Assembly (NCBI RefSeq): GCF_026004075.1
Contig: NZ_BPIK01000001.1
Span: forward strand, 1,776,041 to 1,840,040
Direction of reading: 5' to 3'
Length of the DNA: 64,000 bases
From: Meiothermus sp.
GTDB lineage: Bacteria > Deinococcota > Deinococci > Deinococcales > Thermaceae
The notes below the pieces were generated by a model, which made no database searches, was not told the origin of the DNA, and saw only the letters and a program-made list of their open reading frames with translations. How positions within the stretch are numbered: the first letter of the stretch is position 1; every line of letters starts with the position of its first letter. Position numbers and translations under genes: made by a program. Positions 1-64,000 of the stretch are shown here, in pieces.

Positions 1-536
1 ACCTCGACCGTGCGGGGGTCGGCCAGGCGGGGGTCGCGCCCCACGTGGGTGTGCACCGCCACCAGGATGGTGTTTTCCGGCGCCTCGCCGCGTGTTCCCT
101 TAATCTCTTGGTGGTCGGCGGAGTCGCCAATCAGCAAAATCCAGTAGCCTTCCTTTGCATAGCGCTTGGCCTCACTGTGGACTTTGGTCACCAGGGGGCA
201 GGTCGCATCAATCTGGTGCAGGTTGCGCTGGGCGGCCTCGGTACGCAGCCAGGGAGGAATCCCGTGGGCCGAGAAAACCACGGTTTCGTTCAGCTTTTTG
301 CCGGCTTTTGCCAGCTCGTCGCGTAGTTGCTCTACCTCGGCCAGGTCTTCGACAAAGTGCACCCCGTGCTGTTCTTCCAGCCGTTTGACCACCACATCGT
401 TGTGGACGATGGCATGGTACACCACCAGTTCGCCCTCATCGCGCAGCGCTCGAGCCGCCTTTTCCACTGCCTCAATGGCCATGACCACCCCGGCGCAAAA
501 GCCCCGGGGTTTGGCCAGATAGATCCGCTCAACCAT
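1..536 (-). CDS. ispH: 4-hydroxy-3-methylbut-2-enyl diphosphate reductase (IspH), N-terminal part
   Basis: Last step of the MEP isoprenoid pathway: a 4Fe-4S enzyme that reduces HMBPP to IPP and DMAPP in the cytosol. The first 178 residues are in the window and the C-terminus is beyond the left edge. Visible family marks are PRGFCAGV near the start (first cluster Cys), [15 protein letters not shown] (second cluster Cys) and GDSADHQE (conserved His). The ATG at 536 is chosen because translation begins with [16 protein letters not shown], as expected for the family, and because a TAGGCT hexamer sits exactly 6 nt upstream, suggesting a leaderless mRNA. The gene runs away from carboxypeptidase Taq with a gap of about 60 bp. 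The family call is secure; only completeness is unknown. Confidence 0.93.
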
Positions 537-542
537 ACCAAG

Positions 543-548
543 AGCCTA
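543..548 (-). promoter_or_regulatory. -10 hexamer for leaderless ispH mRNA
   Basis: TAGGCT (minus strand) followed by 6 nt and then the ispH ATG, with no Shine-Dalgarno possible. It fits the TANNNT leaderless pattern seen before many genes in this window. Inferred from spacing only. Confidence 0.5.
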
Positions 549-598
549 CCTTAGCACAGGCGCTTTCCCTGCTCTGTAAGCCAGGGCTGCACCCTGCT

Positions 599-2107
599 CT
601 AGACCCCATAAAGCGCGGTGTATTTGCGGGTTAGATACTCTACCAGGTACTGCGGGTTAAGGTCTTCGCCGGTTACATGCCGGAGCAGGTCACGGGGCCA
701 GTAGCGGCTGCCCTGATGGTGGATTTTCTCGCGTGTCCAGTTAAGCAGCGGTGCGAACTCACCGCGCTCGAACCTAGCCTCGAGGCCGCCCAGCTCCTGC
801 TCGGCCTTGGCGAAAAACTGCGCCGCGTAGAGGTTACCCAGGGTGTAGGTGGGGAAGTAGCCAATGAGCCCCGCCGACCAGTGCACATCCTGCATCAGAC
901 CGTCTTTTATTTCCGGGGCCTTTATTCCCAGATAGGCCTGGTATTTGGCATCCCAGGCCTCGGGGGCCTCCTCCAGGCTCAGATCTCCCCGCAACAACGC
1001 CAGCTCGATCTCGAAGCGGATCAGGATGTGCAGGTTATAGGTCACCTCGTCGGCCTCCACCCGGATCAGGCTCGGCTCCACCGCGTTGACGGCGAAGTGG
1101 AAGTCTTCTAAGCGCACATCCCGCAGCGACTCGAAATACTGCTGGGCTCTGGGCCAGAAAAAGCGCCAGAATCCCAGGCTACGCCCCACCAGGTTCTCCC
1201 AGGTGCGGCTCTGGGACTCGTGCACCCCCAGCGAGATCTCGGTGCCCATGGGGGTGCCGAAGTGCTCCGGCAAAAGCCCCTGCCCATACAGGCCGTGCCC
1301 CATCTCGTGTACGATGCTAAAAAAGCCGGTGTTGAAGTAGTTCTCGTCGTAGCGGGTGGTCAGGCGCACATCGCCGGGGCCGATGCCCTGCATGAAGGGG
1401 TGGGCCACCACATCGAGCCGGCCCGCCTCGAGGTCGAAGCCCAGGGTCGCCAAAACCTCGAGCCCAAAGGCCTCTTGCGCGGCCAGGGGAAAAGATCGGT
1501 GCAGAATTGCGGTGTTAGGTTTGCGCGCACTACCCTCGAGCCGCTCCAGGAGCCTCACGGTAGCCTGGCGTAGCTGGGCGAAGACCGGCTCGAGCTGCCT
1601 GGCGGTAGCCCCCGGCTCGTACTGATCCAGCAAGGCGTCGTAAGGCTCCTCCCGATAGCCCAGCGCCTCAGCCAGCTCGCGGGTGAGGCCGAAGATTTTT
1701 TTAAGCGCCGGCTTGAAACCGGCCCAGTCGTTCCTGGGCCGGGCCTCCTGCCAGATGGTCTCTCCTTCGCTGGTAGCCTGGGCCAGCTCCACCGCCAGGC
1801 GCTCGGGTACCTTGGTCTGCAGGTCGTAGGCCCGGCGCCACTCCCGCACATTCACCGCTTCCACCGATTCGGGCTCCCCCAGCCAGTCCGAACCCTCCAC
1901 CACCGCCAGCATCTCGCCGATGCGGGGGTCGGTGGCCCGCTGGTGCAGCACCTTGGCCAGCGCAGCCTGCATCTGGGCCCGGTGGGCATGTCCCTTTTTA
2001 GGGGTGTAGGTAGCCTGATCCCATCCGGCCAGCTTGCCAAAAGAGGCCAGGCAGGCGGTTTCGCGGCTGTGTTCCAAAAGCCAACGGTATGCTTCTTGCG
2101 GCGTCAT
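599..2107 (-). CDS. Carboxypeptidase Taq (M32 metallocarboxypeptidase)
   Basis: Zinc (or cobalt) carboxypeptidase of family M32, which removes C-terminal residues broadly except proline; cytosolic. The 502-residue length matches the Thermus aquaticus founding member. The metal site [11 protein letters not shown] (HExxH) lies near residue 267, with the downstream Glu in the [10 protein letters not shown] segment near residue 295; M32 enzymes bind metal with these two His and this Glu. No signal peptide is visible. The ATG start gives [11 protein letters not shown] and there is no better in-frame alternative. It stands alone between ispH and the GH31 gene, so its role is probably general peptide turnover. 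Confidence 0.95.
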
Positions 2108-2126
2108 ACCCGCCCATCATAGCGGT

Positions 2127-4415
2127 TCAGTCCCAGGCCACCCAGGCCCCACCTGTCCGTAAATCAAGCTGCAGGAGGCCGTTCTGGTACGCATATCCCT
2201 GACCGCGTGTGGGGGGCGCTATTCCCCAGACCTCGGCCACCACCCCCTCCCGGCTGTGGCCGGAGCGGTCGGTAAAGTGAAGCTCGAGCCGCCCTCCATC
2301 AAAAACGCCCTCGAGCTCGCTCCAGGCCCCTTCATCCCCACCCTCGCCCGCATCCTCGAAGACCCGGCCCCGCACTTCCGGCCCCAGTGCCACCCGGAAA
2401 CAGAGGAAGGGCCAGCGGGCAGAGCGGGTCGGGTAGCGGGCCTCGGTTAGGGGAATAGCCGTGCCGGCCCGCTGAAAAAGCGGCAGGTGCTCCAGCGGGG
2501 CGGCGACTCGGTGAAAACTAGAGCCCTCCAGCCGCTCGCCGCTCCAGAAGTCCTGCCAGCCCCCAGGCGGTAGGTAAACCTCGCGGGCCCGCTCCCCCCG
2601 GCGGAGCACCGGGGCCGCCAGCAGAGCTTCGCCCAGCAAAAACTGGTCGTCGCGCCAGGCCGCTGCCTCCTTGGGCCAGTGCAGCCCAAGCGGGCGCAAG
2701 AGCGGCAGCCCCTCCTCGTGGGCGGTGCGGGCCAGACTGTAGAGGTAGGGCAGCAATCGGTAGCGGAAACGCAGGGCCTCGCGCATCTGGCTCGTCCAGG
2801 GCTCACCAAAAGCGTAGGGCTCCTGGCGGCGGGTGCCCAGGGCGCTGTGGTTGCGGAAGAAGGGGTACAGGGCGCCCAACCACGTCCAGCGCAGCAGCAG
2901 TTCGGGCTCGGCGTCCAGGCCAAACCCACCCACATCGCCGCCGGCCAGGGGTATTCCCGAAAGCCCCAGGGAAAGCAGCATCGGCACCGAGAGGGCCAGA
3001 TCCTCGTAGCGGCTTTCGTTGTCGCCCGTCCACACGAAAGCGTAGCGCTGGATGCCGGGGAAACCGCTGCGGGTCAGGATGAAGGGCCGCCGCCCCAGGG
3101 CTTGCAGGCCCCGGTAGGTGGCCTCGGCCATGCCCAGGGCGTACAGGTTGCGGGCCTCGAGGTGGCTCAGAACCCCCTGCCGGGCCGCGAGGGGCAGGGC
3201 CTTGTCGGGGGGTTCAGCACCCCCCAGCTCCAGCACCGCGGGCTCGTTCATGTCGTTCCAGATGCCCGCGAACCCGTATGTTTGTGCAAACTTCTGCACC
3301 TCTTCGGCCCAGAAGGCGCGAGCCTCCTCGCGGCTAAAGTCGGGCCAGACCGCCCGCCGGGGCCAGACCCCCCCCACCAGCAGCTCGTCCCGGTCGTCCT
3401 GAATGAACACCCCACGGCGCCTGCCTTCCTCAAATACCGCGTACCCCTCCTCGGCCTTCACCCCCGGATCCACGATGGGCACCAGCCGCACCCCCTGATC
3501 CGACAACTCCTGGGCCAGGGCGGCCAGCCGGGGGAAACGCTGGGGGCTGGCGGTAAAGACCTTGTACCCGTCCATATAGTGGATGTCGAGCCAGACTGCC
3601 TCCAGGGGCAGCCCGTGGGCAGCAAACTGCTCCACCACCTCCCGCACCGAGGCTTCGTCGGCGTAGCTGTAGCGGCACTGGTGGTAGCCCAGGGCCCACA
3701 GGGGGGGCATGGGCGGCCTCCCGGTCAGACGGGTCAGGCCGGCCACCACCTCCAGCAGGCTGCCTTCCAGCAAGTACAGGTCGAGGGTAGGGCCGGCCAC
3801 CGCCAGGCGGGCCTCGGCGGGATGGGAAAAGCCCAGGTCGAACAGGCTGGGATGGCTCTCGTCCAGTAGCAGCCCCCAGGCCCGGTCGCCCTCAACCCGC
3901 AGCAGAAGGGGGCTGGCCTGGTAGAGGGGGTCGCGGCCTGGCCGGGGGGGCTGGTCGGCGGTAAAGTTCCAGTAACGCCTCCCCCGGCGCTCGAGCCCCC
4001 CCACCCGCTCCCCCAGCCCCAGGTAGCGGGCTGCTCCCAGCGGAAAGCTAAGGGCCAGCAAGGGGTAGGGTACGCCGTCGGTGAGTAGCCGCAGCAGCGG
4101 TGGAGCCTCGCGGTGCGGGCAGCCCCAGAAGGCCAGCTCGAGGCCCCCCCACCCAAGCCCCTGCTCCCCCGGCACCAGCGGCGAAAGCCCTTCAGCGAGG
4201 TAGCTTTCCGCCACCTTCTGGGGTTGCCTACGCACCACCCCCTGCACTGCCGGGCCTTCCTTGGTAGCGTCGCGGGGCCGCTGGGTCAGCAGAAACCGCC
4301 AGGCCCGCACCCCCTCGTGTTCGACCTGTTCCACCCTAGCCTGCACCAGCCCCCCCTCGAGGGCCAGCCGATCCATCCGATCAAAGGGAATCTCCCAGTT
4401 CAGCAGTTCGTTCAA
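2127..4415 (-). CDS. GH31 alpha-glucosidase
   Basis: Retaining alpha-glucosidase of glycoside hydrolase family 31, 762 residues, with no export signal, so it probably acts on imported malto- or isomalto-oligosaccharides. The catalytic nucleophile is in GIWNDMNEPAV near residue 388 and the acid/base Asp in WTGDNESRYEDL near residue 464. An N-terminal beta-sandwich, the (beta/alpha)8 barrel and C-terminal beta domains fill the usual length. The start is TTG at 4415, preceded by a GGGAGG ribosome site. It lies directly downstream of the sugar permease genes (about 105 bp gap) on the same strand, which supports hydrolysis of the sugar that importer brings in. Exact linkage specificity cannot be read from sequence. 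Confidence 0.93.
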   Translation of the reverse strand: MNELLNWEIPFDRMDRLALEGGLVQARVEQVEHEGVRAWRFLLTQRPRDATKEGPAVQGVVRRQPQKVAESYLAEGLSPLVPGEQGLGWGGLELAFWGCPHREAPPLLRLLTDGVPYPLLALSFPLGAARYLGLGERVGGLERRGRRYWNFTADQPPRPGRDPLYQASPLLLRVEGDRAWGLLLDESHPSLFDLGFSHPAEARLAVAGPTLDLYLLEGSLLEVVAGLTRLTGRPPMPPLWALGYHQCRYSYADEASVREVVEQFAAHGLPLEAVWLDIHYMDGYKVFTASPQRFPRLAALAQELSDQGVRLVPIVDPGVKAEEGYAVFEEGRRRGVFIQDDRDELLVGGVWPRRAVWPDFSREEARAFWAEEVQKFAQTYGFAGIWNDMNEPAVLELGGAEPPDKALPLAARQGVLSHLEARNLYALGMAEATYRGLQALGRRPFILTRSGFPGIQRYAFVWTGDNESRYEDLALSVPMLLSLGLSGIPLAGGDVGGFGLDAEPELLLRWTWLGALYPFFRNHSALGTRRQEPYAFGEPWTSQMREALRFRYRLLPYLYSLARTAHEEGLPLLRPLGLHWPKEAAAWRDDQFLLGEALLAAPVLRRGERAREVYLPPGGWQDFWSGERLEGSSFHRVAAPLEHLPLFQRAGTAIPLTEARYPTRSARWPFLCFRVALGPEVRGRVFEDAGEGGDEGAWSELEGVFDGGRLELHFTDRSGHSREGVVAEVWGIAPPTRGQGYAYQNGLLQLDLRTGGAWVAWD

Positions 4416-4521
4416 AAAGCCTCCCTAGCCTAGCTTGCTCAAGAATCCCGGACACCCCCAACCGGGCCGCGGATTTCTAGAACCTCGAGGCTTCCGGTGT
4501 ATGCCTGTGCAAAACGATGGT

Positions 4522-5370
4522 TCAGCCTTTCACCGCACCTGCGGTCAGCCCGGCCACGATGCGCTGCTGGAAGATCAGCACCAGGATCACCAGCGGCACC
4601 GTCACCACCACCGAGGCCGCCATAATCGAACCCCAGGGAATCTCGAAGGGGGTGGCCCCGCCAAACGAAGCGATGGCCACCGGCACGGTGCGCACGTTGT
4701 TGCCAATGGTAAAGGTCAGGGCGAAGAGGTACTCGTTCCAGGCGGCAATAAAGGCCAGCAGGCCGGTGGTCACCAGACCGGGGCCGGTGAGGGGCAGCAT
4801 GACCTTGATCAGGGTTTGCATGGGCGTGGCCCCGTCCACGTAAGCGGCCTCCTCGAGCTCCCGCGGCAAACCCCGGAAGTAGCCGGTCAGCACCCACACG
4901 GTAAAGGGCAGGGTGAACAGCAGATACGAAAGAATCAGACCTGCATGGGTATTAAACAAACCCGTCTCCCGCAGCAGCACAAACATACCCGAGAGCACCG
5001 ATACCTGGGGGAACATGGTCATGGCCAGCACCAGGTAAAGTACGGCGTTTTTAGGGGGAAAGCGCAGCCGGCCCAGGGCATAAGCGGCCATCACCCCCAG
5101 CACTAGGCAGATCAGGGTGGCCCCCCCTGCCACAATCAGCGAGTTGAGCAGGTTGCGGCCAAACTCCGCTCCGCTAAAGACATTCTGGTAATGCGTAAGG
5201 GTGAAGGGCACCGGCAAAAAACTGGGGTTCGAACTAAACAGCGCGTCGCTGGTCTTGAAGCTGCTAATCACCGCCCAGTAAAAAGGAAACACGCTGTAGA
5301 CCACGATAAAGACCACCAGCGCATAAAACAGCAGCCGCCCCAGGTAGTAACTCCAACCTCTAGTCCTCAC
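4522..5370 (-). CDS. Sugar ABC transporter permease, MalG type
   Basis: Inner-membrane permease of a carbohydrate-uptake (CUT1) ABC importer, 282 residues with about six hydrophobic segments. The cytoplasmic EAA loop that docks the ATPase is visible as EEAAYVDGATPMQTLIKVMLP near residues 178-198. The C-terminus (QQRIVAGLTAGAVKG) is typical of MalG-like subunits. It overlaps the upstream permease gene by 11 bp, so the two are translationally coupled. No ATPase gene is nearby; such importers often use a shared MsmK/MalK-type ATPase encoded elsewhere. GH31 follows. Likely substrates are alpha-glucosides such as maltose, trehalose or sucrose (inference from context). Confidence 0.92.
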   Translation of the reverse strand: MRTRGWSYYLGRLLFYALVVFIVVYSVFPFYWAVISSFKTSDALFSSNPSFLPVPFTLTHYQNVFSGAEFGRNLLNSLIVAGGATLICLVLGVMAAYALGRLRFPPKNAVLYLVLAMTMFPQVSVLSGMFVLLRETGLFNTHAGLILSYLLFTLPFTVWVLTGYFRGLPRELEEAAYVDGATPMQTLIKVMLPLTGPGLVTTGLLAFIAAWNEYLFALTFTIGNNVRTVPVAIASFGGATPFEIPWGSIMAASVVVTVPLVILVLIFQQRIVAGLTAGAVKG

Positions 5371-6241
5371 CGCGCACCCCCTTTCCGGCTACGCGCATGT
5401 AGAGCACCACAAAGATAAAGATGATCACCAAAATCGCCACCGATACCGCAGAACCGTAACCCAGATCCTGAAAGTCAATCAGGGTCTGGCGGTTGTAAAT
5501 GGCCAGGCTTCGGGTAGCGGTATTGACCCCCACCATCACGAAAATTACGTCGAAAACCCGCAGCGCATCCAGGGTGCGGAAAATAAGGGCCACCACCAGG
5601 GCCGGGGTGAGCAGCGGGAGCGTGAGCGTCCAGAACTGCTGCCACTTGCTGGCCCCGTCAATGTCGGCGGCCTCGTAGATGTCGGACGGAATCAGTTGCA
5701 ACCCGGCCAAAAGCAGCAAGGCCATAAAGGGTGTGGTCTTCCACACATCCACCGCCACCATGGCCCACAGCACGGTATTGGGGTTGGCCAGGAAGGCGAT
5801 TTTGTTGGCCACCAAACCGGTATTTACCAGGATGACGTTGATCACCCCGTAGATGTCGTTGAGCATCCACTGCCACATCTTGGCCGAGACCACCGTGGGG
5901 ATGGCCCAGGGAATCAGGATGGCCGCCCGTACGATACCCCGGCCCCTGAAGTTGGAGTGAATCACCAGGGCAATGGCCAGTCCCAAAACGGTCTCGAGGA
6001 AAACCGAGACCACCGTAAAACGCAAGGTGTTCCAAAGTGCGCCTCTAAAGTCGGGATCCTGCAGCAAAAAAATGTAATTTTTGAAACCCACAAATTCGGT
6101 CGGCTCCACGAACGAAATATCGGCCCGGTGAAACGAGTAGTAAAAGACCTGAGCCAGTGGGTAGCCAGCCACGAACGCCACCACCAGGAGCGTAGGCAGT
6201 ACCAGCAGCCAGGCTAAGCGGGTTTGTCGAATTGTGAGCAT
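5360..6241 (-). CDS. Sugar ABC transporter permease, MalF type
   Basis: Partner permease of the same CUT1 importer, 293 residues, starting MLTIRQTRLAWLLVLPTLLVV. The EAA loop reads YEAADIDGASKWQQFWTLTLP near residues 191-211. Six transmembrane segments are apparent and there is no large periplasmic P2-like insert, unlike the other MalF homologue at 57.5 kb. It is separated by 233 bp from the binding-protein gene upstream, and that gap begins with a strong hairpin just after the binding-protein stop codon. The arrangement suggests one transcript with less message for the permeases than for the binding protein. Confidence 0.92.
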   Translation of the reverse strand: MLTIRQTRLAWLLVLPTLLVVAFVAGYPLAQVFYYSFHRADISFVEPTEFVGFKNYIFLLQDPDFRGALWNTLRFTVVSVFLETVLGLAIALVIHSNFRGRGIVRAAILIPWAIPTVVSAKMWQWMLNDIYGVINVILVNTGLVANKIAFLANPNTVLWAMVAVDVWKTTPFMALLLLAGLQLIPSDIYEAADIDGASKWQQFWTLTLPLLTPALVVALIFRTLDALRVFDVIFVMVGVNTATRSLAIYNRQTLIDFQDLGYGSAVSVAILVIIFIFVVLYMRVAGKGVRGED

Positions 6242-6428
6242 CTACATACACCTCCACCCAAAGTCGAACCTCGACAGCCAGCGGTATTGTTCCAAGACAC
6301 CGCTACTATATTGCTTTGTGCAGGCATATTCAAAGCGTGGTTCTCAGCCCTACCTGGCCGCATCATATGTCATGCAACGCGACCGTGAGAGAGCCTCCCT
6401 AAAAGTTAGTGTGGGTAACTCTATAAAG

Positions 6429-6456
6429 GATTGGGGCCGGATATCCGACCCCAATC
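6429..6456 (-). terminator. Hairpin after binding-protein gene (attenuating or 3'-protective)
   Basis: A near-perfect inverted repeat, GATTGGGG.CGGATATCCG.CCCCAATC, begins about 19 nt beyond the binding-protein stop codon on the minus strand and is followed by CTTTATAG. The tail has few T residues, so it may be a partial terminator or an mRNA-stabilising stem that sets a high binding-protein to permease ratio. The structure is seen directly; the role is inferred. Confidence 0.6.
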
Positions 6457-6474
6457 TCGCACCACTATGGCAGT

Positions 6475-7746
6475 CTAGCGCAGAATGCGCCGGAAGGCAG
6501 CTTCCATGTCCCTCACGGCCTGGGCCGCGGGCTTACGTCCAGTGATAGCTTCGTGTACACCCGTCCAGAAGGCCTCGGAGACCTGGTTGTAGCGGGCACC
6601 CGCTACGCCCGAAGGACGGCCCACGGCGTTTTGGAACACCGGCAGCAGATCCTTGAAGAAGGCGTTCTTGGCCAGCACCTGAGGGTCGTTGTACAGGGCG
6701 GGCCGGGTGGGGAGACGCGAAAGGCTGATGGCGTTGTCTTTCTGGACTTCCACGCTGGTCAGGTACTTGACCAGATCAGCAGCAACCCGCTGGTTGCGGG
6801 AGTAGGTCGAGACCATCAACTGCCAGCCGCCCAGGGTTGCGGCGTTCCGGCCGCCTTGGCCTGCTCCACGGGGCAATACGGTCACGCCAATCTTGCCGCG
6901 CACAGCGCTACCTTCGCTCTGGCCCAGGCTGTAAGCATAGGGCCAGTTGCGCATAAAGGCAGCATTGCCCGACTGGAAGGCGTTACGGGCTTCCTCTTCA
7001 GCGTAGCTGGTCACACCGGGAGGCGAGATGCGGCCCACCCAGCTCCGTGCCATGTTGAGGGCGGCGATGGCCTGGGCGTTGTTGATGCTGATGCGGCCAT
7101 CGGGCTCGATGATGCGTCCGCCGCCCATGGAGAAGATCCACTCCAGCGCGTCGCAGGTCAGACCTTCGTAGGCCTTGCCCTGCCAGACAAAACCCCAGAA
7201 GTCGCGGTTACCGGCCTGGCGCTCGCCGGCTTGAATCTTGGTAGCCATCTGGTCGAGCTCGGTCCAGGTCTGGGGCGGGCGCTGATACCCGTACTTCTGC
7301 AGCAGATCGGTGCGGTAATAGAGCAGACCCGCATCGGTGAAGAAAGGAATCGAGGTTAGCTTGCCTCGGATGGTGTTGTTTTCCACAATACGGGGGAAGA
7401 ACTGGCTCAGCTCGGCTTCGGTAAAGAACTGCTTGAGATCGGCCGCATGGGGCGCCACAATGCCAGGCCAGATCACGTCGATCATGTACACGTCAACGTC
7501 GGCGCTGCGGGCTGCCCAGTACTGCTGGTACAGGGCCAAACGGTCGTTGGTATCGGCAGGGGAGTCAATGTACTCGATCTTGTTGCCGGTTTTTTGGGCC
7601 CACTCCTCTGCCTTAGCCTTCATCCAGCGGCCACCTTCACCCACCGCGGTCGAGTCGCCCGCCACGCGGATGGTTACCCCCTGGGCGAGGGCCAGCCCGC
7701 CCACAGTAAGGGTCAGGGCCAATGCACCTATCAGCCATTTCTTCAT
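6475..7746 (-). CDS. Sugar ABC transporter substrate-binding protein (MalE-like)
   Basis: Extracytoplasmic solute-binding protein (SBP family 1), 423 residues. An N-terminal signal ([22 protein letters not shown], shown to its probable AxA-Q cleavage site) has no lipobox, so the protein is probably periplasmic. The mature start [27 protein letters not shown] and the aromatic-rich body fit trehalose/maltose-binding proteins of Thermus. The ATG follows an AGGAGG ribosome site 5 nt upstream. It heads the importer operon and is preceded by a consensus promoter with two LacI-type palindromes, so it is probably repressed without inducing sugar. The precise ligand is not readable. Confidence 0.92.
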
Positions 7747-7763
7747 ATTTCCTCCTATTTATT

Positions 7764-7777
7764 TGGAAGTGCTTCCA
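7764..7777. promoter_or_regulatory. LacI-type operator O1 of the first sugar importer
   Basis: TGGAAGTGCTTCCA, a palindrome broken only at the central pair, lies 18 bp upstream of the binding-protein ATG in the 5' untranslated region. It matches the operators near malQ, malE and malF in this window. Confidence 0.65.
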
Positions 7778-7816
7778 CGGCAAGTCAACCATCAACACAG
7801 CTGGCTCAACATCTTT

Positions 7817-7830
7817 TGGAAGAACTTCCT
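7817..7830. promoter_or_regulatory. LacI-type operator O2 of the first sugar importer
   Basis: TGGAAGAACTTCCT lies at the predicted transcription start of the promoter at 7837-7865. Its centre is 53 bp from the centre of O1, close to five helical turns, which would suit binding of two repressor dimers on one DNA face or a short loop. Confidence 0.6.
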
Positions 7831-7836
7831 GCGCGA

Positions 7837-7865
7837 AGTCTATACCAGCCATCTTACGCTGTCAA
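7837..7865 (-). promoter_or_regulatory. Sigma-A promoter of the first sugar importer
   Basis: Minus-strand -35 TTGACA (7865-7860), a 17-bp spacer and -10 TAGACT (7842-7837). The predicted start falls at the edge of operator O2, so bound repressor would block initiation. One of the best housekeeping promoter matches in the window. Confidence 0.7.
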
Positions 7866-8013
7866 CCCAATGCTCATTGCCGAAAAGCAGCACGGAGACG
7901 GCAAAATTGAAGCCCGGTAAGGCCAAGCTGCCATACCGGGTTTATTGCAAGGCGCAGGACGCTTTTGAGGCGTAGCAGCCTGCCGACTCATCTAGTCTGC
8001 GCAGTACGCCACA

Positions 8014-10965
8014 CTACCCACATTTACTGTACCCACAGCTATAGCACTTGGTGCAACCTTCCTCGCGCACCAGGTTTTCATCGCCGCACTCGGGGCACTT
8101 CCCTAACCCTAAGCCTGGCTTGATATTCTGGATGGGCGCGGTCATGGCCCGCTGCATGGCCTGGGGCACCATGTGGTCGTCGGGGGGTATCTGGGTGGCT
8201 TTACGATCGGCCTCGGCAATCTGGATTTTACTGGTGGTCTCGAGGGCCACCGCAATCAGGTCAGCTTTGCTGGTCACGAAGCGGCCCTGGTAGCTGCCGT
8301 ACAGGCCGCCATTAATGCCGCGCAGGGTTTTGACCAGTTCGGCTACCGGCACACCGTATTGCAGGGCCTTGGAGATGATGCGGCCCAGCGCCTCGCTATC
8401 GGCGTTGGCCTCGTCGCCGGCCTTGCCCGAGGTCAGAATTACCTCCACCGGGTGCTCACCCTGCATATTCACCGTAACCAGGAAGCCCCGGCGGGTGCCG
8501 TCGGCAGCGGTCAGCTTGACCATATCGGTGTAGCCCACCAGCCGGCCCGTGCGCTCGAAGATGGGGCGGGCGGTACGTTCTGGGCTGGGCGGAACCTCCA
8601 GAAGGGCGGGCTGTACGGCCACCGTCTCCTGGCTCTTGGCCTCGGTCTTCTCCTCTTTCTTTTCTTCCTTGCTTACCGAGAGCACCTGGTACTCGCGGCT
8701 GCCGTCACGGTAGACCGTAATGCCTTTGCAGCCAGTCATGTAGGCCTCGGTATAGGCCGCCTCTACGTCTTCTACGGTGGCCTGGTTGGGCAGGTTGATG
8801 GTCTTGGAGAGCGAGTTGGCCGCATAGCCCTCGGCGTCGAAGGCGGTCTGCACCACCCCCTGCATTCGCACGTGGTCCAGCGGGGGCACGTCGTGGGCCC
8901 CTTCAAACACCGCGGCGATGGCGGCGGGGATGCCCTCGAGTCCCTTCACGCTACCGTGGTTGGCCTGGATGGCCTCGATAATGGCGTCCCAGTTCCAGGC
9001 CCCGTCTTTCTCGAACGGCCCGGTGGCCGGGAACTGCTCCATCATCTCTACAAACAAGGGGTGCAGCAGGGCTTTGTACTGCCCGCCGATGCGCCGCCAC
9101 ATGAAGGGCGAGAACATCGGCTCGATGCCGCTCGAGACCCCCATCAGCATGCTGGTGGTTCCGGTGGGGGCCACCGTCAGCACCGCCACGTTGCGCCGCG
9201 GGCGGATGCCCAGCGCCTCGAAAGCAGCCCGGTGCTGTTCATAAAGCGGGAACACCCCGCGCTCCTGGCCCAGCCGCTCCGACTCGGCGATGGCCTCTTC
9301 GCGCATGGCGTTCATCACCTGGGCCACCACCCGGCGGCCCGCCTCCGAGGAGTAGGGCAGCCCCATCTTGATGAGCATGTCGGCCAGGCCCATCACCCCC
9401 AGGCCCAGGCGGCGCAGGATCTGGCTGGCGACACGGTTGTCCTCGAGGGCAAACACGTTCACGTCCAGCACGTTGTCCAGGAAGCGTACCGCGGTGCGCA
9501 CATCCTTGCGGAACTCGGCAAAGTTGAACACGCCGTTTTCCACGTAGGCGGCCAGGTTGATGGCCCCCAGGTCGCAAGGTTCGCCCACCGTAAGAGGGAT
9601 TTCCCCGCACGGATTGGTCGAGCGAATCTGATAGCGCGGCCCCAGGTTCTTGAGCGCCGAAAGCTCGTTAATGCGATCCACAAAGATCAAGCCGGGCTCA
9701 CCGGTGGCCCAGGCGTGCCAGGCAATCTCGTGCCAGAGCCACTTAGCCGGCACTTTGCCGTCGTAGACCGGGATGGGCCGGGCGCCATCCTGGGCACGCT
9801 CGGGCAGGTCGGGCAGCGCCCCTGTGTAGGGCCCCTGCACCGGGTAGGGGTAGTATTTGCCTGGCACCTCCGAAGGTTCCACTGCCCATAGCCCATCAGC
9901 CTGAAGGGTTTGCCAGAAGGCTTCGGTGACCAGAATCGAGATGTTGAAGGTAGAGATATCGCCCTCGCTGGCCTCGCGGTCGAGATCCTTAGCGGTCAGG
10001 AAGTCCAGCAGGTCGGGGTGGTCAATGGCGATGGTCGCCATCCCGGCGCCACGCCGGGTTCCGCCCTGTCGCACCACCCGCAGCACCGGGGCGTACACAT
10101 AGCGCAGGGTGGCGACGGGGCCGGCTTTTTCGGCTCCAAGGTTGGCCCACTCCAAAAAGTTATCGAAAATCTCCACCAAAAAGCTCACCGGGCCGCTGCT
10201 GGTGCCACCACTGCCTCGGATGGGCGCCCCCTCAGGCCGCAGACTGCTAAAGTCCACATGGGGTTCCTGGCCCTTTACAGCCAAACCCAGAGCCGATTTG
10301 GCAGCCTCGATAATGCCGCGCATATCATCGGGCACGATCAGCGTATCGCCGGGCTTTTCCCGCACCGTCATCACCCCGTTGCGCCGGGCCAGCGCCGCGA
10401 GCTCGGGCTTTAGAAGGCCGTAGACCACCCGCGTCCAGTTGCGTACGGTGATCTGTTCCTTATCACCATCGGGGTTGATGGGGGGGCGCATCATGCCCTT
10501 GATGAAGTCTTCGACGTCGGCATGGTCGGCAGCAAGGTACGCGAAACCGCGCACCGTGCCGCGGGGGCCTGCGCTTTTGCGGGAAGTGTAGGGATCGAGG
10601 TTGACCCCGTTACCCCCGCCCACCTTGGTCACCAGGGCCAGCTTGGTCGCCACTTCCAGCACCCCATCGAAGCTGCTGGGGTCGTGTTCGGTCGCGCCCT
10701 GTACAAAGCAGTTTAGAACGTTGCCGTGCTGGGTTCCCGCGCCTGCCAGCACCCGCCCGCCAGGGCAAAAGCGCTTCGAGGCCATCAAGCGATAAAACTG
10801 CTCACCCCAGTAGGCTTTGTCCTGCTCGGATTTTTCCGGTGAAGCCACCCAGGTAGCCACCCGACGAAACATACCAAATACATCCCCATCTCCCGGCTGC
10901 ATGTACTGGCGCTTGGCAATGGCTTGGGCGTGATCATCGAAAAGTGCGGGCTCAAAGCTATTCAT
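8014..10965 (-). CDS. nrdJ: Class II (adenosylcobalamin-dependent) ribonucleoside-diphosphate reductase
   Basis: Makes deoxyribonucleotides from ribonucleotides with adenosylcobalamin as radical source; cytosolic and oxygen-independent. The 983 residues include a barrel with NPCGEIPL near residue 450 (active-site Cys), FNISILVTEAF and APTGTTSMLMG. A linker near residues 785-815 leads to a C-terminal region ending in a zinc-ribbon-like CPECGDENLV...CTKCYSCG and a final Cys, probably the redox-active tail. The ATG at 10965 is preferred over one 48 bp upstream because GGAGG stands 5 nt before it. It appears monocistronic, with a possible NrdR box in its promoter. No nrdA/B genes are nearby. Confidence 0.95.
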   Translation of the reverse strand: MNSFEPALFDDHAQAIAKRQYMQPGDGDVFGMFRRVATWVASPEKSEQDKAYWGEQFYRLMASKRFCPGGRVLAGAGTQHGNVLNCFVQGATEHDPSSFDGVLEVATKLALVTKVGGGNGVNLDPYTSRKSAGPRGTVRGFAYLAADHADVEDFIKGMMRPPINPDGDKEQITVRNWTRVVYGLLKPELAALARRNGVMTVREKPGDTLIVPDDMRGIIEAAKSALGLAVKGQEPHVDFSSLRPEGAPIRGSGGTSSGPVSFLVEIFDNFLEWANLGAEKAGPVATLRYVYAPVLRVVRQGGTRRGAGMATIAIDHPDLLDFLTAKDLDREASEGDISTFNISILVTEAFWQTLQADGLWAVEPSEVPGKYYPYPVQGPYTGALPDLPERAQDGARPIPVYDGKVPAKWLWHEIAWHAWATGEPGLIFVDRINELSALKNLGPRYQIRSTNPCGEIPLTVGEPCDLGAINLAAYVENGVFNFAEFRKDVRTAVRFLDNVLDVNVFALEDNRVASQILRRLGLGVMGLADMLIKMGLPYSSEAGRRVVAQVMNAMREEAIAESERLGQERGVFPLYEQHRAAFEALGIRPRRNVAVLTVAPTGTTSMLMGVSSGIEPMFSPFMWRRIGGQYKALLHPLFVEMMEQFPATGPFEKDGAWNWDAIIEAIQANHGSVKGLEGIPAAIAAVFEGAHDVPPLDHVRMQGVVQTAFDAEGYAANSLSKTINLPNQATVEDVEAAYTEAYMTGCKGITVYRDGSREYQVLSVSKEEKKEEKTEAKSQETVAVQPALLEVPPSPERTARPIFERTGRLVGYTDMVKLTAADGTRRGFLVTVNMQGEHPVEVILTSGKAGDEANADSEALGRIISKALQYGVPVAELVKTLRGINGGLYGSYQGRFVTSKADLIAVALETTSKIQIAEADRKATQIPPDDHMVPQAMQRAMTAPIQNIKPGLGLGKCPECGDENLVREEGCTKCYSCGYSKCG

Positions 10966-11009
10966 GGGTTCCTCCAATTTCGAGTAAAAACTCCCCAGCC
11001 ACTTTGGTG

Positions 11010-11025
11010 GCACTATATATGGGGG
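11010..11025 (-). promoter_or_regulatory. Possible NrdR box overlapping the nrdJ -10 region
   Basis: The minus strand reads CCCCCATATATAGTGC. Its right half matches the NrdR consensus ACACWATATATWGTGT; the left half does not. It lies 45 bp upstream of the nrdJ start and covers a TATAGT that could be the -10. NrdR boxes normally occur in pairs and I could not find a convincing second one. Confidence 0.3.
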
Positions 11026-11242
11026 TTTCCGCGCTAAATGCTACTACTGGTTGTGTATTTCTGGCAAGTAGCCAGGAAAACGATTAAGAACGAGGATGAT
11101 TCGATAAGTACATAATACATCTGGGCTTATTGAAAAGCAAAGATTGCATATTGTGGATTTGAAGTAAAATAGCTACTAAAAGTAGTGGCTCAACAGTTGT
11201 TAAATCTGTTGCAAACAGAAATACCCAGATCATCCCAGCGGT

Positions 11243-12697
11243 TTATTCCAGGGTCTGCCATACTGCCAGGGTAAAGGGTTCTAGAATACCGCCCTCGAGG
11301 CAACCCCCCACACAACGGCCCGTTTTACCCGACAGCAAGTCTACTACCTGTTCGCCGCGCGGCCACAGCCCATGTAGGGGTATGTGGACGCGCCAGGGTT
11401 CAGGGGATGCGTTAACAGTCACCACCACGCTTGTAGGCTCGAGGGTACGGGCAAAGGCCAGGCGTCCATCCTGGGCATACAGGTATTGGTAACGCCCCCG
11501 GCGCAGCACCGGCAACGACCGGCGCAGGGCCGACATCTGCTGGATGGTGCGCTGAATGGGCTTATGCCAGCGAGACTCATCCCAGATCATGCCCCGACGG
11601 TTGTCGGGGTCGTGGCCTCCGGCCATGCCAATTTCGTCGCCGTAGTAGACCGTGGGTGCTCCCGGCAGGGTAAAGAGCATGGCAAAGGCCAACTGTACCC
11701 GCTCGAGCTGGCCCCGCAAAAGGCTAAAGATGCGGGGGGTGTCGTGCGAGGTCATGATGTTCATCTGCGCGGTCACGATATCCCAGCCATAGCGACTGAA
11801 GAGATCCTCGAGGCGATGGTGGCAGGCCATGGCCCCCAGACTCTCCAGCCGCCCCAGGCCGCTCTTGGCAGCCAGGTCTTTGTCAAGTAAATCGGCTCCT
11901 ACAAAGCCCAGAATGGCCCGCCCTAGGGGGTAGTTCATCACCGCATCGAACTGATCGCCCCTCAGCCAGCGGCTGGCATCGTCCCAGATCTCACCCACGA
12001 TATAGGCTTCGGGGTTGCGGGCCTTCACCCGCTGGCGAAACTCACGCCAAAAATCATCGTCATCGATCTCGTTAGGCACATCCAGACGCCAGCCATCGAT
12101 GCCGTACTGAAGCCAGTACTCCGCCACCGACAGCAGATACTCCCGGCACTCGGGGTTGGCGGTGTTGAACTTGGGCAGCTCGGGGTTATTCCACCAGGCC
12201 GCGTAGTTAGCATGCTTGGCATAGGCATTTAGGGGGAACTTGTAAACATGAAACCACTCCAGGTAGGGTGAGGCGGCCTCGTTTTCGATGATGTGCTGGA
12301 AGGCGAAATGCGCCCGTCCGCAGTGGTTGAATACCCCGTCCAGAACCACCCGAATATCGCGCCGGTGGGCTTCCTCCACCAATCGCTGCAAAGCCACATT
12401 GCCTCCCAGGATGGGGTCTACCTGAAAGTAGTCGCTGGTGTGGTAACGGTGGTTGGCGGTTGAAGCAAAGACTGGGCAGAAGTACAGGGCATTGAAGCCC
12501 TGCTCTTTGATGTAATCCAGCTTCTCGATAACTCCCCAGAGGTTGCCCCCCTTGAAGCCGCGCAGGGTAGGGGGTGCGTCCCAGGCCTCAAAAGCACTTT
12601 GTACCGGCGCGGGATGGCCCGCTGGTCCCTGCCCTATACGAAAGCGATCCGGAAATATCTGATAGAAAACCGCGTCTTTGACCCACTCTGGTGTCAT
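11243..12697 (-). CDS. GH13 alpha-amylase-family hydrolase (neopullulanase/cyclomaltodextrinase-like)
   Basis: Glycoside hydrolase of family 13, 484 residues, without a signal peptide. Conserved regions appear in order: DGVFNH (region I), DGWRLDVPNE (region II, nucleophile Asp), GEIWD (region III, acid/base Glu) and MTSHDT (region IV, stabilising Asp). Unlike the second GH13 gene at 60.2 kb it begins straight at the barrel (DAVFYQIFPDRF) and lacks the N-terminal beta domain of dimeric neopullulanases. A CAGGAG ribosome site precedes the ATG. Likely role is cytosolic cleavage of maltodextrins or cyclodextrins. No LacI-type operator was seen upstream, so it may not belong to the mal regulon. 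Confidence 0.9.
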   Translation of the reverse strand: MTPEWVKDAVFYQIFPDRFRIGQGPAGHPAPVQSAFEAWDAPPTLRGFKGGNLWGVIEKLDYIKEQGFNALYFCPVFASTANHRYHTSDYFQVDPILGGNVALQRLVEEAHRRDIRVVLDGVFNHCGRAHFAFQHIIENEAASPYLEWFHVYKFPLNAYAKHANYAAWWNNPELPKFNTANPECREYLLSVAEYWLQYGIDGWRLDVPNEIDDDDFWREFRQRVKARNPEAYIVGEIWDDASRWLRGDQFDAVMNYPLGRAILGFVGADLLDKDLAAKSGLGRLESLGAMACHHRLEDLFSRYGWDIVTAQMNIMTSHDTPRIFSLLRGQLERVQLAFAMLFTLPGAPTVYYGDEIGMAGGHDPDNRRGMIWDESRWHKPIQRTIQQMSALRRSLPVLRRGRYQYLYAQDGRLAFARTLEPTSVVVTVNASPEPWRVHIPLHGLWPRGEQVVDLLSGKTGRCVGGCLEGGILEPFTLAVWQTLE

Positions 12698-12808
12698 TCA
12701 AACTCCTGCACGTTGCCAGGGTTAGTCTAAACCCTATGGGCCAAATCTCAAGTGCAGCCGCACAAATATCTGGCGCTAAAGACCCGGCTCTGATAGGATG
12801 CCAAAGTT

Positions 12809-13480
12809 ATGCCGCGTGGGAATCTCTTTGTCATGACCGGGGCCTCAGGAGTGGGCAAGGGTACCATTCGAGGGCGGCTCTTGGAGTATCACCGCATGTA
12901 CTACTCCATCTCCATGACCACCCGCCCGCCCAGGCCAGGCGAGCGGCACGGGGTGGATTACTACTTTGTCAGCAAGGCCGAGTTTGAAAGCAGGATCGCA
13001 CAAAACGGTTTTCTCGAGTGGGCCCAGTATGTGGATGACTACTACGGCACCCCTAAAGAGCCGGTCGAGGAAGCGTTGAGCAAGGGACAAGACGTGCTCC
13101 TGGAAATCGAGGTTCAGGGTGCTTTGCAGGTAAAGAAAACCATGCCGGAGGCTATTCTGGTCTTCATTATCCCACCCTCTCTTTCAGAGTTACGGCGCCG
13201 GCTGCTGGTGCGCGGAACCGACAGCCTAGCCAAAATTCGCAAACGACTGGAGCGAGCAGTAGAAGAGATTCGCATGGCCGACCGCTTCAAGTATGTACTG
13301 GTCAACGACCAGCTTGACAAGGCGGTCTCTGATTTCGCGGCTATTATACAAGCCGAGCGGCTGTTGCAGCCCCGTATGACCGAGGCCATCGAGCGGGCCC
13401 TCTCAAAAGACCCTGCCCTAGAAAGTGAACTCGATGAGATCGAGCGCAAGCGGCTCGAGGCCGGCGAAGCCAGTAAATAG
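12809..13480 (+). CDS. gmk: Guanylate kinase
   Basis: Phosphorylates GMP to GDP with ATP in the cytosol. The P-loop GASGVGKGT is at residues 10-18. The GMP-binding segment follows with SMTTRPPRPGERHGVDYYF near residues 35-53 and EWAQYVDDYYGT near residue 70. Total length is 223 residues, slightly long because of a charged C-terminal helix (about residues 190-223). The start gives MPRGNLFVMTGASG. It is divergent from the GH13 gene and precedes rpoZ by about 180 bp, the gmk-rpoZ order common in bacteria. Confidence 0.95.
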   Translation: MPRGNLFVMTGASGVGKGTIRGRLLEYHRMYYSISMTTRPPRPGERHGVDYYFVSKAEFESRIAQNGFLEWAQYVDDYYGTPKEPVEEALSKGQDVLLEIEVQGALQVKKTMPEAILVFIIPPSLSELRRRLLVRGTDSLAKIRKRLERAVEEIRMADRFKYVLVNDQLDKAVSDFAAIIQAERLLQPRMTEAIERALSKDPALESELDEIERKRLEAGEASK

Positions 13481-13661
13481 CGGGAGCTGCGATAAGGGGA
13501 CTCCTCATACAGCCCCGTTCTTATCCTTTAGCATGCTCTACCAAGAAAGTGCATGCCGTTGCTGCTTCTATCCTTATAGTTTTGGATGAGGCCCTCCAGT
13601 AAGCTCGGCACGAACATCCCTTTTTGATGTACAATCGGAACCTGGTTGCAGAGGTATACCT

Positions 13662-13970
13662 ATGGCAGAACCCGGCATCGACACCCTTCTGGCCCTGACC
13701 GATTCGAAGTATCGCCTGACCGTAGTAACGGCCAAGCGAGCCCAGCAGCTTTTACGCTACGACTTCAAGAACACTGTACTGAGCCCCGACGAGTACCCCC
13801 GGATGCGCACCCTGGAAGGCGACAAGCCAGACCCCAACGCTGTGACCTGGGCTATGCAGGAGCTCAAGACCGGGCGGCTTCTAATCGGTGAAAACTTAAT
13901 CCCCGAAGATCGGCTCACCAAGTTTCTCGATCAGATGTATCCACGCGAGGTCGTCGAACCCGCAGATTAA
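13662..13970 (+). CDS. rpoZ: RNA polymerase omega subunit
   Basis: Small RNA polymerase subunit that helps fold and hold beta-prime. At 102 residues it closely resembles the Thermus omega sequence as I recall it: [19 protein letters not shown], the AKRAQQLLR core helix, [17 protein letters not shown] and [10 protein letters not shown]. An AGAGGT ribosome site lies about 8 nt before the ATG, and TACAAT at 13630-13635 is a probable -10. A 9-bp GC hairpin lies 22 nt past the stop. The strong Thermus resemblance is a useful phylogenetic marker for the window. Confidence 0.97.
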
Positions 13971-13991
13971 AACAAGGTGCTGTTTGGCGCG

Positions 13992-14017
13992 TGCGGGCTG
14001 CTCAGAGCCAGCCCGCA
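13992..14017 (+). terminator. Rho-independent-like hairpin after rpoZ
   Basis: TGCGGGCTG / CAGCCCGCA form a perfect 9-bp stem with an 8-nt loop followed by TCTTCAT. The tail is short of T residues but the position between rpoZ and argR suits transcription termination. Confidence 0.6.
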
Positions 14018-14092
14018 TCTTCATGCATGGAGCAAGGAACGGTAAAGCTTCCTATATCGCATTATTTCTTGGTGCATTAGCTGTGCTGGCCC

Positions 14093-14100
14093 TGTATAAT
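14093..14100 (+). promoter_or_regulatory. Extended -10 promoter for argR
   Basis: TGTATAAT is a perfect -10 with the TG extension one base closer than usual, 26 bp before the argR ATG. No strong -35 is seen. It lies after the rpoZ hairpin, so argR probably has its own transcript. Confidence 0.55.
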
Positions 14101-14126
14101 CTCAATCCGGTATTCAGGGAGTTGCT

Positions 14127-14585
14127 ATGGCAAGCAAGGAGCAGCGGCATCGTGCCATCCAGGAAATTATCAGCCGGGAAAGTATTTCTACCCAGGCTCA
14201 GCTCGTGGAGCGGCTACGAAAGATGAACTTCGACGTAACCCAGGCCACGGTCAGCCGGGATATTAGCGAGATGCGTCTGGTACGAGTTCCACTGGGGCGA
14301 GGCAAGCATAAGTACGCCCTGGCCCACCTCGAGCTCTCCGAAGATGTGATGGACGAACTCCGACGCATTTTTCCCACCTTTGTGCGAGACGTAGATCGTG
14401 GAGAAAACATCGTGGTGCTGAAGGTTTCGGAGGGGCACGCGTCTGGCATTGCGCTCTTGATCGACCGGCTTCGGCGCGACGACATTGTGGGCACCATCGC
14501 TGGCGAGGATTCCATTTTGGTGGTGGGCCGCACCATTCAGGCCGCCGAAAATTTACAGGAAGAATTTGAGGCCCTTCTAACCTGA
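14127..14585 (+). CDS. argR: Arginine repressor ArgR
   Basis: Arginine-sensing transcription regulator, 152 residues. The N-terminal winged helix contains the recognition segment [19 protein letters not shown] near residues 38-56. The C-terminal oligomerisation and arginine-binding domain includes [27 protein letters not shown] near residues 111-138, with the GTIAGEDS ligand-binding signature. GGGAG lies 6 nt before the ATG. Known homologues control arginine synthesis and catabolism as hexamers; no arg genes are in this window, so its targets are elsewhere. Confidence 0.95.
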
Positions 14586-14684
14586 TTGCACCTCCTCCAG
14601 GCCCAAAGCTGCAGCGCGTGGCCTCTTCAAAGCATAGGCCATTCTGTTATCAACAAAACCAATGTGATACCCTGATCTCTGGGT

Positions 14685-16256
14685 ATGTTAGAGCGCCTCG
14701 AGGTGCAAAACCTGGCGGTGTTGGAGCAGGTAACGCTCGAGTTTAGCCCAGGGCTGACCGTGCTTACAGGCGAAACCGGAGCTGGCAAGAGCGTGCTAGT
14801 AGACGCCTTATCCCTGCTTCTGGGCGAAAAGGCCGATGGCCTTATACGCACCGGAGCCGAGACTCTGTTGGTCACAGCTTTTTTTGGGGGAAAGAGTCTC
14901 TCACGTAGGGTCTCGCAAGGTCGCAGCACGGCCCGTATCGACGGCGAAGTGGTCAGTCTGAGGGAGCTGAGCGAGGAGACCGCCCTGCATCTCACGATTC
15001 ATGCTCAGCACGCAGCCCTGGCCCTCTTCAATCGTAAGGCCCAGCGCAGGCTGCTCGACTCTCAGATCAAACCGGATTTGCTGGAGCGCTATCAGCGTGC
15101 ATTTGCACAGTATCAGTCCATTTTGAGCGAGACCGGGCGCTTGGAAGCAGCAGCCCGCGAGCGTGAGCGCAAGCTGGATATTCTGCGTTTTCAGATTGCG
15201 GAAATAGATCAGGCCCGGCTGGTCGTGGGAGAAGAGGAGCAGCTTAGGCAAGAGACGGAGCGCCTGCGGCACCTCGAGACCCTGCGTGAGCGGGTTTCGG
15301 CGGCGATAGGCGCTCTGAGCGGGGAGGGTGATGCGCTGGGGTTGGTGACCCTGGCCTCGAGGGAGGTCAAAGCGGCGGGCCGCTTTGATGCCCATCTGGA
15401 GAGCCTGGGCCGCGACCTGGAGACTGCCCTGGATGCATTACGGGCAGTGAGCCGCGAACTAGAAGATTATCTGGAAAACCTCGAGGCCGACCCCCAACGC
15501 CTCGACGAGGTAGAGGCCCGGCTGGCCCTGATCGAGAAGCTGGGGCGCAAGTACGGTGAAGGCATCCCGGCCATCCTCGAGTTTGCCGAGACTGCCCGGC
15601 AGGAACTGGTAGAACTCGAGGGGGCCGAGGATCGCCTAAGTCAGCTCTATAGCCAAAAAGAAACAGCCTGGAAAGCACTTCTGGAAGCAGGGCGGCAGCT
15701 TACCGAGGCTCGCACCCAAGCTGCCGAGGCGCTCTCACAAAAGGTTGTCGAGGAAATTCGGGCCCTGGGGATGCCTTCAGCGCAGTTTCAAGTAGGGTTG
15801 CTGCCTTTGGAGACCCCCGGCCCCGAGGGGCTCGAGGAAGTACAGCTGCTTTTTTCGGCCAACCCCGGCCTGAACCTGGCCCCATTGGAAAAAGCAGCCT
15901 CGGGGGGTGAGCTTTCGCGGGTCATGCTAGCCCTGGCCTTATTGACCGGCACCGAGGCCGAAACGGTGGTGTTCGATGAGGTAGACGCTGGGGTAGGAGG
16001 TGAGGCCGCCTGGCAGGTAGCCGAGCGGCTTTTCCGGCTGGCCCAGGAACGCCAGGTGCTGGTAGTGACCCACCTGCCACAAATTGCTGCTCGAGCCCAG
16101 AACCACTTCCGGGTGGTCAAGCATGAGGCCGGGGTGCAAGTACAGCGGGTACGCGACGAGGAGCGGGTGCGGGAGCTGGCCCGCATGCTCTCGGGCAGCT
16201 ACTCCGAGGCTGCCCTCGAGCACGCGCGCGAGCTACTGCTGGGCGTAAGCTCGTAA
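14685..16256 (+). CDS. recN: DNA repair ATPase RecN
   Basis: SMC-like ATPase used in double-strand-break repair. The 523 residues begin with LEVQNLAVLEQVTLEF and the Walker A GETGAGKSVLVDAL at residues 28-41. A coiled-coil region spans roughly 150-380 with a short central hinge. The ABC signature ASGGELSRVMLAL is near residue 405 and Walker B ETVVFDEVDAGVGG near residue 427. The ATG at 14685 gives the canonical RecN N-terminus. It follows argR by 100 bp, the argR-recN neighbourhood found in many Gram-positive and Deinococcus-Thermus genomes. Confidence 0.95.
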   Translation: MLERLEVQNLAVLEQVTLEFSPGLTVLTGETGAGKSVLVDALSLLLGEKADGLIRTGAETLLVTAFFGGKSLSRRVSQGRSTARIDGEVVSLRELSEETALHLTIHAQHAALALFNRKAQRRLLDSQIKPDLLERYQRAFAQYQSILSETGRLEAAARERERKLDILRFQIAEIDQARLVVGEEEQLRQETERLRHLETLRERVSAAIGALSGEGDALGLVTLASREVKAAGRFDAHLESLGRDLETALDALRAVSRELEDYLENLEADPQRLDEVEARLALIEKLGRKYGEGIPAILEFAETARQELVELEGAEDRLSQLYSQKETAWKALLEAGRQLTEARTQAAEALSQKVVEEIRALGMPSAQFQVGLLPLETPGPEGLEEVQLLFSANPGLNLAPLEKAASGGELSRVMLALALLTGTEAETVVFDEVDAGVGGEAAWQVAERLFRLAQERQVLVVTHLPQIAARAQNHFRVVKHEAGVQVQRVRDEERVRELARMLSGSYSEAALEHARELLLGVSS

Positions 16257-16260
16257 CCGT

Positions 16261-16881
16261 TTAGCCGAGCTTGAGCAAAACCCGCACCCCGTCCGCCACG
16301 TACTGCACGGCCAGCGCGGCCAGCAGGATGCCTAACACCCGAGTAATTACGTTGATACCGGTACGGCCCAGCGAACTGGAGAACTTGAGCGCAGCCCTGA
16401 GCGACCAGTAGGTCAGAAACAGCACCAGCGCGGCCACGGCCAGCACCACCACGAACCCCCATATCCCCCCCGGGGCCGACCCAGTGAGAATCAGCACCCC
16501 GGCCAGGGTGCCAGGCCCAGCGATGAGGGGGATGGCCAGGGGAAAGACCGAGATATCGGTTCGGGCTTGCGACTCGGCGTGCTCCTCGTCGGTCTCGCGC
16601 TCGAGCTGGGCATTGATCATGTCCAGGGCGATTTTGAATAGCAGTAGCCCCCCGGCCACCTTGAGGGCCTCGAGGCTGATACCCAGGTGGCGGAGGATCA
16701 CTCCACCCAGTATGGCAAAGCCCAGTATCAAAAACCCCGCCACCAGGGTCGAGCGCAGGGCAATTTTCTTTTGCTCCTGATAGCTGCGAGTACCAACCAG
16801 GCCCAAAAAAAGCGGTATCAGGCCGATAGGGTCTATCAGCACAAACAGGGTCAGAAAGGCCTTAACAGCAAACTCAATCAT
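16261..16881 (-). CDS. MarC-family integral membrane protein
   Basis: Inner-membrane protein of the MarC/UPF0056 family, 206 residues with about six hydrophobic segments. DPIGLIPLFLGL near residue 15 and the repeated LLLFKIALDMI and PLIAGPGTLAGVLIL segments (near residues 85 and 125) are family features. The start MIEFAVKAFLTLFVLIDPIG at 16881 is preferred to one 30 bp upstream because the family begins here; the ribosome site (AAGGA) is weak and distant. It converges on recN with only 4 bp between stop codons. Function in this family is unsettled. Confidence 0.88.
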   Translation of the reverse strand: MIEFAVKAFLTLFVLIDPIGLIPLFLGLVGTRSYQEQKKIALRSTLVAGFLILGFAILGGVILRHLGISLEALKVAGGLLLFKIALDMINAQLERETDEEHAESQARTDISVFPLAIPLIAGPGTLAGVLILTGSAPGGIWGFVVVLAVAALVLFLTYWSLRAALKFSSSLGRTGINVITRVLGILLAALAVQYVADGVRVLLKLG

Positions 16882-17026
16882 GGATAGGGTTTTCCTTAGT
16901 ATTTTCAACAATCCCTACAACAAGCCGTCAGTCTAGCATAGTTCCTGAAGGTCGGGTTCCAGTACGCCGCTCGAGGTATTTTTGTCTTCCCCAAACCCTT
17001 ATACTGAGGCCACAAGGAGGTTAACC

Positions 17027-18997
17027 ATGATTCGCACTGTCGCCCTCGTAGGGCACAGCGGCAGCGGAAAAACCACCCTCGGCGAAGCGCTTCTTTACTT
17101 CACCGGGGGCAAGGATCGCATGGGCAAGGTAGAAGAGGGCAGCACTACCTCGGACTATACCCCGGAGGAAAAAGCCCACCGGGTCTCAGTTCGCACAGCG
17201 GTGCTGCCCCTGACCTACCAAGGGCACCGCATTTACCTGCTCGACGCCCCAGGCTACACCGATTTCGTGGGGGAAATACGGAGCGCCATGGAAGCCGCTG
17301 ATTCGGCGGTAGTGGTAGTCTCGGCGGAAACTGGTGTGCAGATTGGCACCGAGCGGGCCTGGACGGTAGCCGAGCGGCTGGAGCTACCCCGGATGGTGGT
17401 GGTCACCAAGCTGGAAAAAGGGGGCGATTTTTTTGCGCTGCTCGAGGATCTGCGCTCCACACTGGGGCACATCCTCCCGGCGCACCTGCCGCTTTATGAA
17501 AACGGGCAGTGGGTTGGGCTGATTGATGTGCTGCACGACCGGGCCTTCCGCTACGACAAGGGCCGCCCGGTGATTACCAGCATCCCCGAAGACCAGAAAG
17601 CCCAGGTCGAAAAATACCGTAACGAAGCCCGCGAAGCCATCATCGAGACCGATGAAAGCCTGCTGGAGAAGTACCTCGAGGGCGGCGAAGTGGAGGAGGT
17701 GGCCCTCTCGAGGGCCTTCCACGAGGCCGTGCGCAAAGGCCAGGTTTTCCCGGTAGCCATCGGCTCTTCGGGGGCGCTTATCGGGCTGGATATGCTGCTC
17801 GACCTGTTCCTCGAGGCCCTCCCCTCCCCCGAAGAACGCTGGGGCCAGGGCAGCCCGGCGGCCAAGGTGTTCAAAGTGCAGGTGGATCCCTTCATGGGGC
17901 AGGTGGCTTTTGCCCGGCTTTACCGCGGCAAGCTCAAGGCTGGCGACACCTTGCAGTCAGACAACGGCACGGTTCGGCTGGCCCACCTCTACACCGCCAA
18001 AGGTAAGGATTTGATCGAGCTCGAGGAGGCCGAGGCCGGAACCATCCTGGCCCTGCCCAAAGCCGATAGCCTGCACAAGGGCATGGAACTCTGGCAGGGG
18101 GAACGCCTGGAGTTTCCCTCGGCCCGCCTGCCCGACCCGGTCGCGATGGTGGCTATCACACCCGAGTCGCGCGCCGATGAGGCCAAACTCGGCGACGCTT
18201 TGCGCAAGCTGCTGGAAGAAGACCCCAGCCTGAGGTTCGAGCGCAACCCGGAGACCGGCGAACAGATTCTGTGGGGTATGGGCGACCTGCATCTCGAGAC
18301 CGCCAAGGAACGCCTGGCCGACTATGGGGTCAAAATCATCAGCCGCCCCCCCAAAATCCCCTACCGGGAGACCATCCGCAAAAAAGCCGAAGGGCAGGGC
18401 AAGCACAAAAAACAAACCGGCGGGCACGGGCAGTACGGCGATGTCTGGCTGCGGCTCGAACCCCACCCCGACTACGAGTTTGTCTGGGAGATTACCGGCG
18501 GGGTGATCCCCACCAAGTACATGGAATCAGTAGAGGCGGGCATCAAAGAAGCAGCCAAGACCGGGCCGCTGGCCGGTTATCCAGTGATTGGTTTTAGGGC
18601 TGTGGTCTATCATGGCTCTTATCACGATGTGGATAGCTCAGATATGGCCTTCCAGCTGGCCGCCCAGCTAGCCTTCCGCAACGTGGTCACCCAGGCCAGT
18701 CCCACCCTGCTCGAGCCCATCTACACCCTGAAGATTTTTGTTCCCCAGGATCGGGTGGGCGATATTTTGTCGGATATGCAGTCGCGCCGGGGTCGCATCC
18801 TGGGCATGGATCAGGAGGGGGCCCTGGCCGTGGTGAGCGCCGAAGCCCCCCTGGCCGAGGTGCTCGAGTACAGCCGTACCCTGTCCGGGCTCACCCAGGG
18901 CACCGGTGCTTATAGCCTCGAGTTCTCCCACTACGCCGAAGTACCCCCCAATCTGGCCCAAAAAGTGATTGCCGAGCGGCAGAAAGCTGAGGCCTGA
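17027..18997 (+). CDS. EF-G-like translation factor GTPase (EF-G-2 type)
   Basis: Paralogue of elongation factor G, 656 residues with all EF-G domains: GTPase (about 1-270), beta barrel (275-365), then domains III, IV and V. G1 is GHSGSGKTT at residues 8-16 and G3 is DAPGYTDF near residue 75. The G4 position reads [11 protein letters not shown] instead of NKxD. Domain IV carries [14 protein letters not shown], a hallmark of EF-G. AAGGAGG lies 7 nt before the ATG at 17027, which rules out an earlier TTG. It matches in type the Thermus EF-G-2 protein, whose function is not settled. The true fusA gene should lie with the str operon elsewhere. Confidence 0.9.
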
Positions 18998-19057
18998 GCA
19001 AAGCGGTACAGCTACCTGTCAAGGCAAAAAATCGCACACTGTAGAAACCCGGGCGAG

Positions 19058-19063
19058 TACCAT
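19058..19063 (+). promoter_or_regulatory. -10 hexamer for leaderless mRNA
   Basis: TACCAT, then 6 nt, then the ATG of the exported protein gene at 19070. No ribosome site fits in this space, so the message is probably leaderless. Confidence 0.45.
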
Positions 19064-19069
19064 GAATCC

Positions 19070-20488
19070 ATGGCTCGCCTGTTGATTTTTGTACTCCTTC
19101 TCCTTGGCTCGGCTCTGGCCCAGAACTTGCTTGCCCTGGCCCCTCAAGGGGCGGTAGCCGGCTTTTACCTGAACGACCTGCGCGGCAGCCGTTACCTGAG
19201 CGGGCTGGCCGCCGACTGGAAACAAAGTGGAATGGAAGCTCTGCTCAACCGTGAATTGCAGCAACAAGCCGGCTCCGAGGCGGCGCTTCTGGGAATTGCC
19301 GCCGGAGGTCTAGCAGCAGCACTTTATACCGATGGATTTTTCGTGATTGCCCGCCCCAGCGCCGAAGCCATGCAAGTGCTGCGTCGCGAGACCAAGGGGC
19401 TGCGGCCCCAGGGCGGCTGGCTGGTAGGGGGGGATCGTGAGGTCGAGATGGGCTTCAGCCGCGATCTGGTGTTTATGGCCTCCCCCAAGTATGCCCGCTT
19501 ATTCCTGCAAAACCGCCGGGGTCTGCAAGCCCCGGTACGGGGGGATATCGTGCTATGGGGGGCCCCGCCGCAAGACCTCCTGCGAAGCCTGGATCTGCCC
19601 CCTCGAGCCCTAGGTGCAGCCCGAACCTTCCGCCGCTTTAGCTACGCCATCCAGCTCACCCCCGGAGGCTACACCGACGAGAGTCGTCTGGAGCTAAACC
19701 CCGCCTCCGACCCCGCCCTGGCCAGCCTTTTATTACCCAAAGAGCAACCCTATAACGCAGCCGATCTGCCCAGGGGTTTATCCGTAACGACCGGGGTATT
19801 CGACCTGAGTCGGTTTGGGGCCTACCTGCCTGGCTTGCTGCGCGAGTTCGATGTGCGGCTGAGCCTGGATCTGAGGGCTTTTGGAGCACGCTTTGCTACC
19901 GTTACGGTACAGGGGCCACCCCCTGCGCGGGACGGACTGGGCGAGGGCCTGCTGGGTCACAGCCTGATCTACTGGGAGCTGCGCGACCCCCCCACCGCCG
20001 AGGCCAATCTGCTGGCGCTTTTGCAAAGCCTGGCGGCCTTCTCGAGCCCCGACGGCCAGGGCGGTTTCAGGGTGCTGGGCAACGAGGGTGACTTTAAGGC
20101 CGTGGAGGTAGGGCTGGGTGGGGTGCTGTACTATAAGCTCGAGGCCAACCGGCTGATTCTAGCCACCAGCAAAAGCGCCCTGGCCGCGGTCAAAAACCCC
20201 ACCTGGCGTACAGATCCGGGCTTCCAGCGCTTCCGTGTGCGCATACCGGCCAATGCGGTGGGCTACACCTTCGCCAACCAGGGCGCTATTTTGCAGCAAC
20301 AGTTTGGTTCGTTGAACGATCTGCTGCCCCTAACCATCGGTCAAGGGGATGCACTCGAGCGCGATCTGATCAAATCCTTTGGCAGCTTCCTCGAGCTTGT
20401 GGGTAAACGTTTTGGTCTGGGTCTTTCCTATGCGGTGGTGGAGGGCAACAGTCTGGTTAATCGAGGCTTTTACGAGGTGCGGTGGTAG
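19070..20488 (+). CDS. Exported protein of unknown function (DUF3352-like)
   Basis: 472 residues with a clear signal peptide (MARLLIFVLLLLGSALAQ, probable cleavage after ALA) and no lipobox or later membrane segment. The body alternates hydrophobic strands and has phrases such as AVAGFYLNDLRGSRYL, DGFFVIARP, GDIVLWGAPPQDLL and LEANRLILATSK. These recall DUF3352 proteins, which read as repeats of FVALLDV..DP and ..LLLATS..AL. I do not know a function; it is predicted to be periplasmic or cell-surface. It follows the EF-G-like gene by 72 bp and has its own leaderless-type -10. Confidence 0.75.
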   Translation: MARLLIFVLLLLGSALAQNLLALAPQGAVAGFYLNDLRGSRYLSGLAADWKQSGMEALLNRELQQQAGSEAALLGIAAGGLAAALYTDGFFVIARPSAEAMQVLRRETKGLRPQGGWLVGGDREVEMGFSRDLVFMASPKYARLFLQNRRGLQAPVRGDIVLWGAPPQDLLRSLDLPPRALGAARTFRRFSYAIQLTPGGYTDESRLELNPASDPALASLLLPKEQPYNAADLPRGLSVTTGVFDLSRFGAYLPGLLREFDVRLSLDLRAFGARFATVTVQGPPPARDGLGEGLLGHSLIYWELRDPPTAEANLLALLQSLAAFSSPDGQGGFRVLGNEGDFKAVEVGLGGVLYYKLEANRLILATSKSALAAVKNPTWRTDPGFQRFRVRIPANAVGYTFANQGAILQQQFGSLNDLLPLTIGQGDALERDLIKSFGSFLELVGKRFGLGLSYAVVEGNSLVNRGFYEVRW

Positions 20489-20834
20489 AAGGCTGCATAG
20501 GCTTGCCGAAGTAAACGATACTGCCGAAATGCGATCAGATGCCAAATCTGTGTACGTAGCGTATAGAGTGGCTCTGAGAAAGAACCCGGCGATATTCCGC
20601 AGTCAAAAAACCTGGTTGTCTTCTTTTAGGGATGGGGGCGAAAGTAGAGTTAATCACGGCAAAACGCCGCAGTGGGCATACTCGAAGTTCGCTTTCGCTT
20701 ACCGTATCGGAGTCGGGCAAGCCAGGCTGAGGCGCTTCAGGGGGTCTCTTTGGCTGCTATAGAAGCGGCATCACACCGCAGCGACGAGAAAACCTCGAGC
20801 GCCCCATCGGAGCCTACTGATTAGCTCGCTGGTT
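20489..20834. other. Unexplained 346-bp intergenic region
   Basis: Between two convergent genes (the exported protein and secG). I see no credible coding frame, tRNA, known RNA motif or mobile-element end. It is less GC-rich than its surroundings, has a GGC-AAAAC-GCC mini-hairpin near 20658, TGCCGAA twice near 20505 and 20523, and only one CTCGAG. It may hold terminators for both genes or decayed sequence. Confidence 0.4.
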
Positions 20835-21062
20835 TTATCGAGTGAAAAAGCGAAAGGAAAAAGCCAGTACTACAAAAAGCACGCCCAATACAACGGTAAT
20901 CCGGTACAGGCCTCCGGTAATCCCGCGGGTGCTAAAAAGGTCAGTCGAGCCGCCAAACATATCGCCCGCCCCCTGCTTGGGTTCTTGCGATAGCACCAGG
21001 TAAACCAGAAACCCAGCCACAGCGATATAAATGAAAATTACGATGTTCTGTAAAAACTCCAC
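20835..21062 (-). CDS. secG: Preprotein translocase subunit SecG
   Basis: Small component of the SecYEG channel, 75 residues with two membrane helices (about 5-25 and 52-72). The conserved cytoplasmic loop LSQEPKQGAGDMFGGSTDLFSTRG is visible in parts: EPKQGAGDMFGG and FSTRG. The start is GTG at 21062, preceded by GGAGG at about 8 nt. A tRNA-Leu gene lies immediately upstream on the same strand, a frequent bacterial neighbour of secG. Confidence 0.95.
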   Translation of the reverse strand: MEFLQNIVIFIYIAVAGFLVYLVLSQEPKQGAGDMFGGSTDLFSTRGITGGLYRITVVLGVLFVVLAFSFRFFTR

Positions 21063-21091
21063 TTGAGGCCTCCACAGCTACGGGGGATGGT

Positions 21092-21177
21092 TGGTGCCGG
21101 GAATGGGACTCGAACCCACACGGCTGTTAACCGTCCGATTTTGAGTCGGGTGCGTCTACCAATTCCGCCATCCCGGC
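21092..21177 (-). tRNA. tRNA-Leu(CAA)
   Basis: 86 nt including encoded CCA. The acceptor stem is GCCGGGA/TCCCGGC with A73, the D-arm carries GGTAGACGC, the anticodon loop is CTCAAAA (anticodon CAA, plus-strand 21141-21143), the T-loop is TTCGAGT and the long variable arm ACGG..CCGT marks it as class II. The outer anticodon-stem pair reads C-A, a mild irregularity. It reads UUG codons. Confidence 0.96.
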
Positions 21178-21212
21178 ACGCTCGCTTACTTCTGGCATAG
21201 TCGCCAGCAAGA

Positions 21213-22616
21213 CTAAACTATAGTGCCTTTTGCACGGTTTCGCAAGCCGATACTGAGAAGTGCTGCCAGAATTACCGCCCAGTCCCCAAAACGTACGTAG
21301 GGGGTATGGTGTTGCAGAATACCAAACTCCCCCGCCAGATAGGCCGCCTGTCGCTGCGGTATGCGGGCCATGACCCGCCCGTAAGGGTCGATGATGGCGG
21401 TTACCCCATCGTTTCCGGCCCGCAGCAGCCAGCGGCCGGTTTCAACAGCCCGCAGCCGGCCCATCTGGAAATGCTGTAACCCGCCAAAGCTGGGGCCATA
21501 CCAGGCATCGTTGGAGCCCAGCTCCAAAACTTGTGCACCATTCAAAACCAAACCTCGCGCCACCGACGGGAAAACCGATTCGTAGCAGATAAAAGCACCG
21601 TAGTTATCTAAGGGTGTATAGGCCGTACCTGGCATGCGGCTGCCCAGGTCGCCGTCGAAGCCAAAGGCTCGAAAAAAGAAGCGATAAACAGGGCGCAAAG
21701 CTTCGCTCCAGGGAAAGTATTCCCCAAAAGGAACCAGCCGGTTTTTGTCGTAAAAGTGGGTAACTTGCCCGCTCCAGAGGCGTACTACCCGGTTGGTTAT
21801 GCCCGTTTCCAGACCGCTGATGAGTTCGCGGTGGCCCAGCAGGGCTACCAGTTGAGGCGAAAAGCCCGCAACGGCCGTCTCGGGCCAGACCACCACCGTT
21901 ACATCGGGGTGGGCCTGCAAGCCCTGGCGAGTGAGTTGCAGGTAAGTTTCCTCGGCAGAGGCCCCCTCGAGCTTCCGCAAGGGGTTGATGTTCCCCTGCA
22001 CCAACAGGGCTTTTTCGTTCGCTTGAAGCGCGGGGAGTGGGATGCTCCATAGCCCCACCCAGCCCAGCAGCAGCCCGGCCAAGCCCAGGGCCGGGGCCGA
22101 GAAAACCACCGGGTCGGCGCGCAGCCGTTGCCAGGCTGCATATACCCCCACGGCCATCCCCAATACCACCAACGAAAGCAAGTAAACGCCCCCCAGGCTT
22201 GCCAGCACCCGGCCAGGGGCCTCGACCAGGGCATAACCCATAAAACCCCAGGGAAAGGCGATCTCGCCCAGGGAGGTGAGGTATTCCTGCACCACCCAGA
22301 GCCCGGCCCGGGCCAGGGGACGGCCACGGGTCAGGCCAAAGACCACCCCCCAGAGGGCAGCTTTGATCAAGACCAGCGGCAGGTAGGGCACCGCCCCCCA
22401 GGGCGTTTCAAACAACACCACAAAACTCAGCGGGAGCCAGACCAGGTGCACTGCCCAGAAACCAATTCCGGCCAGCAGACCAAAGCGGAAGCCCCCCCGG
22501 GTCAAGAGCCAGATCAGGGGCAGTGGGGCCAGAAATCCCAGCGGTGTCGGCGGCAGACAGAGCGCCAGGGCCATACCCAAAAGAAGCGGGGTCCAAAACT
22601 GCACGGAATAAAGCAT
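21213..22616 (-). CDS. lnt: Apolipoprotein N-acyltransferase
   Basis: Adds the third acyl chain to lipoproteins in the inner membrane. The N-terminal half has about six membrane helices (to about residue 190), followed by a nitrilase-like domain with the catalytic triad in VVVWPETAVAGF (Glu), YDKNRLVPFGEYFP (Lys) and GAFICYESVFP (Cys), and a last helix near the C-terminus. The ATG at 22616 gives 467 residues; a TTG 39 bp upstream is also possible and neither has a strong ribosome site. Its presence fits an organism with an outer membrane. It is divergent from the metallophosphoesterase relative. Confidence 0.93.
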   Translation of the reverse strand: MLYSVQFWTPLLLGMALALCLPPTPLGFLAPLPLIWLLTRGGFRFGLLAGIGFWAVHLVWLPLSFVVLFETPWGAVPYLPLVLIKAALWGVVFGLTRGRPLARAGLWVVQEYLTSLGEIAFPWGFMGYALVEAPGRVLASLGGVYLLSLVVLGMAVGVYAAWQRLRADPVVFSAPALGLAGLLLGWVGLWSIPLPALQANEKALLVQGNINPLRKLEGASAEETYLQLTRQGLQAHPDVTVVVWPETAVAGFSPQLVALLGHRELISGLETGITNRVVRLWSGQVTHFYDKNRLVPFGEYFPWSEALRPVYRFFFRAFGFDGDLGSRMPGTAYTPLDNYGAFICYESVFPSVARGLVLNGAQVLELGSNDAWYGPSFGGLQHFQMGRLRAVETGRWLLRAGNDGVTAIIDPYGRVMARIPQRQAAYLAGEFGILQHHTPYVRFGDWAVILAALLSIGLRNRAKGTIV

Positions 22617-22661
22617 ACGCGGTCGGGTTGTAAAAAGCCTGAACTTCGAGCCCAAAGCCCC

Positions 22662-22694
22662 AACCGGCCAAATGGGCCATCCCTTTGGCCGGTT
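22662..22694. repeat. Perfect 11-bp inverted repeat between divergent genes
   Basis: AACCGGCCAAA and TTTGGCCGGTT separated by 11 bp, between lnt and the phosphoesterase relative and 20 bp upstream of the latter's ATG. Too GC-rich and symmetrical to ignore; it could be an operator for the divergent pair or a hairpin in the rightward leader. There is no T tract. Confidence 0.6.
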
Positions 22695-22714
22695 CGTGTC
22701 AAAATGAAGCCGTC

Positions 22715-23425
22715 ATGCGGCTGGGGATCATTGCCGAAATTCACGCCAATCTGCCTGCGCTCGAGGCCGCCCTCGAGGCTTTGCGCAAGGAAGGAGTCGA
22801 ACAGGTGTTGGCGGTTGGGGATCTGGTCGGCTACGGCCCCCATCCCCGCCAGGTGATTCGCAGGCTCGACCGCGAGGGTATTCCCTGTGTGCCGGGGGCA
22901 GCCGACCTGCGGGTGGCCTATGCCCTGCCCGCGCCGCCGCGGGAGGGCATCGCCGAGACTACCATCGCCTGGACGCGCGAACAGCTCGGCCAGCGCGAGC
23001 TGCACTTCCTGCGCAACCTGCGCTCGCGCCACCGCTACGACACCCCAGGGGGCCGCCTGATGGCCTTCCACGGCTCACCGGAAGACCCCGAACACAAAAT
23101 TGACCTGAATGAAGCGCATCCCCAGGAAATTCTGAGGATGCTCGAGTCCATCCGCTCGCGCTACGCGGTGGTGGCCGGCAAGCACATCCCCTTTCGTCGG
23201 GCGGTACACAGGGGCGTGGTCTTTGATCCGGGCTCGGTGGGCCTGAGTTTGGGGGGTGAGCCGGGGGCCGACGTGCTCATTCTGGAGGACGATATCCACG
23301 GCGAGGTGCTCCACCGGTTCTTGAAGCTACCCTACGACTACGGCCAGGTGACCTTCGACCTAGCAGCCTGGGAGCTACCCGAGGTGCTGGCAGAGGTGGT
23401 GCGGCAAGGGCGGTTTCCTCAGTAA
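22715..23425 (+). CDS. Metallophosphoesterase-family protein with degenerate metal-site motifs
   Basis: 236 residues with the overall pattern of the YfcE/YvnB-type calcineurin-like phosphoesterases: the start resembles the DIHGNLPAL motif, GDLVGYGPHP near residue 39, WTREQL, FHGSPEDP and DPGSVG. Metal-binding positions differ from the family: DxH is ExH (AEIHANLPAL), GNHD reads GAAD near residue 65, and GHTH is reduced to GKHI near residue 155. Loss of the GNHD Asn/His and a GHTH His predicts weak or no catalysis, so it may be a binding or scaffold protein. The ATG at 22715 gives the family start MRLGII. No partner is evident from context. Confidence 0.85.
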   Translation: MRLGIIAEIHANLPALEAALEALRKEGVEQVLAVGDLVGYGPHPRQVIRRLDREGIPCVPGAADLRVAYALPAPPREGIAETTIAWTREQLGQRELHFLRNLRSRHRYDTPGGRLMAFHGSPEDPEHKIDLNEAHPQEILRMLESIRSRYAVVAGKHIPFRRAVHRGVVFDPGSVGLSLGGEPGADVLILEDDIHGEVLHRFLKLPYDYGQVTFDLAAWELPEVLAEVVRQGRFPQ

Positions 23426-23428
23426 TAC

Positions 23429-24526
23429 TCAGCCCTGTCTTTCCAGCAGACCCCGCGCCAATCCCGCCACCTGCAACACCGGGTCGCGGCGCAGCGGTTC
23501 AAGCGAAACAAAATCACCCAGCCGGGCCAGGGCCTGGGCGGCTGTGGCCCGCACCACCGGATTCACGTCCTGGGCACCCCGGCGTATCAGGGGCAGGTAG
23601 TCCGGGTTGCCCAGGTTGGCCAGCACCACCAGCGCGTTGCGGGCCATGCGGGTGCGGCCCGGGCGCAGGAACACCGTTCCAGCGTATTTGCGTTCGAAGG
23701 CCTTGGAGGAGAGGTAGAAAAAGTCTTCGAGGTTGGGGTAGGCCAGCTCGGGTTCGGGGACAAAATCCTGCCAGAAAGACCTGGCCTTGCGGTTCCAGGG
23801 ACACACCTCCTGGCAGATATCACAGCCAAACAGCCAGTCGCCAATGCCCGCCCAAAGCTCGCCCGGAATCGGGCCGCGGTGCTCAATGGTCCAGTAGCTG
23901 ATGCACAAGCGGGCGTCCAGGGTTCCGTCGCCCAGCAGGGCCTGGGTGGGGCAGCGGGCCACGCAGCGACTGCACCGTCCGCAGCGGTTGGGGTAGGGCT
24001 CTGACGGGGGGGGCTCGAGCGAGGTGAGGAGCACCGCCAGCGTAAGGTAGGTGCCCTCCCCCATCCGCATCAGCATGGCGTTGCGGCCAATCCAGCCCAG
24101 GCCCCCCAGCGCGGCATAGGAACGCTCGGACAGCGGGCCGGTGTCCACGTAGCCCTTGGCTTGCAGGCCCAGGCGCTGGGCCAGGTGTTCCAAGGCCTCC
24201 AAATGCGGCTGTATCAGGCGGTGGTAATCGCGCACCCAGGCGTAGCGGGCCATCCGACCCAAACGGAGACCGCCGGGGGGTTTGGGGGGCGGCGGGTAGG
24301 CGTGGGGGGCGGCCAGCACCAGCACGCTGCGGGCCCATGTAAAGCGCTGGGAAGGGTTGAGCCGGGTTTCCAGGTTCCGGGGCAGGTAGGCCATCCCAGC
24401 TTGCTTGCCTTCGGCCAGCCAGTCGCGGTAGCGCTGCTGGGTTTCCTGTGGCAAGTCCAGGCCGGCCCAGGCGGTCAAAAAGCCCCGCTCCTGCGCTGCT
24501 TGGGTAAGCGCTTCAGCCACCTGCAC
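23429..24526 (-). CDS. queG: Epoxyqueuosine reductase QueG
   Basis: Cobalamin- and iron-sulfur-dependent enzyme for the last step of queuosine synthesis in tRNA. Of 365 residues, the N-terminal half contains the B12-binding domain and YVDTGPLSERSYAALGGLGWIGRN (near residues 127-150). Two 4Fe-4S motifs follow: CGRCSRCVARCP near residue 182 and GCDICQEVCPWN near residue 235. A C-terminal HEAT-like repeat (about 290-360) matches full-length QueG proteins. The start is GTG at 24526 behind a promoter whose -10 ends 6 nt upstream, implying a leaderless message. It converges with the phosphoesterase relative, 3 bp apart. Confidence 0.95.
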   Translation of the reverse strand: MQVAEALTQAAQERGFLTAWAGLDLPQETQQRYRDWLAEGKQAGMAYLPRNLETRLNPSQRFTWARSVLVLAAPHAYPPPPKPPGGLRLGRMARYAWVRDYHRLIQPHLEALEHLAQRLGLQAKGYVDTGPLSERSYAALGGLGWIGRNAMLMRMGEGTYLTLAVLLTSLEPPPSEPYPNRCGRCSRCVARCPTQALLGDGTLDARLCISYWTIEHRGPIPGELWAGIGDWLFGCDICQEVCPWNRKARSFWQDFVPEPELAYPNLEDFFYLSSKAFERKYAGTVFLRPGRTRMARNALVVLANLGNPDYLPLIRRGAQDVNPVVRATAAQALARLGDFVSLEPLRRDPVLQVAGLARGLLERQG

Positions 24527-24532
24527 ACGCCA

Positions 24533-24561
24533 ATTGTCTGAGGTTTAGCAGGTAAATACAA
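24533..24561 (-). promoter_or_regulatory. Promoter for leaderless queG mRNA
   Basis: Minus-strand -35 TTGTAT (24561-24556), a 17-bp spacer, -10 GACAAT (24538-24533), then 6 nt to the GTG start. Confidence 0.55.
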
Positions 24562-24600
24562 GCCAGGAAGCCCGCTGCATACATTTGGTATACCGTGCTC

Positions 24601-24606
24601 TACAAT
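24601..24606 (+). promoter_or_regulatory. -10 hexamer for leaderless metH mRNA
   Basis: TACAAT followed by 7 nt and the metH GTG start at 24614. No cobalamin riboswitch fits in the 87 bp between queG and metH. Confidence 0.5.
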
Positions 24607-24613
24607 AGCCGTT

Positions 24614-27600
24614 GTGAGCGTGAACGCACCGCGTGACTTTTTCGCCGAGCAAGGGATTGAACCCCTTACCGCCCAGGGCTATGCCCAGGAGGCCCGCGCC
24701 CAGGCCTTCCCCTATCTGAAGGCCCTCTCAGAACGGGTGCTGGTCTACGACGGGGCCATGGGAACCGAGATATTCAAGTACAACCTGAGCGACGCCGACT
24801 TTGGAGGGCCCCAGTACAGCGGCTGCCCGGAAATTCTGAACCGCACCCGTCCCGACGTGATTGCCGCCATTCACCGGAGCTACCTCGAGGCTGGCGCCGA
24901 CGTGATCGAGACCAACAGCTTCGGCTCAATGCCCCACGTGCTGGCCGAGTATGGCCTCGAGTCCGAGGCCGAAGACCTGGCCTACGCTGCCGCCCAGATT
25001 GCCCGCGGTGAAGCCGATAAGAAGTCTGCTGAAAAGCCCCGCTTCGTGGCGGGGTCGCTGGGGCCAGGCACCAAGCTCATCTCGCTGGGGCAGATCGGCT
25101 GGAAAGAGATGTTTGAGTCATACCGCACCGCGGCCCGCGGCCTGATCCGGGGCGGGGTGGATCTGCTGATCATCGAGACCTGCCAGGACGTGCTGCAGGT
25201 GCGCTGCGCGGTGCTGGCCTGCCGCCAGGCCATGCAAGACCTGGGGCGGGAGGTGCCCTTGCAGGTACAGGTCACCTTCGAGGCCACCGGCACCCTGCTG
25301 GTCGGCAGCGACGACGGGGCGGCCCTGACCGTACTGGAAAGCCTGCCGGTGGATGTGGTGGGCATCAACTGCGCGGTGGGCCCCGACCTGATGGACACCC
25401 ACGTCCGCCATTTCTGCCAGCACAGCACCCGCTGGGTGGCCTGCCTGCCCAACGCCGGGCTGCCCCGCAACGAGGGGGGCCGGGCCGTCTTCGACCTGAC
25501 CCCCGCCGAGCTGGCCCGCTGGCAGCTCAAGTTCGTGCAGGAGTACGGGCTGAATGTGGTGGGGGGGTGCTGTGGCACCGGGCCGGAGCATATCCGGGCG
25601 CTGGTCGAAGCGCTGGGGGGTTGCCACGCCCCACAGCTGCGGGGCAGCCAGCAAAAGCAGACTCCTTCCCCGCTGGGCCAGGTGGCCAGCCTCTACCAGA
25701 GCGTACCGCTGCGGCAGGATACCGGCATTCTGATCGTGGGGGAGCGCACCAACGCCACGGGCAGCAAGAAGTTCCGCGAGCTGTTGTTTGCGGGCGACTT
25801 CGACGGCATGGAGGCCCTGGCCGCCGAACAGGTGGCCGAAGGGGCCCACGTGCTGGACGTCTCGGTGGCCTGGACCGGGCGCGACGAGGTGCGCGACATG
25901 CGCGAGGTACTCAAGCGCTTTGCCACCAGCGTGCCGATTCCCATCATGGTGGACACCACCCAGCCGGAGGTGATGGAGGAAGCCCTCGAGCACCTGGGGG
26001 GGCGGGCCATTCTGAACTCGATCAACCTGGAGGACGGCCTGGAGAAGTTCGACCGGGTAGCGGCTTTAGCCAAGCGACACGGCGCAGCCCTGGTGGCCCT
26101 GACCATTGACGAGGACAAGGAAGCCGGCATGGCCAAAACCGTGGAGCGCAAGGTGGAGATCGCCCTGCGCATGTACGAGCGGCTGACTCAGGTGCACGGC
26201 ATCGCGGGCGAGTCCATTCTGTTCGACCTGCTCACCTTCCCCATCACCCAGGGCGACGAGGACACCCGCAAGCTGGCCCTATGGACCATCGAGGGCATCC
26301 GCCAGCTCCGCCAGCAGCTTCCCGAGGTGGGGTTTATTCTGGGCATCTCCAACGTATCGTTTGGCCTCTCGCCCCAGGCTCGGGTGGTCTTGAACTCGGT
26401 GTTTCTGGACGAGTGCATCCAGGCCGGCCTGACCGCGGCCATCCTGAACGCCGGGAAAATTCTGCCCATCAACCAGATTTCCCAGGAGCAGTACCAGCTG
26501 GCCCTGGATCTGATCTACGACCGGCGGCAGTTCGGGCCCGCCGGCGAGGTGACCCACGACCCGCTCTTCGCCTTTGTGGACTACTTCACCAAAAACAAGG
26601 TGGACAAGACCCAGGCCCGCGACCCGCTGGCCGGCCTCGAGCTCGAGGAGCGCCTCAAAAAACGCATCATCGAGGGGCGCAAGGTGGGCCTCGAGGCCGA
26701 CCTGGAACAGGCCCTGGCAAAGTACAGCCCGGTGGAGATCATCAACCAGATTCTGCTGGAAGGCATGAAGGTGGTGGGCGATCTGTTCGGTGCGGGTAAG
26801 ATGCAACTGCCCTTCGTGCTGCAGGCCGCCGAGACCATGAAGGCTGCGGTGCGCTACCTCGAGCCCCGGATGGAAAAGCTCGAGGGCGTCCACAAGGGCA
26901 CCCTGGTGATCGCCACGGTTAAGGGCGATGTGCACGATATCGGCAAGAACCTGGTGGACATCATCCTCTCCAACAACGGCTACAAGGTGGTGAACCTGGG
27001 CATCAAAAAACCCATCGAGGAGATTCTGGCCGCGGTGGAGGAACACCAGCCCGACGCGGTGGGCATGAGCGGGCTCCTGGTCAAGAGCACCGTGGTGATG
27101 AAGGAAAACCTCGAGTACATGGCGGCTCGAGGCATCAGCCTGCCGGTGCTGCTGGGTGGGGCCGCGCTCAACCGGCACTACGTGGAAAACGACCTGCGCC
27201 AGACCTACGCCACCGGCCCGGTTTATTATGCTTCCGATGCCTTCGATGGCCTGCAGCTCATGGAGGAGCTGACCGGCCACGCCCCGCCCCGCCTCACCAG
27301 CCGCGAGGTGAGCGGCCACAAGTACAAAACCGCCTACGAAATTTTGCAGGAGAAGCTGATGGCCGGTTCAGAGTACATCCCTTCCAACACCCCCCCCGCC
27401 CCCCGCATCCCCAGGCCGCCCTTCTGGGGCCGGCGGGTGGTGGACAAAAGCGAACTGGAGGTTGGGGTCATCTCCCGCTACGTCAACAAAAACGCCCTCT
27501 TCCGCGGGCAGTGGGGCTTCCGCAAGGGCGAGATGAGCCAGCCCGAGTACGAGGCCTACCTCGAGCGGCTGGCCGAGCCCATGTTCGAGGAGATGGTCTT

Positions 27601-28261
27601 GCAGGCCATGGCCGAGGAGTGGCTCGAGCCCGCGGTGGTCTACGGCTACTGGCCGGTGGCCTCGGACAAAAACGAGCTGATCGTCTTCGACCCCGAGTCC
27701 GGGGCCGAGCTGTTTCGTTTCAACTTCCCCCGCCAGATGGGAGCGGGTTCGCGCCATCTGTGCATCGCCGACTTCTTCCGCCCCCGCCATGCCCCTCCCA
27801 TCGGGAACGAGCCGGACTGGTTCCCGCCGGCGGCCTGGGCCAACGGGGCGCGCGACGTGCTGGCCGCCCAGGTGGTCACCATGGGCCGCAAGGTCTCGCA
27901 GGTGGCCCAGGAGCTGTTCCAGTCCGATGCCTACCAGGACTACCTCTACCTGCACGGCTTCTCGGTGGAGATGGCTGAGGCCCTGGCCGAGTACTGGCAC
28001 AAGCGCATCCGCCAGCAGCTCGACATCGCCCAGGACGACGCCACCAGCTTAGAAGAACTCTTCCGCCAGGGCTACCAGGGCAGCCGCTACAGCTTCGGCT
28101 ACCCGGCCTGCCCCCGCTTAGAAGACCAGAAGTACCTGCAAGAGCTTCTGCAGTGGCAGGAGATTGGGGTGGAGCTGAGCGAGGAGTACCAGCTTCACCC
28201 CGAGCAGTCCACCAGCGCCATTGTGGTGCACCACCCGGCGGCCAAGTATTTCAATCTTTAG
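24614..28261 (+). CDS. metH: Cobalamin-dependent methionine synthase
   Basis: Transfers a methyl group from methyl-THF to homocysteine via methylcobalamin. All four modules are present in 1215 residues. The homocysteine-binding barrel (about 35-340) has GAMGTEIFKYN and zinc Cys in VGGCCGTGPEHI. The pterin domain (about 370-610) has GERTNATGSKKFRELL. The B12 domain (about 670-890) has DVHDIGKNL with the lower-ligand His near residue 774. The AdoMet reactivation domain (about 950-1205) follows. The start is GTG at 24614. The 3' end overlaps the convergent purK gene by 11 bp. The sequence is rich in CTCGAG. Confidence 0.96.
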   Translation: MSVNAPRDFFAEQGIEPLTAQGYAQEARAQAFPYLKALSERVLVYDGAMGTEIFKYNLSDADFGGPQYSGCPEILNRTRPDVIAAIHRSYLEAGADVIETNSFGSMPHVLAEYGLESEAEDLAYAAAQIARGEADKKSAEKPRFVAGSLGPGTKLISLGQIGWKEMFESYRTAARGLIRGGVDLLIIETCQDVLQVRCAVLACRQAMQDLGREVPLQVQVTFEATGTLLVGSDDGAALTVLESLPVDVVGINCAVGPDLMDTHVRHFCQHSTRWVACLPNAGLPRNEGGRAVFDLTPAELARWQLKFVQEYGLNVVGGCCGTGPEHIRALVEALGGCHAPQLRGSQQKQTPSPLGQVASLYQSVPLRQDTGILIVGERTNATGSKKFRELLFAGDFDGMEALAAEQVAEGAHVLDVSVAWTGRDEVRDMREVLKRFATSVPIPIMVDTTQPEVMEEALEHLGGRAILNSINLEDGLEKFDRVAALAKRHGAALVALTIDEDKEAGMAKTVERKVEIALRMYERLTQVHGIAGESILFDLLTFPITQGDEDTRKLALWTIEGIRQLRQQLPEVGFILGISNVSFGLSPQARVVLNSVFLDECIQAGLTAAILNAGKILPINQISQEQYQLALDLIYDRRQFGPAGEVTHDPLFAFVDYFTKNKVDKTQARDPLAGLELEERLKKRIIEGRKVGLEADLEQALAKYSPVEIINQILLEGMKVVGDLFGAGKMQLPFVLQAAETMKAAVRYLEPRMEKLEGVHKGTLVIATVKGDVHDIGKNLVDIILSNNGYKVVNLGIKKPIEEILAAVEEHQPDAVGMSGLLVKSTVVMKENLEYMAARGISLPVLLGGAALNRHYVENDLRQTYATGPVYYASDAFDGLQLMEELTGHAPPRLTSREVSGHKYKTAYEILQEKLMAGSEYIPSNTPPAPRIPRPPFWGRRVVDKSELEVGVISRYVNKNALFRGQWGFRKGEMSQPEYEAYLERLAEPMFEEMVLQAMAEEWLEPAVVYGYWPVASDKNELIVFDPESGAELFRFNFPRQMGAGSRHLCIADFFRPRHAPPIGNEPDWFPPAAWANGARDVLAAQVVTMGRKVSQVAQELFQSDAYQDYLYLHGFSVEMAEALAEYWHKRIRQQLDIAQDDATSLEELFRQGYQGSRYSFGYPACPRLEDQKYLQELLQWQEIGVELSEEYQLHPEQSTSAIVVHHPAAKYFNL

Positions 28262-29351
28262 TTTCCGCCAGCACCGCCTCGAGCCGGCCCAGGTGGGCCT
28301 CGAGCGCCTCGGGGGTATCGGCCCGCAGGGTGATGTGCCCCACCTTGCGCCCGGGGCGCACCTCCTTGCCGTACCAGTGCAGGTGGGCCCCCGGAATTTC
28401 CAGCACCCGCGCAAAGTCGGGCTTCAGGCCAATCAGGTTCAGCATGGCCGCCTGGCCGCGGGGGGCGGTGGCGCCCAGCGGCAGGCCCAGAATGGCCCGC
28501 AGGTGGTTTTCGAACTGGCTGGTCTCGGCCCCCTCGATGGTCCAGTGGCCGGAGTTGTGCACCCGTGGGGCCATCTCGTTGGCCCAGAGGGTGCCCTCCA
28601 CCTCGAATAACTCAATAGCCAGAACCCCCACGTAGTCCAGCTTCTCCAGCACCCGCGTGGCGATGCGCTCGGCCTCGTGCTGCAAGCGGGCCGGGGTGGC
28701 CGGGGCGGGGGCCCGGCTCTTGCGCAGAATGCCCCCGGTGTGCTGGTTCTCCACCAGCGGGTAGAAGGCCATCTGCCCGCGGGTGTTCCGCACCGCCAGG
28801 ATGGAAAGCTCGCGCTCGAAGGGCACGAAGGCTTCTAGAATCAGGGGCTGCCCGCCCAGAAGGGCCCAGGCCGCCTCGAGGTCGGCGGGCGAGCGCAGGA
28901 GCTTCTGCCCCTTGCCGTCGTAGCCCAGCCGCCGGGTCTTGAGCAGGGCCGGCCATCCGGTGCGCTCGAGGCCGTCCAGCAGGTCGTTGCGGGTCAGCAC
29001 CGGGTAAAACAGGGGGGTGGGGATGCCCAGCCCCTGAAAAAAGGTCTTTTCGGCCACCCGATCCTGGGCCACCTCCAGCGCCCCGGGCGGGGGGTACACC
29101 GGCCGGTGCTGGGCCAGCCGGGCCGCCGCCGCCACCGGTACGTTCTCAAACTCGTAGGTCAGGAGCGAGAGCCCCTCGGCAAACCGATCCAGCGCCCCTT
29201 GGTCGGCATAGTCGCCCACCACCAGCTCGGCCAGTTGGCCCGCCGGGGCCTCGGCCGCCGTGTCAAAAAACCTGAACCCAAGCCCCAGCGGATACCCCGC
29301 CAAAGCCAGCATACGTCCCAGTTGTCCACCGCCCAGAACCCCTATCTGCAC
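28251..29351 (-). CDS. purK: N5-carboxyaminoimidazole ribonucleotide synthase PurK
   Basis: ATP-grasp enzyme of purine synthesis that carboxylates AIR with bicarbonate; its product is the substrate of PurE. The 366 residues start QIGVLGGGQLGRMLALAGYPLG (glycine-rich loop) and contain RRLGYDGKGQ near residue 147, plus FEVEGTLWANEMAPRVHNSGHWTIEG near residue 260, all family-typical. The start is GTG at 29351 with a TANNNT hexamer 6 nt upstream. It is separated from purE by the GGDEF-EAL gene, all on the same strand. The stop lies inside the end of metH. Confidence 0.95.
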   Translation of the reverse strand: MQIGVLGGGQLGRMLALAGYPLGLGFRFFDTAAEAPAGQLAELVVGDYADQGALDRFAEGLSLLTYEFENVPVAAAARLAQHRPVYPPPGALEVAQDRVAEKTFFQGLGIPTPLFYPVLTRNDLLDGLERTGWPALLKTRRLGYDGKGQKLLRSPADLEAAWALLGGQPLILEAFVPFERELSILAVRNTRGQMAFYPLVENQHTGGILRKSRAPAPATPARLQHEAERIATRVLEKLDYVGVLAIELFEVEGTLWANEMAPRVHNSGHWTIEGAETSQFENHLRAILGLPLGATAPRGQAAMLNLIGLKPDFARVLEIPGAHLHWYGKEVRPGRKVGHITLRADTPEALEAHLGRLEAVLAETKD

Positions 29352-29357
29352 GCCTAT

Positions 29358-29363
29358 AGCCTA
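29358..29363 (-). promoter_or_regulatory. -10 hexamer before purK
   Basis: TAGGCT then 6 nt then the GTG of purK. It suggests purK can be transcribed separately as a leaderless message despite lying 54 bp behind the GGDEF-EAL gene. Confidence 0.4.
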
Positions 29364-29405
29364 CTTTAGGCTGAAAAAAGAGCCAACCCAGCCCACCTTA
29401 GCTCC

Positions 29406-32400
29406 TCAATCCAGCCTTGGCACCGGAAATAACAGACGCTCAATGGGCTGCTGCGGCGGCCAGTCGGCAGCAGGCACCGGCTGGCCCACCAGATAACCCT
29501 GCACCAGGTCGCAACCGTTATTGTGCAGCCACACGAGCTGCTCCTGGGTCTCGACCCCCTCGGCCACCACCTCGGCCTCGAGGCTGTGGGCCAGGTCAAT
29601 GGCCGCTCGGATCAGTTTCTCGTCCCGCACGCTGGTACCCAGGTAACTGATAAAGCTACGGTCTATTTTGAGCCGATCGAGGGGCAGTTGGCGCAAATAG
29701 CCCAGCGAGGCATAACCGCTGCCAAAGTCGTCAATGGCAATCTGTACCCCCAGGGCTTTGAACCTGCTGAGGGCCTCTCGAGCCTGCTCCGGCTCGCGCA
29801 GCAACACGCTCTCGGTGACCTCGAGGGTGAGCCACCGAGGGTCGGTTTCCGCTCGGCGCAGTGTCTCCAACAGTTCGCGCACCACCTCGGGTTGTATCAG
29901 CGACTGGGTCGAGATGTTCACGGCGAGGCGGTAATTGAAACCCTTCTGCTGCCAGCGCTTAAGCTGCAACAGGCCTTTTTGTAAAGCCAGCAGATCCATC
30001 TGCTCAATCAAGTGCACCTCTTCGGCCAGAGGAACAAAATCCGATGCCCGCAAGGTAGCTCCCTGATGGGGCCAACACAAGAGGGCTTCGGCTTCCTCTA
30101 TACGCCCTGCCCGAAGATGCCAGATGGGCTGGTACAAGAGCTCAAACTGCTGCTCCTGGATAGCCTTACGCATCGCCGCTTCAAATTGCAGCCGTTCCTC
30201 GGTATATGGGCTTGTAGCCGCATCATAGATAACCACCCGGCTGCCTGAGTCCTTGGCCTGGTACATGGCAATGTCGGCTACTTTCAATAGCTCAACAAAA
30301 GTGCGACCATCTTTGGGAAAACTGGCAATTCCCACACTTACCCCTAGACTGGGCAGTTTATAGGCAGGGTTGCTCGATCCTAGGGTGCTGCGTATCGCCC
30401 TGGACATACGGAACGCCACCTGCCGGGCCTGTTCTGCATCGGTATTGAACAAAATGCAGGCGAACTCATCGCCGCCCAGGCGGGCCAGCATATCCTCGGA
30501 ACGCAGTTGTTTGCTCAGTACTTGCGATACTTCTACTAAAAGCTCATCGCCTACATCGTGGCCCAGTGTGTCATTTACGGTTTTGAAGTTATCGAGGTCG
30601 AGGTACAGGAGGCTCACCGGTATCTCCCGCTGGCTGGCCTTGTACAGCAGTTCTTCGGCTGCTCGCCGCAATGCCCGGCGGTTGGGTAGCTTGGTGAGTT
30701 CGTCGTGGTAGGCCATATACTCCACATAAGCCTGCTGTTGCTTGCGCTCGCTGATGTCGCGCATCCCCACCACGATGCCCTGCAAAGCCCCCTCTTCGCT
30801 CCAAACAACATTGACCAGGCTCTCGATCCACACCGCATGCCCGTCCTTGTGCCTGCAAGCACACTCGGCGGTATAGACCCCCTTTTCCCGGATGGCCCGC
30901 AAACCCTCTCGCCGAACCTTAGACCACTGGGCCCTGTCCGTCAGGATGGAAGCAGGCTTACCCACCAGTTCCTCGGGGCGGTAGCCCAGCACCTGTTCAA
31001 CCGAGGGGGTGACGTACTGCACCCTGGCCCAGGGATCGAGCAACAGCACCACGTCCCGGATGGAGTTGGTAATCTGGCGCAAACGGTACTCCCGCTCCCG
31101 CAAGGCCTCTTCGGCCCGACGTCGTTCGGTCACATCACGTCCATTCACCACACTTCCAACAGGGTTTCCTTGCTCGTCGAAGATAAAGTTGACCAGGGTG
31201 TCAATCCAGACATAGTGCCCCTCTGCATGGCGATAGCGGCCCTCGAGCTGGTACGAGCCAGCTCCAGCCAGACTTTGTTCAGCCAAGTGCATGGCTTCCT
31301 CGCGGTCTTCGGCGGCCAGGTAATCGAAGGCAAGCTGGCCCAGCATCTGATCCGGGTGATACCCCAGCAATCGCTCAACCGAAGGCGTTACATAGCGTAA
31401 ATAGCCCCGTGGATCGGTGAGAGCGACCACGTCCTGCATGGCGTTAGTGATCTGCCGCAGCATCTGCTCGCTCTTGCGCAGTTGTTCCTCGGCCTCGCGG
31501 CGGTCTTGAATCTGCCGTGCTCCCAGCACCATACGGACGGGGTTGCCCTCGAGGTCGTAGACAAAGTCGAGCTGGGTCTCGAGCCAGACCTTCGAGCCAT
31601 CCTTGTGGTGGTGCTGGTACTCCAGCCGCAAGGGCCGTCTTCCCTCTCGCGCAGCCCGCACCGCCTCCAGCACCCAGTTGCGGTCTTCTGGTTCAAAAAA
31701 TTCGAAAGCGTTGCGGCCTACCAACTCCTGTGGATCGTAGCCCAGCGCCGCCTGCACCGAGGGGGTAACGTACTCGATCAGGCCCTTCGGATTCAGCATC
31801 ATGACAACATCGCGCATCGAGTTGGTCAGCTCGCGCAAGCGCTGCTCGCTTTCCCTTACGGCTTGCTCAGCCAAGTAGCGCTCGGTCACATCCCGCAGGC
31901 CGACCACTACACCCTGAAAAACCCCTTCGGGCGAAAAAAGAAAACTGATGGAAGCTTCCAGGATGCGCCGTTCGCCGTCGGGGCGTTGATACGAAAAGCC
32001 CACCAGGGCCACATGGCTTTTAGGCGTGGCCTCGAGCACCATTTGGCTAAAGATGCGCTGTTGCTCAGTATCTAGCAGGCTATAAACCGAACGGCCTACC
32101 ACTTCTTCGGGCCGCCAGCCCGCCACCGTATATACCGATGGGGTCGCGTACTGGATCTGGAGGTTAGCATCCGCCAACAAAACCACGTCTCGCACGGTCT
32201 CGGCAATCTGGCGCAGCACCTTTTCGCTCTGCAAATGCTCTCTTTCGGTCTGTTCCAGGGCCGTAACGTCTTGCCCAATGGAGGTAATTCCTACCACCCG
32301 CCCCTGCCCATCCCGCAGCACCGTGTTATTCCACACCACCGCCCGCTGCTCGCCGCTCCGGGTCAGAATGCGGTTTTTGTACTGGGGCATGATTGTCCCC

Positions 32401-32780
32401 TGGGCTATCTGCTGCTCAAAAGCTGCTTTTAGATTGTCGTCCTCAGGCACAAACAGCTCGAACCAGTCACGCCCGGCTATTTGAGGCCAGCTCCAGCCGG
32501 TGAGCTCGAGCAGACACCGGTTACAAAACATAATGCGACCTTCCCGGTTCAGTCTGACCACCAGCAACGCCATTTCCTCAAAGGCTCGGTCGGTCTGGCG
32601 ATCGTCCTGCAAATCCCAAAAGCCACCCGACCCCCGGTACAACCAACCCAGCAGCCCCAACAACAGCAAGGCGGTTAGGGCCAAGCCCCACAAGCGAGTC
32701 TCTATACTCCACGCCACCACGAGCAAAGCCAGCAGCGCTGCCGCCGGCCATGCCCAGTCCACGGTGCGTTGGCTACTCAC
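29406..32780 (-). CDS. PAS(x5)-GGDEF-EAL cyclic-di-GMP protein
   Basis: Membrane-anchored cyclic-di-GMP enzyme of 1124 residues. Two membrane helices lie within residues 10-48, then five PAS domains (about 70-185, 190-315, 318-440, 443-565, 568-690), of which the last three are very similar (LRQITNxMxDVV, YVTPSVExxLGY). GGDEF (about 700-855) is intact: LGGDEF near residue 766 with an RSED inhibitory site 5 residues before it. EAL (about 870-1115) keeps most metal and catalytic residues ([30 protein letters not shown]), but the signature reads EALLCW rather than ExLxR. Start GTG at 32780. It sits between purE and purK. The cyclase is predicted active and the phosphodiesterase uncertain. Confidence 0.93.
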
Positions 32781-32787
32781 TTAGCTT

Positions 32788-32793
32788 AGTTTA
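32788..32793 (-). promoter_or_regulatory. -10 hexamer before the GGDEF-EAL gene
   Basis: TAAACT then 7 nt then GTG. It suggests a leaderless transcript starting inside the pur cluster. Confidence 0.4.
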
Positions 32794-32838
32794 GTGCATT
32801 GGGAAACAAAGCCCGGCCCAAATGTGGAATGGCATCAT

Positions 32839-33336
32839 TCATCGGGGATCGGGTTCGGCCAGCACCGCCTCGGTCTGGGTTTTGCGATACTGTGCTAAGG
32901 CTGCTTTGCACGGGGGGTATTTGTTGGCCAGAATGCTCACGGCCAGCAACGCGGCATTGATCGCGCCGGCACGGCCAATTGCCAGGGTACCCACCGGCAC
33001 CCCGGCCGGCATCTGCACGATGGACAGGAGCGAGTCCAGCCCTTTGAGGCTCCTGGACTCCACCGGTACCCCCAGCACCGGCAGGCTGGTTTTGGCCGCG
33101 GTCATGCCGGGCAGGTGCGCCGCGCCCCCGGCCCCGGCGATGATGACCTCGAGGCCCCGCGCCTCGGCTTGCTCGGCGTATTCAAACAGCAAATCCGGGG
33201 TACGGTGCGCCGAGACCACCCGCACCTCGTAGGGCACCTGTAGCTGCTCTAAGGTCTGTGCAGCGTGCTGCATGGTTTCCCAGTCCGACTTCGAGCCCAT
33301 GATCAGGCCCACCAGGGGGTGAAGGGGTAGCTCCAT
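32839..33336 (-). CDS. purE: N5-carboxyaminoimidazole ribonucleotide mutase PurE
   Basis: Converts N5-CAIR to CAIR in purine synthesis. The 165 residues carry the class I PurE signatures: [12 protein letters not shown] near residue 11, VSAHRTPD near residue 41, [16 protein letters not shown] near residue 68 and [14 protein letters not shown] near residue 108. The start [18 protein letters not shown] is an ATG with TAAACT 8 nt upstream. PurK, its partner enzyme, lies beyond the intervening GGDEF-EAL gene on the same strand. Confidence 0.96.
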
Positions 33337-33501
33337 GTGGCCTCAGTTTATCGCGCAGGCAGCACTTCGGCGAACCGGCACGCCCGCCTATCGACTGGGT
33401 GGCCTGACCTGATTTAGGGCTGACAAAAACTGTATGGACGGGTTAAGGTCGAGGATTCCTTGCGCATCCCAAGATCCAGGTTGACCTTAGAATCGTATAG
33501 C

Positions 33502-34470
33502 ATGGACACCCTGGAGCTACTTCGCGCCAACCTGCTCTCCCCTGCCGTGCTGGCCTTTGCCCTGGGCATTGTGGCTACCCTGGTCAAGTCCGATTTAAAA
33601 ATTCCCGATGCGCTTTATACCACCCTTTCGATCTACCTGCTGCTCTCCATCGGGCTCAAAGGTGGGGCTGCCCTTGCCACCACGCCCTTCGCCGAAGTAT
33701 GGAAACCCGCATTGGCTACGCTGGCTTTGAGCATAATCACCCCGCTCCTCTCGTATACCACCCTGCGCCGCCTGGGGCGCTTTGACGTGGTCAACGCGGC
33801 GGCCATTGCCGCTCACTATGGCTCGGTCTCAGCGGTTACCTTCATTGCCGCCACCACCTTCATGCAAGCGGCAAAGCAGCCTGTGGAGGGGTTCTTGCCA
33901 ACCCTGGTAGCCATTTTGGAGGTTCCGGCTATCGTGATCGCCCTGCTGATTGCCCGTCGCAGCCTGGGAGGGGGCTCACTGGGTGAAGCGGTACGGGAAA
34001 TTTTCGCCGGGAAAAGCGTTTTGCTGCTGGTAGGGGGTTCGGTGATGGGGTTCCTGACCGGGCCCGAGGGTCTCAAGCAGGTAGCAGCGGTGTTCGTGGA
34101 GCCTTTTCGCGGTGTGCTGGTGCTGTTTTTGCTCGAGCTGGGGATGATAGCCGCCAAGCGCCTGCGCGACTTGCGATCGGTGGGGGGCTTCTTGGTTGGT
34201 TTTGGGATTGCCATGCCGCTGATTCAGGGCAGCCTGGGGGTATGGCTGGGCAGCCTGGCCGGCATGTCGGTGGGGGGGGCGATGGTGCTGGGCGCCATGG
34301 CCGCGAGCGCCTCGTATATTGCTGCCCCGGCCGCGGTGCGCATCGCCCTGCCCCAGGCCAACCCCAGCTACTATCTCACCGCCTCGTTGGGCATTACCTT
34401 TCCCTTCAATCTGACCCTGGGCATCCCCATCTATTACGCTATTTCTCGCTGGCTGCACGGAGGTAGTTAA
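33502..34470 (+). CDS. sbtA: Sodium-dependent bicarbonate transporter family protein SbtA
   Basis: Inner-membrane protein of the SbtA family (DUF897), 322 residues with about ten hydrophobic segments in two inverted halves. Phrases typical of the family are LLSIGLKGGAALA near residue 50, AAIAAHYGSVSAVTF near residue 98, ILEVPAIVIALL near residue 150, LELGMIAAKRLRDL near residue 212 and SASYIAAPAAVR near residue 272. Cyanobacterial members import bicarbonate with sodium. The ATG at 33502 is preferred to upstream starts because it gives MDTLELLRANLLSPAVLAF. The stop overlaps the sbtB start by one base, and sbtB encodes its known regulator type. The transported ion in this organism is inferred. 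Confidence 0.88.
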   Translation: MDTLELLRANLLSPAVLAFALGIVATLVKSDLKIPDALYTTLSIYLLLSIGLKGGAALATTPFAEVWKPALATLALSIITPLLSYTTLRRLGRFDVVNAAAIAAHYGSVSAVTFIAATTFMQAAKQPVEGFLPTLVAILEVPAIVIALLIARRSLGGGSLGEAVREIFAGKSVLLLVGGSVMGFLTGPEGLKQVAAVFVEPFRGVLVLFLLELGMIAAKRLRDLRSVGGFLVGFGIAMPLIQGSLGVWLGSLAGMSVGGAMVLGAMAASASYIAAPAAVRIALPQANPSYYLTASLGITFPFNLTLGIPIYYAISRWLHGGS

Positions 34471-34772
34471 TGGCCCTGGTTTCACTCAAGCTGGTTACCA
34501 TCATCGCCGAGGGGTTTCTGGAAGAAAAGCTGGTGCGAGACATCAAGAAGCTTGGGGCCAAAGGCTACACCATCACGGCTGCCCGGGGTGAGGGCAGCCG
34601 GGGGGTGCGGGCCAGCGAGTGGGAAGGAAGCAACATCCGCCTGGAAACCATCGTAAGCCCCGCCGTGGCCGAAAAAATCCTGAACCACCTGGCCGAGGTG
34701 TATTTTGCCAACTATGCGGTGATTGCCTTTGTGGAAAACGTCGAGGTGGTGCGGGGCGATAAATACACCTAG
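34470..34772 (+). CDS. sbtB: PII-like signalling protein SbtB
   Basis: 100-residue member of the PII-like superfamily. In cyanobacteria SbtB trimers bind adenine nucleotides including cAMP and gate SbtA. Family features are KLVTIIAEGFLEEKLVRDIKKLGAKGYT at the start, ARGEGSRGVRASEWEG as the T-loop region (about 39-54) and NIRLETIVSPAVAEKIL. The C-terminus ends GDKYT and lacks the CGPxGC redox tail of many cyanobacterial SbtB proteins. Its ATG shares an A with the sbtA stop codon (TAATG), so the two are translationally coupled. Confidence 0.88.
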   Translation: MALVSLKLVTIIAEGFLEEKLVRDIKKLGAKGYTITAARGEGSRGVRASEWEGSNIRLETIVSPAVAEKILNHLAEVYFANYAVIAFVENVEVVRGDKYT

Positions 34773-34780
34773 CCAGACCG

Positions 34781-36100
34781 CTACGACGGCACCCCAGACT
34801 TCCTTACCCCTCTGCCGTCTCGCTGGTAGTGCAGCACGCCGCCTTTAATCACCAGCTCGAGGTGCTGCTCGGGGCGGGTAAGCACCCGGATGTCCTCGAG
34901 CGGGTTTCCCTCCACCGCAATCAGGTCGGCGTAGGCACCGGGGGCCACCACCCCCAGCCGCCCCTCGGCCCGCAGCAGCCGGGCGGCATACAGGGTCGCG
35001 CCGCGGATGACCTCGAGGTTGGGCTGCACCTGCGCCCGGATGGCGAACTCCTCGAGCTGGTGCCGGTGCATGGCCCCCAGCAGATCGGTGCCGTAGGCCA
35101 GGTTCACCCCGGCTTTATAGGCCATCTCCAGCGCGGCCAGCCCCTTATCGAGCACCAGGTCAATTTTGTAGGCCACCTCCTGGGGCAGGCCCGCCGCGAC
35201 CCCTTCTTTGGCCAGGGCCTGATAGGTGACCAGGGTGGGCACCATCCAGGCCTCGTGCTGCAAGAATAGCTCCACACTGGACTCGTCAATCAGGTTGCAG
35301 TGCTCGAGGCTCCGCACCCCCGCGCGCAGGGCCCGGTTGACCGCGCGGGCGGTGTAGGTGTGGGCCATGACGTACAGGTCGGCCATCTCGGCCTCCTCCA
35401 CCGCGGCCCGGATCTCCTCGAGGGAGAACTGGTCGTTGGTCAGGCGGTCGGTGGGCGAGGCGATACCGCCCCCCAGCATCAGCTTGATGTGGTCGGCCCC
35501 CCGGCGAATCTCCTCGCGGGCCGCCCGCCGCACCTCGGGCACCCCGTCCACCACCCGGCCAAAGGCCACCGGGGTGCTAACGGTCTCGACAGCAATTTCA
35601 CCCGCCGCCCGGCTGTCGGCGTGGCCCCCGGTCTGGCTCAGGGCCCGCCCGCAGATGAAAAGCCGCGGCCCCACGATCAGCCCCTCCTCCACCGCCCGCT
35701 TGAGGCCAAAGTCGGCCCCGGCAGCGTCCCGCACGGTGGTAAAGCCGCGCAAGAGCATGGCCCGCATAATCTCGGCGGCCTGCAGGGCGTTGTAGTGCGG
35801 GGAGGCGTTGTGCAGTTCGCGCAGATTGGCCGTCCAGGCCAGCACGTGCACGTGGGCATCAATCAGCCCTGGCAGGAGGGTTTTACCCCCCAGGTCAATC
35901 TGTACCACCCCGGTGGCCCGGGCCTCGGGGGCTTCTAGGTGCATGGGCTCGAGGCGCTCGATCAGGCCGTCCCGAACCACCACCCGCTGATTGGGCAAAA
36001 GCAGGCCAGCTTGTACATCCAGCACGCTGGCGTTTTGGAGGAGGGTTATAGGCAACACAGGCAAGTCTAACACCCCATGCGTTTGTACTATTTTTCCCAT
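34781..36100 (-). CDS. Metal-dependent amidohydrolase (imidazolonepropionase/prolidase-like)
   Basis: Cytosolic amidohydrolase-superfamily enzyme, about 439 residues. Metal ligands are visible: LIDAHVHV (HxH) near residue 79, the bridging Lys in DHIKLMLGGG near residue 200, His in MAHTYT and EHCNLID, and Asp in YGTDLLG near residue 335. GKTLLPG and the C-terminal PGAYADLIAVEGNPLEDI are typical of this superfamily, whose dipeptidase and Xaa-Pro-dipeptidase-like branch it resembles. The start is uncertain: ATG at 36100 is used, and a TTG at 36124 is possible. It is divergent from korA and converges on sbtB with 8 bp between. Substrate unknown. Confidence 0.85.
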   Translation of the reverse strand: MGKIVQTHGVLDLPVLPITLLQNASVLDVQAGLLLPNQRVVVRDGLIERLEPMHLEAPEARATGVVQIDLGGKTLLPGLIDAHVHVLAWTANLRELHNASPHYNALQAAEIMRAMLLRGFTTVRDAAGADFGLKRAVEEGLIVGPRLFICGRALSQTGGHADSRAAGEIAVETVSTPVAFGRVVDGVPEVRRAAREEIRRGADHIKLMLGGGIASPTDRLTNDQFSLEEIRAAVEEAEMADLYVMAHTYTARAVNRALRAGVRSLEHCNLIDESSVELFLQHEAWMVPTLVTYQALAKEGVAAGLPQEVAYKIDLVLDKGLAALEMAYKAGVNLAYGTDLLGAMHRHQLEEFAIRAQVQPNLEVIRGATLYAARLLRAEGRLGVVAPGAYADLIAVEGNPLEDIRVLTRPEQHLELVIKGGVLHYQRDGRGVRKSGVPS

Positions 36101-36171
36101 GAAATAGGGCTTAAAGTCACTCAACTACCGCATGGTTTTCCGATAGGATATGGGCAAGCACAGGAGGTGCT

Positions 36172-37995
36172 ATGAACGTTCTGGAACGACAGCAGGAGGC
36201 GGGCCTGGCAACCCCTACACCCATCATCAACGACTTTTCGCTAGTGGTAGCCACCGCCAACGGAACCGGAAGTCAGACCGCAAACCTCACGCTGTTGCGG
36301 TCTTTTTTTAAGCTGGGCATACCGGTTCACGGCAAGAACATCTTTCCTTCCAACATCCAGGGGCTTCCTACCTGGTATCACATCCGGGTGAGCCACGAGG
36401 GCTACATTGCCCGCAAGCCCTCGGAAATTCTGGTGGCCTTCAACCCCGCCACCGCCCACGAAGACCTGCAGGAGCTACCCAGCGGCGGGGTATGTATCTA
36501 CAATGCCGATCTCAAGAACCTGCCCAAGCGCAACGACATCACCTATTACCCGGTTCCGGTTGGCGAGCTCATCGCTGGGATTGACGTGCCGGTCAAGCGC
36601 AAGCCCTACATCGCCAACATGACCTACGTGGGGGTGGTGGCCTGGATGCTGGGGGTGCCGCTGGAGGTGGTGGAAGAAGCCCTGGGTGCGCAGTTCGACT
36701 ACCGCCAAAAGCTGGTGGAAAGCAATATGCAGGTGGTGCGCCGGGCCCACGCCTGGGCCACCGAGAACCTGCACAAACAAGACCCGTTCCGCCTCGAGCC
36801 CATGAACAAGACCGAGGGCCTGATCATCATGACCGGCAACGAGGCCGGGGCCTTAGGGGCGGTGTTCGGCGGGGTGAGCGTGGCGGCCTGGTACCCCATC
36901 ACCCCCTCCACCAGCTTTATGGATGCCCTGCGGGAGTTTTTGCCCAAACTCCGCAAGGATGAAAACGGCAAACCCACCTACACCGTGATTCAGGCCGAGG
37001 ACGAGCTGGCCGCCGCCGGCATTATCATGGGCGCGGGCTGGGCCGGGGCCCGGGCCCTTACCGCCACCAGCGGCCCTGGTATCAGCCTGATGGCCGAGTT
37101 CGTCAGCTACGGCTACTTCACCGAGATTCCCGCGGTGATCTGGGATATCCAGCGGGTCGGCCCCAGCACTGGCCTGCCCACCCGCACCAGCCAGGGGGAT
37201 GTCTCCTTTGCCTACACCCTGGGTCACGGCGACACCAAACACCCCATCCTGTTCCCCTCCTCCATCGAGGAATGCTTCGAGTTTGGCTGGAAGTCGCTGG
37301 ACCTGGCCGAGCAGCTCCAGACCCCGGTGTTTGTACTCTCCGATCTGGATCTGGGCATGAACAACTGGATGGGCAAACCCTTTGAGTACCCCGACCAGCC
37401 CATGCAGCGCGGCAAGGTGCTGAGCGCCGAGCAGCTCGAGGCCCTGGGCAGCTTCGCCCGCTACAAGGACGTGGACGGCGACGGCATTCCCTACCGTACC
37501 CTGCCCGGCACCCCCCACCCCCTGGCCGCCTACTTTACCCGCGGCAGCGGCCACAACGAACAGGCCCAGTACAGCGAGCGGGCCGACGACTGGGAGCGCA
37601 ACATGGCCCGTCTGGCCCGCAAGTTCGAGACCGCCCGCAACCTGGTGCCGGCTCCCGCAGTAGACCACCACCCCGCCGCCCGGGTGGGCCTCATCGCCTA
37701 CGGCACCACCCGCTATGCCATCGAGGAAGCCCGCGACCGGCTGGCCTCCCAGCTTCCCACCAGCTTTTTGCGCCTGCGGGCCCTGCCCATCAACCAGCAG
37801 GTGCGCGATTTTGTGGCGGCCCACGAGCGGGTCTACGTAATCGAGCTCAACCGCGACGGGCAGATGTGCAGCATTCTCCAGGCCGAGATGCCCGATTATG
37901 CTGCCCGTATTCGCTCAATTGCCCACCTGGACGGGCTGCCTCTCACGGCCCGCTGGGTACAAGAACGTCTGTTGCAAGAAGAGGCCAGCGCCTAA
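36172..37995 (+). CDS. korA: 2-oxoacid:ferredoxin oxidoreductase, fused gamma/alpha subunit
   Basis: Alpha subunit of a 2-oxoacid (probably 2-oxoglutarate) ferredoxin oxidoreductase, 607 residues. The N-terminal gamma domain (about 1-195; LVVATANGTGSQTANLTLL, NIQGLPTWYHIRVSHEGY) is fused to the pyrimidine-binding domain (about 215-430; ITPSTSFMD, QAEDELAAAGIIMGAGWAGARALTATSGPG) and a transketolase-C-like domain. No 4Fe-4S ferredoxin motif is present. CAGGAGG stands 5 nt before the ATG. korB follows after 22 bp. Together they decarboxylate a 2-oxoacid to acyl-CoA and reduce ferredoxin, as an alternative to the dehydrogenase complex. Confidence 0.93.
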   Translation: MNVLERQQEAGLATPTPIINDFSLVVATANGTGSQTANLTLLRSFFKLGIPVHGKNIFPSNIQGLPTWYHIRVSHEGYIARKPSEILVAFNPATAHEDLQELPSGGVCIYNADLKNLPKRNDITYYPVPVGELIAGIDVPVKRKPYIANMTYVGVVAWMLGVPLEVVEEALGAQFDYRQKLVESNMQVVRRAHAWATENLHKQDPFRLEPMNKTEGLIIMTGNEAGALGAVFGGVSVAAWYPITPSTSFMDALREFLPKLRKDENGKPTYTVIQAEDELAAAGIIMGAGWAGARALTATSGPGISLMAEFVSYGYFTEIPAVIWDIQRVGPSTGLPTRTSQGDVSFAYTLGHGDTKHPILFPSSIEECFEFGWKSLDLAEQLQTPVFVLSDLDLGMNNWMGKPFEYPDQPMQRGKVLSAEQLEALGSFARYKDVDGDGIPYRTLPGTPHPLAAYFTRGSGHNEQAQYSERADDWERNMARLARKFETARNLVPAPAVDHHPAARVGLIAYGTTRYAIEEARDRLASQLPTSFLRLRALPINQQVRDFVAAHERVYVIELNRDGQMCSILQAEMPDYAARIRSIAHLDGLPLTARWVQERLLQEEASA

Positions 37996-38017
37996 ACCCA
38001 AGCCAGAGGTTAGTTTT

Positions 38018-39061
38018 ATGGAAAACCCCAGTCCAGTCCCGCCCATCAAGCTCAACGCGGTGGGCCTCAGCAAAAAAGATTACGACGGAAGCCCCAGCAC
38101 CCTGTGCAAGGGCTGCGGCCACAACTCCATCGCCAGCCAGGTGGTGCAGGTCGGCTTCGAGCTCAACCTACGGCCCCACGAAATTATCAAGCTTTCGGGC
38201 ATCGGCTGTTCGTCCAAGTCGCCGGCCTATTTTTTGGGCATGTCCCACGGCTTCAACGCCCTGCACGGGCGGATGCCCAGCGTAGCTACAGGAGCCCTGC
38301 TGGCCAACCACACCTTGAAAGCCATTGGGGTCTCGGGCGACGGCGATACCGGCAGCATTGGGATGGGGCAGTTTAAGCACCTGATGCGCCGCAATGTGCG
38401 GATGGTTTACGTCGTGGAGAACAACGGCGTGTACGGCCTCACCAAGGGGCAGTTCTCGGCCACCGCGGAAGAGGGCCTCGAGCTCAAATACGCCGGCCAC
38501 AACGAGTTTCCCCCGGTAGACCTGTGCATGGAGGCCATCATCGCCGGGTGCGGCTTTGTGGCCCGCAGCTTTGCCGGCGACGCCAAGCAGGTACGCGAGC
38601 TGCTCAAGGCCGCCCTCTCCCACCGGGGTACCGCCCTGCTCGACATCATCAGCCCCTGCGTGGCCTTCAACAACGAGGACGACAGCCCCAAGAGCTACAG
38701 CTACGGCACCAAGCACGAGCAACCCCTGCACGAGCTGGGTTTCATCCCCCACGCCGAGGAAATTTCCATCGAGCCCTTAGAGCCCGGCGAGTTCCGTACG
38801 GTGCGGCTGCACGACGGCTCCCTGATTAGCCTGCGCAACCTGGGCCACGACTACGACCCCACCAACAAGCTAGCAGCCCTGGAGCGCCTCCAGCGGGCCC
38901 AGGAAACCGGGGAGTTCATTACCGGCCTGATCTACTACAACCCCGACCGGCCCAGCCTGGCCGAGCTCGAGGGCCTGAGCACCCCCCTGGCCCAGCTTTC
39001 CCCCGAACAACTGCGCCCCAGCCAGGCCGCTCTGGAGCAGTTGTTGCAGTCCTATCGTTGA
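38018..39061 (+). CDS. korB: 2-oxoacid:ferredoxin oxidoreductase, beta subunit
   Basis: Thiamine-diphosphate-binding subunit partnering KorA, 347 residues. Cluster Cys appear in STLCKGCGHNSIA near residue 27, with GIGCSSKSPAY near residue 62 giving a third and SPCVAFNN near residue 212 a fourth. The TPP motif is GDGDTGSIGMGQFKH near residue 107, ending in NNGVYGLTKGQ. The ATG at 38018 is preferred to frames reading back into korA because the family starts here; AGAGG lies about 11 nt upstream. It is separated by 28 bp from the convergent YdcF-type gene. Confidence 0.93.
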   Translation: MENPSPVPPIKLNAVGLSKKDYDGSPSTLCKGCGHNSIASQVVQVGFELNLRPHEIIKLSGIGCSSKSPAYFLGMSHGFNALHGRMPSVATGALLANHTLKAIGVSGDGDTGSIGMGQFKHLMRRNVRMVYVVENNGVYGLTKGQFSATAEEGLELKYAGHNEFPPVDLCMEAIIAGCGFVARSFAGDAKQVRELLKAALSHRGTALLDIISPCVAFNNEDDSPKSYSYGTKHEQPLHELGFIPHAEEISIEPLEPGEFRTVRLHDGSLISLRNLGHDYDPTNKLAALERLQRAQETGEFITGLIYYNPDRPSLAELEGLSTPLAQLSPEQLRPSQAALEQLLQSYR

Positions 39062-39089
39062 TAGGCCTTTGAGCTAGGGCCAAGCTGGA

Positions 39090-39884
39090 CTACAACCAGC
39101 CGCGCAGGCGGTAGACCAGCAGCCCCAGGTACTCCCGCGTAAGCGGGGTCAGGGCCTGCAAGCGATCGGCGGGGGCCACCAGGGCCCTATCGAAGCGGGG
39201 CTCGCTCGAGTTCACACTCAGCACCTCGAGGCCCAGCCTGCGAAAGGCCCCTGCAGCCCGGCGGCTGTGGGCGGGGGTGGTAACCAGCAGCACCCGCTGC
39301 CAGCCCCGCGCCTGTACCAGCTCGGCCACGGCCAGGGCCTCGGTGCGGGTGGTGCGCATCTGGGGCAAAAAAAGAATCTCCGGGCCTTCGTCCCCGTACA
39401 AGGCCTGTACGCGCTGGGCGGCCACCCGGCCCAGCGAAGGGCAGCGGGCGTCGCCAAAAATCTCCCCCACCGTGTCGGAGAGGGTGATGCGGGGAGCATG
39501 GCCGGCCCGCCAGAGCTCGAGGCCCTTCTCCAGCCGGGCCAGCGAGGAGGCCTCGAGCTCCCCCGCCCCGCAGTGCATCCCGCCCCCCAGCACCACAATC
39601 AGGTCGGCTTTTTGCGGGGCTTCATTCACAACCAGGCCCTCGGCCAGCACCCTGGTGAGCGGGGTAAACACCACCACCGCAACCAGCAGCGCACAGAGCC
39701 CACTGCCCCAAAGCAAAACCCGGAAGGTGGGGCCCCACCCGCCCAGCAGCGTTCCGCCCAGCCACAGCCCCACCAGCGGCCCCAGGCCCAGCTCGGGGTT
39801 GATCACCAGCCCCAGCGGTAAGAGCAGCAGGCTCAGTCCCGCAGCCATCAGTAACCGTAGCGATAATCCGGGCATCGTGATCAT
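39090..39884 (-). CDS. YdcF/DUF218 family membrane protein
   Basis: 264 residues: two or three N-terminal membrane helices (about 5-70) and a DUF218 domain with DLIVVLGGGMH near residue 93, RITLSDTVG near residue 135, TRTEALAVAELVQ near residue 178 and LLVTTPAHSRRA near residue 202. Homologues such as SanA, ElyC and YdcF are linked to envelope integrity or peptidoglycan precursor handling, but the biochemical role is unproven. The start may instead be the ATG 9 bp downstream (39875), which has TAAGAT exactly 7 nt before it. Confidence 0.85.
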   Translation of the reverse strand: MITMPGLSLRLLMAAGLSLLLLPLGLVINPELGLGPLVGLWLGGTLLGGWGPTFRVLLWGSGLCALLVAVVVFTPLTRVLAEGLVVNEAPQKADLIVVLGGGMHCGAGELEASSLARLEKGLELWRAGHAPRITLSDTVGEIFGDARCPSLGRVAAQRVQALYGDEGPEILFLPQMRTTRTEALAVAELVQARGWQRVLLVTTPAHSRRAAGAFRRLGLEVLSVNSSEPRFDRALVAPADRLQALTPLTREYLGLLVYRLRGWL

Positions 39885-39967
39885 CTTACCGATTACCGAC
39901 CCAGCCTCGAGAAAAACCGCCTGCCGGGCTGTTGGACAGGATTATCTGGCAACTTTTTTATGACGCT

Positions 39968-39994
39968 TTTTGTGCACAAAACGCGTGATACGAT
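39968..39994 (+). promoter_or_regulatory. Palindrome plus -10 for acyl-CoA dehydrogenase
   Basis: TTTTGTGCACAAAA (39968-39981) is a perfect 14-bp palindrome over the expected -35 region. TACGAT (39989-39994) is followed by 6 nt and the ATG at 40001, implying a leaderless message under repressor control. Confidence 0.45.
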
Positions 39995-40000
39995 ATATTC

Positions 40001-41122
40001 ATGGCCGTTTTGACCACCGACCAGAAAATGGTGCTGGACATGGTGCGGGCAGTCTCCCGCGAGGTGCTGTGGGCGATGGCCCCCGAGTACGACCGCACGG
40101 GGCAGTACCCCTGGCCCCAGCTCAAACAGCTCGCCCAGCTCGGGCTCCTGGGCATGACCACCCCCGAGGCCTGGGGCGGGGCCGGGCTCGACTCGGTCAC
40201 CTGGGCTTTAGCCATGGAGGAGATCGCCGCCGCCGACCCCAGCGTGGCGGTGATTCTTTCGGTCACCTCGGGCCTGCCCCAGTACATGCTGAACCGCTTT
40301 GGCAGCGAGGCGCAAAAAAAGAAGTACCTGGTGCCCCTGGCCCGCGGCGAGTGGATTGGGGCCTTCTCCCTCACCGAGCCCCACGCCGGCTCCGACCCGG
40401 CCTCCCTCAAGCTCTCGGCCCAGAAGGTGCCCGGCGGCTGGGAACTCAACGGACTTAAGAGCTGGGTCACCTCCGGCGGACAGGCCCAGGTGTATGTGGT
40501 GATGGCCCGCAGCGAGGCCGGCATCAGCAGCTTTATCGTGGAAAAAGACACCCCCGGCCTCAGCTTCGGCAGCCCCGAGGACAAGATGGGCCTGCATGCC
40601 TCGCACACCTGCGAGGTGCGCTTCGAGGGGGTTTTCGTGCGCGAAGAGAACCTTCTGGGCCAGGAGGGGCGCGGGCTGGCCCAGGCTTTGGCCGGACTGG
40701 ACTCGGGGCGCATCGGCATTGCCGCCCAGGCCGTGGGGATGGCCCGCGCGGCCTTCGAGATTGCCCGGCAGTACGCCGACGAGCGCACCCAGTTCGGCCA
40801 GAAGATTCGGGAATTCCAGGGGGTGGGCTTCAAGCTGGCCGAGATGCACACCCGCATAGCCGCCGCCCGGGCGCTGGTGCTGGAAGCCGCCGCCAAAAAA
40901 GACCGGGGCGAAAAGTACACCCTCGAGGCCTCCACTGCCAAGCTCTTTGCCTCCGACGTGGCCGTGAACGTAACCCGCGAGGCCGTGCAGGTGCTGGGGG
41001 GCTATGGCTACCACCGCGAGTACCGGGTAGAACGCTACTACCGCGATGCCAAAATCACCGAGATTTACGAGGGCACCAGCGAGATACAGAAGCTGGTAAT
41101 CGCTCGAGAGCTTTACCGCTAA
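40001..41122 (+). CDS. Acyl-CoA dehydrogenase
   Basis: FAD-dependent dehydrogenase of fatty-acid or branched-chain acyl-CoA breakdown, 373 residues. Visible signatures are LTEPHAGSDPASL near residue 127 and the C-terminal QVLGGYGYHREYRVERYYRDAKITEIYEGTSEIQ region (about 328-361), including the catalytic-base Glu in IYEGTSEI. DERTQFGQKIREFQGVGFKLAEM near residue 260 is also standard. The chain-length class cannot be decided. It is transcribed divergently from the YdcF-type gene and has a palindrome in its promoter. No other beta-oxidation gene adjoins it. Confidence 0.94.
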   Translation: MAVLTTDQKMVLDMVRAVSREVLWAMAPEYDRTGQYPWPQLKQLAQLGLLGMTTPEAWGGAGLDSVTWALAMEEIAAADPSVAVILSVTSGLPQYMLNRFGSEAQKKKYLVPLARGEWIGAFSLTEPHAGSDPASLKLSAQKVPGGWELNGLKSWVTSGGQAQVYVVMARSEAGISSFIVEKDTPGLSFGSPEDKMGLHASHTCEVRFEGVFVREENLLGQEGRGLAQALAGLDSGRIGIAAQAVGMARAAFEIARQYADERTQFGQKIREFQGVGFKLAEMHTRIAAARALVLEAAAKKDRGEKYTLEASTAKLFASDVAVNVTREAVQVLGGYGYHREYRVERYYRDAKITEIYEGTSEIQKLVIARELYR

Positions 41123-41170
41123 ACCCGCCCGGTTGCAGCCCTGGGGCCGTTGGCCGTAGGCTTTGAGCCG

Positions 41171-41773
41171 ATGAATGTCCTGATTATTTACGCCCACCCC
41201 AACCCCGGCTCCTTCAATGCCGCCCTGCGCGACCTGGCGGTGCGAACCCTGAGCCAGGCCGGGCACAGCATTCTGCTTTCCGATCTTTACACCATGCGCT
41301 TCAACCCGGTGCTGAGCGCCCAGGAGCTACAGGGCGACCTGAAGGACATTCAACCCGAAATCGAGAAGGTGCGGCGGGCCGACCTCTTGCTGTTTCAGTT
41401 TCCCGACTGGTGGTACGGAATGCCGGCCATCATGAAGGGCTGGATTGACCGGGTATTTGCCTACGGGTTTGCCTACGACGACGAGCACAGTTTCGAGAAC
41501 GGCCTTTTGCGGGGCAAAAAAGCCATGCTCAGCCTGACCGTGGGGGCCCGCGAAGACTATTTTCGCCAGGCCCCCCAGCGCGACCTGGTGCGGGTGCTCG
41601 AGCCCATCCACTACGGCATTTTTGCCTACTGTGGCCTGGAGGTGCTGCCCCCCTTTATCGCCTACGGGCCGGGTGAGATGAGCGAGGCCGAGCGCAAAGC
41701 CACCCTCGAGGCCTTCCGCGAGCACCTGAAAAGGCTCCCCGAACTCGAGCCCCTGCGCTTCAGCTCGACTTAA
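41171..41773 (+). CDS. NAD(P)H dehydrogenase (quinone)-like flavoprotein
   Basis: Flavodoxin-2-fold reductase of the MdaB/KefF/NQO type, 200 residues. The FMN/FAD phosphate site is IIYAHPNPGSFNAALRD at residues 5-21. FQFPDWWYGMPAIMKGWIDRVFAYGFAY near residue 77 and MLSLTVGAREDYF near residue 118 are family features. It probably performs two-electron quinone reduction in the cytosol. The ATG at 41171 is used; TAGGCT ends 8 nt before it. It lies 48 bp after the acyl-CoA dehydrogenase and may be read with it. Confidence 0.88.
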   Translation: MNVLIIYAHPNPGSFNAALRDLAVRTLSQAGHSILLSDLYTMRFNPVLSAQELQGDLKDIQPEIEKVRRADLLLFQFPDWWYGMPAIMKGWIDRVFAYGFAYDDEHSFENGLLRGKKAMLSLTVGAREDYFRQAPQRDLVRVLEPIHYGIFAYCGLEVLPPFIAYGPGEMSEAERKATLEAFREHLKRLPELEPLRFSST

Positions 41774-41784
41774 GCCATAACAGC

Positions 41785-41790
41785 TAGGCT
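41785..41790 (+). promoter_or_regulatory. -10 hexamer for leaderless serine hydrolase mRNA
   Basis: TAGGCT, then 6 nt, then ATG at 41797. Same hexamer and spacing as ispH. Confidence 0.5.
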
Positions 41791-41796
41791 ACACCC

Positions 41797-42837
41797 ATGC
41801 ACCGCCGCACCGTGCTCAAAGGCCTGGCTTCGGCCCTGCTAACCGGCCCCTCTGCCTTTGCACAGGCCACCCCCAGCCCCAGCAACCCCAGCCACCACAA
41901 ACTGGCCGCCCTTTACTCGGCCCAGCACCGCGGCATCGCGCTGCTGGTGATGGTGGACGGCCAGATCCTGTTCGAGGATTATCCGGGCCGGGGCCGCCCC
42001 AGCCGCGCCCACGAACTGGCCAGCGGCACCAAGAGCTTTAGCGGCGTAATGGCCGTGGCCGCTGTGCAGGACGGCCTGCTTTCGCTGGAAGAACCCCTGG
42101 CCCAGACCCTGACCGAGTGGCAGGGCGACCCCTGGCGTTCACAAATCAACCTGCGCCAGCTCCTGCACCTCACCAGCGGCATTCCCGGCGGCAACCTGGC
42201 CCGCCCCCCCACCTACCAGGCCGCCCTCGAGACCCCCGCCGAGGCCCCGCCCGACACCCGCTTTTCCTACGGCCCCATCCCCTTTCAGATCTTTGGCGAG
42301 CTGATGCGCCGCAAGCTGAAGGGTGACCCCCTCGAGTACCTCACGCGCCGCATCTTCGAGCCGATTGGCCTGGAGTACGCCTTCTGGCGCCGGGGGCCCG
42401 ACGGCCACCCCCACCTGCCCTCCGGGGCCTTTCTCACCGCCCGCAACTGGGCCCGGTTTGGCGAGCTGGTACGCCAGGGCGGGCGGTGGCAGGGCCAACA
42501 GGTGGTGGACGAGGCTTTGCTGCAAAAGTGTTTTGAGCCCTCGAGGGTCAACCCCATCTACGGCCTGACCTGGTGGCTGGGACGACCCATCAGCCCGGCC
42601 CAGCGCGCGGCCATTGGACGCGTAGGGCAGGACATGGACGCGCTGGCCGGCACCCCCGGCCTCCCCGACGACCTGGTCATCGCCGCCGGCGCGGGCGACC
42701 AGCGCCTCTATATCAGCCGCCAGCTCGGGCTGGTGGTGGTGCGGCAGGCCGAGGGCATTGTGGAAAGCCTGGCCGGACGCCAAACCGGTTTCTCCGATGC
42801 GGTTTTTTTGCGCCTGCTCTTGACCGGGCAGGGTTAG
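41797..42837 (+). CDS. Exported serine hydrolase, class C beta-lactamase fold
   Basis: 346 residues with a probable twin-arginine signal (MHRRTVLKGLASALLTGPSAFAQA), so it should be exported folded. The nucleophile is in the SxxK motif SGTKSF near residue 69. The second motif, YxN in true class C enzymes, reads SYGPIPFQIF near residue 154, and a later HxG/KTG-type motif is not obvious. It therefore belongs to the broad serine-hydrolase (PF00144) group of esterases and D-amino-acid peptidases rather than being a proven beta-lactamase. Substrate unknown. Confidence 0.87.
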   Translation: MHRRTVLKGLASALLTGPSAFAQATPSPSNPSHHKLAALYSAQHRGIALLVMVDGQILFEDYPGRGRPSRAHELASGTKSFSGVMAVAAVQDGLLSLEEPLAQTLTEWQGDPWRSQINLRQLLHLTSGIPGGNLARPPTYQAALETPAEAPPDTRFSYGPIPFQIFGELMRRKLKGDPLEYLTRRIFEPIGLEYAFWRRGPDGHPHLPSGAFLTARNWARFGELVRQGGRWQGQQVVDEALLQKCFEPSRVNPIYGLTWWLGRPISPAQRAAIGRVGQDMDALAGTPGLPDDLVIAAGAGDQRLYISRQLGLVVVRQAEGIVESLAGRQTGFSDAVFLRLLLTGQG

Positions 42838-42857
42838 CCCAAAACCGCCGGATGCGC

Positions 42858-42863
42858 TAGACT
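42858..42863 (+). promoter_or_regulatory. -10 hexamer for leaderless mRNA
   Basis: TAGACT, then 6 nt, then GTG at 42870 with no ribosome site. Supports that GTG as the true start. Confidence 0.5.
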
Positions 42864-42869
42864 GCCGCC

Positions 42870-43430
42870 GTGACGCAAGGTGAAGTACGCGAACTGGTCT
42901 GGAACGCCCTGGCCCAGCACCGGGCCGCCACCTACCCCACCCCACCCCACGGACACCATCCCAACTTTGTGGGGGCCAGTCGCGCCGCCGAGCGCCTGAT
43001 GGGCCTCCGGCTGTGGCAGTTGGCGACGGTGATCCTGGCCGGGCCCGACCAGGTGCTCAAGCCGCTGCGCGAGGCGGCTTTGAAGTCCGGCAAAATCGTC
43101 CTCATGCCCCACCCCGACAAAGCCGGGCGGTACCTGAGCCTCGAGGGCCTCCTACCCCACCAGCTCAAACGGGTGCGGGAAGTGGCCCAGCTGGGCAAAC
43201 CCATCGAGCTAAAAGAGACCACCATCGACCTGGTGCTGGTAGGGAGCGTGGCGGTGGACGAGGCGCGCAACTGGCTGGGCAAGGGGTACGGCTTCCCCTA
43301 CAAAGACCTGCAGGTGGCCGCGCCCTGGGTCACCCTGGCCCATACCCTGATGATTTTTGATGAGCTACCCTGCCAGCCTGAACGAAGGGTAGACCTGATC
43401 GCCACCCCCCATCAGATCATTGGGGTTTGA
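42870..43430 (+). CDS. 5-formyltetrahydrofolate cyclo-ligase family protein
   Basis: 186 residues. The C-terminal GKGYGFPYKDLQ (about 134-145) is the variant of the cyclo-ligase phosphate loop GxGxGYYD, and FVGASRAAERLMGLRLWQ near residue 33 also matches the MTHFSD-like branch more than classical YgfA. Classical enzymes convert 5-formyl-THF to methenyl-THF with ATP; members of this branch are mostly uncharacterised. GTG start at 42870 behind a leaderless-type -10. Its end overlaps the convergent VOC gene by 14 bp. Confidence 0.82.
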   Translation: MTQGEVRELVWNALAQHRAATYPTPPHGHHPNFVGASRAAERLMGLRLWQLATVILAGPDQVLKPLREAALKSGKIVLMPHPDKAGRYLSLEGLLPHQLKRVREVAQLGKPIELKETTIDLVLVGSVAVDEARNWLGKGYGFPYKDLQVAAPWVTLAHTLMIFDELPCQPERRVDLIATPHQIIGV

Positions 43431-43827
43431 GGTGGCCGTCCGGCAGGCCCCAGATCGCGGCAGGGGCCAGTTCCACCAGGTTGCCGGCCGGGTCGCGCAC
43501 GTACAGGCTGGGGCCGGCTTTCCACTCGGCCCAGGTGACGGGGTAGCCGTGGGCCTCGAGGCGCTCCGCCCAGCCTGGCAGCTCCTCCGCGGCCACCCGA
43601 AAACACACGTGCACGCTACCTAAGGCCCCATGCGGCGACAGAACGGTTTCCTGCTGGGTGGCTTGGGGGTTGAAGACCAGAAAAACCCCCGGCCCGGCCC
43701 GAAAAAACAGATGCCGCCCCGGCTGCTCGGCGAAAAGCTCCAGGCCCAGCAACCCCTGGTAGAAGCCTCTGGCGGCCTCGAGGTCGCTCGCGTACACACA
43801 GGTCTCGAGCACCCCCGCGATGTTCAT
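43417..43827 (-). CDS. VOC-family (glyoxalase/dioxygenase-fold) protein
   Basis: 136 residues in two beta-alpha-beta-beta-beta modules: LETCVYASDLEAARGFYQGLLGLEL at residues 7-31, and SVHVCFRVAAEELPGWAERLEAHGY near residues 71-95, ending in SLYVRDPAGNLVEL near residue 107. The likely metal positions Glu 8 (LETCVYA), His 73 and Glu 116 are present. The substrate, often a glyoxalase- or bleomycin-resistance-like ligand, cannot be predicted. GAGAGG lies about 8 nt before the ATG. Confidence 0.87.
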   Translation of the reverse strand: MNIAGVLETCVYASDLEAARGFYQGLLGLELFAEQPGRHLFFRAGPGVFLVFNPQATQQETVLSPHGALGSVHVCFRVAAEELPGWAERLEAHGYPVTWAEWKAGPSLYVRDPAGNLVELAPAAIWGLPDGHLKPQ

Positions 43828-43873
43828 GGTGATACCTCTCGGGGTCTATGAAAACCCATCGTGTGGCCTGCGG

Positions 43874-45379
43874 TCAAGCGCGCTGGCTGGCCTCGGCCAG
43901 GGCCCGCAGTCCCGCGGCCAGACCGGGCTCGAGGTCGCCTTCGGCATAGCGCCACGCCCAGTTGCCCCCCAGCCGTCCGGGGAAGTTCATGCGGGCCTCG
44001 GGGCCCAGCCCCAGCACGTCCTGCAAAGGCAGGATAGCCAGCTTGGCCGGGCTCCTGAAGGCCAGCTCAATCAGAGCGCCTGCGGCTTCGTATTCCGAGA
44101 GGCAGCGGATGCCATAACGGGCCAGGTAGGCCCGCATGAAGGCCCGCTCGGCCTCCGGCGCGGTGCGGAACCATCCCAGGGTGGTGTCGTTGTCGTGGGT
44201 TCCGCTGTACACCACCACATTGCCGTGCTCGGGGTAGTTGTGAGGCAAAAAAACGTTGTCCTCACCGGAAAAGGCAAACTGCAAGATCTTCATGCCGGGA
44301 AACCCAAAGCCGTCGCGCAAAGCCTCCACCTCGGGGGTGATCACCCCCAGGTCTTCAGCGATGATGGGCGCATCGCCCAGTTGGGCCCGCACCGCGGCAA
44401 AGAGCTTCTCCCCCGGGGCCTTGACCCAGCGGCCCTCCACCGCATTGGGCCGGCCAAACGGAACCTCCCAGTAGGCTTCAAACCCGCGGAAGTGGTCAAT
44501 GCGCACCAGGTGGCACTGCTTGAGCGACTGCCTTATGCGCGCAATCCACCAGGCAAAGTTCTCCCCTTCCATCACATCCCAGCGGTAGAGCGGATTACCC
44601 CAGAGCTGGCCGGTTTCGGAGAAGTAATCCGGCGGAACGCCCGCCACCACCGTGGGGTTGCCATCGGCATCGAGGTAGAAGTACTGCGGGTTGGCCCAGA
44701 CATCCGAGGAATCGAAAGCCACGAAGATGGGCATATCGCCGATAATCTGAATACCCCTGGTTTCGGCATAGGCTTTAGTTTTGCCCCACTCGGTGTAAAA
44801 CAGCCACTGAACCCACTCGTGCAGGGCCACCTCGTAGGCCAGCTCCTCGCGGGCCTTGGCCAGGGCAGCCGGTTTACGATCGCGCAGTTCGGGGCTCCAC
44901 TCGTTCCAGGGCTTGCCGCCAAACCGGGTCTTGAGGGCCATGAAGAGCGCGTAGTCTTCCAGCCAGAAGCGCTCGGCCTCGATAAAGGCTTCCAGTCGTG
45001 CTTTATCCTGGGCAGAGGCCCCTGCCTGAAACCCTGCAAAGGCCCGCCGCAACAGGGGCCAGCGGGTCTCGTAAAGCCAGCCATAGTCCACGCTGCGGGC
45101 GTTGTACTGCGGGGGTTCTTCGCTTTTTTCCAGCCAGCCTTTTTCAATCAGCAGCTCGGGGTCAATCAGGTACGGGTTGCCAGCAAAAGCCGAAAAGGAC
45201 TGATACGGCGAGTCGCCGTAGCTGGTAGGGCCCAGGGGCAAGACCTGCCACCAGCGGGCCCCCGCGTCGGCCAGCCAGTCCAAAAAACGCTCGGCCTCGC
45301 GGCCCAGAGCCCCAATCCCCCAGCGACCCGGAAAACTGGTGGGGTGGAGCAAAATTCCAAAAGCGCGTTGGAGTTGCAT
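43874..45379 (-). CDS. malQ: Amylomaltase (4-alpha-glucanotransferase, GH77)
   Basis: Transfers glucan segments between maltodextrins, releasing glucose, in the cytosol. At 501 residues it is close to the Thermus enzyme in length. GH77 signatures are SYQSFSAFAGNPYLI near residue 55, RIDHFRGFEAYW near residue 290 (nucleophile Asp), IIAEDLGVITP near residue 338 (acid/base Glu) and SGTHDNDTT near residue 391. A LacI-type palindrome lies 35 bp upstream of the ATG, which ties it to both maltose-type importers in this window. Confidence 0.96.
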   Translation of the reverse strand: MQLQRAFGILLHPTSFPGRWGIGALGREAERFLDWLADAGARWWQVLPLGPTSYGDSPYQSFSAFAGNPYLIDPELLIEKGWLEKSEEPPQYNARSVDYGWLYETRWPLLRRAFAGFQAGASAQDKARLEAFIEAERFWLEDYALFMALKTRFGGKPWNEWSPELRDRKPAALAKAREELAYEVALHEWVQWLFYTEWGKTKAYAETRGIQIIGDMPIFVAFDSSDVWANPQYFYLDADGNPTVVAGVPPDYFSETGQLWGNPLYRWDVMEGENFAWWIARIRQSLKQCHLVRIDHFRGFEAYWEVPFGRPNAVEGRWVKAPGEKLFAAVRAQLGDAPIIAEDLGVITPEVEALRDGFGFPGMKILQFAFSGEDNVFLPHNYPEHGNVVVYSGTHDNDTTLGWFRTAPEAERAFMRAYLARYGIRCLSEYEAAGALIELAFRSPAKLAILPLQDVLGLGPEARMNFPGRLGGNWAWRYAEGDLEPGLAAGLRALAEASQRA

Positions 45380-45413
45380 AACAAGGCTAGTTTATACCCA
45401 TACCGACACATTA

Positions 45414-45427
45414 TGGAAGCGCTTCTA
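45414..45427. promoter_or_regulatory. LacI-type operator upstream of malQ
   Basis: TGGAAGCGCTTCTA, 13 of 14 positions symmetric with TGGAAGCGCTTCCA, 35 bp before malQ and next to its probable -35 region. Confidence 0.65.
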
Positions 45428-45460
45428 TACGGAAAGACAGGCTGTAAAGACGATAACTGA

Positions 45461-45490
45461 CCCGCCCCAGCGAAAGGTGGCGGGGGCGGG
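45461..45490 (-). terminator. GC-rich hairpin after the aminotransferase gene
   Basis: CCCGCCCC / GGGGCGGG pair over a 14-nt loop, starting 17 nt past the aminotransferase stop in the minus direction, followed by TCAGTTATCGTCTTT. A plausible weak terminator separating the aminotransferase from malQ. Confidence 0.45.
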
Positions 45491-45507
45491 CAAAGAGATA
45501 CTGAGCG

Positions 45508-46848
45508 CTAGTCGGCAGCGGCCTCGACCACGCCCAGGGCCTCGTCCACCAGGGCCAGCCCCTCTTCTATCACGTCCAGGCCGTATTTCAGTTCCTCGCG
45601 GTTGATCACTAGGGGTGGGCAGACCCACAGCATGTTGAAGCGGCTGAAGGCGTAGATGTGCCTGGACTTGAGGTAGCCCGCCAGTTTTTGCATCTCGGGC
45701 GAGGTGCCGTTGAAGGGCGCCAGGGGCTCTTTGGTGGTTTTGTCCCTGACCAGCTCGAGCACGCTGAACAACCCGATGTAGCGCACATCCCCCACACAGG
45801 CGTATTTTTTGCGCATGGCCTCGAGGCGCTCCCCCAGGTAGCGGCCCTGCTCGAGGGTGTTTTCAAACAGGTTTTCTTCTTCGTATACCGACAGGTTGGC
45901 TACCGCCGCCGCACACGAGACCGGGTGGCCGGAGTAGGTCAGCCCGCCCCAGAGCATATGGTCTTCGAAGAAGTCGGCGATGGGCTTGGAAACAATCACC
46001 GCACCCAACGGCATATAGCCGCTGGTAAGGCCCTTGGCGCAGGTCACGATGTCGGGCTTGATGCCGTAGTGCTGGGTGGAGAGCCACTTGCCGGTGCGGC
46101 CAAAGCCGCTCATCACCTCATCGGTAATAAGCAGGATGCCATACTTGTCGCACAAAGCCCGCAGCTTGGGGTAGTAGTCGTCGGGCGGTACCAAAAGCCC
46201 ATTGGAACCGGTAATCCCCTCCACCATAATGGCCGCGATGGTGTGGGGGCCTTCCATCTGGATAATCTCCTCGATATGGCTCACACACTCCCGCTGGCAG
46301 CTATCCGGGGTCTTGCCAAAGGGGCAGCGGTAGCAGTAGGGGTCGAAGGCTCGCACGATGCCCGGAATGCCCGGCTCCACCGGCCAGCGGCGGGGGTCGC
46401 CCGAGGCGGTCATGGCCCCCATGGTGGCCCCGTGATAGGAGCGGTAACGGGTGATGATCTTGTCACGGCCTGTATACAGACGAGCCATCTTCATGGCGTT
46501 CTCGTTGGCCTCGGCCCCGCCCAGGCAGAAAAACGACTTGGCCAGCCCGGTCACCTCGGCCAGCTTTTTGCCCAGCTGGCCTCTAGGCTCGGTGGCAAAG
46601 CTGGGGCCGGCGAAGCAAAGCTCGTCAACCTGCTTCTTAATGGCCTCGAGCACCTTGGGGTGCTGGTGGCCCACGTTGATATTGATGAGCTGGCTGCTGA
46701 AGTCCAGCCACTTGTTGCCGTCGCCGTCCCAGAACCATACGCCCTTGGAGCGGGTCATATGGATGGGGTTGGCGGTGCTTTGTACCGACCACGAAAACAG
46801 GGTGTAGTCACGGTTCTCTTGAATAACTTCCTTAGATGAGCGTTCCAT
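45508..46848 (-). CDS. Class III PLP aminotransferase
   Basis: 446-residue omega-amino-acid-type aminotransferase. Landmarks are SQLININVGHQHPKV near residue 53, FFCLGGAEANENAMKMAR near residue 106, YRSYHGATMGAMTASG near residue 136, LLITDEVMSGFGRTGKW near residue 235 (PLP Asp) and the PLP Lys in TCAKGLTSGYMPLGA near residue 270. The Cys cluster CYRCPFGKTPDSCQREC near residue 175 is shared with taurine:pyruvate and related transaminases. Substrate (taurine, beta-alanine, GABA or similar) is not decidable. A TTGACA lies in the AT-rich region upstream. Confidence 0.9.
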   Translation of the reverse strand: MERSSKEVIQENRDYTLFSWSVQSTANPIHMTRSKGVWFWDGDGNKWLDFSSQLININVGHQHPKVLEAIKKQVDELCFAGPSFATEPRGQLGKKLAEVTGLAKSFFCLGGAEANENAMKMARLYTGRDKIITRYRSYHGATMGAMTASGDPRRWPVEPGIPGIVRAFDPYCYRCPFGKTPDSCQRECVSHIEEIIQMEGPHTIAAIMVEGITGSNGLLVPPDDYYPKLRALCDKYGILLITDEVMSGFGRTGKWLSTQHYGIKPDIVTCAKGLTSGYMPLGAVIVSKPIADFFEDHMLWGGLTYSGHPVSCAAAVANLSVYEEENLFENTLEQGRYLGERLEAMRKKYACVGDVRYIGLFSVLELVRDKTTKEPLAPFNGTSPEMQKLAGYLKSRHIYAFSRFNMLWVCPPLVINREELKYGLDVIEEGLALVDEALGVVEAAAD

Positions 46849-47022
46849 ACCCAGGCCTCCCCTACGCGTTTAGATAGTCTCAATGGTAGTCCTCGCGCTC
46901 GGGGGAAGCAATGGTCAAAGTGTCAAAGAACATAAGTCTTTTGTGTTAGATGCAAAATATTTTTTATTTATCTGCAAACATAAGGGCTCGTATAGTTTTG
47001 CTGGTGACCAGTAAGGCCTGGC

Positions 47023-48057
47023 CTAGCTACGCCGCGTAGGATTGGGGGTCAACCGCAGTTCAACCTTGAGAATTTGCTGGCCTCGCCGCACCGTCAGGAC
47101 AACGGTATCCCCCACCTCTTTACTCCGAATGTAGCGCTGAAGCTCGGTGACGTTGTTGAAGGGACGGCCATCGGCCTCGAGGATCACGTCAAATTCGTAG
47201 ACTTCCTGGCCGTTCTCGCGCCGAATGGCAAAACCGCGCAAACCTGCCCGCTCGGCGGCCCCACCACGCAGCAGGCCCTGAATCAAAACCCCTTCCTTGG
47301 GGATGCGCAAGGTGGCTGCGGTTTCGTCATCAATCTGGAAAAGCTGCACCCCAATGTAGGGAACATCGCGCTTGCGGCCGGCCTGCAGTTGCGCAATCAC
47401 CTCACCCAGGCCTTGCAGCGGGGAAAGGTAGCTCTCGAATACCCCATTGGGCTGTCCAATCGCCACCACCACCGCTACCACCCGCCCCGCCTGGTTGAGC
47501 ACCGGGCCGCCCGAGTCGCCAGGGGCCAGCGGGATGGTGGTGGAGATGGCGATGGAGTTGAAAAAGGGGAAAATATCGCGCTCGACGGTATTGACTATCC
47601 CATAACGCGGTGCGATAAACTGGCCCCTCGAGTTCCCAATAGCCAGCAAGGGCTCTCCCACACTTGGGCCGCTGGTGGTCTCGAGCGGCAAAAATGGCAC
47701 CGGCTCGTTTACTGAGGCCCGCAAAATGGCAATATCGCGGAACTCATCGTAGCCCACCAGTTCGGCAGAGAACGACTGGTTTTTGGAGTCAATCACCCAG
47801 AAGCCCCGGGTGTCCTCGACGACGTGGTACGCGGTCATGACCAGGCCATCGGCGCTGATGAAAAAGCCAGAGCCCGTGCCTTCGGGCACGGTTTCGATGC
47901 GCACGGATGCCGGGAGGGCCTGGGTGTAGACACGCTCGAGGGCCGCACGCATCTCGGCCGACAGGGTTCGGGGGGGCTGCACCGGCTGCGCATGGATCAC
48001 CGCAGCCAAAATGCTAAGGTAGGCCACCGCTGCAAAGGCTAGCCATGAACGCCGCAT
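47023..48057 (-). CDS. HtrA/DegP-type serine protease (S1C) with PDZ domain
   Basis: 344-residue envelope protease. The N-terminal hydrophobic segment (about 5-23) ends in HAQPVQ and is a signal peptide or anchor. The catalytic triad is visible as His in TAYHVVED, Asp in RDIAILR and Ser in APGDSGGPVL. A single C-terminal PDZ domain (about 235-335) contains YIGVQLFQIDDETAATL and GDTVVLTVRRG. Likely role is degradation of misfolded periplasmic proteins. GGGAGG lies about 9 nt upstream of the ATG. It is downstream of the maltose-binding-protein gene but cut off by a strong terminator. Confidence 0.92.
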   Translation of the reverse strand: MRRSWLAFAAVAYLSILAAVIHAQPVQPPRTLSAEMRAALERVYTQALPASVRIETVPEGTGSGFFISADGLVMTAYHVVEDTRGFWVIDSKNQSFSAELVGYDEFRDIAILRASVNEPVPFLPLETTSGPSVGEPLLAIGNSRGQFIAPRYGIVNTVERDIFPFFNSIAISTTIPLAPGDSGGPVLNQAGRVVAVVVAIGQPNGVFESYLSPLQGLGEVIAQLQAGRKRDVPYIGVQLFQIDDETAATLRIPKEGVLIQGLLRGGAAERAGLRGFAIRRENGQEVYEFDVILEADGRPFNNVTELQRYIRSKEVGDTVVLTVRRGQQILKVELRLTPNPTRRS

Positions 48058-48169
48058 TTGAGGTCTCCTCCCGTTGCGCCCGAGCGCAGCTATAAAAACC
48101 AGGGTAGCTCATTGGCGCTGGATTTCGATATTGGAATGCACAGTTTATTCTCTCTTTTTTTTTCAACAA

Positions 48170-48199
48170 AACAACCTCCTCCAGGCGGAGGAGGTTGTT
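48170..48199 (-). terminator. Strong hairpin after the malE-like gene
   Basis: A perfect 13-bp stem (AACAACCTCCTCC / GGAGGAGGTTGTT, 4-nt loop) starts 12 nt beyond the stop codon at 48211, and the minus-strand tail reads TTTGTTG. The clearest terminator-like hairpin in the window; it ends malE as a single-gene transcript. Confidence 0.75.
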
Positions 48200-48210
48200 G
48201 ATGAGTAGAT

Positions 48211-49413
48211 TTAGCGACCCGAGAGACCCTTGTTAATTTCCGCTACCATGGCGGACACGATTTGCGCCACATTGGTATCCGGCTTCTGCACAGCCTGGGA
48301 CAGCGCATTGCCCCAGGGCCCCCAAACCTTACCCATCTCGGGGATGTTGGGCATGGGGGCGCCAAGGGCGATCACCGCCGAAAAACCGGCCACTACCGGG
48401 TCGTTGCGAAGTTGCTGTACAGCCTGCTTGGATACCGGCAGGCGGCCACCGGCCTTGTTGAAGGCCACCTGGTTCTGGGTGCTCACCAGCAGCTTGGCAA
48501 AGTTGGCCGCCGCAGTCTTGTTGCGCGAGTAGGCGTTCATGGCTACGCCCTGCACGCCCACAAAGGGACGCCACTGCCCACCGCCGGGCGGGTTGGGCAT
48601 GGGGGCAATGCCAAAGTCGATGTTGGCTTTTTTGTAGTCGCCAATGGCCCAGGGGCCGTTGAGGATCATAGCCAGGGCCCCTTCCTTGAAGGCGCTATCG
48701 GCCACGCCGTAGTCTACCCCTTCGGGAATCAGGCGGTAGCGGTAGCGCAGGTCTTTGATGAAGCTCACAGCGCGGACGCCCGCATCTCCACCCAGGCGGG
48801 TCTGGCTGGCATCGACGCCCTGGGCCGTGCGGCCAAAGACGCTGGCTCCATAGGCCGTGAACCAGCCATAGTTAAAGTAGGGGTTGGCCAGGTCGTAGAG
48901 GAAGCCGTAGGAGTTGCCCTTAGTGTTTTCCTGTGCAATTTTTAGGAACTCGTCCCAGGTCTTGGGGGCTTCTTTGACCAGTTTCTTGTTGTAGATCAGG
49001 GCCACCGACTCGGCGAACATGGGCAGCGCGAAAAGCTGGTTGCGGTAGGTGAGCGCATCCACCGCTACATCCGAGAGGCTTTGAATGTAGCTGCTGGTTG
49101 CGTACTTGCCCATGGGCTCGAGCACCCCCGCAGCCGCCATCGCCCCCACCCAGTCGTGGGGGATGCTCACCACCAGGTCGGCCGCCTGACCCTGGGGCGC
49201 GCCCAGGATGAACTTGTTCTGAATATCGCCGAAGGGTACTTCGACCACTTCAACCTGGGTGCCGCTGCTTTTGGCAAAGGTGGCCGCGGTCTGCTTGAGC
49301 CAGGCCAGCTCGGGCCCGCCGTAGTGGGTCCAAATTGTGAGTTTGCCCTGTGCCATCGCCGAGCCCAGTAGACCTAGGGCTGCTACGGCAGCAATCAAAA
49401 AGCCTTTTTTCAT
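48211..49413 (-). CDS. malE: Maltose/maltodextrin-type ABC substrate-binding protein
   Basis: 400-residue periplasmic binding protein. The signal peptide MKKGFLIAAVAALGLLGSAMAQ has an AMA-Q cleavage site and no lipobox. The mature start GKLTIWTHYGGPELAWLKQTAATF and later LPMFAESVALIYNKKLV, GALAMILNGPWAIGDY and GGGQWRPFVGVQG are typical MalE phrases. The ATG at 49413 is chosen over a site 24 bp upstream because GGAGGA precedes it. Its gene stands alone with a terminator; matching permeases malF-malG are 8 kb away at 57.5-60.2 kb. A LacI-type palindrome lies 75 bp upstream. Confidence 0.9.
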   Translation of the reverse strand: MKKGFLIAAVAALGLLGSAMAQGKLTIWTHYGGPELAWLKQTAATFAKSSGTQVEVVEVPFGDIQNKFILGAPQGQAADLVVSIPHDWVGAMAAAGVLEPMGKYATSSYIQSLSDVAVDALTYRNQLFALPMFAESVALIYNKKLVKEAPKTWDEFLKIAQENTKGNSYGFLYDLANPYFNYGWFTAYGASVFGRTAQGVDASQTRLGGDAGVRAVSFIKDLRYRYRLIPEGVDYGVADSAFKEGALAMILNGPWAIGDYKKANIDFGIAPMPNPPGGGQWRPFVGVQGVAMNAYSRNKTAAANFAKLLVSTQNQVAFNKAGGRLPVSKQAVQQLRNDPVVAGFSAVIALGAPMPNIPEMGKVWGPWGNALSQAVQKPDTNVAQIVSAMVAEINKGLSGR

Positions 49414-49487
49414 TTCTTCCTCCTGGTTTGAAGCCATTGCCTAAAGAATTTGTGGCATGGCTTGCCTTGAACATCGACAGCAGACTC

Positions 49488-49501
49488 TGGCAGCGTTTCC
49501 A
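49488..49501. promoter_or_regulatory. LacI-type operator upstream of malE
   Basis: Minus strand TGGAAACGCTGCCA, matching TGGAAGCGCTTCCA at 12 of 14 positions, 75 bp before the malE start. Confidence 0.55.
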
Positions 49502-49718
49502 CAGTGTTCTAAACGTTACTTTTGGACTATCTGCCTTCTGCGTCACCAGGTATCTTACTACATTCTTCGACTACGTAAAGAGTCTGGTATCCCCCCAAGA
49601 CAAAGCTAAAGGGCACGTCAAGACCAGCGTCCAGGATTTATCTTGAGTGAGTTGGCGGTAAAGGCATCGCGCAATCCACCCCCGGGACATTTGTCCGATG
49701 CTAGCTAAAAATCACGCC

Positions 49719-50420
49719 TTACTTCCTGGGTGGCTGGCTCGGGCGCAGATCGAGCTGGCTTGGGATGACGCGGGGGTCGCTTTGCAGCAGGTAGAGCACG
49801 GCCTGTGCAATGTCTTGCGGCTGTATTTTCCAGGATGCCCCGGTACTGTTGCCGGCAAAGGGCGTGTCTACCGAGCCGGGCAGAATGCTGCTCACCCGAA
49901 TGCCGTGGTAGCGCAAATCCAGCATAGCCGCCTCGGAAAAGCCCAGCAAACCAAACTTGCTGGCATTGTAGGCAGCCCCGTTGGCAAAGGCGTTTTTCCC
50001 GGCCAGCGAACCAATGTTGATGATATGGCCCCCACCCCGCTTTTGCATGGCTGGTACAGCGGCCTTGGTCGCGTAAAAGGGGCCGGTCAGGTTGGTTTGC
50101 AAGACCTGCTGCCAATCCTCCGGGGTAAGCTCGTGCACGGGTTTGAAAATACCCACCCCCGCGTTGTTAATCAGGAAGTCGAGTCCGCCAAAATGGGCCT
50201 CGATCTGCTGCACAGACCGCTCCAGATCCTCGTAGCGGGTCACATCACCCGGCAGGGCCAGGCTGTTGCCCAGTTCTCCCGCCAAACGCGCCAGCCTGTC
50301 CTGGCTGCGGGCAAAAAGCCCCACCCCCACGCCGCTCGAAACCAGTTGTTTGGCAATCTCGAGGCCAATCCCGGAGGAAGCTCCGGTAACCAGTGCTACT
50401 TTTCCTTGCAGCTTTGACAT
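49719..50420 (-). CDS. Short-chain dehydrogenase/reductase
   Basis: 233-residue classical SDR. The cofactor site VTGASSGIG is at residues 10-18, NNAGVG near residue 86, and the catalytic Ser and YxxxK are in NIGSLAGKNAFANGAAYNASKFGL (near residues 133-156). An Arg in LFARSQDRL after the second beta strand suggests NADP preference (inference). The ATG at 50420 gives MSKLQGKVALVTGASSG and has TACAGT 8 nt upstream. Substrate unknown; nothing nearby suggests a pathway. Confidence 0.9.
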   Translation of the reverse strand: MSKLQGKVALVTGASSGIGLEIAKQLVSSGVGVGLFARSQDRLARLAGELGNSLALPGDVTRYEDLERSVQQIEAHFGGLDFLINNAGVGIFKPVHELTPEDWQQVLQTNLTGPFYATKAAVPAMQKRGGGHIINIGSLAGKNAFANGAAYNASKFGLLGFSEAAMLDLRYHGIRVSSILPGSVDTPFAGNSTGASWKIQPQDIAQAVLYLLQSDPRVIPSQLDLRPSQPPRK

Positions 50421-50482
50421 AGGCCAATACTGTACAAAAAATGCAGGCGAACACAAGGTTCGCCCACACGATTCATCTATAC

Positions 50483-50893
50483 CTACTTGGGTTTGTAAAT
50501 GTCCACCCCACCGGCTTTTTCCAGGCTCTGCATGAGGAACTGTGCGGTCACCAGGGGCTTGCTATTGGCATCGCCCGGCAGCGTTCCAGCAAACACCTCG
50601 AGCACGTCGGCGTAGCCGTCGCCGTCGGAGTCTTTCATAGCCTTGAGCGTTTCGTACAGGGCTTCGCCGATGTTGCCCTTGAAGTTGGCCCGGAGCTGGT
50701 TGCCGAAGGCATTCCAGGGCGCACCCCCGTTGGGGTTTACGTGGCAGTACTGACAGGTAACCGTGCGCACATCGCCGTTATCGGCTACCAGATTGAACTG
50801 CGTAATGGCCTGCAACCGATAGGGCCCTCGAGCCTGCACCAATGGGAGCAGCACAACGGCCAAGGCCAGCACAAAAAAACCTAGTTTTCTCAT
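50483..50893 (-). CDS. Exported CxxCH protein with an Asp-rich calcium-binding-like loop
   Basis: 136 residues with a signal peptide (MRKLGFFVLALAVVLLPLVQA). A single heme-type motif CQYCHVNPNGG near residue 47 is followed by WNAFGNQL and the loop DSDGDGYADVLEVFAGTLPGD near residue 87, like a thrombospondin type 3 or EF-hand repeat. It is probably a small periplasmic monoheme or metal protein, though a distal heme ligand is not obvious. AAGGAGG precedes the ATG. The cupredoxin lipoprotein gene lies 25 bp upstream on the same strand, suggesting one electron-transfer or copper-handling unit. I recognise no named family. Confidence 0.8.
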   Translation of the reverse strand: MRKLGFFVLALAVVLLPLVQARGPYRLQAITQFNLVADNGDVRTVTCQYCHVNPNGGAPWNAFGNQLRANFKGNIGEALYETLKAMKDSDGDGYADVLEVFAGTLPGDANSKPLVTAQFLMQSLEKAGGVDIYKPK

Positions 50894-50918
50894 TCGAGCC
50901 CTCCTTAGGGGCACGCCT

Positions 50919-51293
50919 CTAGCGAACCGTTATCTTGCCAAACATGGTTTGTGCGTGCACCACAGTGCCTGTGTTTATCGAACAAATGTACTCGTATTCA
51001 CCTGCGATGTTGAGCACGATTTTTACCTTGTATGCCGGGCCAGGGAAAAGGTTTTGTGTGCTAAAGTCCTTGGGCGCGCCGGAACCCGGCCTGGTCTGCG
51101 CGATGTGAACCGTGCTGTCCTGGTTAACGAACTCAATGCACTCACCCCTCCGGATGGTCACATCTGCGCTGTTGGTGCCCTTTACCCTGAAGCCCTCCTC
51201 GATGCTTACAGCCTCGATTACAACACACGCTTTGGGAGTGTCGGGTTGACAGGAGAGCAGCAGGCCCAACAATAGCAACCCAATCCACCGCAT
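50919..51293 (-). CDS. Cupredoxin-like lipoprotein
   Basis: 124 residues beginning MRWIGLLLLGLLLSCQPD: a lipoprotein signal with lipid-modified Cys near residue 15. The remainder folds as a small beta protein with type 1 copper-like ligands: His in STVHIAQT near residue 62, and Cys, His and Met in YICSINTGTVVHAQTMFG near residues 103-118. The Cys-His spacing is longer than in plastocyanin. It is likely anchored at the outer face of the inner membrane or in the outer membrane. The ATG stands 6 nt behind TACAAT, so the message is probably leaderless. It heads a two-gene unit with the CxxCH protein. Confidence 0.8.
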   Translation of the reverse strand: MRWIGLLLLGLLLSCQPDTPKACVVIEAVSIEEGFRVKGTNSADVTIRRGECIEFVNQDSTVHIAQTRPGSGAPKDFSTQNLFPGPAYKVKIVLNIAGEYEYICSINTGTVVHAQTMFGKITVR

Positions 51294-51299
51294 GGTCTT

Positions 51300-51305
51300 A
51301 TTGTA
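51300..51305 (-). promoter_or_regulatory. -10 hexamer for leaderless cupredoxin mRNA
   Basis: Minus-strand TACAAT, 6 nt, then ATG at 51293. Confidence 0.5.
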
Positions 51306-51471
51306 CGCGTTTCATCGAAAAGCATCTGGCAAACTTCGCACCCCGACCCTCAAGGTGGCCTGCTCGGTCTCATATGTCACCTCCACCCATATTTACGTAC
51401 CGGTAGCCGGGACGGATTCACGGGCTATTCGGTTGTACGAGGCCCAGAGGCCAGATGGGCTTCGGGTAGGG

Positions 51472-52083
51472 CTATTCCTGCAGCGGCTGCTCCTTGCGGG
51501 GAGATCCGAATTTATGGGCCTCTACCAGCATCCGCAGGGCCTTGCCCCGGTGGGAGTGCACCGCTTTTTCCTCCAGGGTCATCTCGGCAAAGGTTTTGCC
51601 TACCTCGGGCAGGTAGAACAAGGGGTCATAGCCAAAACCCCACTCCCCACGGGGGGCCTCGAGGATCTCTCCCTCGGTCTCGCCCCGGTAAAGTTCCATG
51701 TAACCATCGGGGTAGGCAATTACCAGCACGGCCACAAACTTGGCCTTGCGCGCGCTGGGGGGAATTCCTTTAAGGCGCTCGAGCAGGTATACGTTGCGCT
51801 CGGTGTCGGTTTTTTTGTTGCCGTAACGGGCCGAGTACACCCCTGGCTCGCCCCCTAATGCGGCGACCTCGAGGCCCGAGTCATCGGCCAGGGTGGGCAT
51901 ACCACTGTGCTTAGCGGCAAAAGCCGCCTTCAGCACTGCGTTGTCTTCGAAGGTAGAGCCCTCCTCGGGCGGCATCTTGAAGGGGTAGTCGAGCAGGGAA
52001 AACAGCGTCCAACCCAAAGGTGCGAGCCCGTCTCTGATCTCGCGGAACTTGCCGGGGTTGGAAGTAGCAATCAGCAGGCGCAT
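51472..52083 (-). CDS. rdgB: XTP/dITP pyrophosphatase (RdgB/HAM1)
   Basis: House-cleaning enzyme that hydrolyses ITP, dITP and XTP. The 203 residues begin with LLIATSNPGKFREI and contain TLADDSGLEVAALGGEPGVYSARYG near residue 60, GEWGFGYDPLFYLPEVGKTFAEM near residue 147 and SHRGKALR near residue 180, all HAM1 hallmarks. The ATG at 52083 has TAAGAT 7 nt upstream. It lies 54 bp behind rph on the same strand, a widely conserved pair. Confidence 0.96.
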   Translation of the reverse strand: MRLLIATSNPGKFREIRDGLAPLGWTLFSLLDYPFKMPPEEGSTFEDNAVLKAAFAAKHSGMPTLADDSGLEVAALGGEPGVYSARYGNKKTDTERNVYLLERLKGIPPSARKAKFVAVLVIAYPDGYMELYRGETEGEILEAPRGEWGFGYDPLFYLPEVGKTFAEMTLEEKAVHSHRGKALRMLVEAHKFGSPRKEQPLQE

Positions 52084-52090
52084 CTAGAAC

Positions 52091-52096
52091 ATCTTA
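52091..52096 (-). promoter_or_regulatory. -10 hexamer before rdgB
   Basis: TAAGAT, 7 nt, then ATG of rdgB at 52083; a possible leaderless internal transcript between rph and rdgB. Confidence 0.4.
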
Positions 52097-52137
52097 TCCA
52101 CAAAAAGCCGAGTAGAGGGGTTACCTGCAGACTTCAC

Positions 52138-52854
52138 TCAAACCCGGTTCTTGAGCTGGGCGTGAACCCGCCGCACCACCTCGGGAATATGCGACAGTCC
52201 CATCTCCAGCATGGCCTGATAGGTAGCCTTGGGCACTGGACGTCCCTCCCCTGCCCCGTGCAGCTCGATAATGTCGCCGGACTGGGTTGCCACCACGGTC
52301 AGGTCGGCCCAGGCGTTCTCGTCCTCGAGGTGGGTTAGGTCGAGCAAAAGGCTGCCATCGCTCATCCAACCCACGCTCACCGCAGCGAACTCGGTGAGGG
52401 GCCATTCGTCCAGCTTGCCCTGATTGACCAGCCGATCCATGGCCATATGCAGCGCCGCATAGCCCCCCAAAAGCGAAGCCACGCGGGTTCCGCCATCGGC
52501 CTGAATTACGTCGGCATCTATCACCACGGTTTTATTGGGCAACAGGCTTAAGTCCAGCGCAGCACGGAAAGCCCGCCCCAAAAAACGCTGAATCTCCGCT
52601 GTGCGGCCCGATATTTTCTGGCGTTCGCGTTCTTTGCGTTCTTTGGTGGAGCGGGGCAGCAGGCTGTACTCGGCCATGAGCCAGCCTTCGCGGCCCGAGA
52701 CGTGGCGGGGCACCCCATCGGTGAGCGAGACGGTCACCAGCACCCTGGTATTCCCCAGCTCGACGAGCGCGGAACCTTCGGCGTAATGGGTGTAACCCAT
52801 GTGCAGGGTAAGGGGGCGCAACTCCTGGGCCGTACGGCCATCCTTGCGTTTCAT
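52138..52854 (-). CDS. rph: Ribonuclease PH
   Basis: Phosphorolytic 3'-5' exoribonuclease that trims tRNA 3' ends. The 238 residues include MKRKDGRTAQELRPL at the start, GSALVELGNTRVLVTVSL near residue 28, RSTKERKERERQKISGRTAEIQRFLGRAFRAALDL near residues 74-108 (RNA- and phosphate-binding arginines) and DADVIQADGGTRVASLLG near residue 117. TAAAGT stands 7 nt before the ATG. A tRNA-Thr gene lies just beyond, divergently. Confidence 0.96.
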   Translation of the reverse strand: MKRKDGRTAQELRPLTLHMGYTHYAEGSALVELGNTRVLVTVSLTDGVPRHVSGREGWLMAEYSLLPRSTKERKERERQKISGRTAEIQRFLGRAFRAALDLSLLPNKTVVIDADVIQADGGTRVASLLGGYAALHMAMDRLVNQGKLDEWPLTEFAAVSVGWMSDGSLLLDLTHLEDENAWADLTVVATQSGDIIELHGAGEGRPVPKATYQAMLEMGLSHIPEVVRRVHAQLKNRV

Positions 52855-52861
52855 CGCCGAG

Positions 52862-52867
52862 ACTTTA
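52862..52867 (-). promoter_or_regulatory. -10 hexamer before rph
   Basis: TAAAGT, 7 nt, then ATG at 52854; probable leaderless transcript. Confidence 0.45.
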
Positions 52868-52903
52868 CCACATGCGCTCTTGCCGCTAAAATGACCGAGG
52901 CGT

Positions 52904-52978
52904 GCCGGTGTAGCTCAGCGGTAGAGCACTCGATTCGTAATCGAGCGGTCGTCGGTTCAAATCCGACCACCGGCTCCA
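52904..52978 (+). tRNA. tRNA-Thr(CGT)
   Basis: 75 nt including encoded CCA. The acceptor stem is GCCGGTG/CACCGGC with T73, the D-arm carries AGCTCAGCGGTAGAGC, the anticodon stem CTCGA/TCGAG encloses TTCGTAA (anticodon CGT, reading ACG), and the T-arm GTCGG/CCGAC encloses TTCAAAT. A hairpin terminator follows within 15 nt. Confidence 0.97.
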
Positions 52979-52992
52979 GTCCAGGACGCGAA

Positions 52993-53020
52993 AAACCCGA
53001 GGGTGCGAATCCTCGGGTTT
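52993..53020 (+). terminator. Terminator after tRNA-Thr
   Basis: AAACCCGAGG / CCTCGGGTTT, a perfect 10-bp stem with an 8-nt loop followed by GCGTTTTCGC. It lies between the tRNA and a convergent gene and may work in both directions. Confidence 0.7.
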
Positions 53021-53031
53021 GCGTTTTCGCT

Positions 53032-53865
53032 TCAACTTGACCCCAGAAATTGTTGCTTGATCCAGGGCACCAGTTCGGTCAGCGAGTGCATGGCTGGAAC
53101 CTTGCCTGCCAAGGCCCCATAGACGATGAGGGGCACCGGGTTGAGGGTGTGCTGGGTATGCCAGGGTTCTTCGGCGTTGCCATGATCGGCGGTAAGAATC
53201 AGGGTGGCAGTGGGGTTGGCGTTCAGGAAGCCCTCGAGGAAGCGATCCAGCTCGAGCCAGCGCTCATCGAGTTTTTCCGGGAGGCGATGGGCCGAGTAAT
53301 CCAGCGCCCAGTGTTCCAGGATGGTCAGGTCGTGTTGCTGGGCTATCTGGGCAAAGCGTGCACCGGCGGCCTCGGGTTCGGGCCAGAAGGCTGGCAGGAG
53401 GGCCTGGGGATGATGCATAGGGAGGAGCTCGAGCCGGGCTGCCCTGGCCGCAAATCCAAAAGCCGAGAGCAGGTTGCGGCGGCTGCTCTGCACTCTTTCC
53501 AGGTATTCCGGGCGGTAGGCGTTGGCGTGCAACACCCGCAAACCCCGCTGGGTAGCCCAGACCTGCAAGCTATCCTGCTGCAGAAGGGTTTGGAGCTTGC
53601 TTAATGGGTGCGGCCCCTGGTGGTATCCCAGCATCTGGGCCGCGTTGAGCCCGGTCAGCAGGGCAGTCTGGCCGGTGCCCGACTGGGGCAGGCCTTCCAC
53701 CCCTAGCCGGGCATCCAGGACGCGGTAGGCCAGGTTGGGCCGACTAAAGGGCTCCTGGCTGAACCCGCCGCTCAAAGCCTTCAGCGTGGGCAGGTTCAGG
53801 CGCCTCGGGGCGCTGCGGGGGTCGTGGGAAAGCCCCAGCCCATCCACGAACAAGAAAGCCAGCAC
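53032..53865 (-). CDS. Alkaline-phosphatase-superfamily metalloenzyme
   Basis: 277 residues with the PF01676 metalloenzyme pattern found in phosphopentomutase and independent phosphoglycerate mutase. Metal and nucleophile regions are LAFLFVDGLGLS at the start, LPQSGTGQTALLTGLNA near residue 61 (Thr or Ser nucleophile), and LILTADHGNAEEPWHTQHTLNPVP near residues 220-243 with the DHG and HT metal ligands. It lacks the large inserted domain of phosphoglycerate mutase, so it is probably a phosphatase or phosphodiesterase of unknown substrate. The GTG at 53865 is chosen because a full promoter (TTGACC-17-CACAAT) ends 6 nt upstream. Confidence 0.83.
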   Translation of the reverse strand: MLAFLFVDGLGLSHDPRSAPRRLNLPTLKALSGGFSQEPFSRPNLAYRVLDARLGVEGLPQSGTGQTALLTGLNAAQMLGYHQGPHPLSKLQTLLQQDSLQVWATQRGLRVLHANAYRPEYLERVQSSRRNLLSAFGFAARAARLELLPMHHPQALLPAFWPEPEAAGARFAQIAQQHDLTILEHWALDYSAHRLPEKLDERWLELDRFLEGFLNANPTATLILTADHGNAEEPWHTQHTLNPVPLIVYGALAGKVPAMHSLTELVPWIKQQFLGSS

Positions 53866-53871
53866 GAGGGC

Positions 53872-53900
53872 ATTGTGCGCCCATACGCAAGAAAGGTCAA
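53872..53900 (-). promoter_or_regulatory. Promoter for leaderless metalloenzyme mRNA
   Basis: -35 TTGACC (53900-53895), a 17-bp spacer, -10 CACAAT (53877-53872), then 6 nt to GTG at 53865. The best complete example of the leaderless arrangement here. Confidence 0.65.
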
Positions 53901-53983
53901 ACCACCACCCTGCCCAACTTGCGACCTGCGACACAGCCAGACCACAAGGGCCGGTTGCATGATAGGGGTTGAAAGGAGTTTTT

Positions 53984-54403
53984 ATGCCTGTACGTTCGGC
54001 CAGTGCGGTTTGGAGAGGTACGCTAAAAGAAGGTCAGGGACACCTGAAACTGGAGAGTGGGGTCTACCAAGGGCCCTACACCTGGGCCTCGCGCTTTGCC
54101 GAAGCCAGCGGCACCAACCCGGAGGAGCTGATTGGGGCAGCCCACGCTGGCTGTTTTGCTATGTTTTTGTCGGCCCTCTTGACCAACAACAACACCCCCC
54201 CCGAAGAATTACGCGCCGCCGCCAGGGTGCACCTGGGGGAGGGGCCCACCATCAGCAAAATTGAGCTGCACCTTGAGGGCAAGGTGCCCGGACTTAGCCC
54301 AGAAAAGTTTCAAGAGCTGGCCCAGGAAGCCAAGGCCAAATGCCCCATCTCCAAGGCCCTGGCCGCGGTGCCTGAAATAACCCTGGAGGCAAAGCTGGTC
54401 TGA
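53984..54403 (+). CDS. OsmC-family peroxiredoxin-like protein
   Basis: 139-residue OsmC/Ohr-fold protein that in characterised members reduces organic hydroperoxides with two Cys. The peroxidatic-type Cys is in ELIGAAHAGCFAMFLSALL (near residues 45-63) and the second in AKCPISKALAAVPEITLEAKL near residue 118. The start sequence MPVRSASAVWRGTLKEGQG matches OsmC more than Ohr. AAGGAG stands 8 nt before the ATG at 53984. Probably a cytosolic stress-defence enzyme; single gene. Confidence 0.92.
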   Translation: MPVRSASAVWRGTLKEGQGHLKLESGVYQGPYTWASRFAEASGTNPEELIGAAHAGCFAMFLSALLTNNNTPPEELRAAARVHLGEGPTISKIELHLEGKVPGLSPEKFQELAQEAKAKCPISKALAAVPEITLEAKLV

Positions 54404-54540
54404 CCTTTTGCAGATTTTCAGTCGCCTTCGTACAAAACTGGTTCCTCAGCGGCCAGGCTTCAACCGGCCCGGACAGCTAAACCAGGAGGCGCTCGAGTAT
54501 CCATCTCACTTGAACATCTATAGCGCCAGCGCCAAACGTA

Positions 54541-55110
54541 GTGTTGAATAGAGGCGTGGAGCCAGACATTGCCCTGATGTCGCGCCTCGCCAAAGGGGAT
54601 GAGCGAGCTTTGGAAGAGCTATACCGCCGCTATAGCCCCTCGCTGTACGCCCTTCTCCTGCGGATGCTCCAAAGCCCCGAGGAGGCCGAAGAAATCTTGC
54701 AGGACAGCTTTGTTCAGCTCTACCGAGAAGCCGCCCGCTATCAGCCCGAGCGCGGGGGTGTGGCGGCTTTTTTGTTCACCATTGGGCGCAATTTTGCCCT
54801 ATCGCGTCTGCGTAACCGCAAGGCCAGACCCCCCAAAATAGACGACCTCGACCTGCACAACCCCGAGCAGGAGCTGGGCCTTTGGCGGGAGGACGACCCC
54901 ACCGACCGGATTCTGGTGAGGCGGGCCTTGGGTAGGCTCGAGCCCACCGACCGTAAGCTGCTGGAAGAAGCCTTTTTCGACGGCTACAGCCACAGCGAGC
55001 TGGCCGAGCGCCACAACCTGCCCCTGGGCACGGTCAAAACCCGGCTGCGGCGGGCCCTGCTCAAACTGCGCGAGTATCTGGGCGGAAAAGCGGTCTCGGA
55101 GGAAGCATGA
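54541..55110 (+). CDS. ECF-type RNA polymerase sigma factor
   Basis: 189-residue extracytoplasmic-function sigma factor. Region 2 spans about residues 12-85 (MSRLAKGDERALEELYRRY, EEAEEILQDSFVQLYREA, FLFTIGRNFALSRLRNRKAR) and region 4 about residues 125-180, with the recognition helix in YSHSELAERHNLPLGTVKTRLRRALLKL. It resembles the SigK group. The start could be GTG at 54541 or GTG at 54556. Its stop overlaps the anti-sigma start (ATGA), so the pair is translationally coupled. Confidence 0.93.
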   Translation: MLNRGVEPDIALMSRLAKGDERALEELYRRYSPSLYALLLRMLQSPEEAEEILQDSFVQLYREAARYQPERGGVAAFLFTIGRNFALSRLRNRKARPPKIDDLDLHNPEQELGLWREDDPTDRILVRRALGRLEPTDRKLLEEAFFDGYSHSELAERHNLPLGTVKTRLRRALLKLREYLGGKAVSEEA

Positions 55111-55742
55111 AAGACCTCCGCGAACTGCTCCCCGACTACGCCCTGGGCCTTCTGGAAGGCGAGGAGAAAGCCCAGCTCGAGCAGGCCCTGCAAAGCTCCC
55201 CCGAACTACGGGCGGAACTTTCCGAACTCAGGGCGGTGTTGTACCAGCTGCCGGAAAGCCTCCCCCCGGTTGCGCCGCCCCCGAGGGTCTGGGCCCAGGT
55301 GCAGCGCAGGGTTTCTCCCAGGCGGGATTTCCTGCGCTGGGCTGCGGCGGCCCTAATCCTGCTGGGGCTGGGCGGCTTCGGGGTGGAACAGTACCGCCGC
55401 TATCAGGCTCTGGCCGAGGAACAGGCCAAGCTGGCCCGCTGGCTGAGCGATCCTGAGGTCAAGTGGCAACTCATCCGAAACGACCAGGGCCAGACCTTTG
55501 GCACCATGCTCTGGCGGGAAGAGGGGCCCTGCCTAATGGTGCTGCGCGAACCGCCGCCTCGAGGCAAGGTCTATCAGGCCTGGGGCCGCAAGCACGGCGC
55601 ACCCCCGGTCTCGCTAGGGGTCTTCACGGGGCGGGTTTTCGAGACCAACTACGAAGGCTTCGACCTGATGGGGGTAAGCCTCGAGCCCCCCGGCGGTAGC
55701 CCCACACCTACCCGGCCGCTGGGCCGGGTGCCGACCTCATAG
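55107..55742 (+). CDS. Anti-sigma factor, RskA-like
   Basis: 211 residues: an N-terminal sigma-binding helical region (MKDLRELLPDYALGLLEGEEKAQLEQAL, about 1-28) without the zinc HxxxCxxC motif, one membrane helix near residues 76-92 (FLRWAAAALILLGLGGFGV), and an outer domain typical of RskA (GKVYQAWGRKHGAPPVSLGVF near residues 155-175). It should hold the coupled sigma factor at the membrane until a signal triggers proteolysis. The trigger is unknown. The 3' end overlaps the convergent aldehyde dehydrogenase gene by 6 bp. Confidence 0.9.
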   Translation: MKDLRELLPDYALGLLEGEEKAQLEQALQSSPELRAELSELRAVLYQLPESLPPVAPPPRVWAQVQRRVSPRRDFLRWAAAALILLGLGGFGVEQYRRYQALAEEQAKLARWLSDPEVKWQLIRNDQGQTFGTMLWREEGPCLMVLREPPPRGKVYQAWGRKHGAPPVSLGVFTGRVFETNYEGFDLMGVSLEPPGGSPTPTRPLGRVPTS

Positions 55743-57350
55743 CCGGTACCACAGGCGATAGAGCCATTTGAGGGCTCTGAGTAGAGCCGTCACGATGCGC
55801 CCGTACCAGCCCCTGGGCAGCCAGGCCGGGCCGGTGACGGGAATGAGACGCTCAATGGCAATGGTCTGTAGCTCGGTAAAGCGGTACAGCCCCTCCTGAC
55901 CGTGCCGTCGCCCCAGACCCGAGGCCTTGAACCCCCCCATGGTCGCATCCATCGAGGCCCAGGCCGCGGCGTAGCTTTCGTTGATGTTGACCGTGCCAGC
56001 CTGAATACGGGCGGCCAGCGCGCGGGCTTTGCGTAAGTCCTTGCTCCAGATGCTGGCGTTGAGGCCATACTCGCTGTGGTTGATCTGGGCCAGCACCTGC
56101 TCGAGGTCACTAAACTTGTACAGGCTGACCACCGGGCCAAAGGTTTCTTCGTGGTACACCCGCATCTCGGGCGTTACATCGGTCAGGATGGTGGGCTCGA
56201 AGAACAGGGGCCCCAGGTCGGGCCGGGGCCGACCCCCGGTGAGCACCCTGGCCCCTTTCGCCACAGCGTCCTGCACGTGGGCCAGCACGGTATCGAACTG
56301 CCGCTGGACGGTGAGGGAACCCATCTGCGAGCGGTGATCCAGGGTGGCCCCCAAACGCAGGCTCGAGGTTTTTTCCACGAAGCGCCGGGTGAAAGCCTCG
56401 AAGACTTTCTCGTGCACGTAGATGCGCTCGAGGGAGACGCAAAGCTGCCCGGCATTGGCAAAAGCCCCGTGGATAGCGCCGTCTACAGCAGCCTCGAGGT
56501 TGGCGTCCTCCAGCACCAGCATGGGGTTTTTGCCGCCCAGCTCCAGGCTCACCCCAATCAGCCGTTCTCCGGCCTGGCGGGCCACCTTGCGCCCGGTGGG
56601 GGTGCTTCCGGTCAGGGCGATAAAATCCGCTGTAGCCACCAGGGCCTCGCCCACCTCGCCACCCCCGGTCACAACCTGAAAAAGGTCGCGCGGCAGTCCG
56701 GCCTCCTCCAGCAGGGCCTGAATCCAGAGGGCCGTAAAGGTGGTCTGGGGGTCGGGCTTGAGCACCACCGCGTTGCCCGCCATTAGCGCGGGGATGGGCT
56801 CACTCACCGCCATCACCAGCGGATAATTCCAGGGCGAGATAACCCCCACCACCCCGACCGGGTGGCGGTACTCCCAGGTCTGGGTCAGGCCCAGAAAAGT
56901 TCCGCCCACGCGCCGGGGGCGCAGCCAGCCGGGGCTACGGGTGGCGTAATACTGCGCCACAATGGCCGCGTCCAGCAGTTCTTCCTGGGCATCGCGGCGG
57001 GCCTTGCCGGTCTCGTACTGGGTCAGGTCGAGGATCTCGGCCTGCTGCTTTAGCAGCAGGTCGTGGAAGCGCAGCATGATGCGGGCTCGAGACCTGGCAT
57101 CCATTCGGGCCCAGGCCGGCTGGGCCTGCCGGGCACGCTCCACGGCCTGGCGCACGTCCTCGGGACTGCACAACGGTATAACCCCCAGCACTTTTCCATC
57201 GAAAGGAGAGTACAGGGTATGCGGGGTACCCTGACCCGACAAAAAGACCCGCCGGGCCAGTTGTTCCAGCAGCTCAGGGGTAAACTGAGGGGTCTCCCGT
57301 GGGGGATTAATCACCCGCAACCGTCCAGTTTCAATCATCTTAAAACCCAT
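55737..57350 (-). CDS. Aldehyde dehydrogenase (succinate-semialdehyde-dehydrogenase-like)
   Basis: NAD(P)-dependent aldehyde dehydrogenase, about 537 residues. Signatures are SPWNYPLVMAVSEPIPALMAGNAVVLKPDPQT in parts (SPWNYP near residue 168), FTGSTPTG-type ALTGSTPTGRKVA near residue 238, catalytic Glu in SLELGGKNPMLV near residue 266 and catalytic Cys in AGQLCVSLERIY near residue 304. It has a basic, aromatic C-terminal tail (LLRALKWLYRLWYRL) that may bind membrane. The start is uncertain: ATG at 57350 is used, with one at 57338 possible. A LacI-type palindrome lies 58 bp upstream, within a possible -35/-10 for this gene. Confidence 0.9.
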   Translation of the reverse strand: MGFKMIETGRLRVINPPRETPQFTPELLEQLARRVFLSGQGTPHTLYSPFDGKVLGVIPLCSPEDVRQAVERARQAQPAWARMDARSRARIMLRFHDLLLKQQAEILDLTQYETGKARRDAQEELLDAAIVAQYYATRSPGWLRPRRVGGTFLGLTQTWEYRHPVGVVGVISPWNYPLVMAVSEPIPALMAGNAVVLKPDPQTTFTALWIQALLEEAGLPRDLFQVVTGGGEVGEALVATADFIALTGSTPTGRKVARQAGERLIGVSLELGGKNPMLVLEDANLEAAVDGAIHGAFANAGQLCVSLERIYVHEKVFEAFTRRFVEKTSSLRLGATLDHRSQMGSLTVQRQFDTVLAHVQDAVAKGARVLTGGRPRPDLGPLFFEPTILTDVTPEMRVYHEETFGPVVSLYKFSDLEQVLAQINHSEYGLNASIWSKDLRKARALAARIQAGTVNINESYAAAWASMDATMGGFKASGLGRRHGQEGLYRFTELQTIAIERLIPVTGPAWLPRGWYGRIVTALLRALKWLYRLWYRL

Positions 57351-57407
57351 GGTGGGCCGAAAAAATCCTCGAGTCAATACCCCTCCTACACCCAGGTCGG
57401 CAAAGCA

Positions 57408-57421
57408 TAAAAGCGCTTCCA
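57408..57421. promoter_or_regulatory. LacI-type operator in the aldehyde dehydrogenase/malF divergent region
   Basis: TAAAAGCGCTTCCA, 12 of 14 positions as TGGAAGCGCTTCCA. It is 130 bp before malF. Read leftward it also falls in the spacer of TTGGTC-16-TATGCT, a possible promoter for the aldehyde dehydrogenase, so it may control either gene or both. Confidence 0.55.
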
Positions 57422-57550
57422 CACTGACCAAATGGGATTATTTGGGTATCCGCGGACTTACAAAATGGAGCCTTCGAGTATATGCTAGTGGCGTTTAAAA
57501 AGGTACGTTGGTTGGGCCATCCCAAGCAACGCCCACGACGGAGGTCTGCA

Positions 57551-58903
57551 ATGTATCGTTCTCCACCTGGCGCTCGAGGTTTTTTGATCGCTATTGGGCT
57601 GTTGGGAGGGGCCCTGATGGTGGCTGCGCTGGCAGGGCTCCTGCTGTTCTGGGCCCTGCAGGCGGCTTTCCCCAGGCCGGTAGAAGAGGGTTATCCGGGC
57701 TACCTGATCCTGATTTTTGGCACGCTCGTCCTGATTCCCATTCTGGTTGTACTGGGGCGCAGGGTGCCCTACCTCACCGACTGGTACTATCTGCTTCCGG
57801 CCATCACCTTCTTGCTGGCTTTCACCGTATTCCCCATCATCCTGACCATCTACTACGCGTTTACCGACTACACCGGGATTCGCAACGGCAAACCCGACCG
57901 CTCCACCGAAACCGCCATCGTGCGGGTAGAGGGGCGGCAGTTATTCGTGGAGGGCAATGCCCACGACCTCTTGCGCTGCGATGAGCCCGACTGTGCCGGC
58001 CAGGCCCTGGAGATCACCACCCGTACCCAGCGGGCCCGCGTTCGGGTCGAGCAGGCCAGCGGCAATACCATCACCCTCACCGCACCCCCACCCTTCGCAC
58101 CCACCCTGGTCTACAAGATCAACGAGTTCAGGTTCATCGGCTTCCGCAACTTTGTGGAAATCTTCAGCCGTGCCGGTGCGGTGCTGATTCCCGTTCTGGT
58201 CTGGAACATCATTTTTGCGGCAGGGGCGGTTGTGGTGGGGGCCATCCCTGGGCTCATCCTGGGCCTGATACTCAACAACAAAAACCTGGCCTTGCGGGGT
58301 TTTTATCGCACAGCCCTGATTATCTCCTGGGCCATCCCCGTGGTCATCAGCGTGCAGATCTTCACGGCCATGCTCAACGTGCAGTTTGGCCCCATCAACC
58401 GCCTGCTGGGACTGCTGGGCGCTTACCCCATTCCCTGGCTCACCGACCCCGAGTGGTTCAAGATGTCGGCCCTGCTGATTAGCCTGTGGCTGGGCTTCCC
58501 GTACTGGATGACGGCCACCCTGGGCGCGCTCTCGACCATCCCGGACGACGTCTACGAAGCGGCCAAAATTGACGGTGCCAACGGCTTTCAGACCCTCACC
58601 GGCATCACCCTGCCCCTGCTGCGCCAGCCCTTTATCCCGCTGCTGCTGGGCTCTTTTGCCTATAACTTCAACAACTTTGGCCTGATCTACCTGATGGGCC
58701 CCCAGCCAGGGGTCGAAGGGCGGCCTTCCACGGCCCAGGCCGGTGACATCCTGATCACCTGGGCCTATAAAACCGCCTTCCAGGCCGATGGAGGGCAGGC
58801 TTATGGCCTGGGTGGGGCTATCTCCATCCTGATTTTTTTCCTCACCGTTGCCATTAGCTTAATCAACTTCCGCTTCACCGGGGCTTTGCGGGAGGTGCGC
58901 TGA
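57551..58903 (+). CDS. malF: Maltose-type ABC permease with periplasmic insert
   Basis: 450-residue MalF homologue. About three membrane helices in residues 12-110 precede a soluble insert (about 115-205) holding a Cys pair in RCDEPDCAG, analogous in position to the E. coli MalF P2 loop but shorter. The transport core follows, with the EAA loop YEAAKIDGANGFQTLTGITLP near residues 337-357. GGAGG stands 8 nt before the ATG at 57551, ruling out an upstream start. It is followed directly by malG and a neopullulanase gene, forming a maltodextrin operon. Confidence 0.92.
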   Translation: MYRSPPGARGFLIAIGLLGGALMVAALAGLLLFWALQAAFPRPVEEGYPGYLILIFGTLVLIPILVVLGRRVPYLTDWYYLLPAITFLLAFTVFPIILTIYYAFTDYTGIRNGKPDRSTETAIVRVEGRQLFVEGNAHDLLRCDEPDCAGQALEITTRTQRARVRVEQASGNTITLTAPPPFAPTLVYKINEFRFIGFRNFVEIFSRAGAVLIPVLVWNIIFAAGAVVVGAIPGLILGLILNNKNLALRGFYRTALIISWAIPVVISVQIFTAMLNVQFGPINRLLGLLGAYPIPWLTDPEWFKMSALLISLWLGFPYWMTATLGALSTIPDDVYEAAKIDGANGFQTLTGITLPLLRQPFIPLLLGSFAYNFNNFGLIYLMGPQPGVEGRPSTAQAGDILITWAYKTAFQADGGQAYGLGGAISILIFFLTVAISLINFRFTGALREVR

Positions 58904-60231
58904 TGGCCGCCATTTTGCGCTACCTCGGTTGGGCTCTATTTGGGCTGCCGGTGGCCTGGGTGCTCTTTGTCTACTTCCCTGGCCTGCTGGCCCGCATCCA
59001 GCCCAACACCCCCCCTGGCTTCGTCCGTATCGAGAACGGCTGGGTTTATGCCCTGGGTGGCCTTCTGGTGGTGATGGGCCTGATTGTGCTGTACGCCTGG
59101 CTGGCCACCCTGCTGGCTAACCGGCGAACCCAGCGCAAGCGCAGCTTCTGGCCGCTGGTGGGGCAGGGGCTCACGCACCAGTTTATGTTCCTGGTGCTGG
59201 TCTTTGCGTATTACCCGGTGCTGCAGATTCTGGCCGCCTCGTTCGACCCCCGCAACACCCTGTACCGCATCCTGCCCCCCGCCAGCGACAGCCTGCTGGT
59301 GCGGGCTCGAGTGATACCGGACTTTTCCCAGCTCAGCCTGGAAAACTACGCCAAGCTATTCGATGGTTTTATCCTCTACCCCTACCAGGCTTTTTTGCTC
59401 GTAGTCGCGGCGCTGTGTTTGCTGCTGGTGCTGGTGCTGGCCGCCTACCGCCGCCTCATCGGCGATAACGATAGCGACAGCCGCTGGGGTCGGCTGCAGG
59501 GGCGCAGCCTGACGGCCTTTGCCCTCCTGGGCTTTACCCTGGTCATTTTTCTCTCACCTGCGCAGTTTACGGGCCAGGGCACCGAGGCCAAATTTGTGCT
59601 CTGGGTGCGCAATACCCTGTTTGTCTCGGGCATTACCGGTATCCTGGCAGTGCTGCTCACGGCCACGGCGGGCTACGCCTTCGCCCGCTTCAACTTTCCG
59701 GGCCGTTACCCCATGTTGCTGGTCTTTATCTTCATCCAGATGTTCCCCGGTTTCTTGGGGCTGGTAGCAACCTACATTCTGATCTCCAACCTGGGCCTGC
59801 TGAACACCTTTACCGGCCTGGTACTGGCCTACTCGGGCGGGATTATCAGCTTTGGCACCTGGGTATACAAAGGATTTTTGGAGAGCATCTCCAAAAGCCT
59901 GGAGGAAGCCGCCCTGATTGATGGGGCTAGCAAGTGGCAGGTGTTTACCAAAATCCTGATGCCGCTTTCGGCCCCCATGTTCGTGTTCATCTTCTTGTTG
60001 CAGTTTGTGGGTACTTACTCGGAGTTCATTGTGGCCAACCTGTTCCTCACCGGAGTGGACTCCTGGACGGTGGGAATGGGCCTGCGCAACTTTACCACCG
60101 GGCAGTTCTCCACCCGCTGGGGGCTGTTTGCGGCGGCCTCGGTGCTGGGTTCGCTGCCCATCCTGCTGACCTTCTATGGCTTCCAGCGCTACTTTGTTTC
60201 GGGGTATACCGCGGGCTCGGTGAAGGAATGA
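58903..60231 (+). CDS. malG: Maltose-type ABC permease, enlarged
   Basis: 442-residue MalG homologue, about 150 residues longer than typical MalG. It has two extra N-terminal helices (about 8-28, 47-70) before the normal first helix, and an inserted hydrophobic pair (about 157-178 and 200-222, linked by RRLIGDNDSDSRWGRLQGRS) after NYAKLFDGF. The core resumes at KFVLWVRNTLFVSG. The EAA loop is EEAALIDGASKWQVFTKILMP near residues 332-352. Its ATG shares one base with the malF stop (TGATG) and its stop overlaps the next start (ATGA), so all three genes are coupled. Confidence 0.9.
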   Translation: MAAILRYLGWALFGLPVAWVLFVYFPGLLARIQPNTPPGFVRIENGWVYALGGLLVVMGLIVLYAWLATLLANRRTQRKRSFWPLVGQGLTHQFMFLVLVFAYYPVLQILAASFDPRNTLYRILPPASDSLLVRARVIPDFSQLSLENYAKLFDGFILYPYQAFLLVVAALCLLLVLVLAAYRRLIGDNDSDSRWGRLQGRSLTAFALLGFTLVIFLSPAQFTGQGTEAKFVLWVRNTLFVSGITGILAVLLTATAGYAFARFNFPGRYPMLLVFIFIQMFPGFLGLVATYILISNLGLLNTFTGLVLAYSGGIISFGTWVYKGFLESISKSLEEAALIDGASKWQVFTKILMPLSAPMFVFIFLLQFVGTYSEFIVANLFLTGVDSWTVGMGLRNFTTGQFSTRWGLFAAASVLGSLPILLTFYGFQRYFVSGYTAGSVKE

Positions 60232-61967
60232 GACACTACCACGACTGGGAGCCTTTTTGCGTAGACCCCCTGAAGCCCGAGCTGGGGCAGGAAATCACCC
60301 TGCGCCTGCGCACCCCGGCCCGGGCCGGTTTTCTGATCCTCGAGCGCTACGGCGAGGTGGAGCGGCGGCCCATGAAAGCCGTGCCGGGCGGGCTGGAAAC
60401 CAGGCTCCCGCTGCACGCCTCCCCTTTGCGGTACTGCTTTTTTCTGACCGAGGAAAAGGCCTACCTCGCAGCAGATGGGCTACAGGGCCCCATGCCCCGC
60501 TACGACAAGTTTTTTCACCTGCTGGCCCAGCCCACCGTGCCCGACTGGGCGGTGGGGGCGGTGTTTTATCAGATCTTTCCCGACCGGTTTCGCAACGGCA
60601 ACCCCCACAACGACCCCCAGAGCGGTGAATGGGTGTATATGGGCCGGCCCATCGTGCGCAAAGAGTGGGACGAACCCGTGAGCTACGGGCCGGGCGAGGG
60701 GCCTATCCAGCACTATGGGGGCGACCTCGAGGGCATTCTGGAGAAGCTCGACTACCTCGAGGCGCTGGGCATCGAGGCCCTCTACCTCAACCCCATCCTG
60801 CCTTCGGGCTCCAACCACCGCTACGACGCCAGCGACTACCACAACGTAGACCCCCACCTGGGGGGCAATCAGGCCTTCGAAAAGCTGGTCGAGGCCCTGC
60901 ACCGGCGCGGTATGAAGCTGGTGCTGGACGGGGTTTTCAATCACATCGGCAACACCCACCCCGACTTCCAGAAAGCCCTGCAAGACCCCACCTCCCCCGA
61001 GGCCGGGCAGTTCACTTTTTACGCCGACGGCTCGTACGCCGCCTTCTACGGGGTCAAAACCCTGCCCAAGCTGGACTACGCCAACCCCCTCACAGTGGAG
61101 CGCTGGATTGACGGCTACCACGCCCCGGTGCGGCACTGGATTCGCAAGGGGGCCGATGGCTGGCGGCTGGACGTGGCCCACCAGATGGGCGAAGGGGGCA
61201 CCGACCGGCGCAACGCGGAAATCCTGCGCCTGATCAAACACAACAGCATGGAGGAAAACCCCGAGGCCTTGGTGTTTGGCGAGCTGTTCTTCGACACCCT
61301 ACCCACCCTGCGGGCCCACACCCTGGATGGCTCTATGCACTACGCCGGGTTTGCCAACCCGGTGATGGAGTGGTTATCGGGCAAAAACGTGTACGGCTGG
61401 GAGGTGGCGGTCTCGAGCCAGGCGGTGTGGGATACCCTGTGGGACCATTACACCGCCCTGCCGCTGCAGCTCCGCCAGAGCATGTACACCCTGATTAGCA
61501 GCCACGATATTCCCAGGGCCCTGTGGCGGCTCTCGGGGGATGTGGAGCGCTTCAAGCTGGCCCTGGGCATTCTGCTCACCTTTCCCGGCGCGCCGGGCCT
61601 CTACTACGGCGACGAGATCGGGCTCGACCAGACCAACCCCTACCACGACTGGAACGGCGATCCCATGTGCCGGGGTACGTTTCCCTGGGATGAACGCCGC
61701 TGGAACCACGAGGTGCTGGCCTGGGTTAAAACCCTCATCCGGCTCAAAAAGAGCGTACCAGCCCTGCGACGGGGAGGGTTGCAGCCCTTGCAGGTCTCGG
61801 AAAAACTGCTGGCCTACAAGCGGCAGTACGAAGATGAAGAGGTCTGGGTGTATGCCACCCTCGAGCCCACCCAGGTGCTGTTGCCCAGGTCGGAAAACCT
61901 GCTGACCGGCGAGACCCTGGAGGGCGCTACCTGGGTCTCGGGGCTGGGGGTATTTCGCTTGCGATAA
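60228..61967 (+). CDS. Neopullulanase/cyclomaltodextrinase-type GH13 enzyme
   Basis: 579-residue cytosolic alpha-glucan hydrolase. An N-terminal beta domain (about 1-95) precedes the barrel (VGAVFYQIFPDRFRNG near residue 104). Conserved regions are LVLDGVFNHIG, ADGWRLDVAHQM (nucleophile), ALVFGELFFD (acid/base) and LISSHDIPRAL. The N-terminal domain is the type that lets neopullulanases form dimers and attack cyclodextrins or pullulan. It starts 4 bp inside the end of malG, so its product level is tied to the importer: sugar enters and is cut. Confidence 0.93.
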   Translation: MRHYHDWEPFCVDPLKPELGQEITLRLRTPARAGFLILERYGEVERRPMKAVPGGLETRLPLHASPLRYCFFLTEEKAYLAADGLQGPMPRYDKFFHLLAQPTVPDWAVGAVFYQIFPDRFRNGNPHNDPQSGEWVYMGRPIVRKEWDEPVSYGPGEGPIQHYGGDLEGILEKLDYLEALGIEALYLNPILPSGSNHRYDASDYHNVDPHLGGNQAFEKLVEALHRRGMKLVLDGVFNHIGNTHPDFQKALQDPTSPEAGQFTFYADGSYAAFYGVKTLPKLDYANPLTVERWIDGYHAPVRHWIRKGADGWRLDVAHQMGEGGTDRRNAEILRLIKHNSMEENPEALVFGELFFDTLPTLRAHTLDGSMHYAGFANPVMEWLSGKNVYGWEVAVSSQAVWDTLWDHYTALPLQLRQSMYTLISSHDIPRALWRLSGDVERFKLALGILLTFPGAPGLYYGDEIGLDQTNPYHDWNGDPMCRGTFPWDERRWNHEVLAWVKTLIRLKKSVPALRRGGLQPLQVSEKLLAYKRQYEDEEVWVYATLEPTQVLLPRSENLLTGETLEGATWVSGLGVFRLR

Positions 61968-62025
61968 GTAACCTGCGTCGTATCCCGCACAGCCGCCTGG
62001 GCTATACTGACCCTTTGGGTTGGGT

Positions 62026-64000
62026 ATGCAGGAGGTTACCGAATCGCTGGATTTTGACCGTATTCGCCAGGCTCTGGCCGAGCGAGCCTCCACCTTTATG
62101 GGGCGGGAGGCCCTTCTGGCCCTTGAGCCCAAGCGCACCCTCGAGGAGGCCCAGGCCCAGCAGGCCACCGTGGCCGAGGCCCTGGCCTATCCCTACCGGC
62201 TGGGGGGCATCAACGACCTGCGACCGGCCCTGGCAGCGGCGCGGGAAGGGCTCCGGCTGGAAGGGCCCCAGCTACGCGAGGTAGCGGCCAGCCTCGAGGC
62301 GGCTGTAACACTCCGGCACGAGCTGCTGGAAATAGGCGAGCACCTCAAGGCCCTGGCGGGCCGCATCGGCGAGCACACCTTCTTTCTGCGGCGCATCCGG
62401 GAGTCGCTCGATGAGGCTGGCAACGTGCGCGACGAGGCCACCCCCCGGCTGCGGGAGATTCGCAGGCGGGTCAATCCCCTGCGCGAACAGATTCAGGATC
62501 GGCTGCACCAGCTCATGGATCGGCACCCCGAGGCCATCCAGGAGCGCTTCATCACCCTCCGGCGCGACCGCTTCGTGATACCGGTCAGGGCCAGTCACCA
62601 GAACAAGATTCCAGGTATTGTGCTCGACCAGTCCGACTCGGGGCTTACGGTGTACATCGAGCCCGCCTCGGTGGTTCCCCTCAACAACCAGCTCGCCAGT
62701 CTGCGGCTCGAGGAAGAAGCCGAGGTCAACCGGGTGCTCTTCGAGCTGTCGGCCCTGCTGGGCCACGACCAGGAGCTCGACCAGACCCTGCAGGCCCTCA
62801 CCGAACTCGACATGGCCCGGGCTGCTGCCGTCCTGGCCGAAGACTGGAGACTGGTGCGGCCCCGCCTCAATCGGGAAGGGCTGTACCGGCTCGAGGCCGC
62901 CCGCCACCCGCTGATTGGCAACCCTGTTGCAAACGACATAGAGCTCACCCCAGCGCACAGAATCCTGCTCATCACCGGCCCCAACATGGGCGGCAAGACC
63001 GCCCTCCTGAAAACCCTGGGTCTGGCCGTGCTGATGGCCCAGTGCGGGCTTTTTGTGGCCGCCGAGCGTGCAGAGCTGGCTTTCCCGGACAGGTTGTTTG
63101 TAGACATCGGCGACCAGCAGTCCATTCAGGAGAGCCTCTCGACCTTTGCCGCACACCTCCTGAGACTGAAGGAAGTACTGGAAAAGGCCACACCCCACAG
63201 CCTGGCCCTCATTGACGAGCTGGGCTCGGGCACCGACCCCGAGGAGGGGGCCGCGCTGGCCCAGGCTTTTGTGGAGGGGCTGCTGGCCAAAGGGGTGCGC
63301 GGCCTGATCACCACCCACCTTTCCCCGCTCAAGGCGTTCGCCCAGGACACCCCCGGTGTGCAAAACGCCTCTATGCGCTTCGACCTCGAGCACCTCCGCC
63401 CCACCTATCAACTGGTGGTAGGCGCACCAGGGCGCAGCTACGCCCTCTCCATCGCCCGGCGGCTGGGCTTTCCCCAAGAACAGCTCGAGCGGGCCGAGGC
63501 CCTCCTGGGGCCGGAGGGCGGGCGACTCGAGCGCCTGCTGGCCTCGCTCGAGGCCGAACGGGAACGCCTGCGTGCCCAGAGCCAGGCCGCCCAGGCAGAA
63601 CGGGAGCAGGCCGCTCGCCTTCAACAAGAGCTTTCCCGGCAACTGGCCGAGCTGGCTCAGAGCAAAGCACGCTTGCTCGAGGAGGCCCAGGCCCAGGCCG
63701 AGCAGGTGGTCAAAGAAGCCCAGGAGCGCATCCGCCAGGCCCGCGAGCGCCGCAAAACCCAGGGCCAGGGGCAGGCCCTGCAAGAGCTCATCCAGCTCCG
63801 GAGCCGCTACCAGCGCCCCGAGAAACCCGCCCCCGCCCAGCCCGGCCTGCAGGTAGGCACGGTAGTAGAGGTGCCCGAGTACGGGGGCCGGGCCACCGTG
63901 GTGGAGCTAAGGGGTCAGGAGGCCGTCTTGCAGATGGGCGCGGTGCGCCTTACCCTGCCGGTTGCGCGCCTACAGCCCAGACCCGCCCCACGGCCCGAGC
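62026..64000 (+). CDS. mutS2: MutS2 family ATPase, partial
   Basis: 658 residues are in the window and the C-terminus is cut by the right edge. The N-terminal middle-domain helices run to about 300. Walker A is ITGPNMGGKTALLKTLG near residue 318 and Walker B with the MutS signature LIDELGSGTDPEEGAAL near residue 396. A long charged coiled coil follows (about 480-590; SLEAERERLRAQSQAAQAE), absent from MutS1. The Smr nuclease domain would lie beyond the edge. MutS2 acts on branched DNA or collided ribosomes in studied bacteria rather than in mismatch repair. TATACT about 18 nt upstream is a likely -10. Confidence 0.93.
   Translation, partial: MQEVTESLDFDRIRQALAERASTFMGREALLALEPKRTLEEAQAQQATVAEALAYPYRLGGINDLRPALAAAREGLRLEGPQLREVAASLEAAVTLRHELLEIGEHLKALAGRIGEHTFFLRRIRESLDEAGNVRDEATPRLREIRRRVNPLREQIQDRLHQLMDRHPEAIQERFITLRRDRFVIPVRASHQNKIPGIVLDQSDSGLTVYIEPASVVPLNNQLASLRLEEEAEVNRVLFELSALLGHDQELDQTLQALTELDMARAAAVLAEDWRLVRPRLNREGLYRLEAARHPLIGNPVANDIELTPAHRILLITGPNMGGKTALLKTLGLAVLMAQCGLFVAAERAELAFPDRLFVDIGDQQSIQESLSTFAAHLLRLKEVLEKATPHSLALIDELGSGTDPEEGAALAQAFVEGLLAKGVRGLITTHLSPLKAFAQDTPGVQNASMRFDLEHLRPTYQLVVGAPGRSYALSIARRLGFPQEQLERAEALLGPEGGRLERLLASLEAERERLRAQSQAAQAEREQAARLQQELSRQLAELAQSKARLLEEAQAQAEQVVKEAQERIRQARERRKTQGQGQALQELIQLRSRYQRPEKPAPAQPGLQVGTVVEVPEYGGRATVVELRGQEAVLQMGAVRLTLPVARLQPRPAPRPE

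Follow-up and report, generated by a model that had tools for sequence, protein, structure and literature searches.

An SbtA-SbtB pair in Meiothermus and its recurrent linkage to the purine genes purE and purK

SbtB, the PII-like partner of the bicarbonate transporter SbtA, has been studied almost wholly in cyanobacteria and hardly in organisms that lack a carbon-concentrating mechanism. In SbtA of Synechocystis, bicarbonate has been modelled in contact with S114, Y140, S324 and S327, with main-chain oxygens as the contacts of Na+, and replacement of any of the four bicarbonate contacts by alanine left about 10-40% of transport (PMC8352866). Association of the two Synechocystis proteins is favoured by AMP and hindered by cAMP or c-di-AMP, and SbtBs lacking the C-terminal CGPxGC tail are thought to read the adenylate charge only, according to sections of PMC10991534 and PMC13249358; passages of the latter also record that the field disagrees on the effect of SbtB, taken either as inhibition of import or as prevention of leakage. 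With any of six cyanobacterial SbtAs, carbonic-anhydrase-deficient E. coli was able to grow in air; of five SbtA-SbtB pairs, four lost uptake when SbtB was present (sections of PMC4275256). MpsAB and carbonic anhydrase are interchangeable in staphylococci and show a one-or-other pattern in Firmicutes (PMC8552792), and a similar pattern of SbtA and cytoplasmic carbonic anhydrase in some archaea is described in parts of PMC10880623, where PurK is also noted to use bicarbonate and cyanobacterial purK mutants to require high CO2.

The locus described here lies in a 64,000-nucleotide stretch of DNA from Meiothermus sp., a hot-spring bacterium, hereafter the window. On its forward strand, sbtA (33502-34470, 322 aa), encoding a member of the Na+-dependent bicarbonate transporter family, begins with the ATG at 33502 and ends with the TAA at 34468-34470, and sbtB (34470-34772, 100 aa), encoding a PII-like regulator, begins with the ATG at 34470 and ends with a TAG whose last base is 34772, the two genes sharing one base, the A of TAATG. 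ORF finding also allows sbtA to start at a TTG at 33460; the ATG is preferred because the codon aligned with it is ATG or GTG in 30 of 31 sequences compared (the remaining one is a base off) and because a -10-like TAGAAT, read by eye at 33488-33493, stands 8 nt ahead of it. This putative -10 box is part of the 165 bp (33337-33501) between sbtA and the divergent purE, in which TAAACT (the complement of 33345-33350), likewise picked out by eye, may be the -10 box of purE, 8 nt from its start codon. Leaderless promoters with this -10 form occur in Thermus and Deinococcus. A promoter scan needing two hexamers found none in the window, and the search for RNA elements there returned nothing except two tRNAs.

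SbtA scores 381.5 bits against PF05982 (Sbt_1; TC 2.A.83), with a cut-off of 27, and SbtB 85.5 bits against PF00543 (P-II), with a cut-off of 25; no NCBIfam model exceeded its own cut-off for either protein. Searches of solved structures with phmmer matched SbtA to Synechocystis SbtA (7cye, E 3.8e-30) and SbtB to TTHA0516 (2cz4, E 1.8e-39), ahead of the cyanobacterial SbtBs (SbtB7001, E 1.5e-12; Synechocystis SbtB, E 4e-10). The top five Foldseek matches of the predicted SbtA structure (pLDDT 88.5) are all SbtA (TMq 0.82-0.90), and the model shares the 5+5 inverted-repeat fold of solved SbtA. By sequence and predicted fold, the window pair is a genuine SbtA-SbtB. The overlapping pair proposed in the initial annotation is borne out by the coordinates, by Pfam and by solved homologues of both proteins, and its probable function as a bicarbonate importer with a PII-like regulator is supported by the Pfam, structure-database and Foldseek matches.

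The substrate site departs from that of Synechocystis. In Synechocystis numbering, with the window residue last, the alignment reads F110Y, G111G, A112S, S114S, Y140V, A320A, S322S, S324S, D325Y and S327A, so that two of the four modelled bicarbonate contacts are kept (S114, S324) and two are changed (Y140 to V, S327 to A). The changes at or by the site (Y140V, D325Y, S327A), an identity to Synechocystis SbtA of 31% and the losses of transport that alanine caused at each contact there (to about 10-40%; PMC8352866) could all be accommodated if this subfamily carried a different small anion. Such a substrate is very unlikely, however: all 29 SbtAs encoded beside carboxysome or RuBisCO genes have S114, S324, Y325 and A327 and lack Y140, beta-carbonic anhydrase recurs as a neighbour of sbtA (9 of the best 80 loci among named genomes; 3 of 19 and 3 of 40 drawn loci, though 0 of 58, hence 6 of 117), and Na+ is contacted through main-chain oxygens (PMC8352866). 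Since carboxysome- and RuBisCO-linked relatives carry the same altered site, the case for another substrate from these residues is weakened and bicarbonate is the likeliest substrate. Among relatives, tyrosine occupies position 325 in 193 of 197 sequences and alanine position 327 in 186 of 197. The window SbtA belongs to a second, widespread SbtA subfamily, which most likely also serves bicarbonate. Three relatives, L187, L188 and L283 (58-60% identical to Synechocystis SbtA), do carry the Synechocystis signature; they come from the draws on the phylum of L053 and the class of L099.

Among 111 genomes of the phylum, SbtA was found in 62, SbtB in 60 and both in 59, and the two genes overlap or lie 3-72 bp apart in 58 fetched genomes with both genes and in the window. 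Co-presence in 59 of 62 and the tight spacing argue that the pairing is not due to chance. Wide stretches were available for the SbtA genomes apart from our own genome, G002 and G095, with G101 represented by a 3-kb contig only. Real loss is doubtful for the SbtA-less G039, an 84% complete genome in which purE is missing as well, and two independent losses within one genus are unsupported, as G028 and G034 perhaps form one clade (purE tree, 92/93). Two genomes hold further copies: in G043 the gene immediately upstream of sbtA codes for another, divergent member of Sbt_1 (L019:427-1302; 42% identical, 75.3 bits), and G041 has a second sbtA-sbtB pair (L169:447-1889; 35% and 33% identical to the window proteins).

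Beyond the phylum, a scan of named genomes gave 572 loci, of which the best 80, a set that favours close relatives, are spread over Chloroflexota, Planctomycetota, Verrucomicrobiota, Actinomycetota, proteobacteria and others, with sbtB within 6 kb in 52. Relatives were present in 16 of 230 genomes drawn from Verrucomicrobiota (the phylum of L053), 45 of 294 from Planctomycetota (the phylum of L041) and 54 of 369 from the class of L099. Since SbtA-like proteins in heterotrophs are already in print (sections of PMC10117731), as are SbtA-SbtB pairs outside cyanobacteria (sections of PMC10117731 and PMC10880623), the location of the pair outside cyanobacteria, which the initial annotation stressed, is true but not itself new: SbtA-SbtB of this kind is known and widespread, and the window pair is by kind an ordinary member. 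Near sbtA, 9 of 117 drawn loci (for example L195:5128-5481) also have a gene for a small winged-helix regulator, which was seen in named loci too.

The interesting part of the locus is its recurrent link to purEK. On the reverse strand lie purE (32839-33336; N5-CAIR mutase, TIGR01162, 218.1 bits) and purK (28251-29351; N5-CAIR synthase, NF004679, 463.1 bits, TIGR01161, 393.2 bits), the product of the latter using bicarbonate and ATP. The two are separated by a gene whose 1124-aa product combines several PAS domains with GGDEF and EAL domains (29406-32780, reverse strand), and downstream of sbtAB are korAB-like genes for the alpha and beta subunits of a 2-oxoacid:acceptor oxidoreductase (36172-39061, forward strand), korA being downstream of sbtAB in 10 of 14 fetched loci of the same genus as well. 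Across Thermaceae, purE is found 40-5868 bp from sbtAB in 44 of 46 fetched loci; the remaining two are accounted for by a short contig and a contig edge. Of 28 genomes of genera g4 and g5, 26 have purE divergent from sbtA, the aligned parts of the two genes lying 47-56 bp apart, and in both genomes of genus g2 sbtAB is placed between purK and purE. In the fetched g4/g5 (Thermus) loci purK and purE are close together; in a single exception, purK is about 2.3 kb away. Elsewhere in the phylum, the 13 loci fetched from outside Thermaceae, some of them on short contigs, showed neither purE nor purK beside sbtAB.

Linkage to purE or purK recurs far outside the family. Among the best 80 of the 572 named loci, purE lies within 6 kb in 13 (four of them Thermaceae) and purK in 11. 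With the seeds removed, purE/purK accompany sbtA in 10 of 39 drawn loci of Planctomycetota, in 3 of 57 of the class of L099 and in 0 of 18 of Verrucomicrobiota. Pooled, this gives 13 linked loci of 114 against 0.4-0.7 expected, an excess of about 17- to 35-fold (Poisson P <= 1.5e-12, on the assumption of independent loci, which holds only in part). An unsupervised ranking of neighbours over 117 drawn loci placed purK (12 loci) and purE (10) among the best 28 clusters, after sbtA (117), LysR regulators (48) and one sbtB cluster (21) and ahead of an ABC ATPase (7); it covers families present in all three drawn groups and in at least 7 loci. The seeds (G111, G112, G113) were kept in this ranking and left out of the chance test. 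The Planctomycetota set comprised 40 stretches from 53 rows, without G613 and without the split or short matches in G561, G583, G602:C177, G433, G458, G624:C221 and G607:C266, and the fragment G182:C13 was left out of the fetched Verrucomicrobiota loci. Eight PurE and PurK proteins, from five linked loci and one mixed locus, each exceeded an NCBIfam purE or purK cut-off. One locus, L264:1-8635, combines sbtA-sbtB and purE-purK with a gene for a carboxysome-type shell protein.

The closeness could be an inherited gene order devoid of functional meaning, beside an importer that tops up general carboxylation. The linkage in Thermaceae perhaps goes back to one ancestral event, and 101 of the 114 drawn loci are without purEK linkage. 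This is nevertheless quite unlikely, given the excess over chance and the variety of the linked loci, which show several gene orders (E>K>A>B>, A>B>E>K>, K>E>A>B> and K<E<A>B>) and, over 29 loci, SbtAs in 14 clusters at 60% identity; orders and clusters together speak for repeated assembly. No report of an sbtAB-purEK linkage was found in the literature searched, which is not proof of absence; the purK passages of PMC10880623 draw no gene link between purK and SbtA. The suggestion that PurK is a likely bicarbonate consumer, made from closeness in a single window, gains support from the counts for Thermaceae (44 of 46) and for drawn loci (13 of 114), and this recurrence of neighbouring genes suggests that the PurK idea is worth testing.

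PurK had also been proposed on the ground that no carboxysome or RuBisCO gene was visible and that the pair would therefore feed other carboxylases. No RuBisCO large subunit is encoded in the window (PF00016), so the observation stands at that scale. However, both PF00016 matches of the genome lie outside it: a weak, RuBisCO-like one (76.5 bits) and, on the other contig, a full-length large-subunit match of 468.5 bits (G000:C2:636296-637219, in a frame of 484 aa). Genes of the CBB cycle in four Meiothermus species and autotrophy in Thermus are published in parts of PMC13019369, and the terms bicarbonate, carbonic anhydrase and Sbt did not turn up when the main text of this 2026 paper on Thermaceae autotrophy was searched for them. 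The argument from missing RuBisCO fails, and a role outside carbon fixation cannot be deduced from it at genome scale.

The pair might then mainly serve RuBisCO, as the carbon-uptake arm of facultative autotrophy, with the purEK neighbours of little weight. Besides the match in our own genome, all 25 Thermaceae genomes with a RuBisCO match above 200 bits carry SbtA, 28 of 58 drawn loci of the class of L099 adjoin carboxysome or RuBisCO small-subunit genes, and on a Cereibacter plasmid (L300:4995-8737) a gene for an SbtA 46% identical to that of the window, a single LysR gene and form I RuBisCO stand in a row, without an annotated sbtB. Yet 22 of the 47 SbtA-bearing Thermaceae have no RuBisCO match above 200 bits, in 21 of these 22 the fetched stretch includes purE, and RuBisCO uses CO2, a beta-carbonic anhydrase match being absent from 23 of the 25 genomes with RuBisCO. 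The two functions are also apart in Allomeiothermus silvanus, whose RuBisCO gene of like score is annotated as form I and sits in a plasmid cluster with rbcS, cbbX, prk, rpe and fba; sbtA is not among the annotated genes in the 25 kb of this region examined, and in G023 (A. silvanus, name inferred) sbtAB lies between purK and purE. A mainly RuBisCO-directed pair is unlikely on this evidence. The presence of the importer and its purEK linkage are independent of RuBisCO, although it may help the enzyme where one is encoded.

Carbonic anhydrase offers a second line of evidence. Our own genome (3.25 Mb, two contigs) gave no match to PF00484, PF00194 or PF10070. Over the 111 genomes, 10 have SbtA and beta-carbonic anhydrase, 52 SbtA alone, 30 the anhydrase alone and 19 neither (Fisher 1.1e-6, uncorrected for kinship; outside Thermaceae alone the anti-association is weak, p 0.08). 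One of the 19 has DabA and one an alpha-carbonic anhydrase; DabA was matched in 3 of the 111, our own genome not among them. The search covered the alpha and beta classes, and divergent beta forms can score under the cut-off; three beta matches under it (G005, G007, G008) were counted as absent. In Thermaceae, 42 of 47 SbtA genomes have no beta-carbonic anhydrase match, and one of the five matches counted with SbtA (G029) has an internal stop codon. Of the three SbtA-less Thermaceae genomes, two have a beta-carbonic anhydrase and the third is incomplete and without purE; the two anhydrase-bearing genomes are of the same genus and perhaps one lineage, so the SbtA-less state in the family may have arisen once. 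Exclusion is not a rule, because beta-carbonic anhydrase adjoins sbtA in some other bacteria. In G008, the reading frame that follows sbtB codes for a divergent protein resembling beta-carbonic anhydrase (L298:2965-3888; PF00484, 22.9 bits, cut-off 25.7).

We favour the view, with a probability of about 0.62, that sbtAB encodes a bicarbonate importer and its gate, supplying PurK and other biosynthetic carboxylases in a Meiothermus-type bacterium in which no alpha- or beta-carbonic anhydrase was found. SbtA would import bicarbonate in a Na+-coupled manner, as its family and modelled fold suggest, and the imported bicarbonate would feed PurK, the consumer most consistently tied to the pair, along with other biosynthetic carboxylases; the same uptake may, in addition, increase the inorganic carbon available to the RuBisCO of the genome when this is in use. 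By analogy with Synechocystis, SbtB would act as a trimeric PII-like gate whose AMP-bound form inserts its T-loop into the cytoplasmic cleft of SbtA and plugs the carrier, and other adenyl nucleotides would free SbtA. Of the initial annotation as a whole, the importer with a PII-like regulator and PurK as its likely consumer remain, the reasoning from missing RuBisCO does not, and the expectation of different control is retained in part.

That expectation concerned the tail. The window SbtB has the T-loop segment and is without the CGPxGC redox tail, as the alignment confirms. The T-loop stretch, GEGSRGVRASEWEGSN, has 21 residues against 26 in SbtB7001 (5 shorter), and it is 21 or 22 residues long in 98 of 138 aligned sequences. 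The tail is absent from all 136 related non-cyanobacterial SbtBs as well, and only about half of 460 cyanobacterial SbtBs have it according to passages of PMC10991534, so its absence is normal and the tail does not define SbtB. While control may differ where the tail is missing, and the window SbtB should sense the adenylate state only, its loss as a special trait is rejected.

AMP is an end product of the pathway to which PurK belongs, and a gate that closes as AMP rises, if AMP gating holds here, would suggest feedback. On this basis sbtAB in heterotrophs might be a purine-pathway module, in which SbtA supplies the bicarbonate of PurK and AMP-bound SbtB shuts SbtA when AMP is plentiful, its carbon-concentrating use in cyanobacteria then being a specialised form of an older feedback valve on biosynthetic carboxylation. 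We regard this as a tentative and rather doubtful extension of the importer-and-gate reading. Thermus is genetically tractable. The purEK tie thus offers a specific and cheap test there, and the importer would fill a gap in the account of Thermaceae autotrophy.

The pair can finally be set beside the described systems. SbtA-SbtB of Synechocystis sp. PCC 6803 (7CYE, 7CYF, 7EGK, 7EGL, 8ZOR) resembles it in family, fold, S114, S324 and the sbtA-sbtB gene order, described there as an operon (PMC8352866), whereas the window pair differs in its 31% SbtA identity, in Y140V, D325Y and S327A, in a shorter central loop and in the missing CGPxGC tail. TTHA0516 of Thermus thermophilus (2cz4), the closest solved relative of the window SbtB, aligns with it without gaps over 99 residues; it is labelled only hypothetical protein in 2cz4, and no paper naming it was found in the literature searched. 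MpsAB/DabAB belong to other protein families and share the inferred role, a supply of inorganic carbon replacing carbonic anhydrase (PMC8552792). SbtA2-SbtB2 of marine Synechococcus is described as a second SbtA-SbtB subfamily too (sections of PMC13249358). SbtA linked to alpha-carboxysomes in gammaproteobacteria has the same binding-site signature as the window SbtA (YGSS/x/SSYA) at 39-51% identity and is accompanied by sbtB in all 29 such loci; its neighbours are carboxysome or RuBisCO genes.
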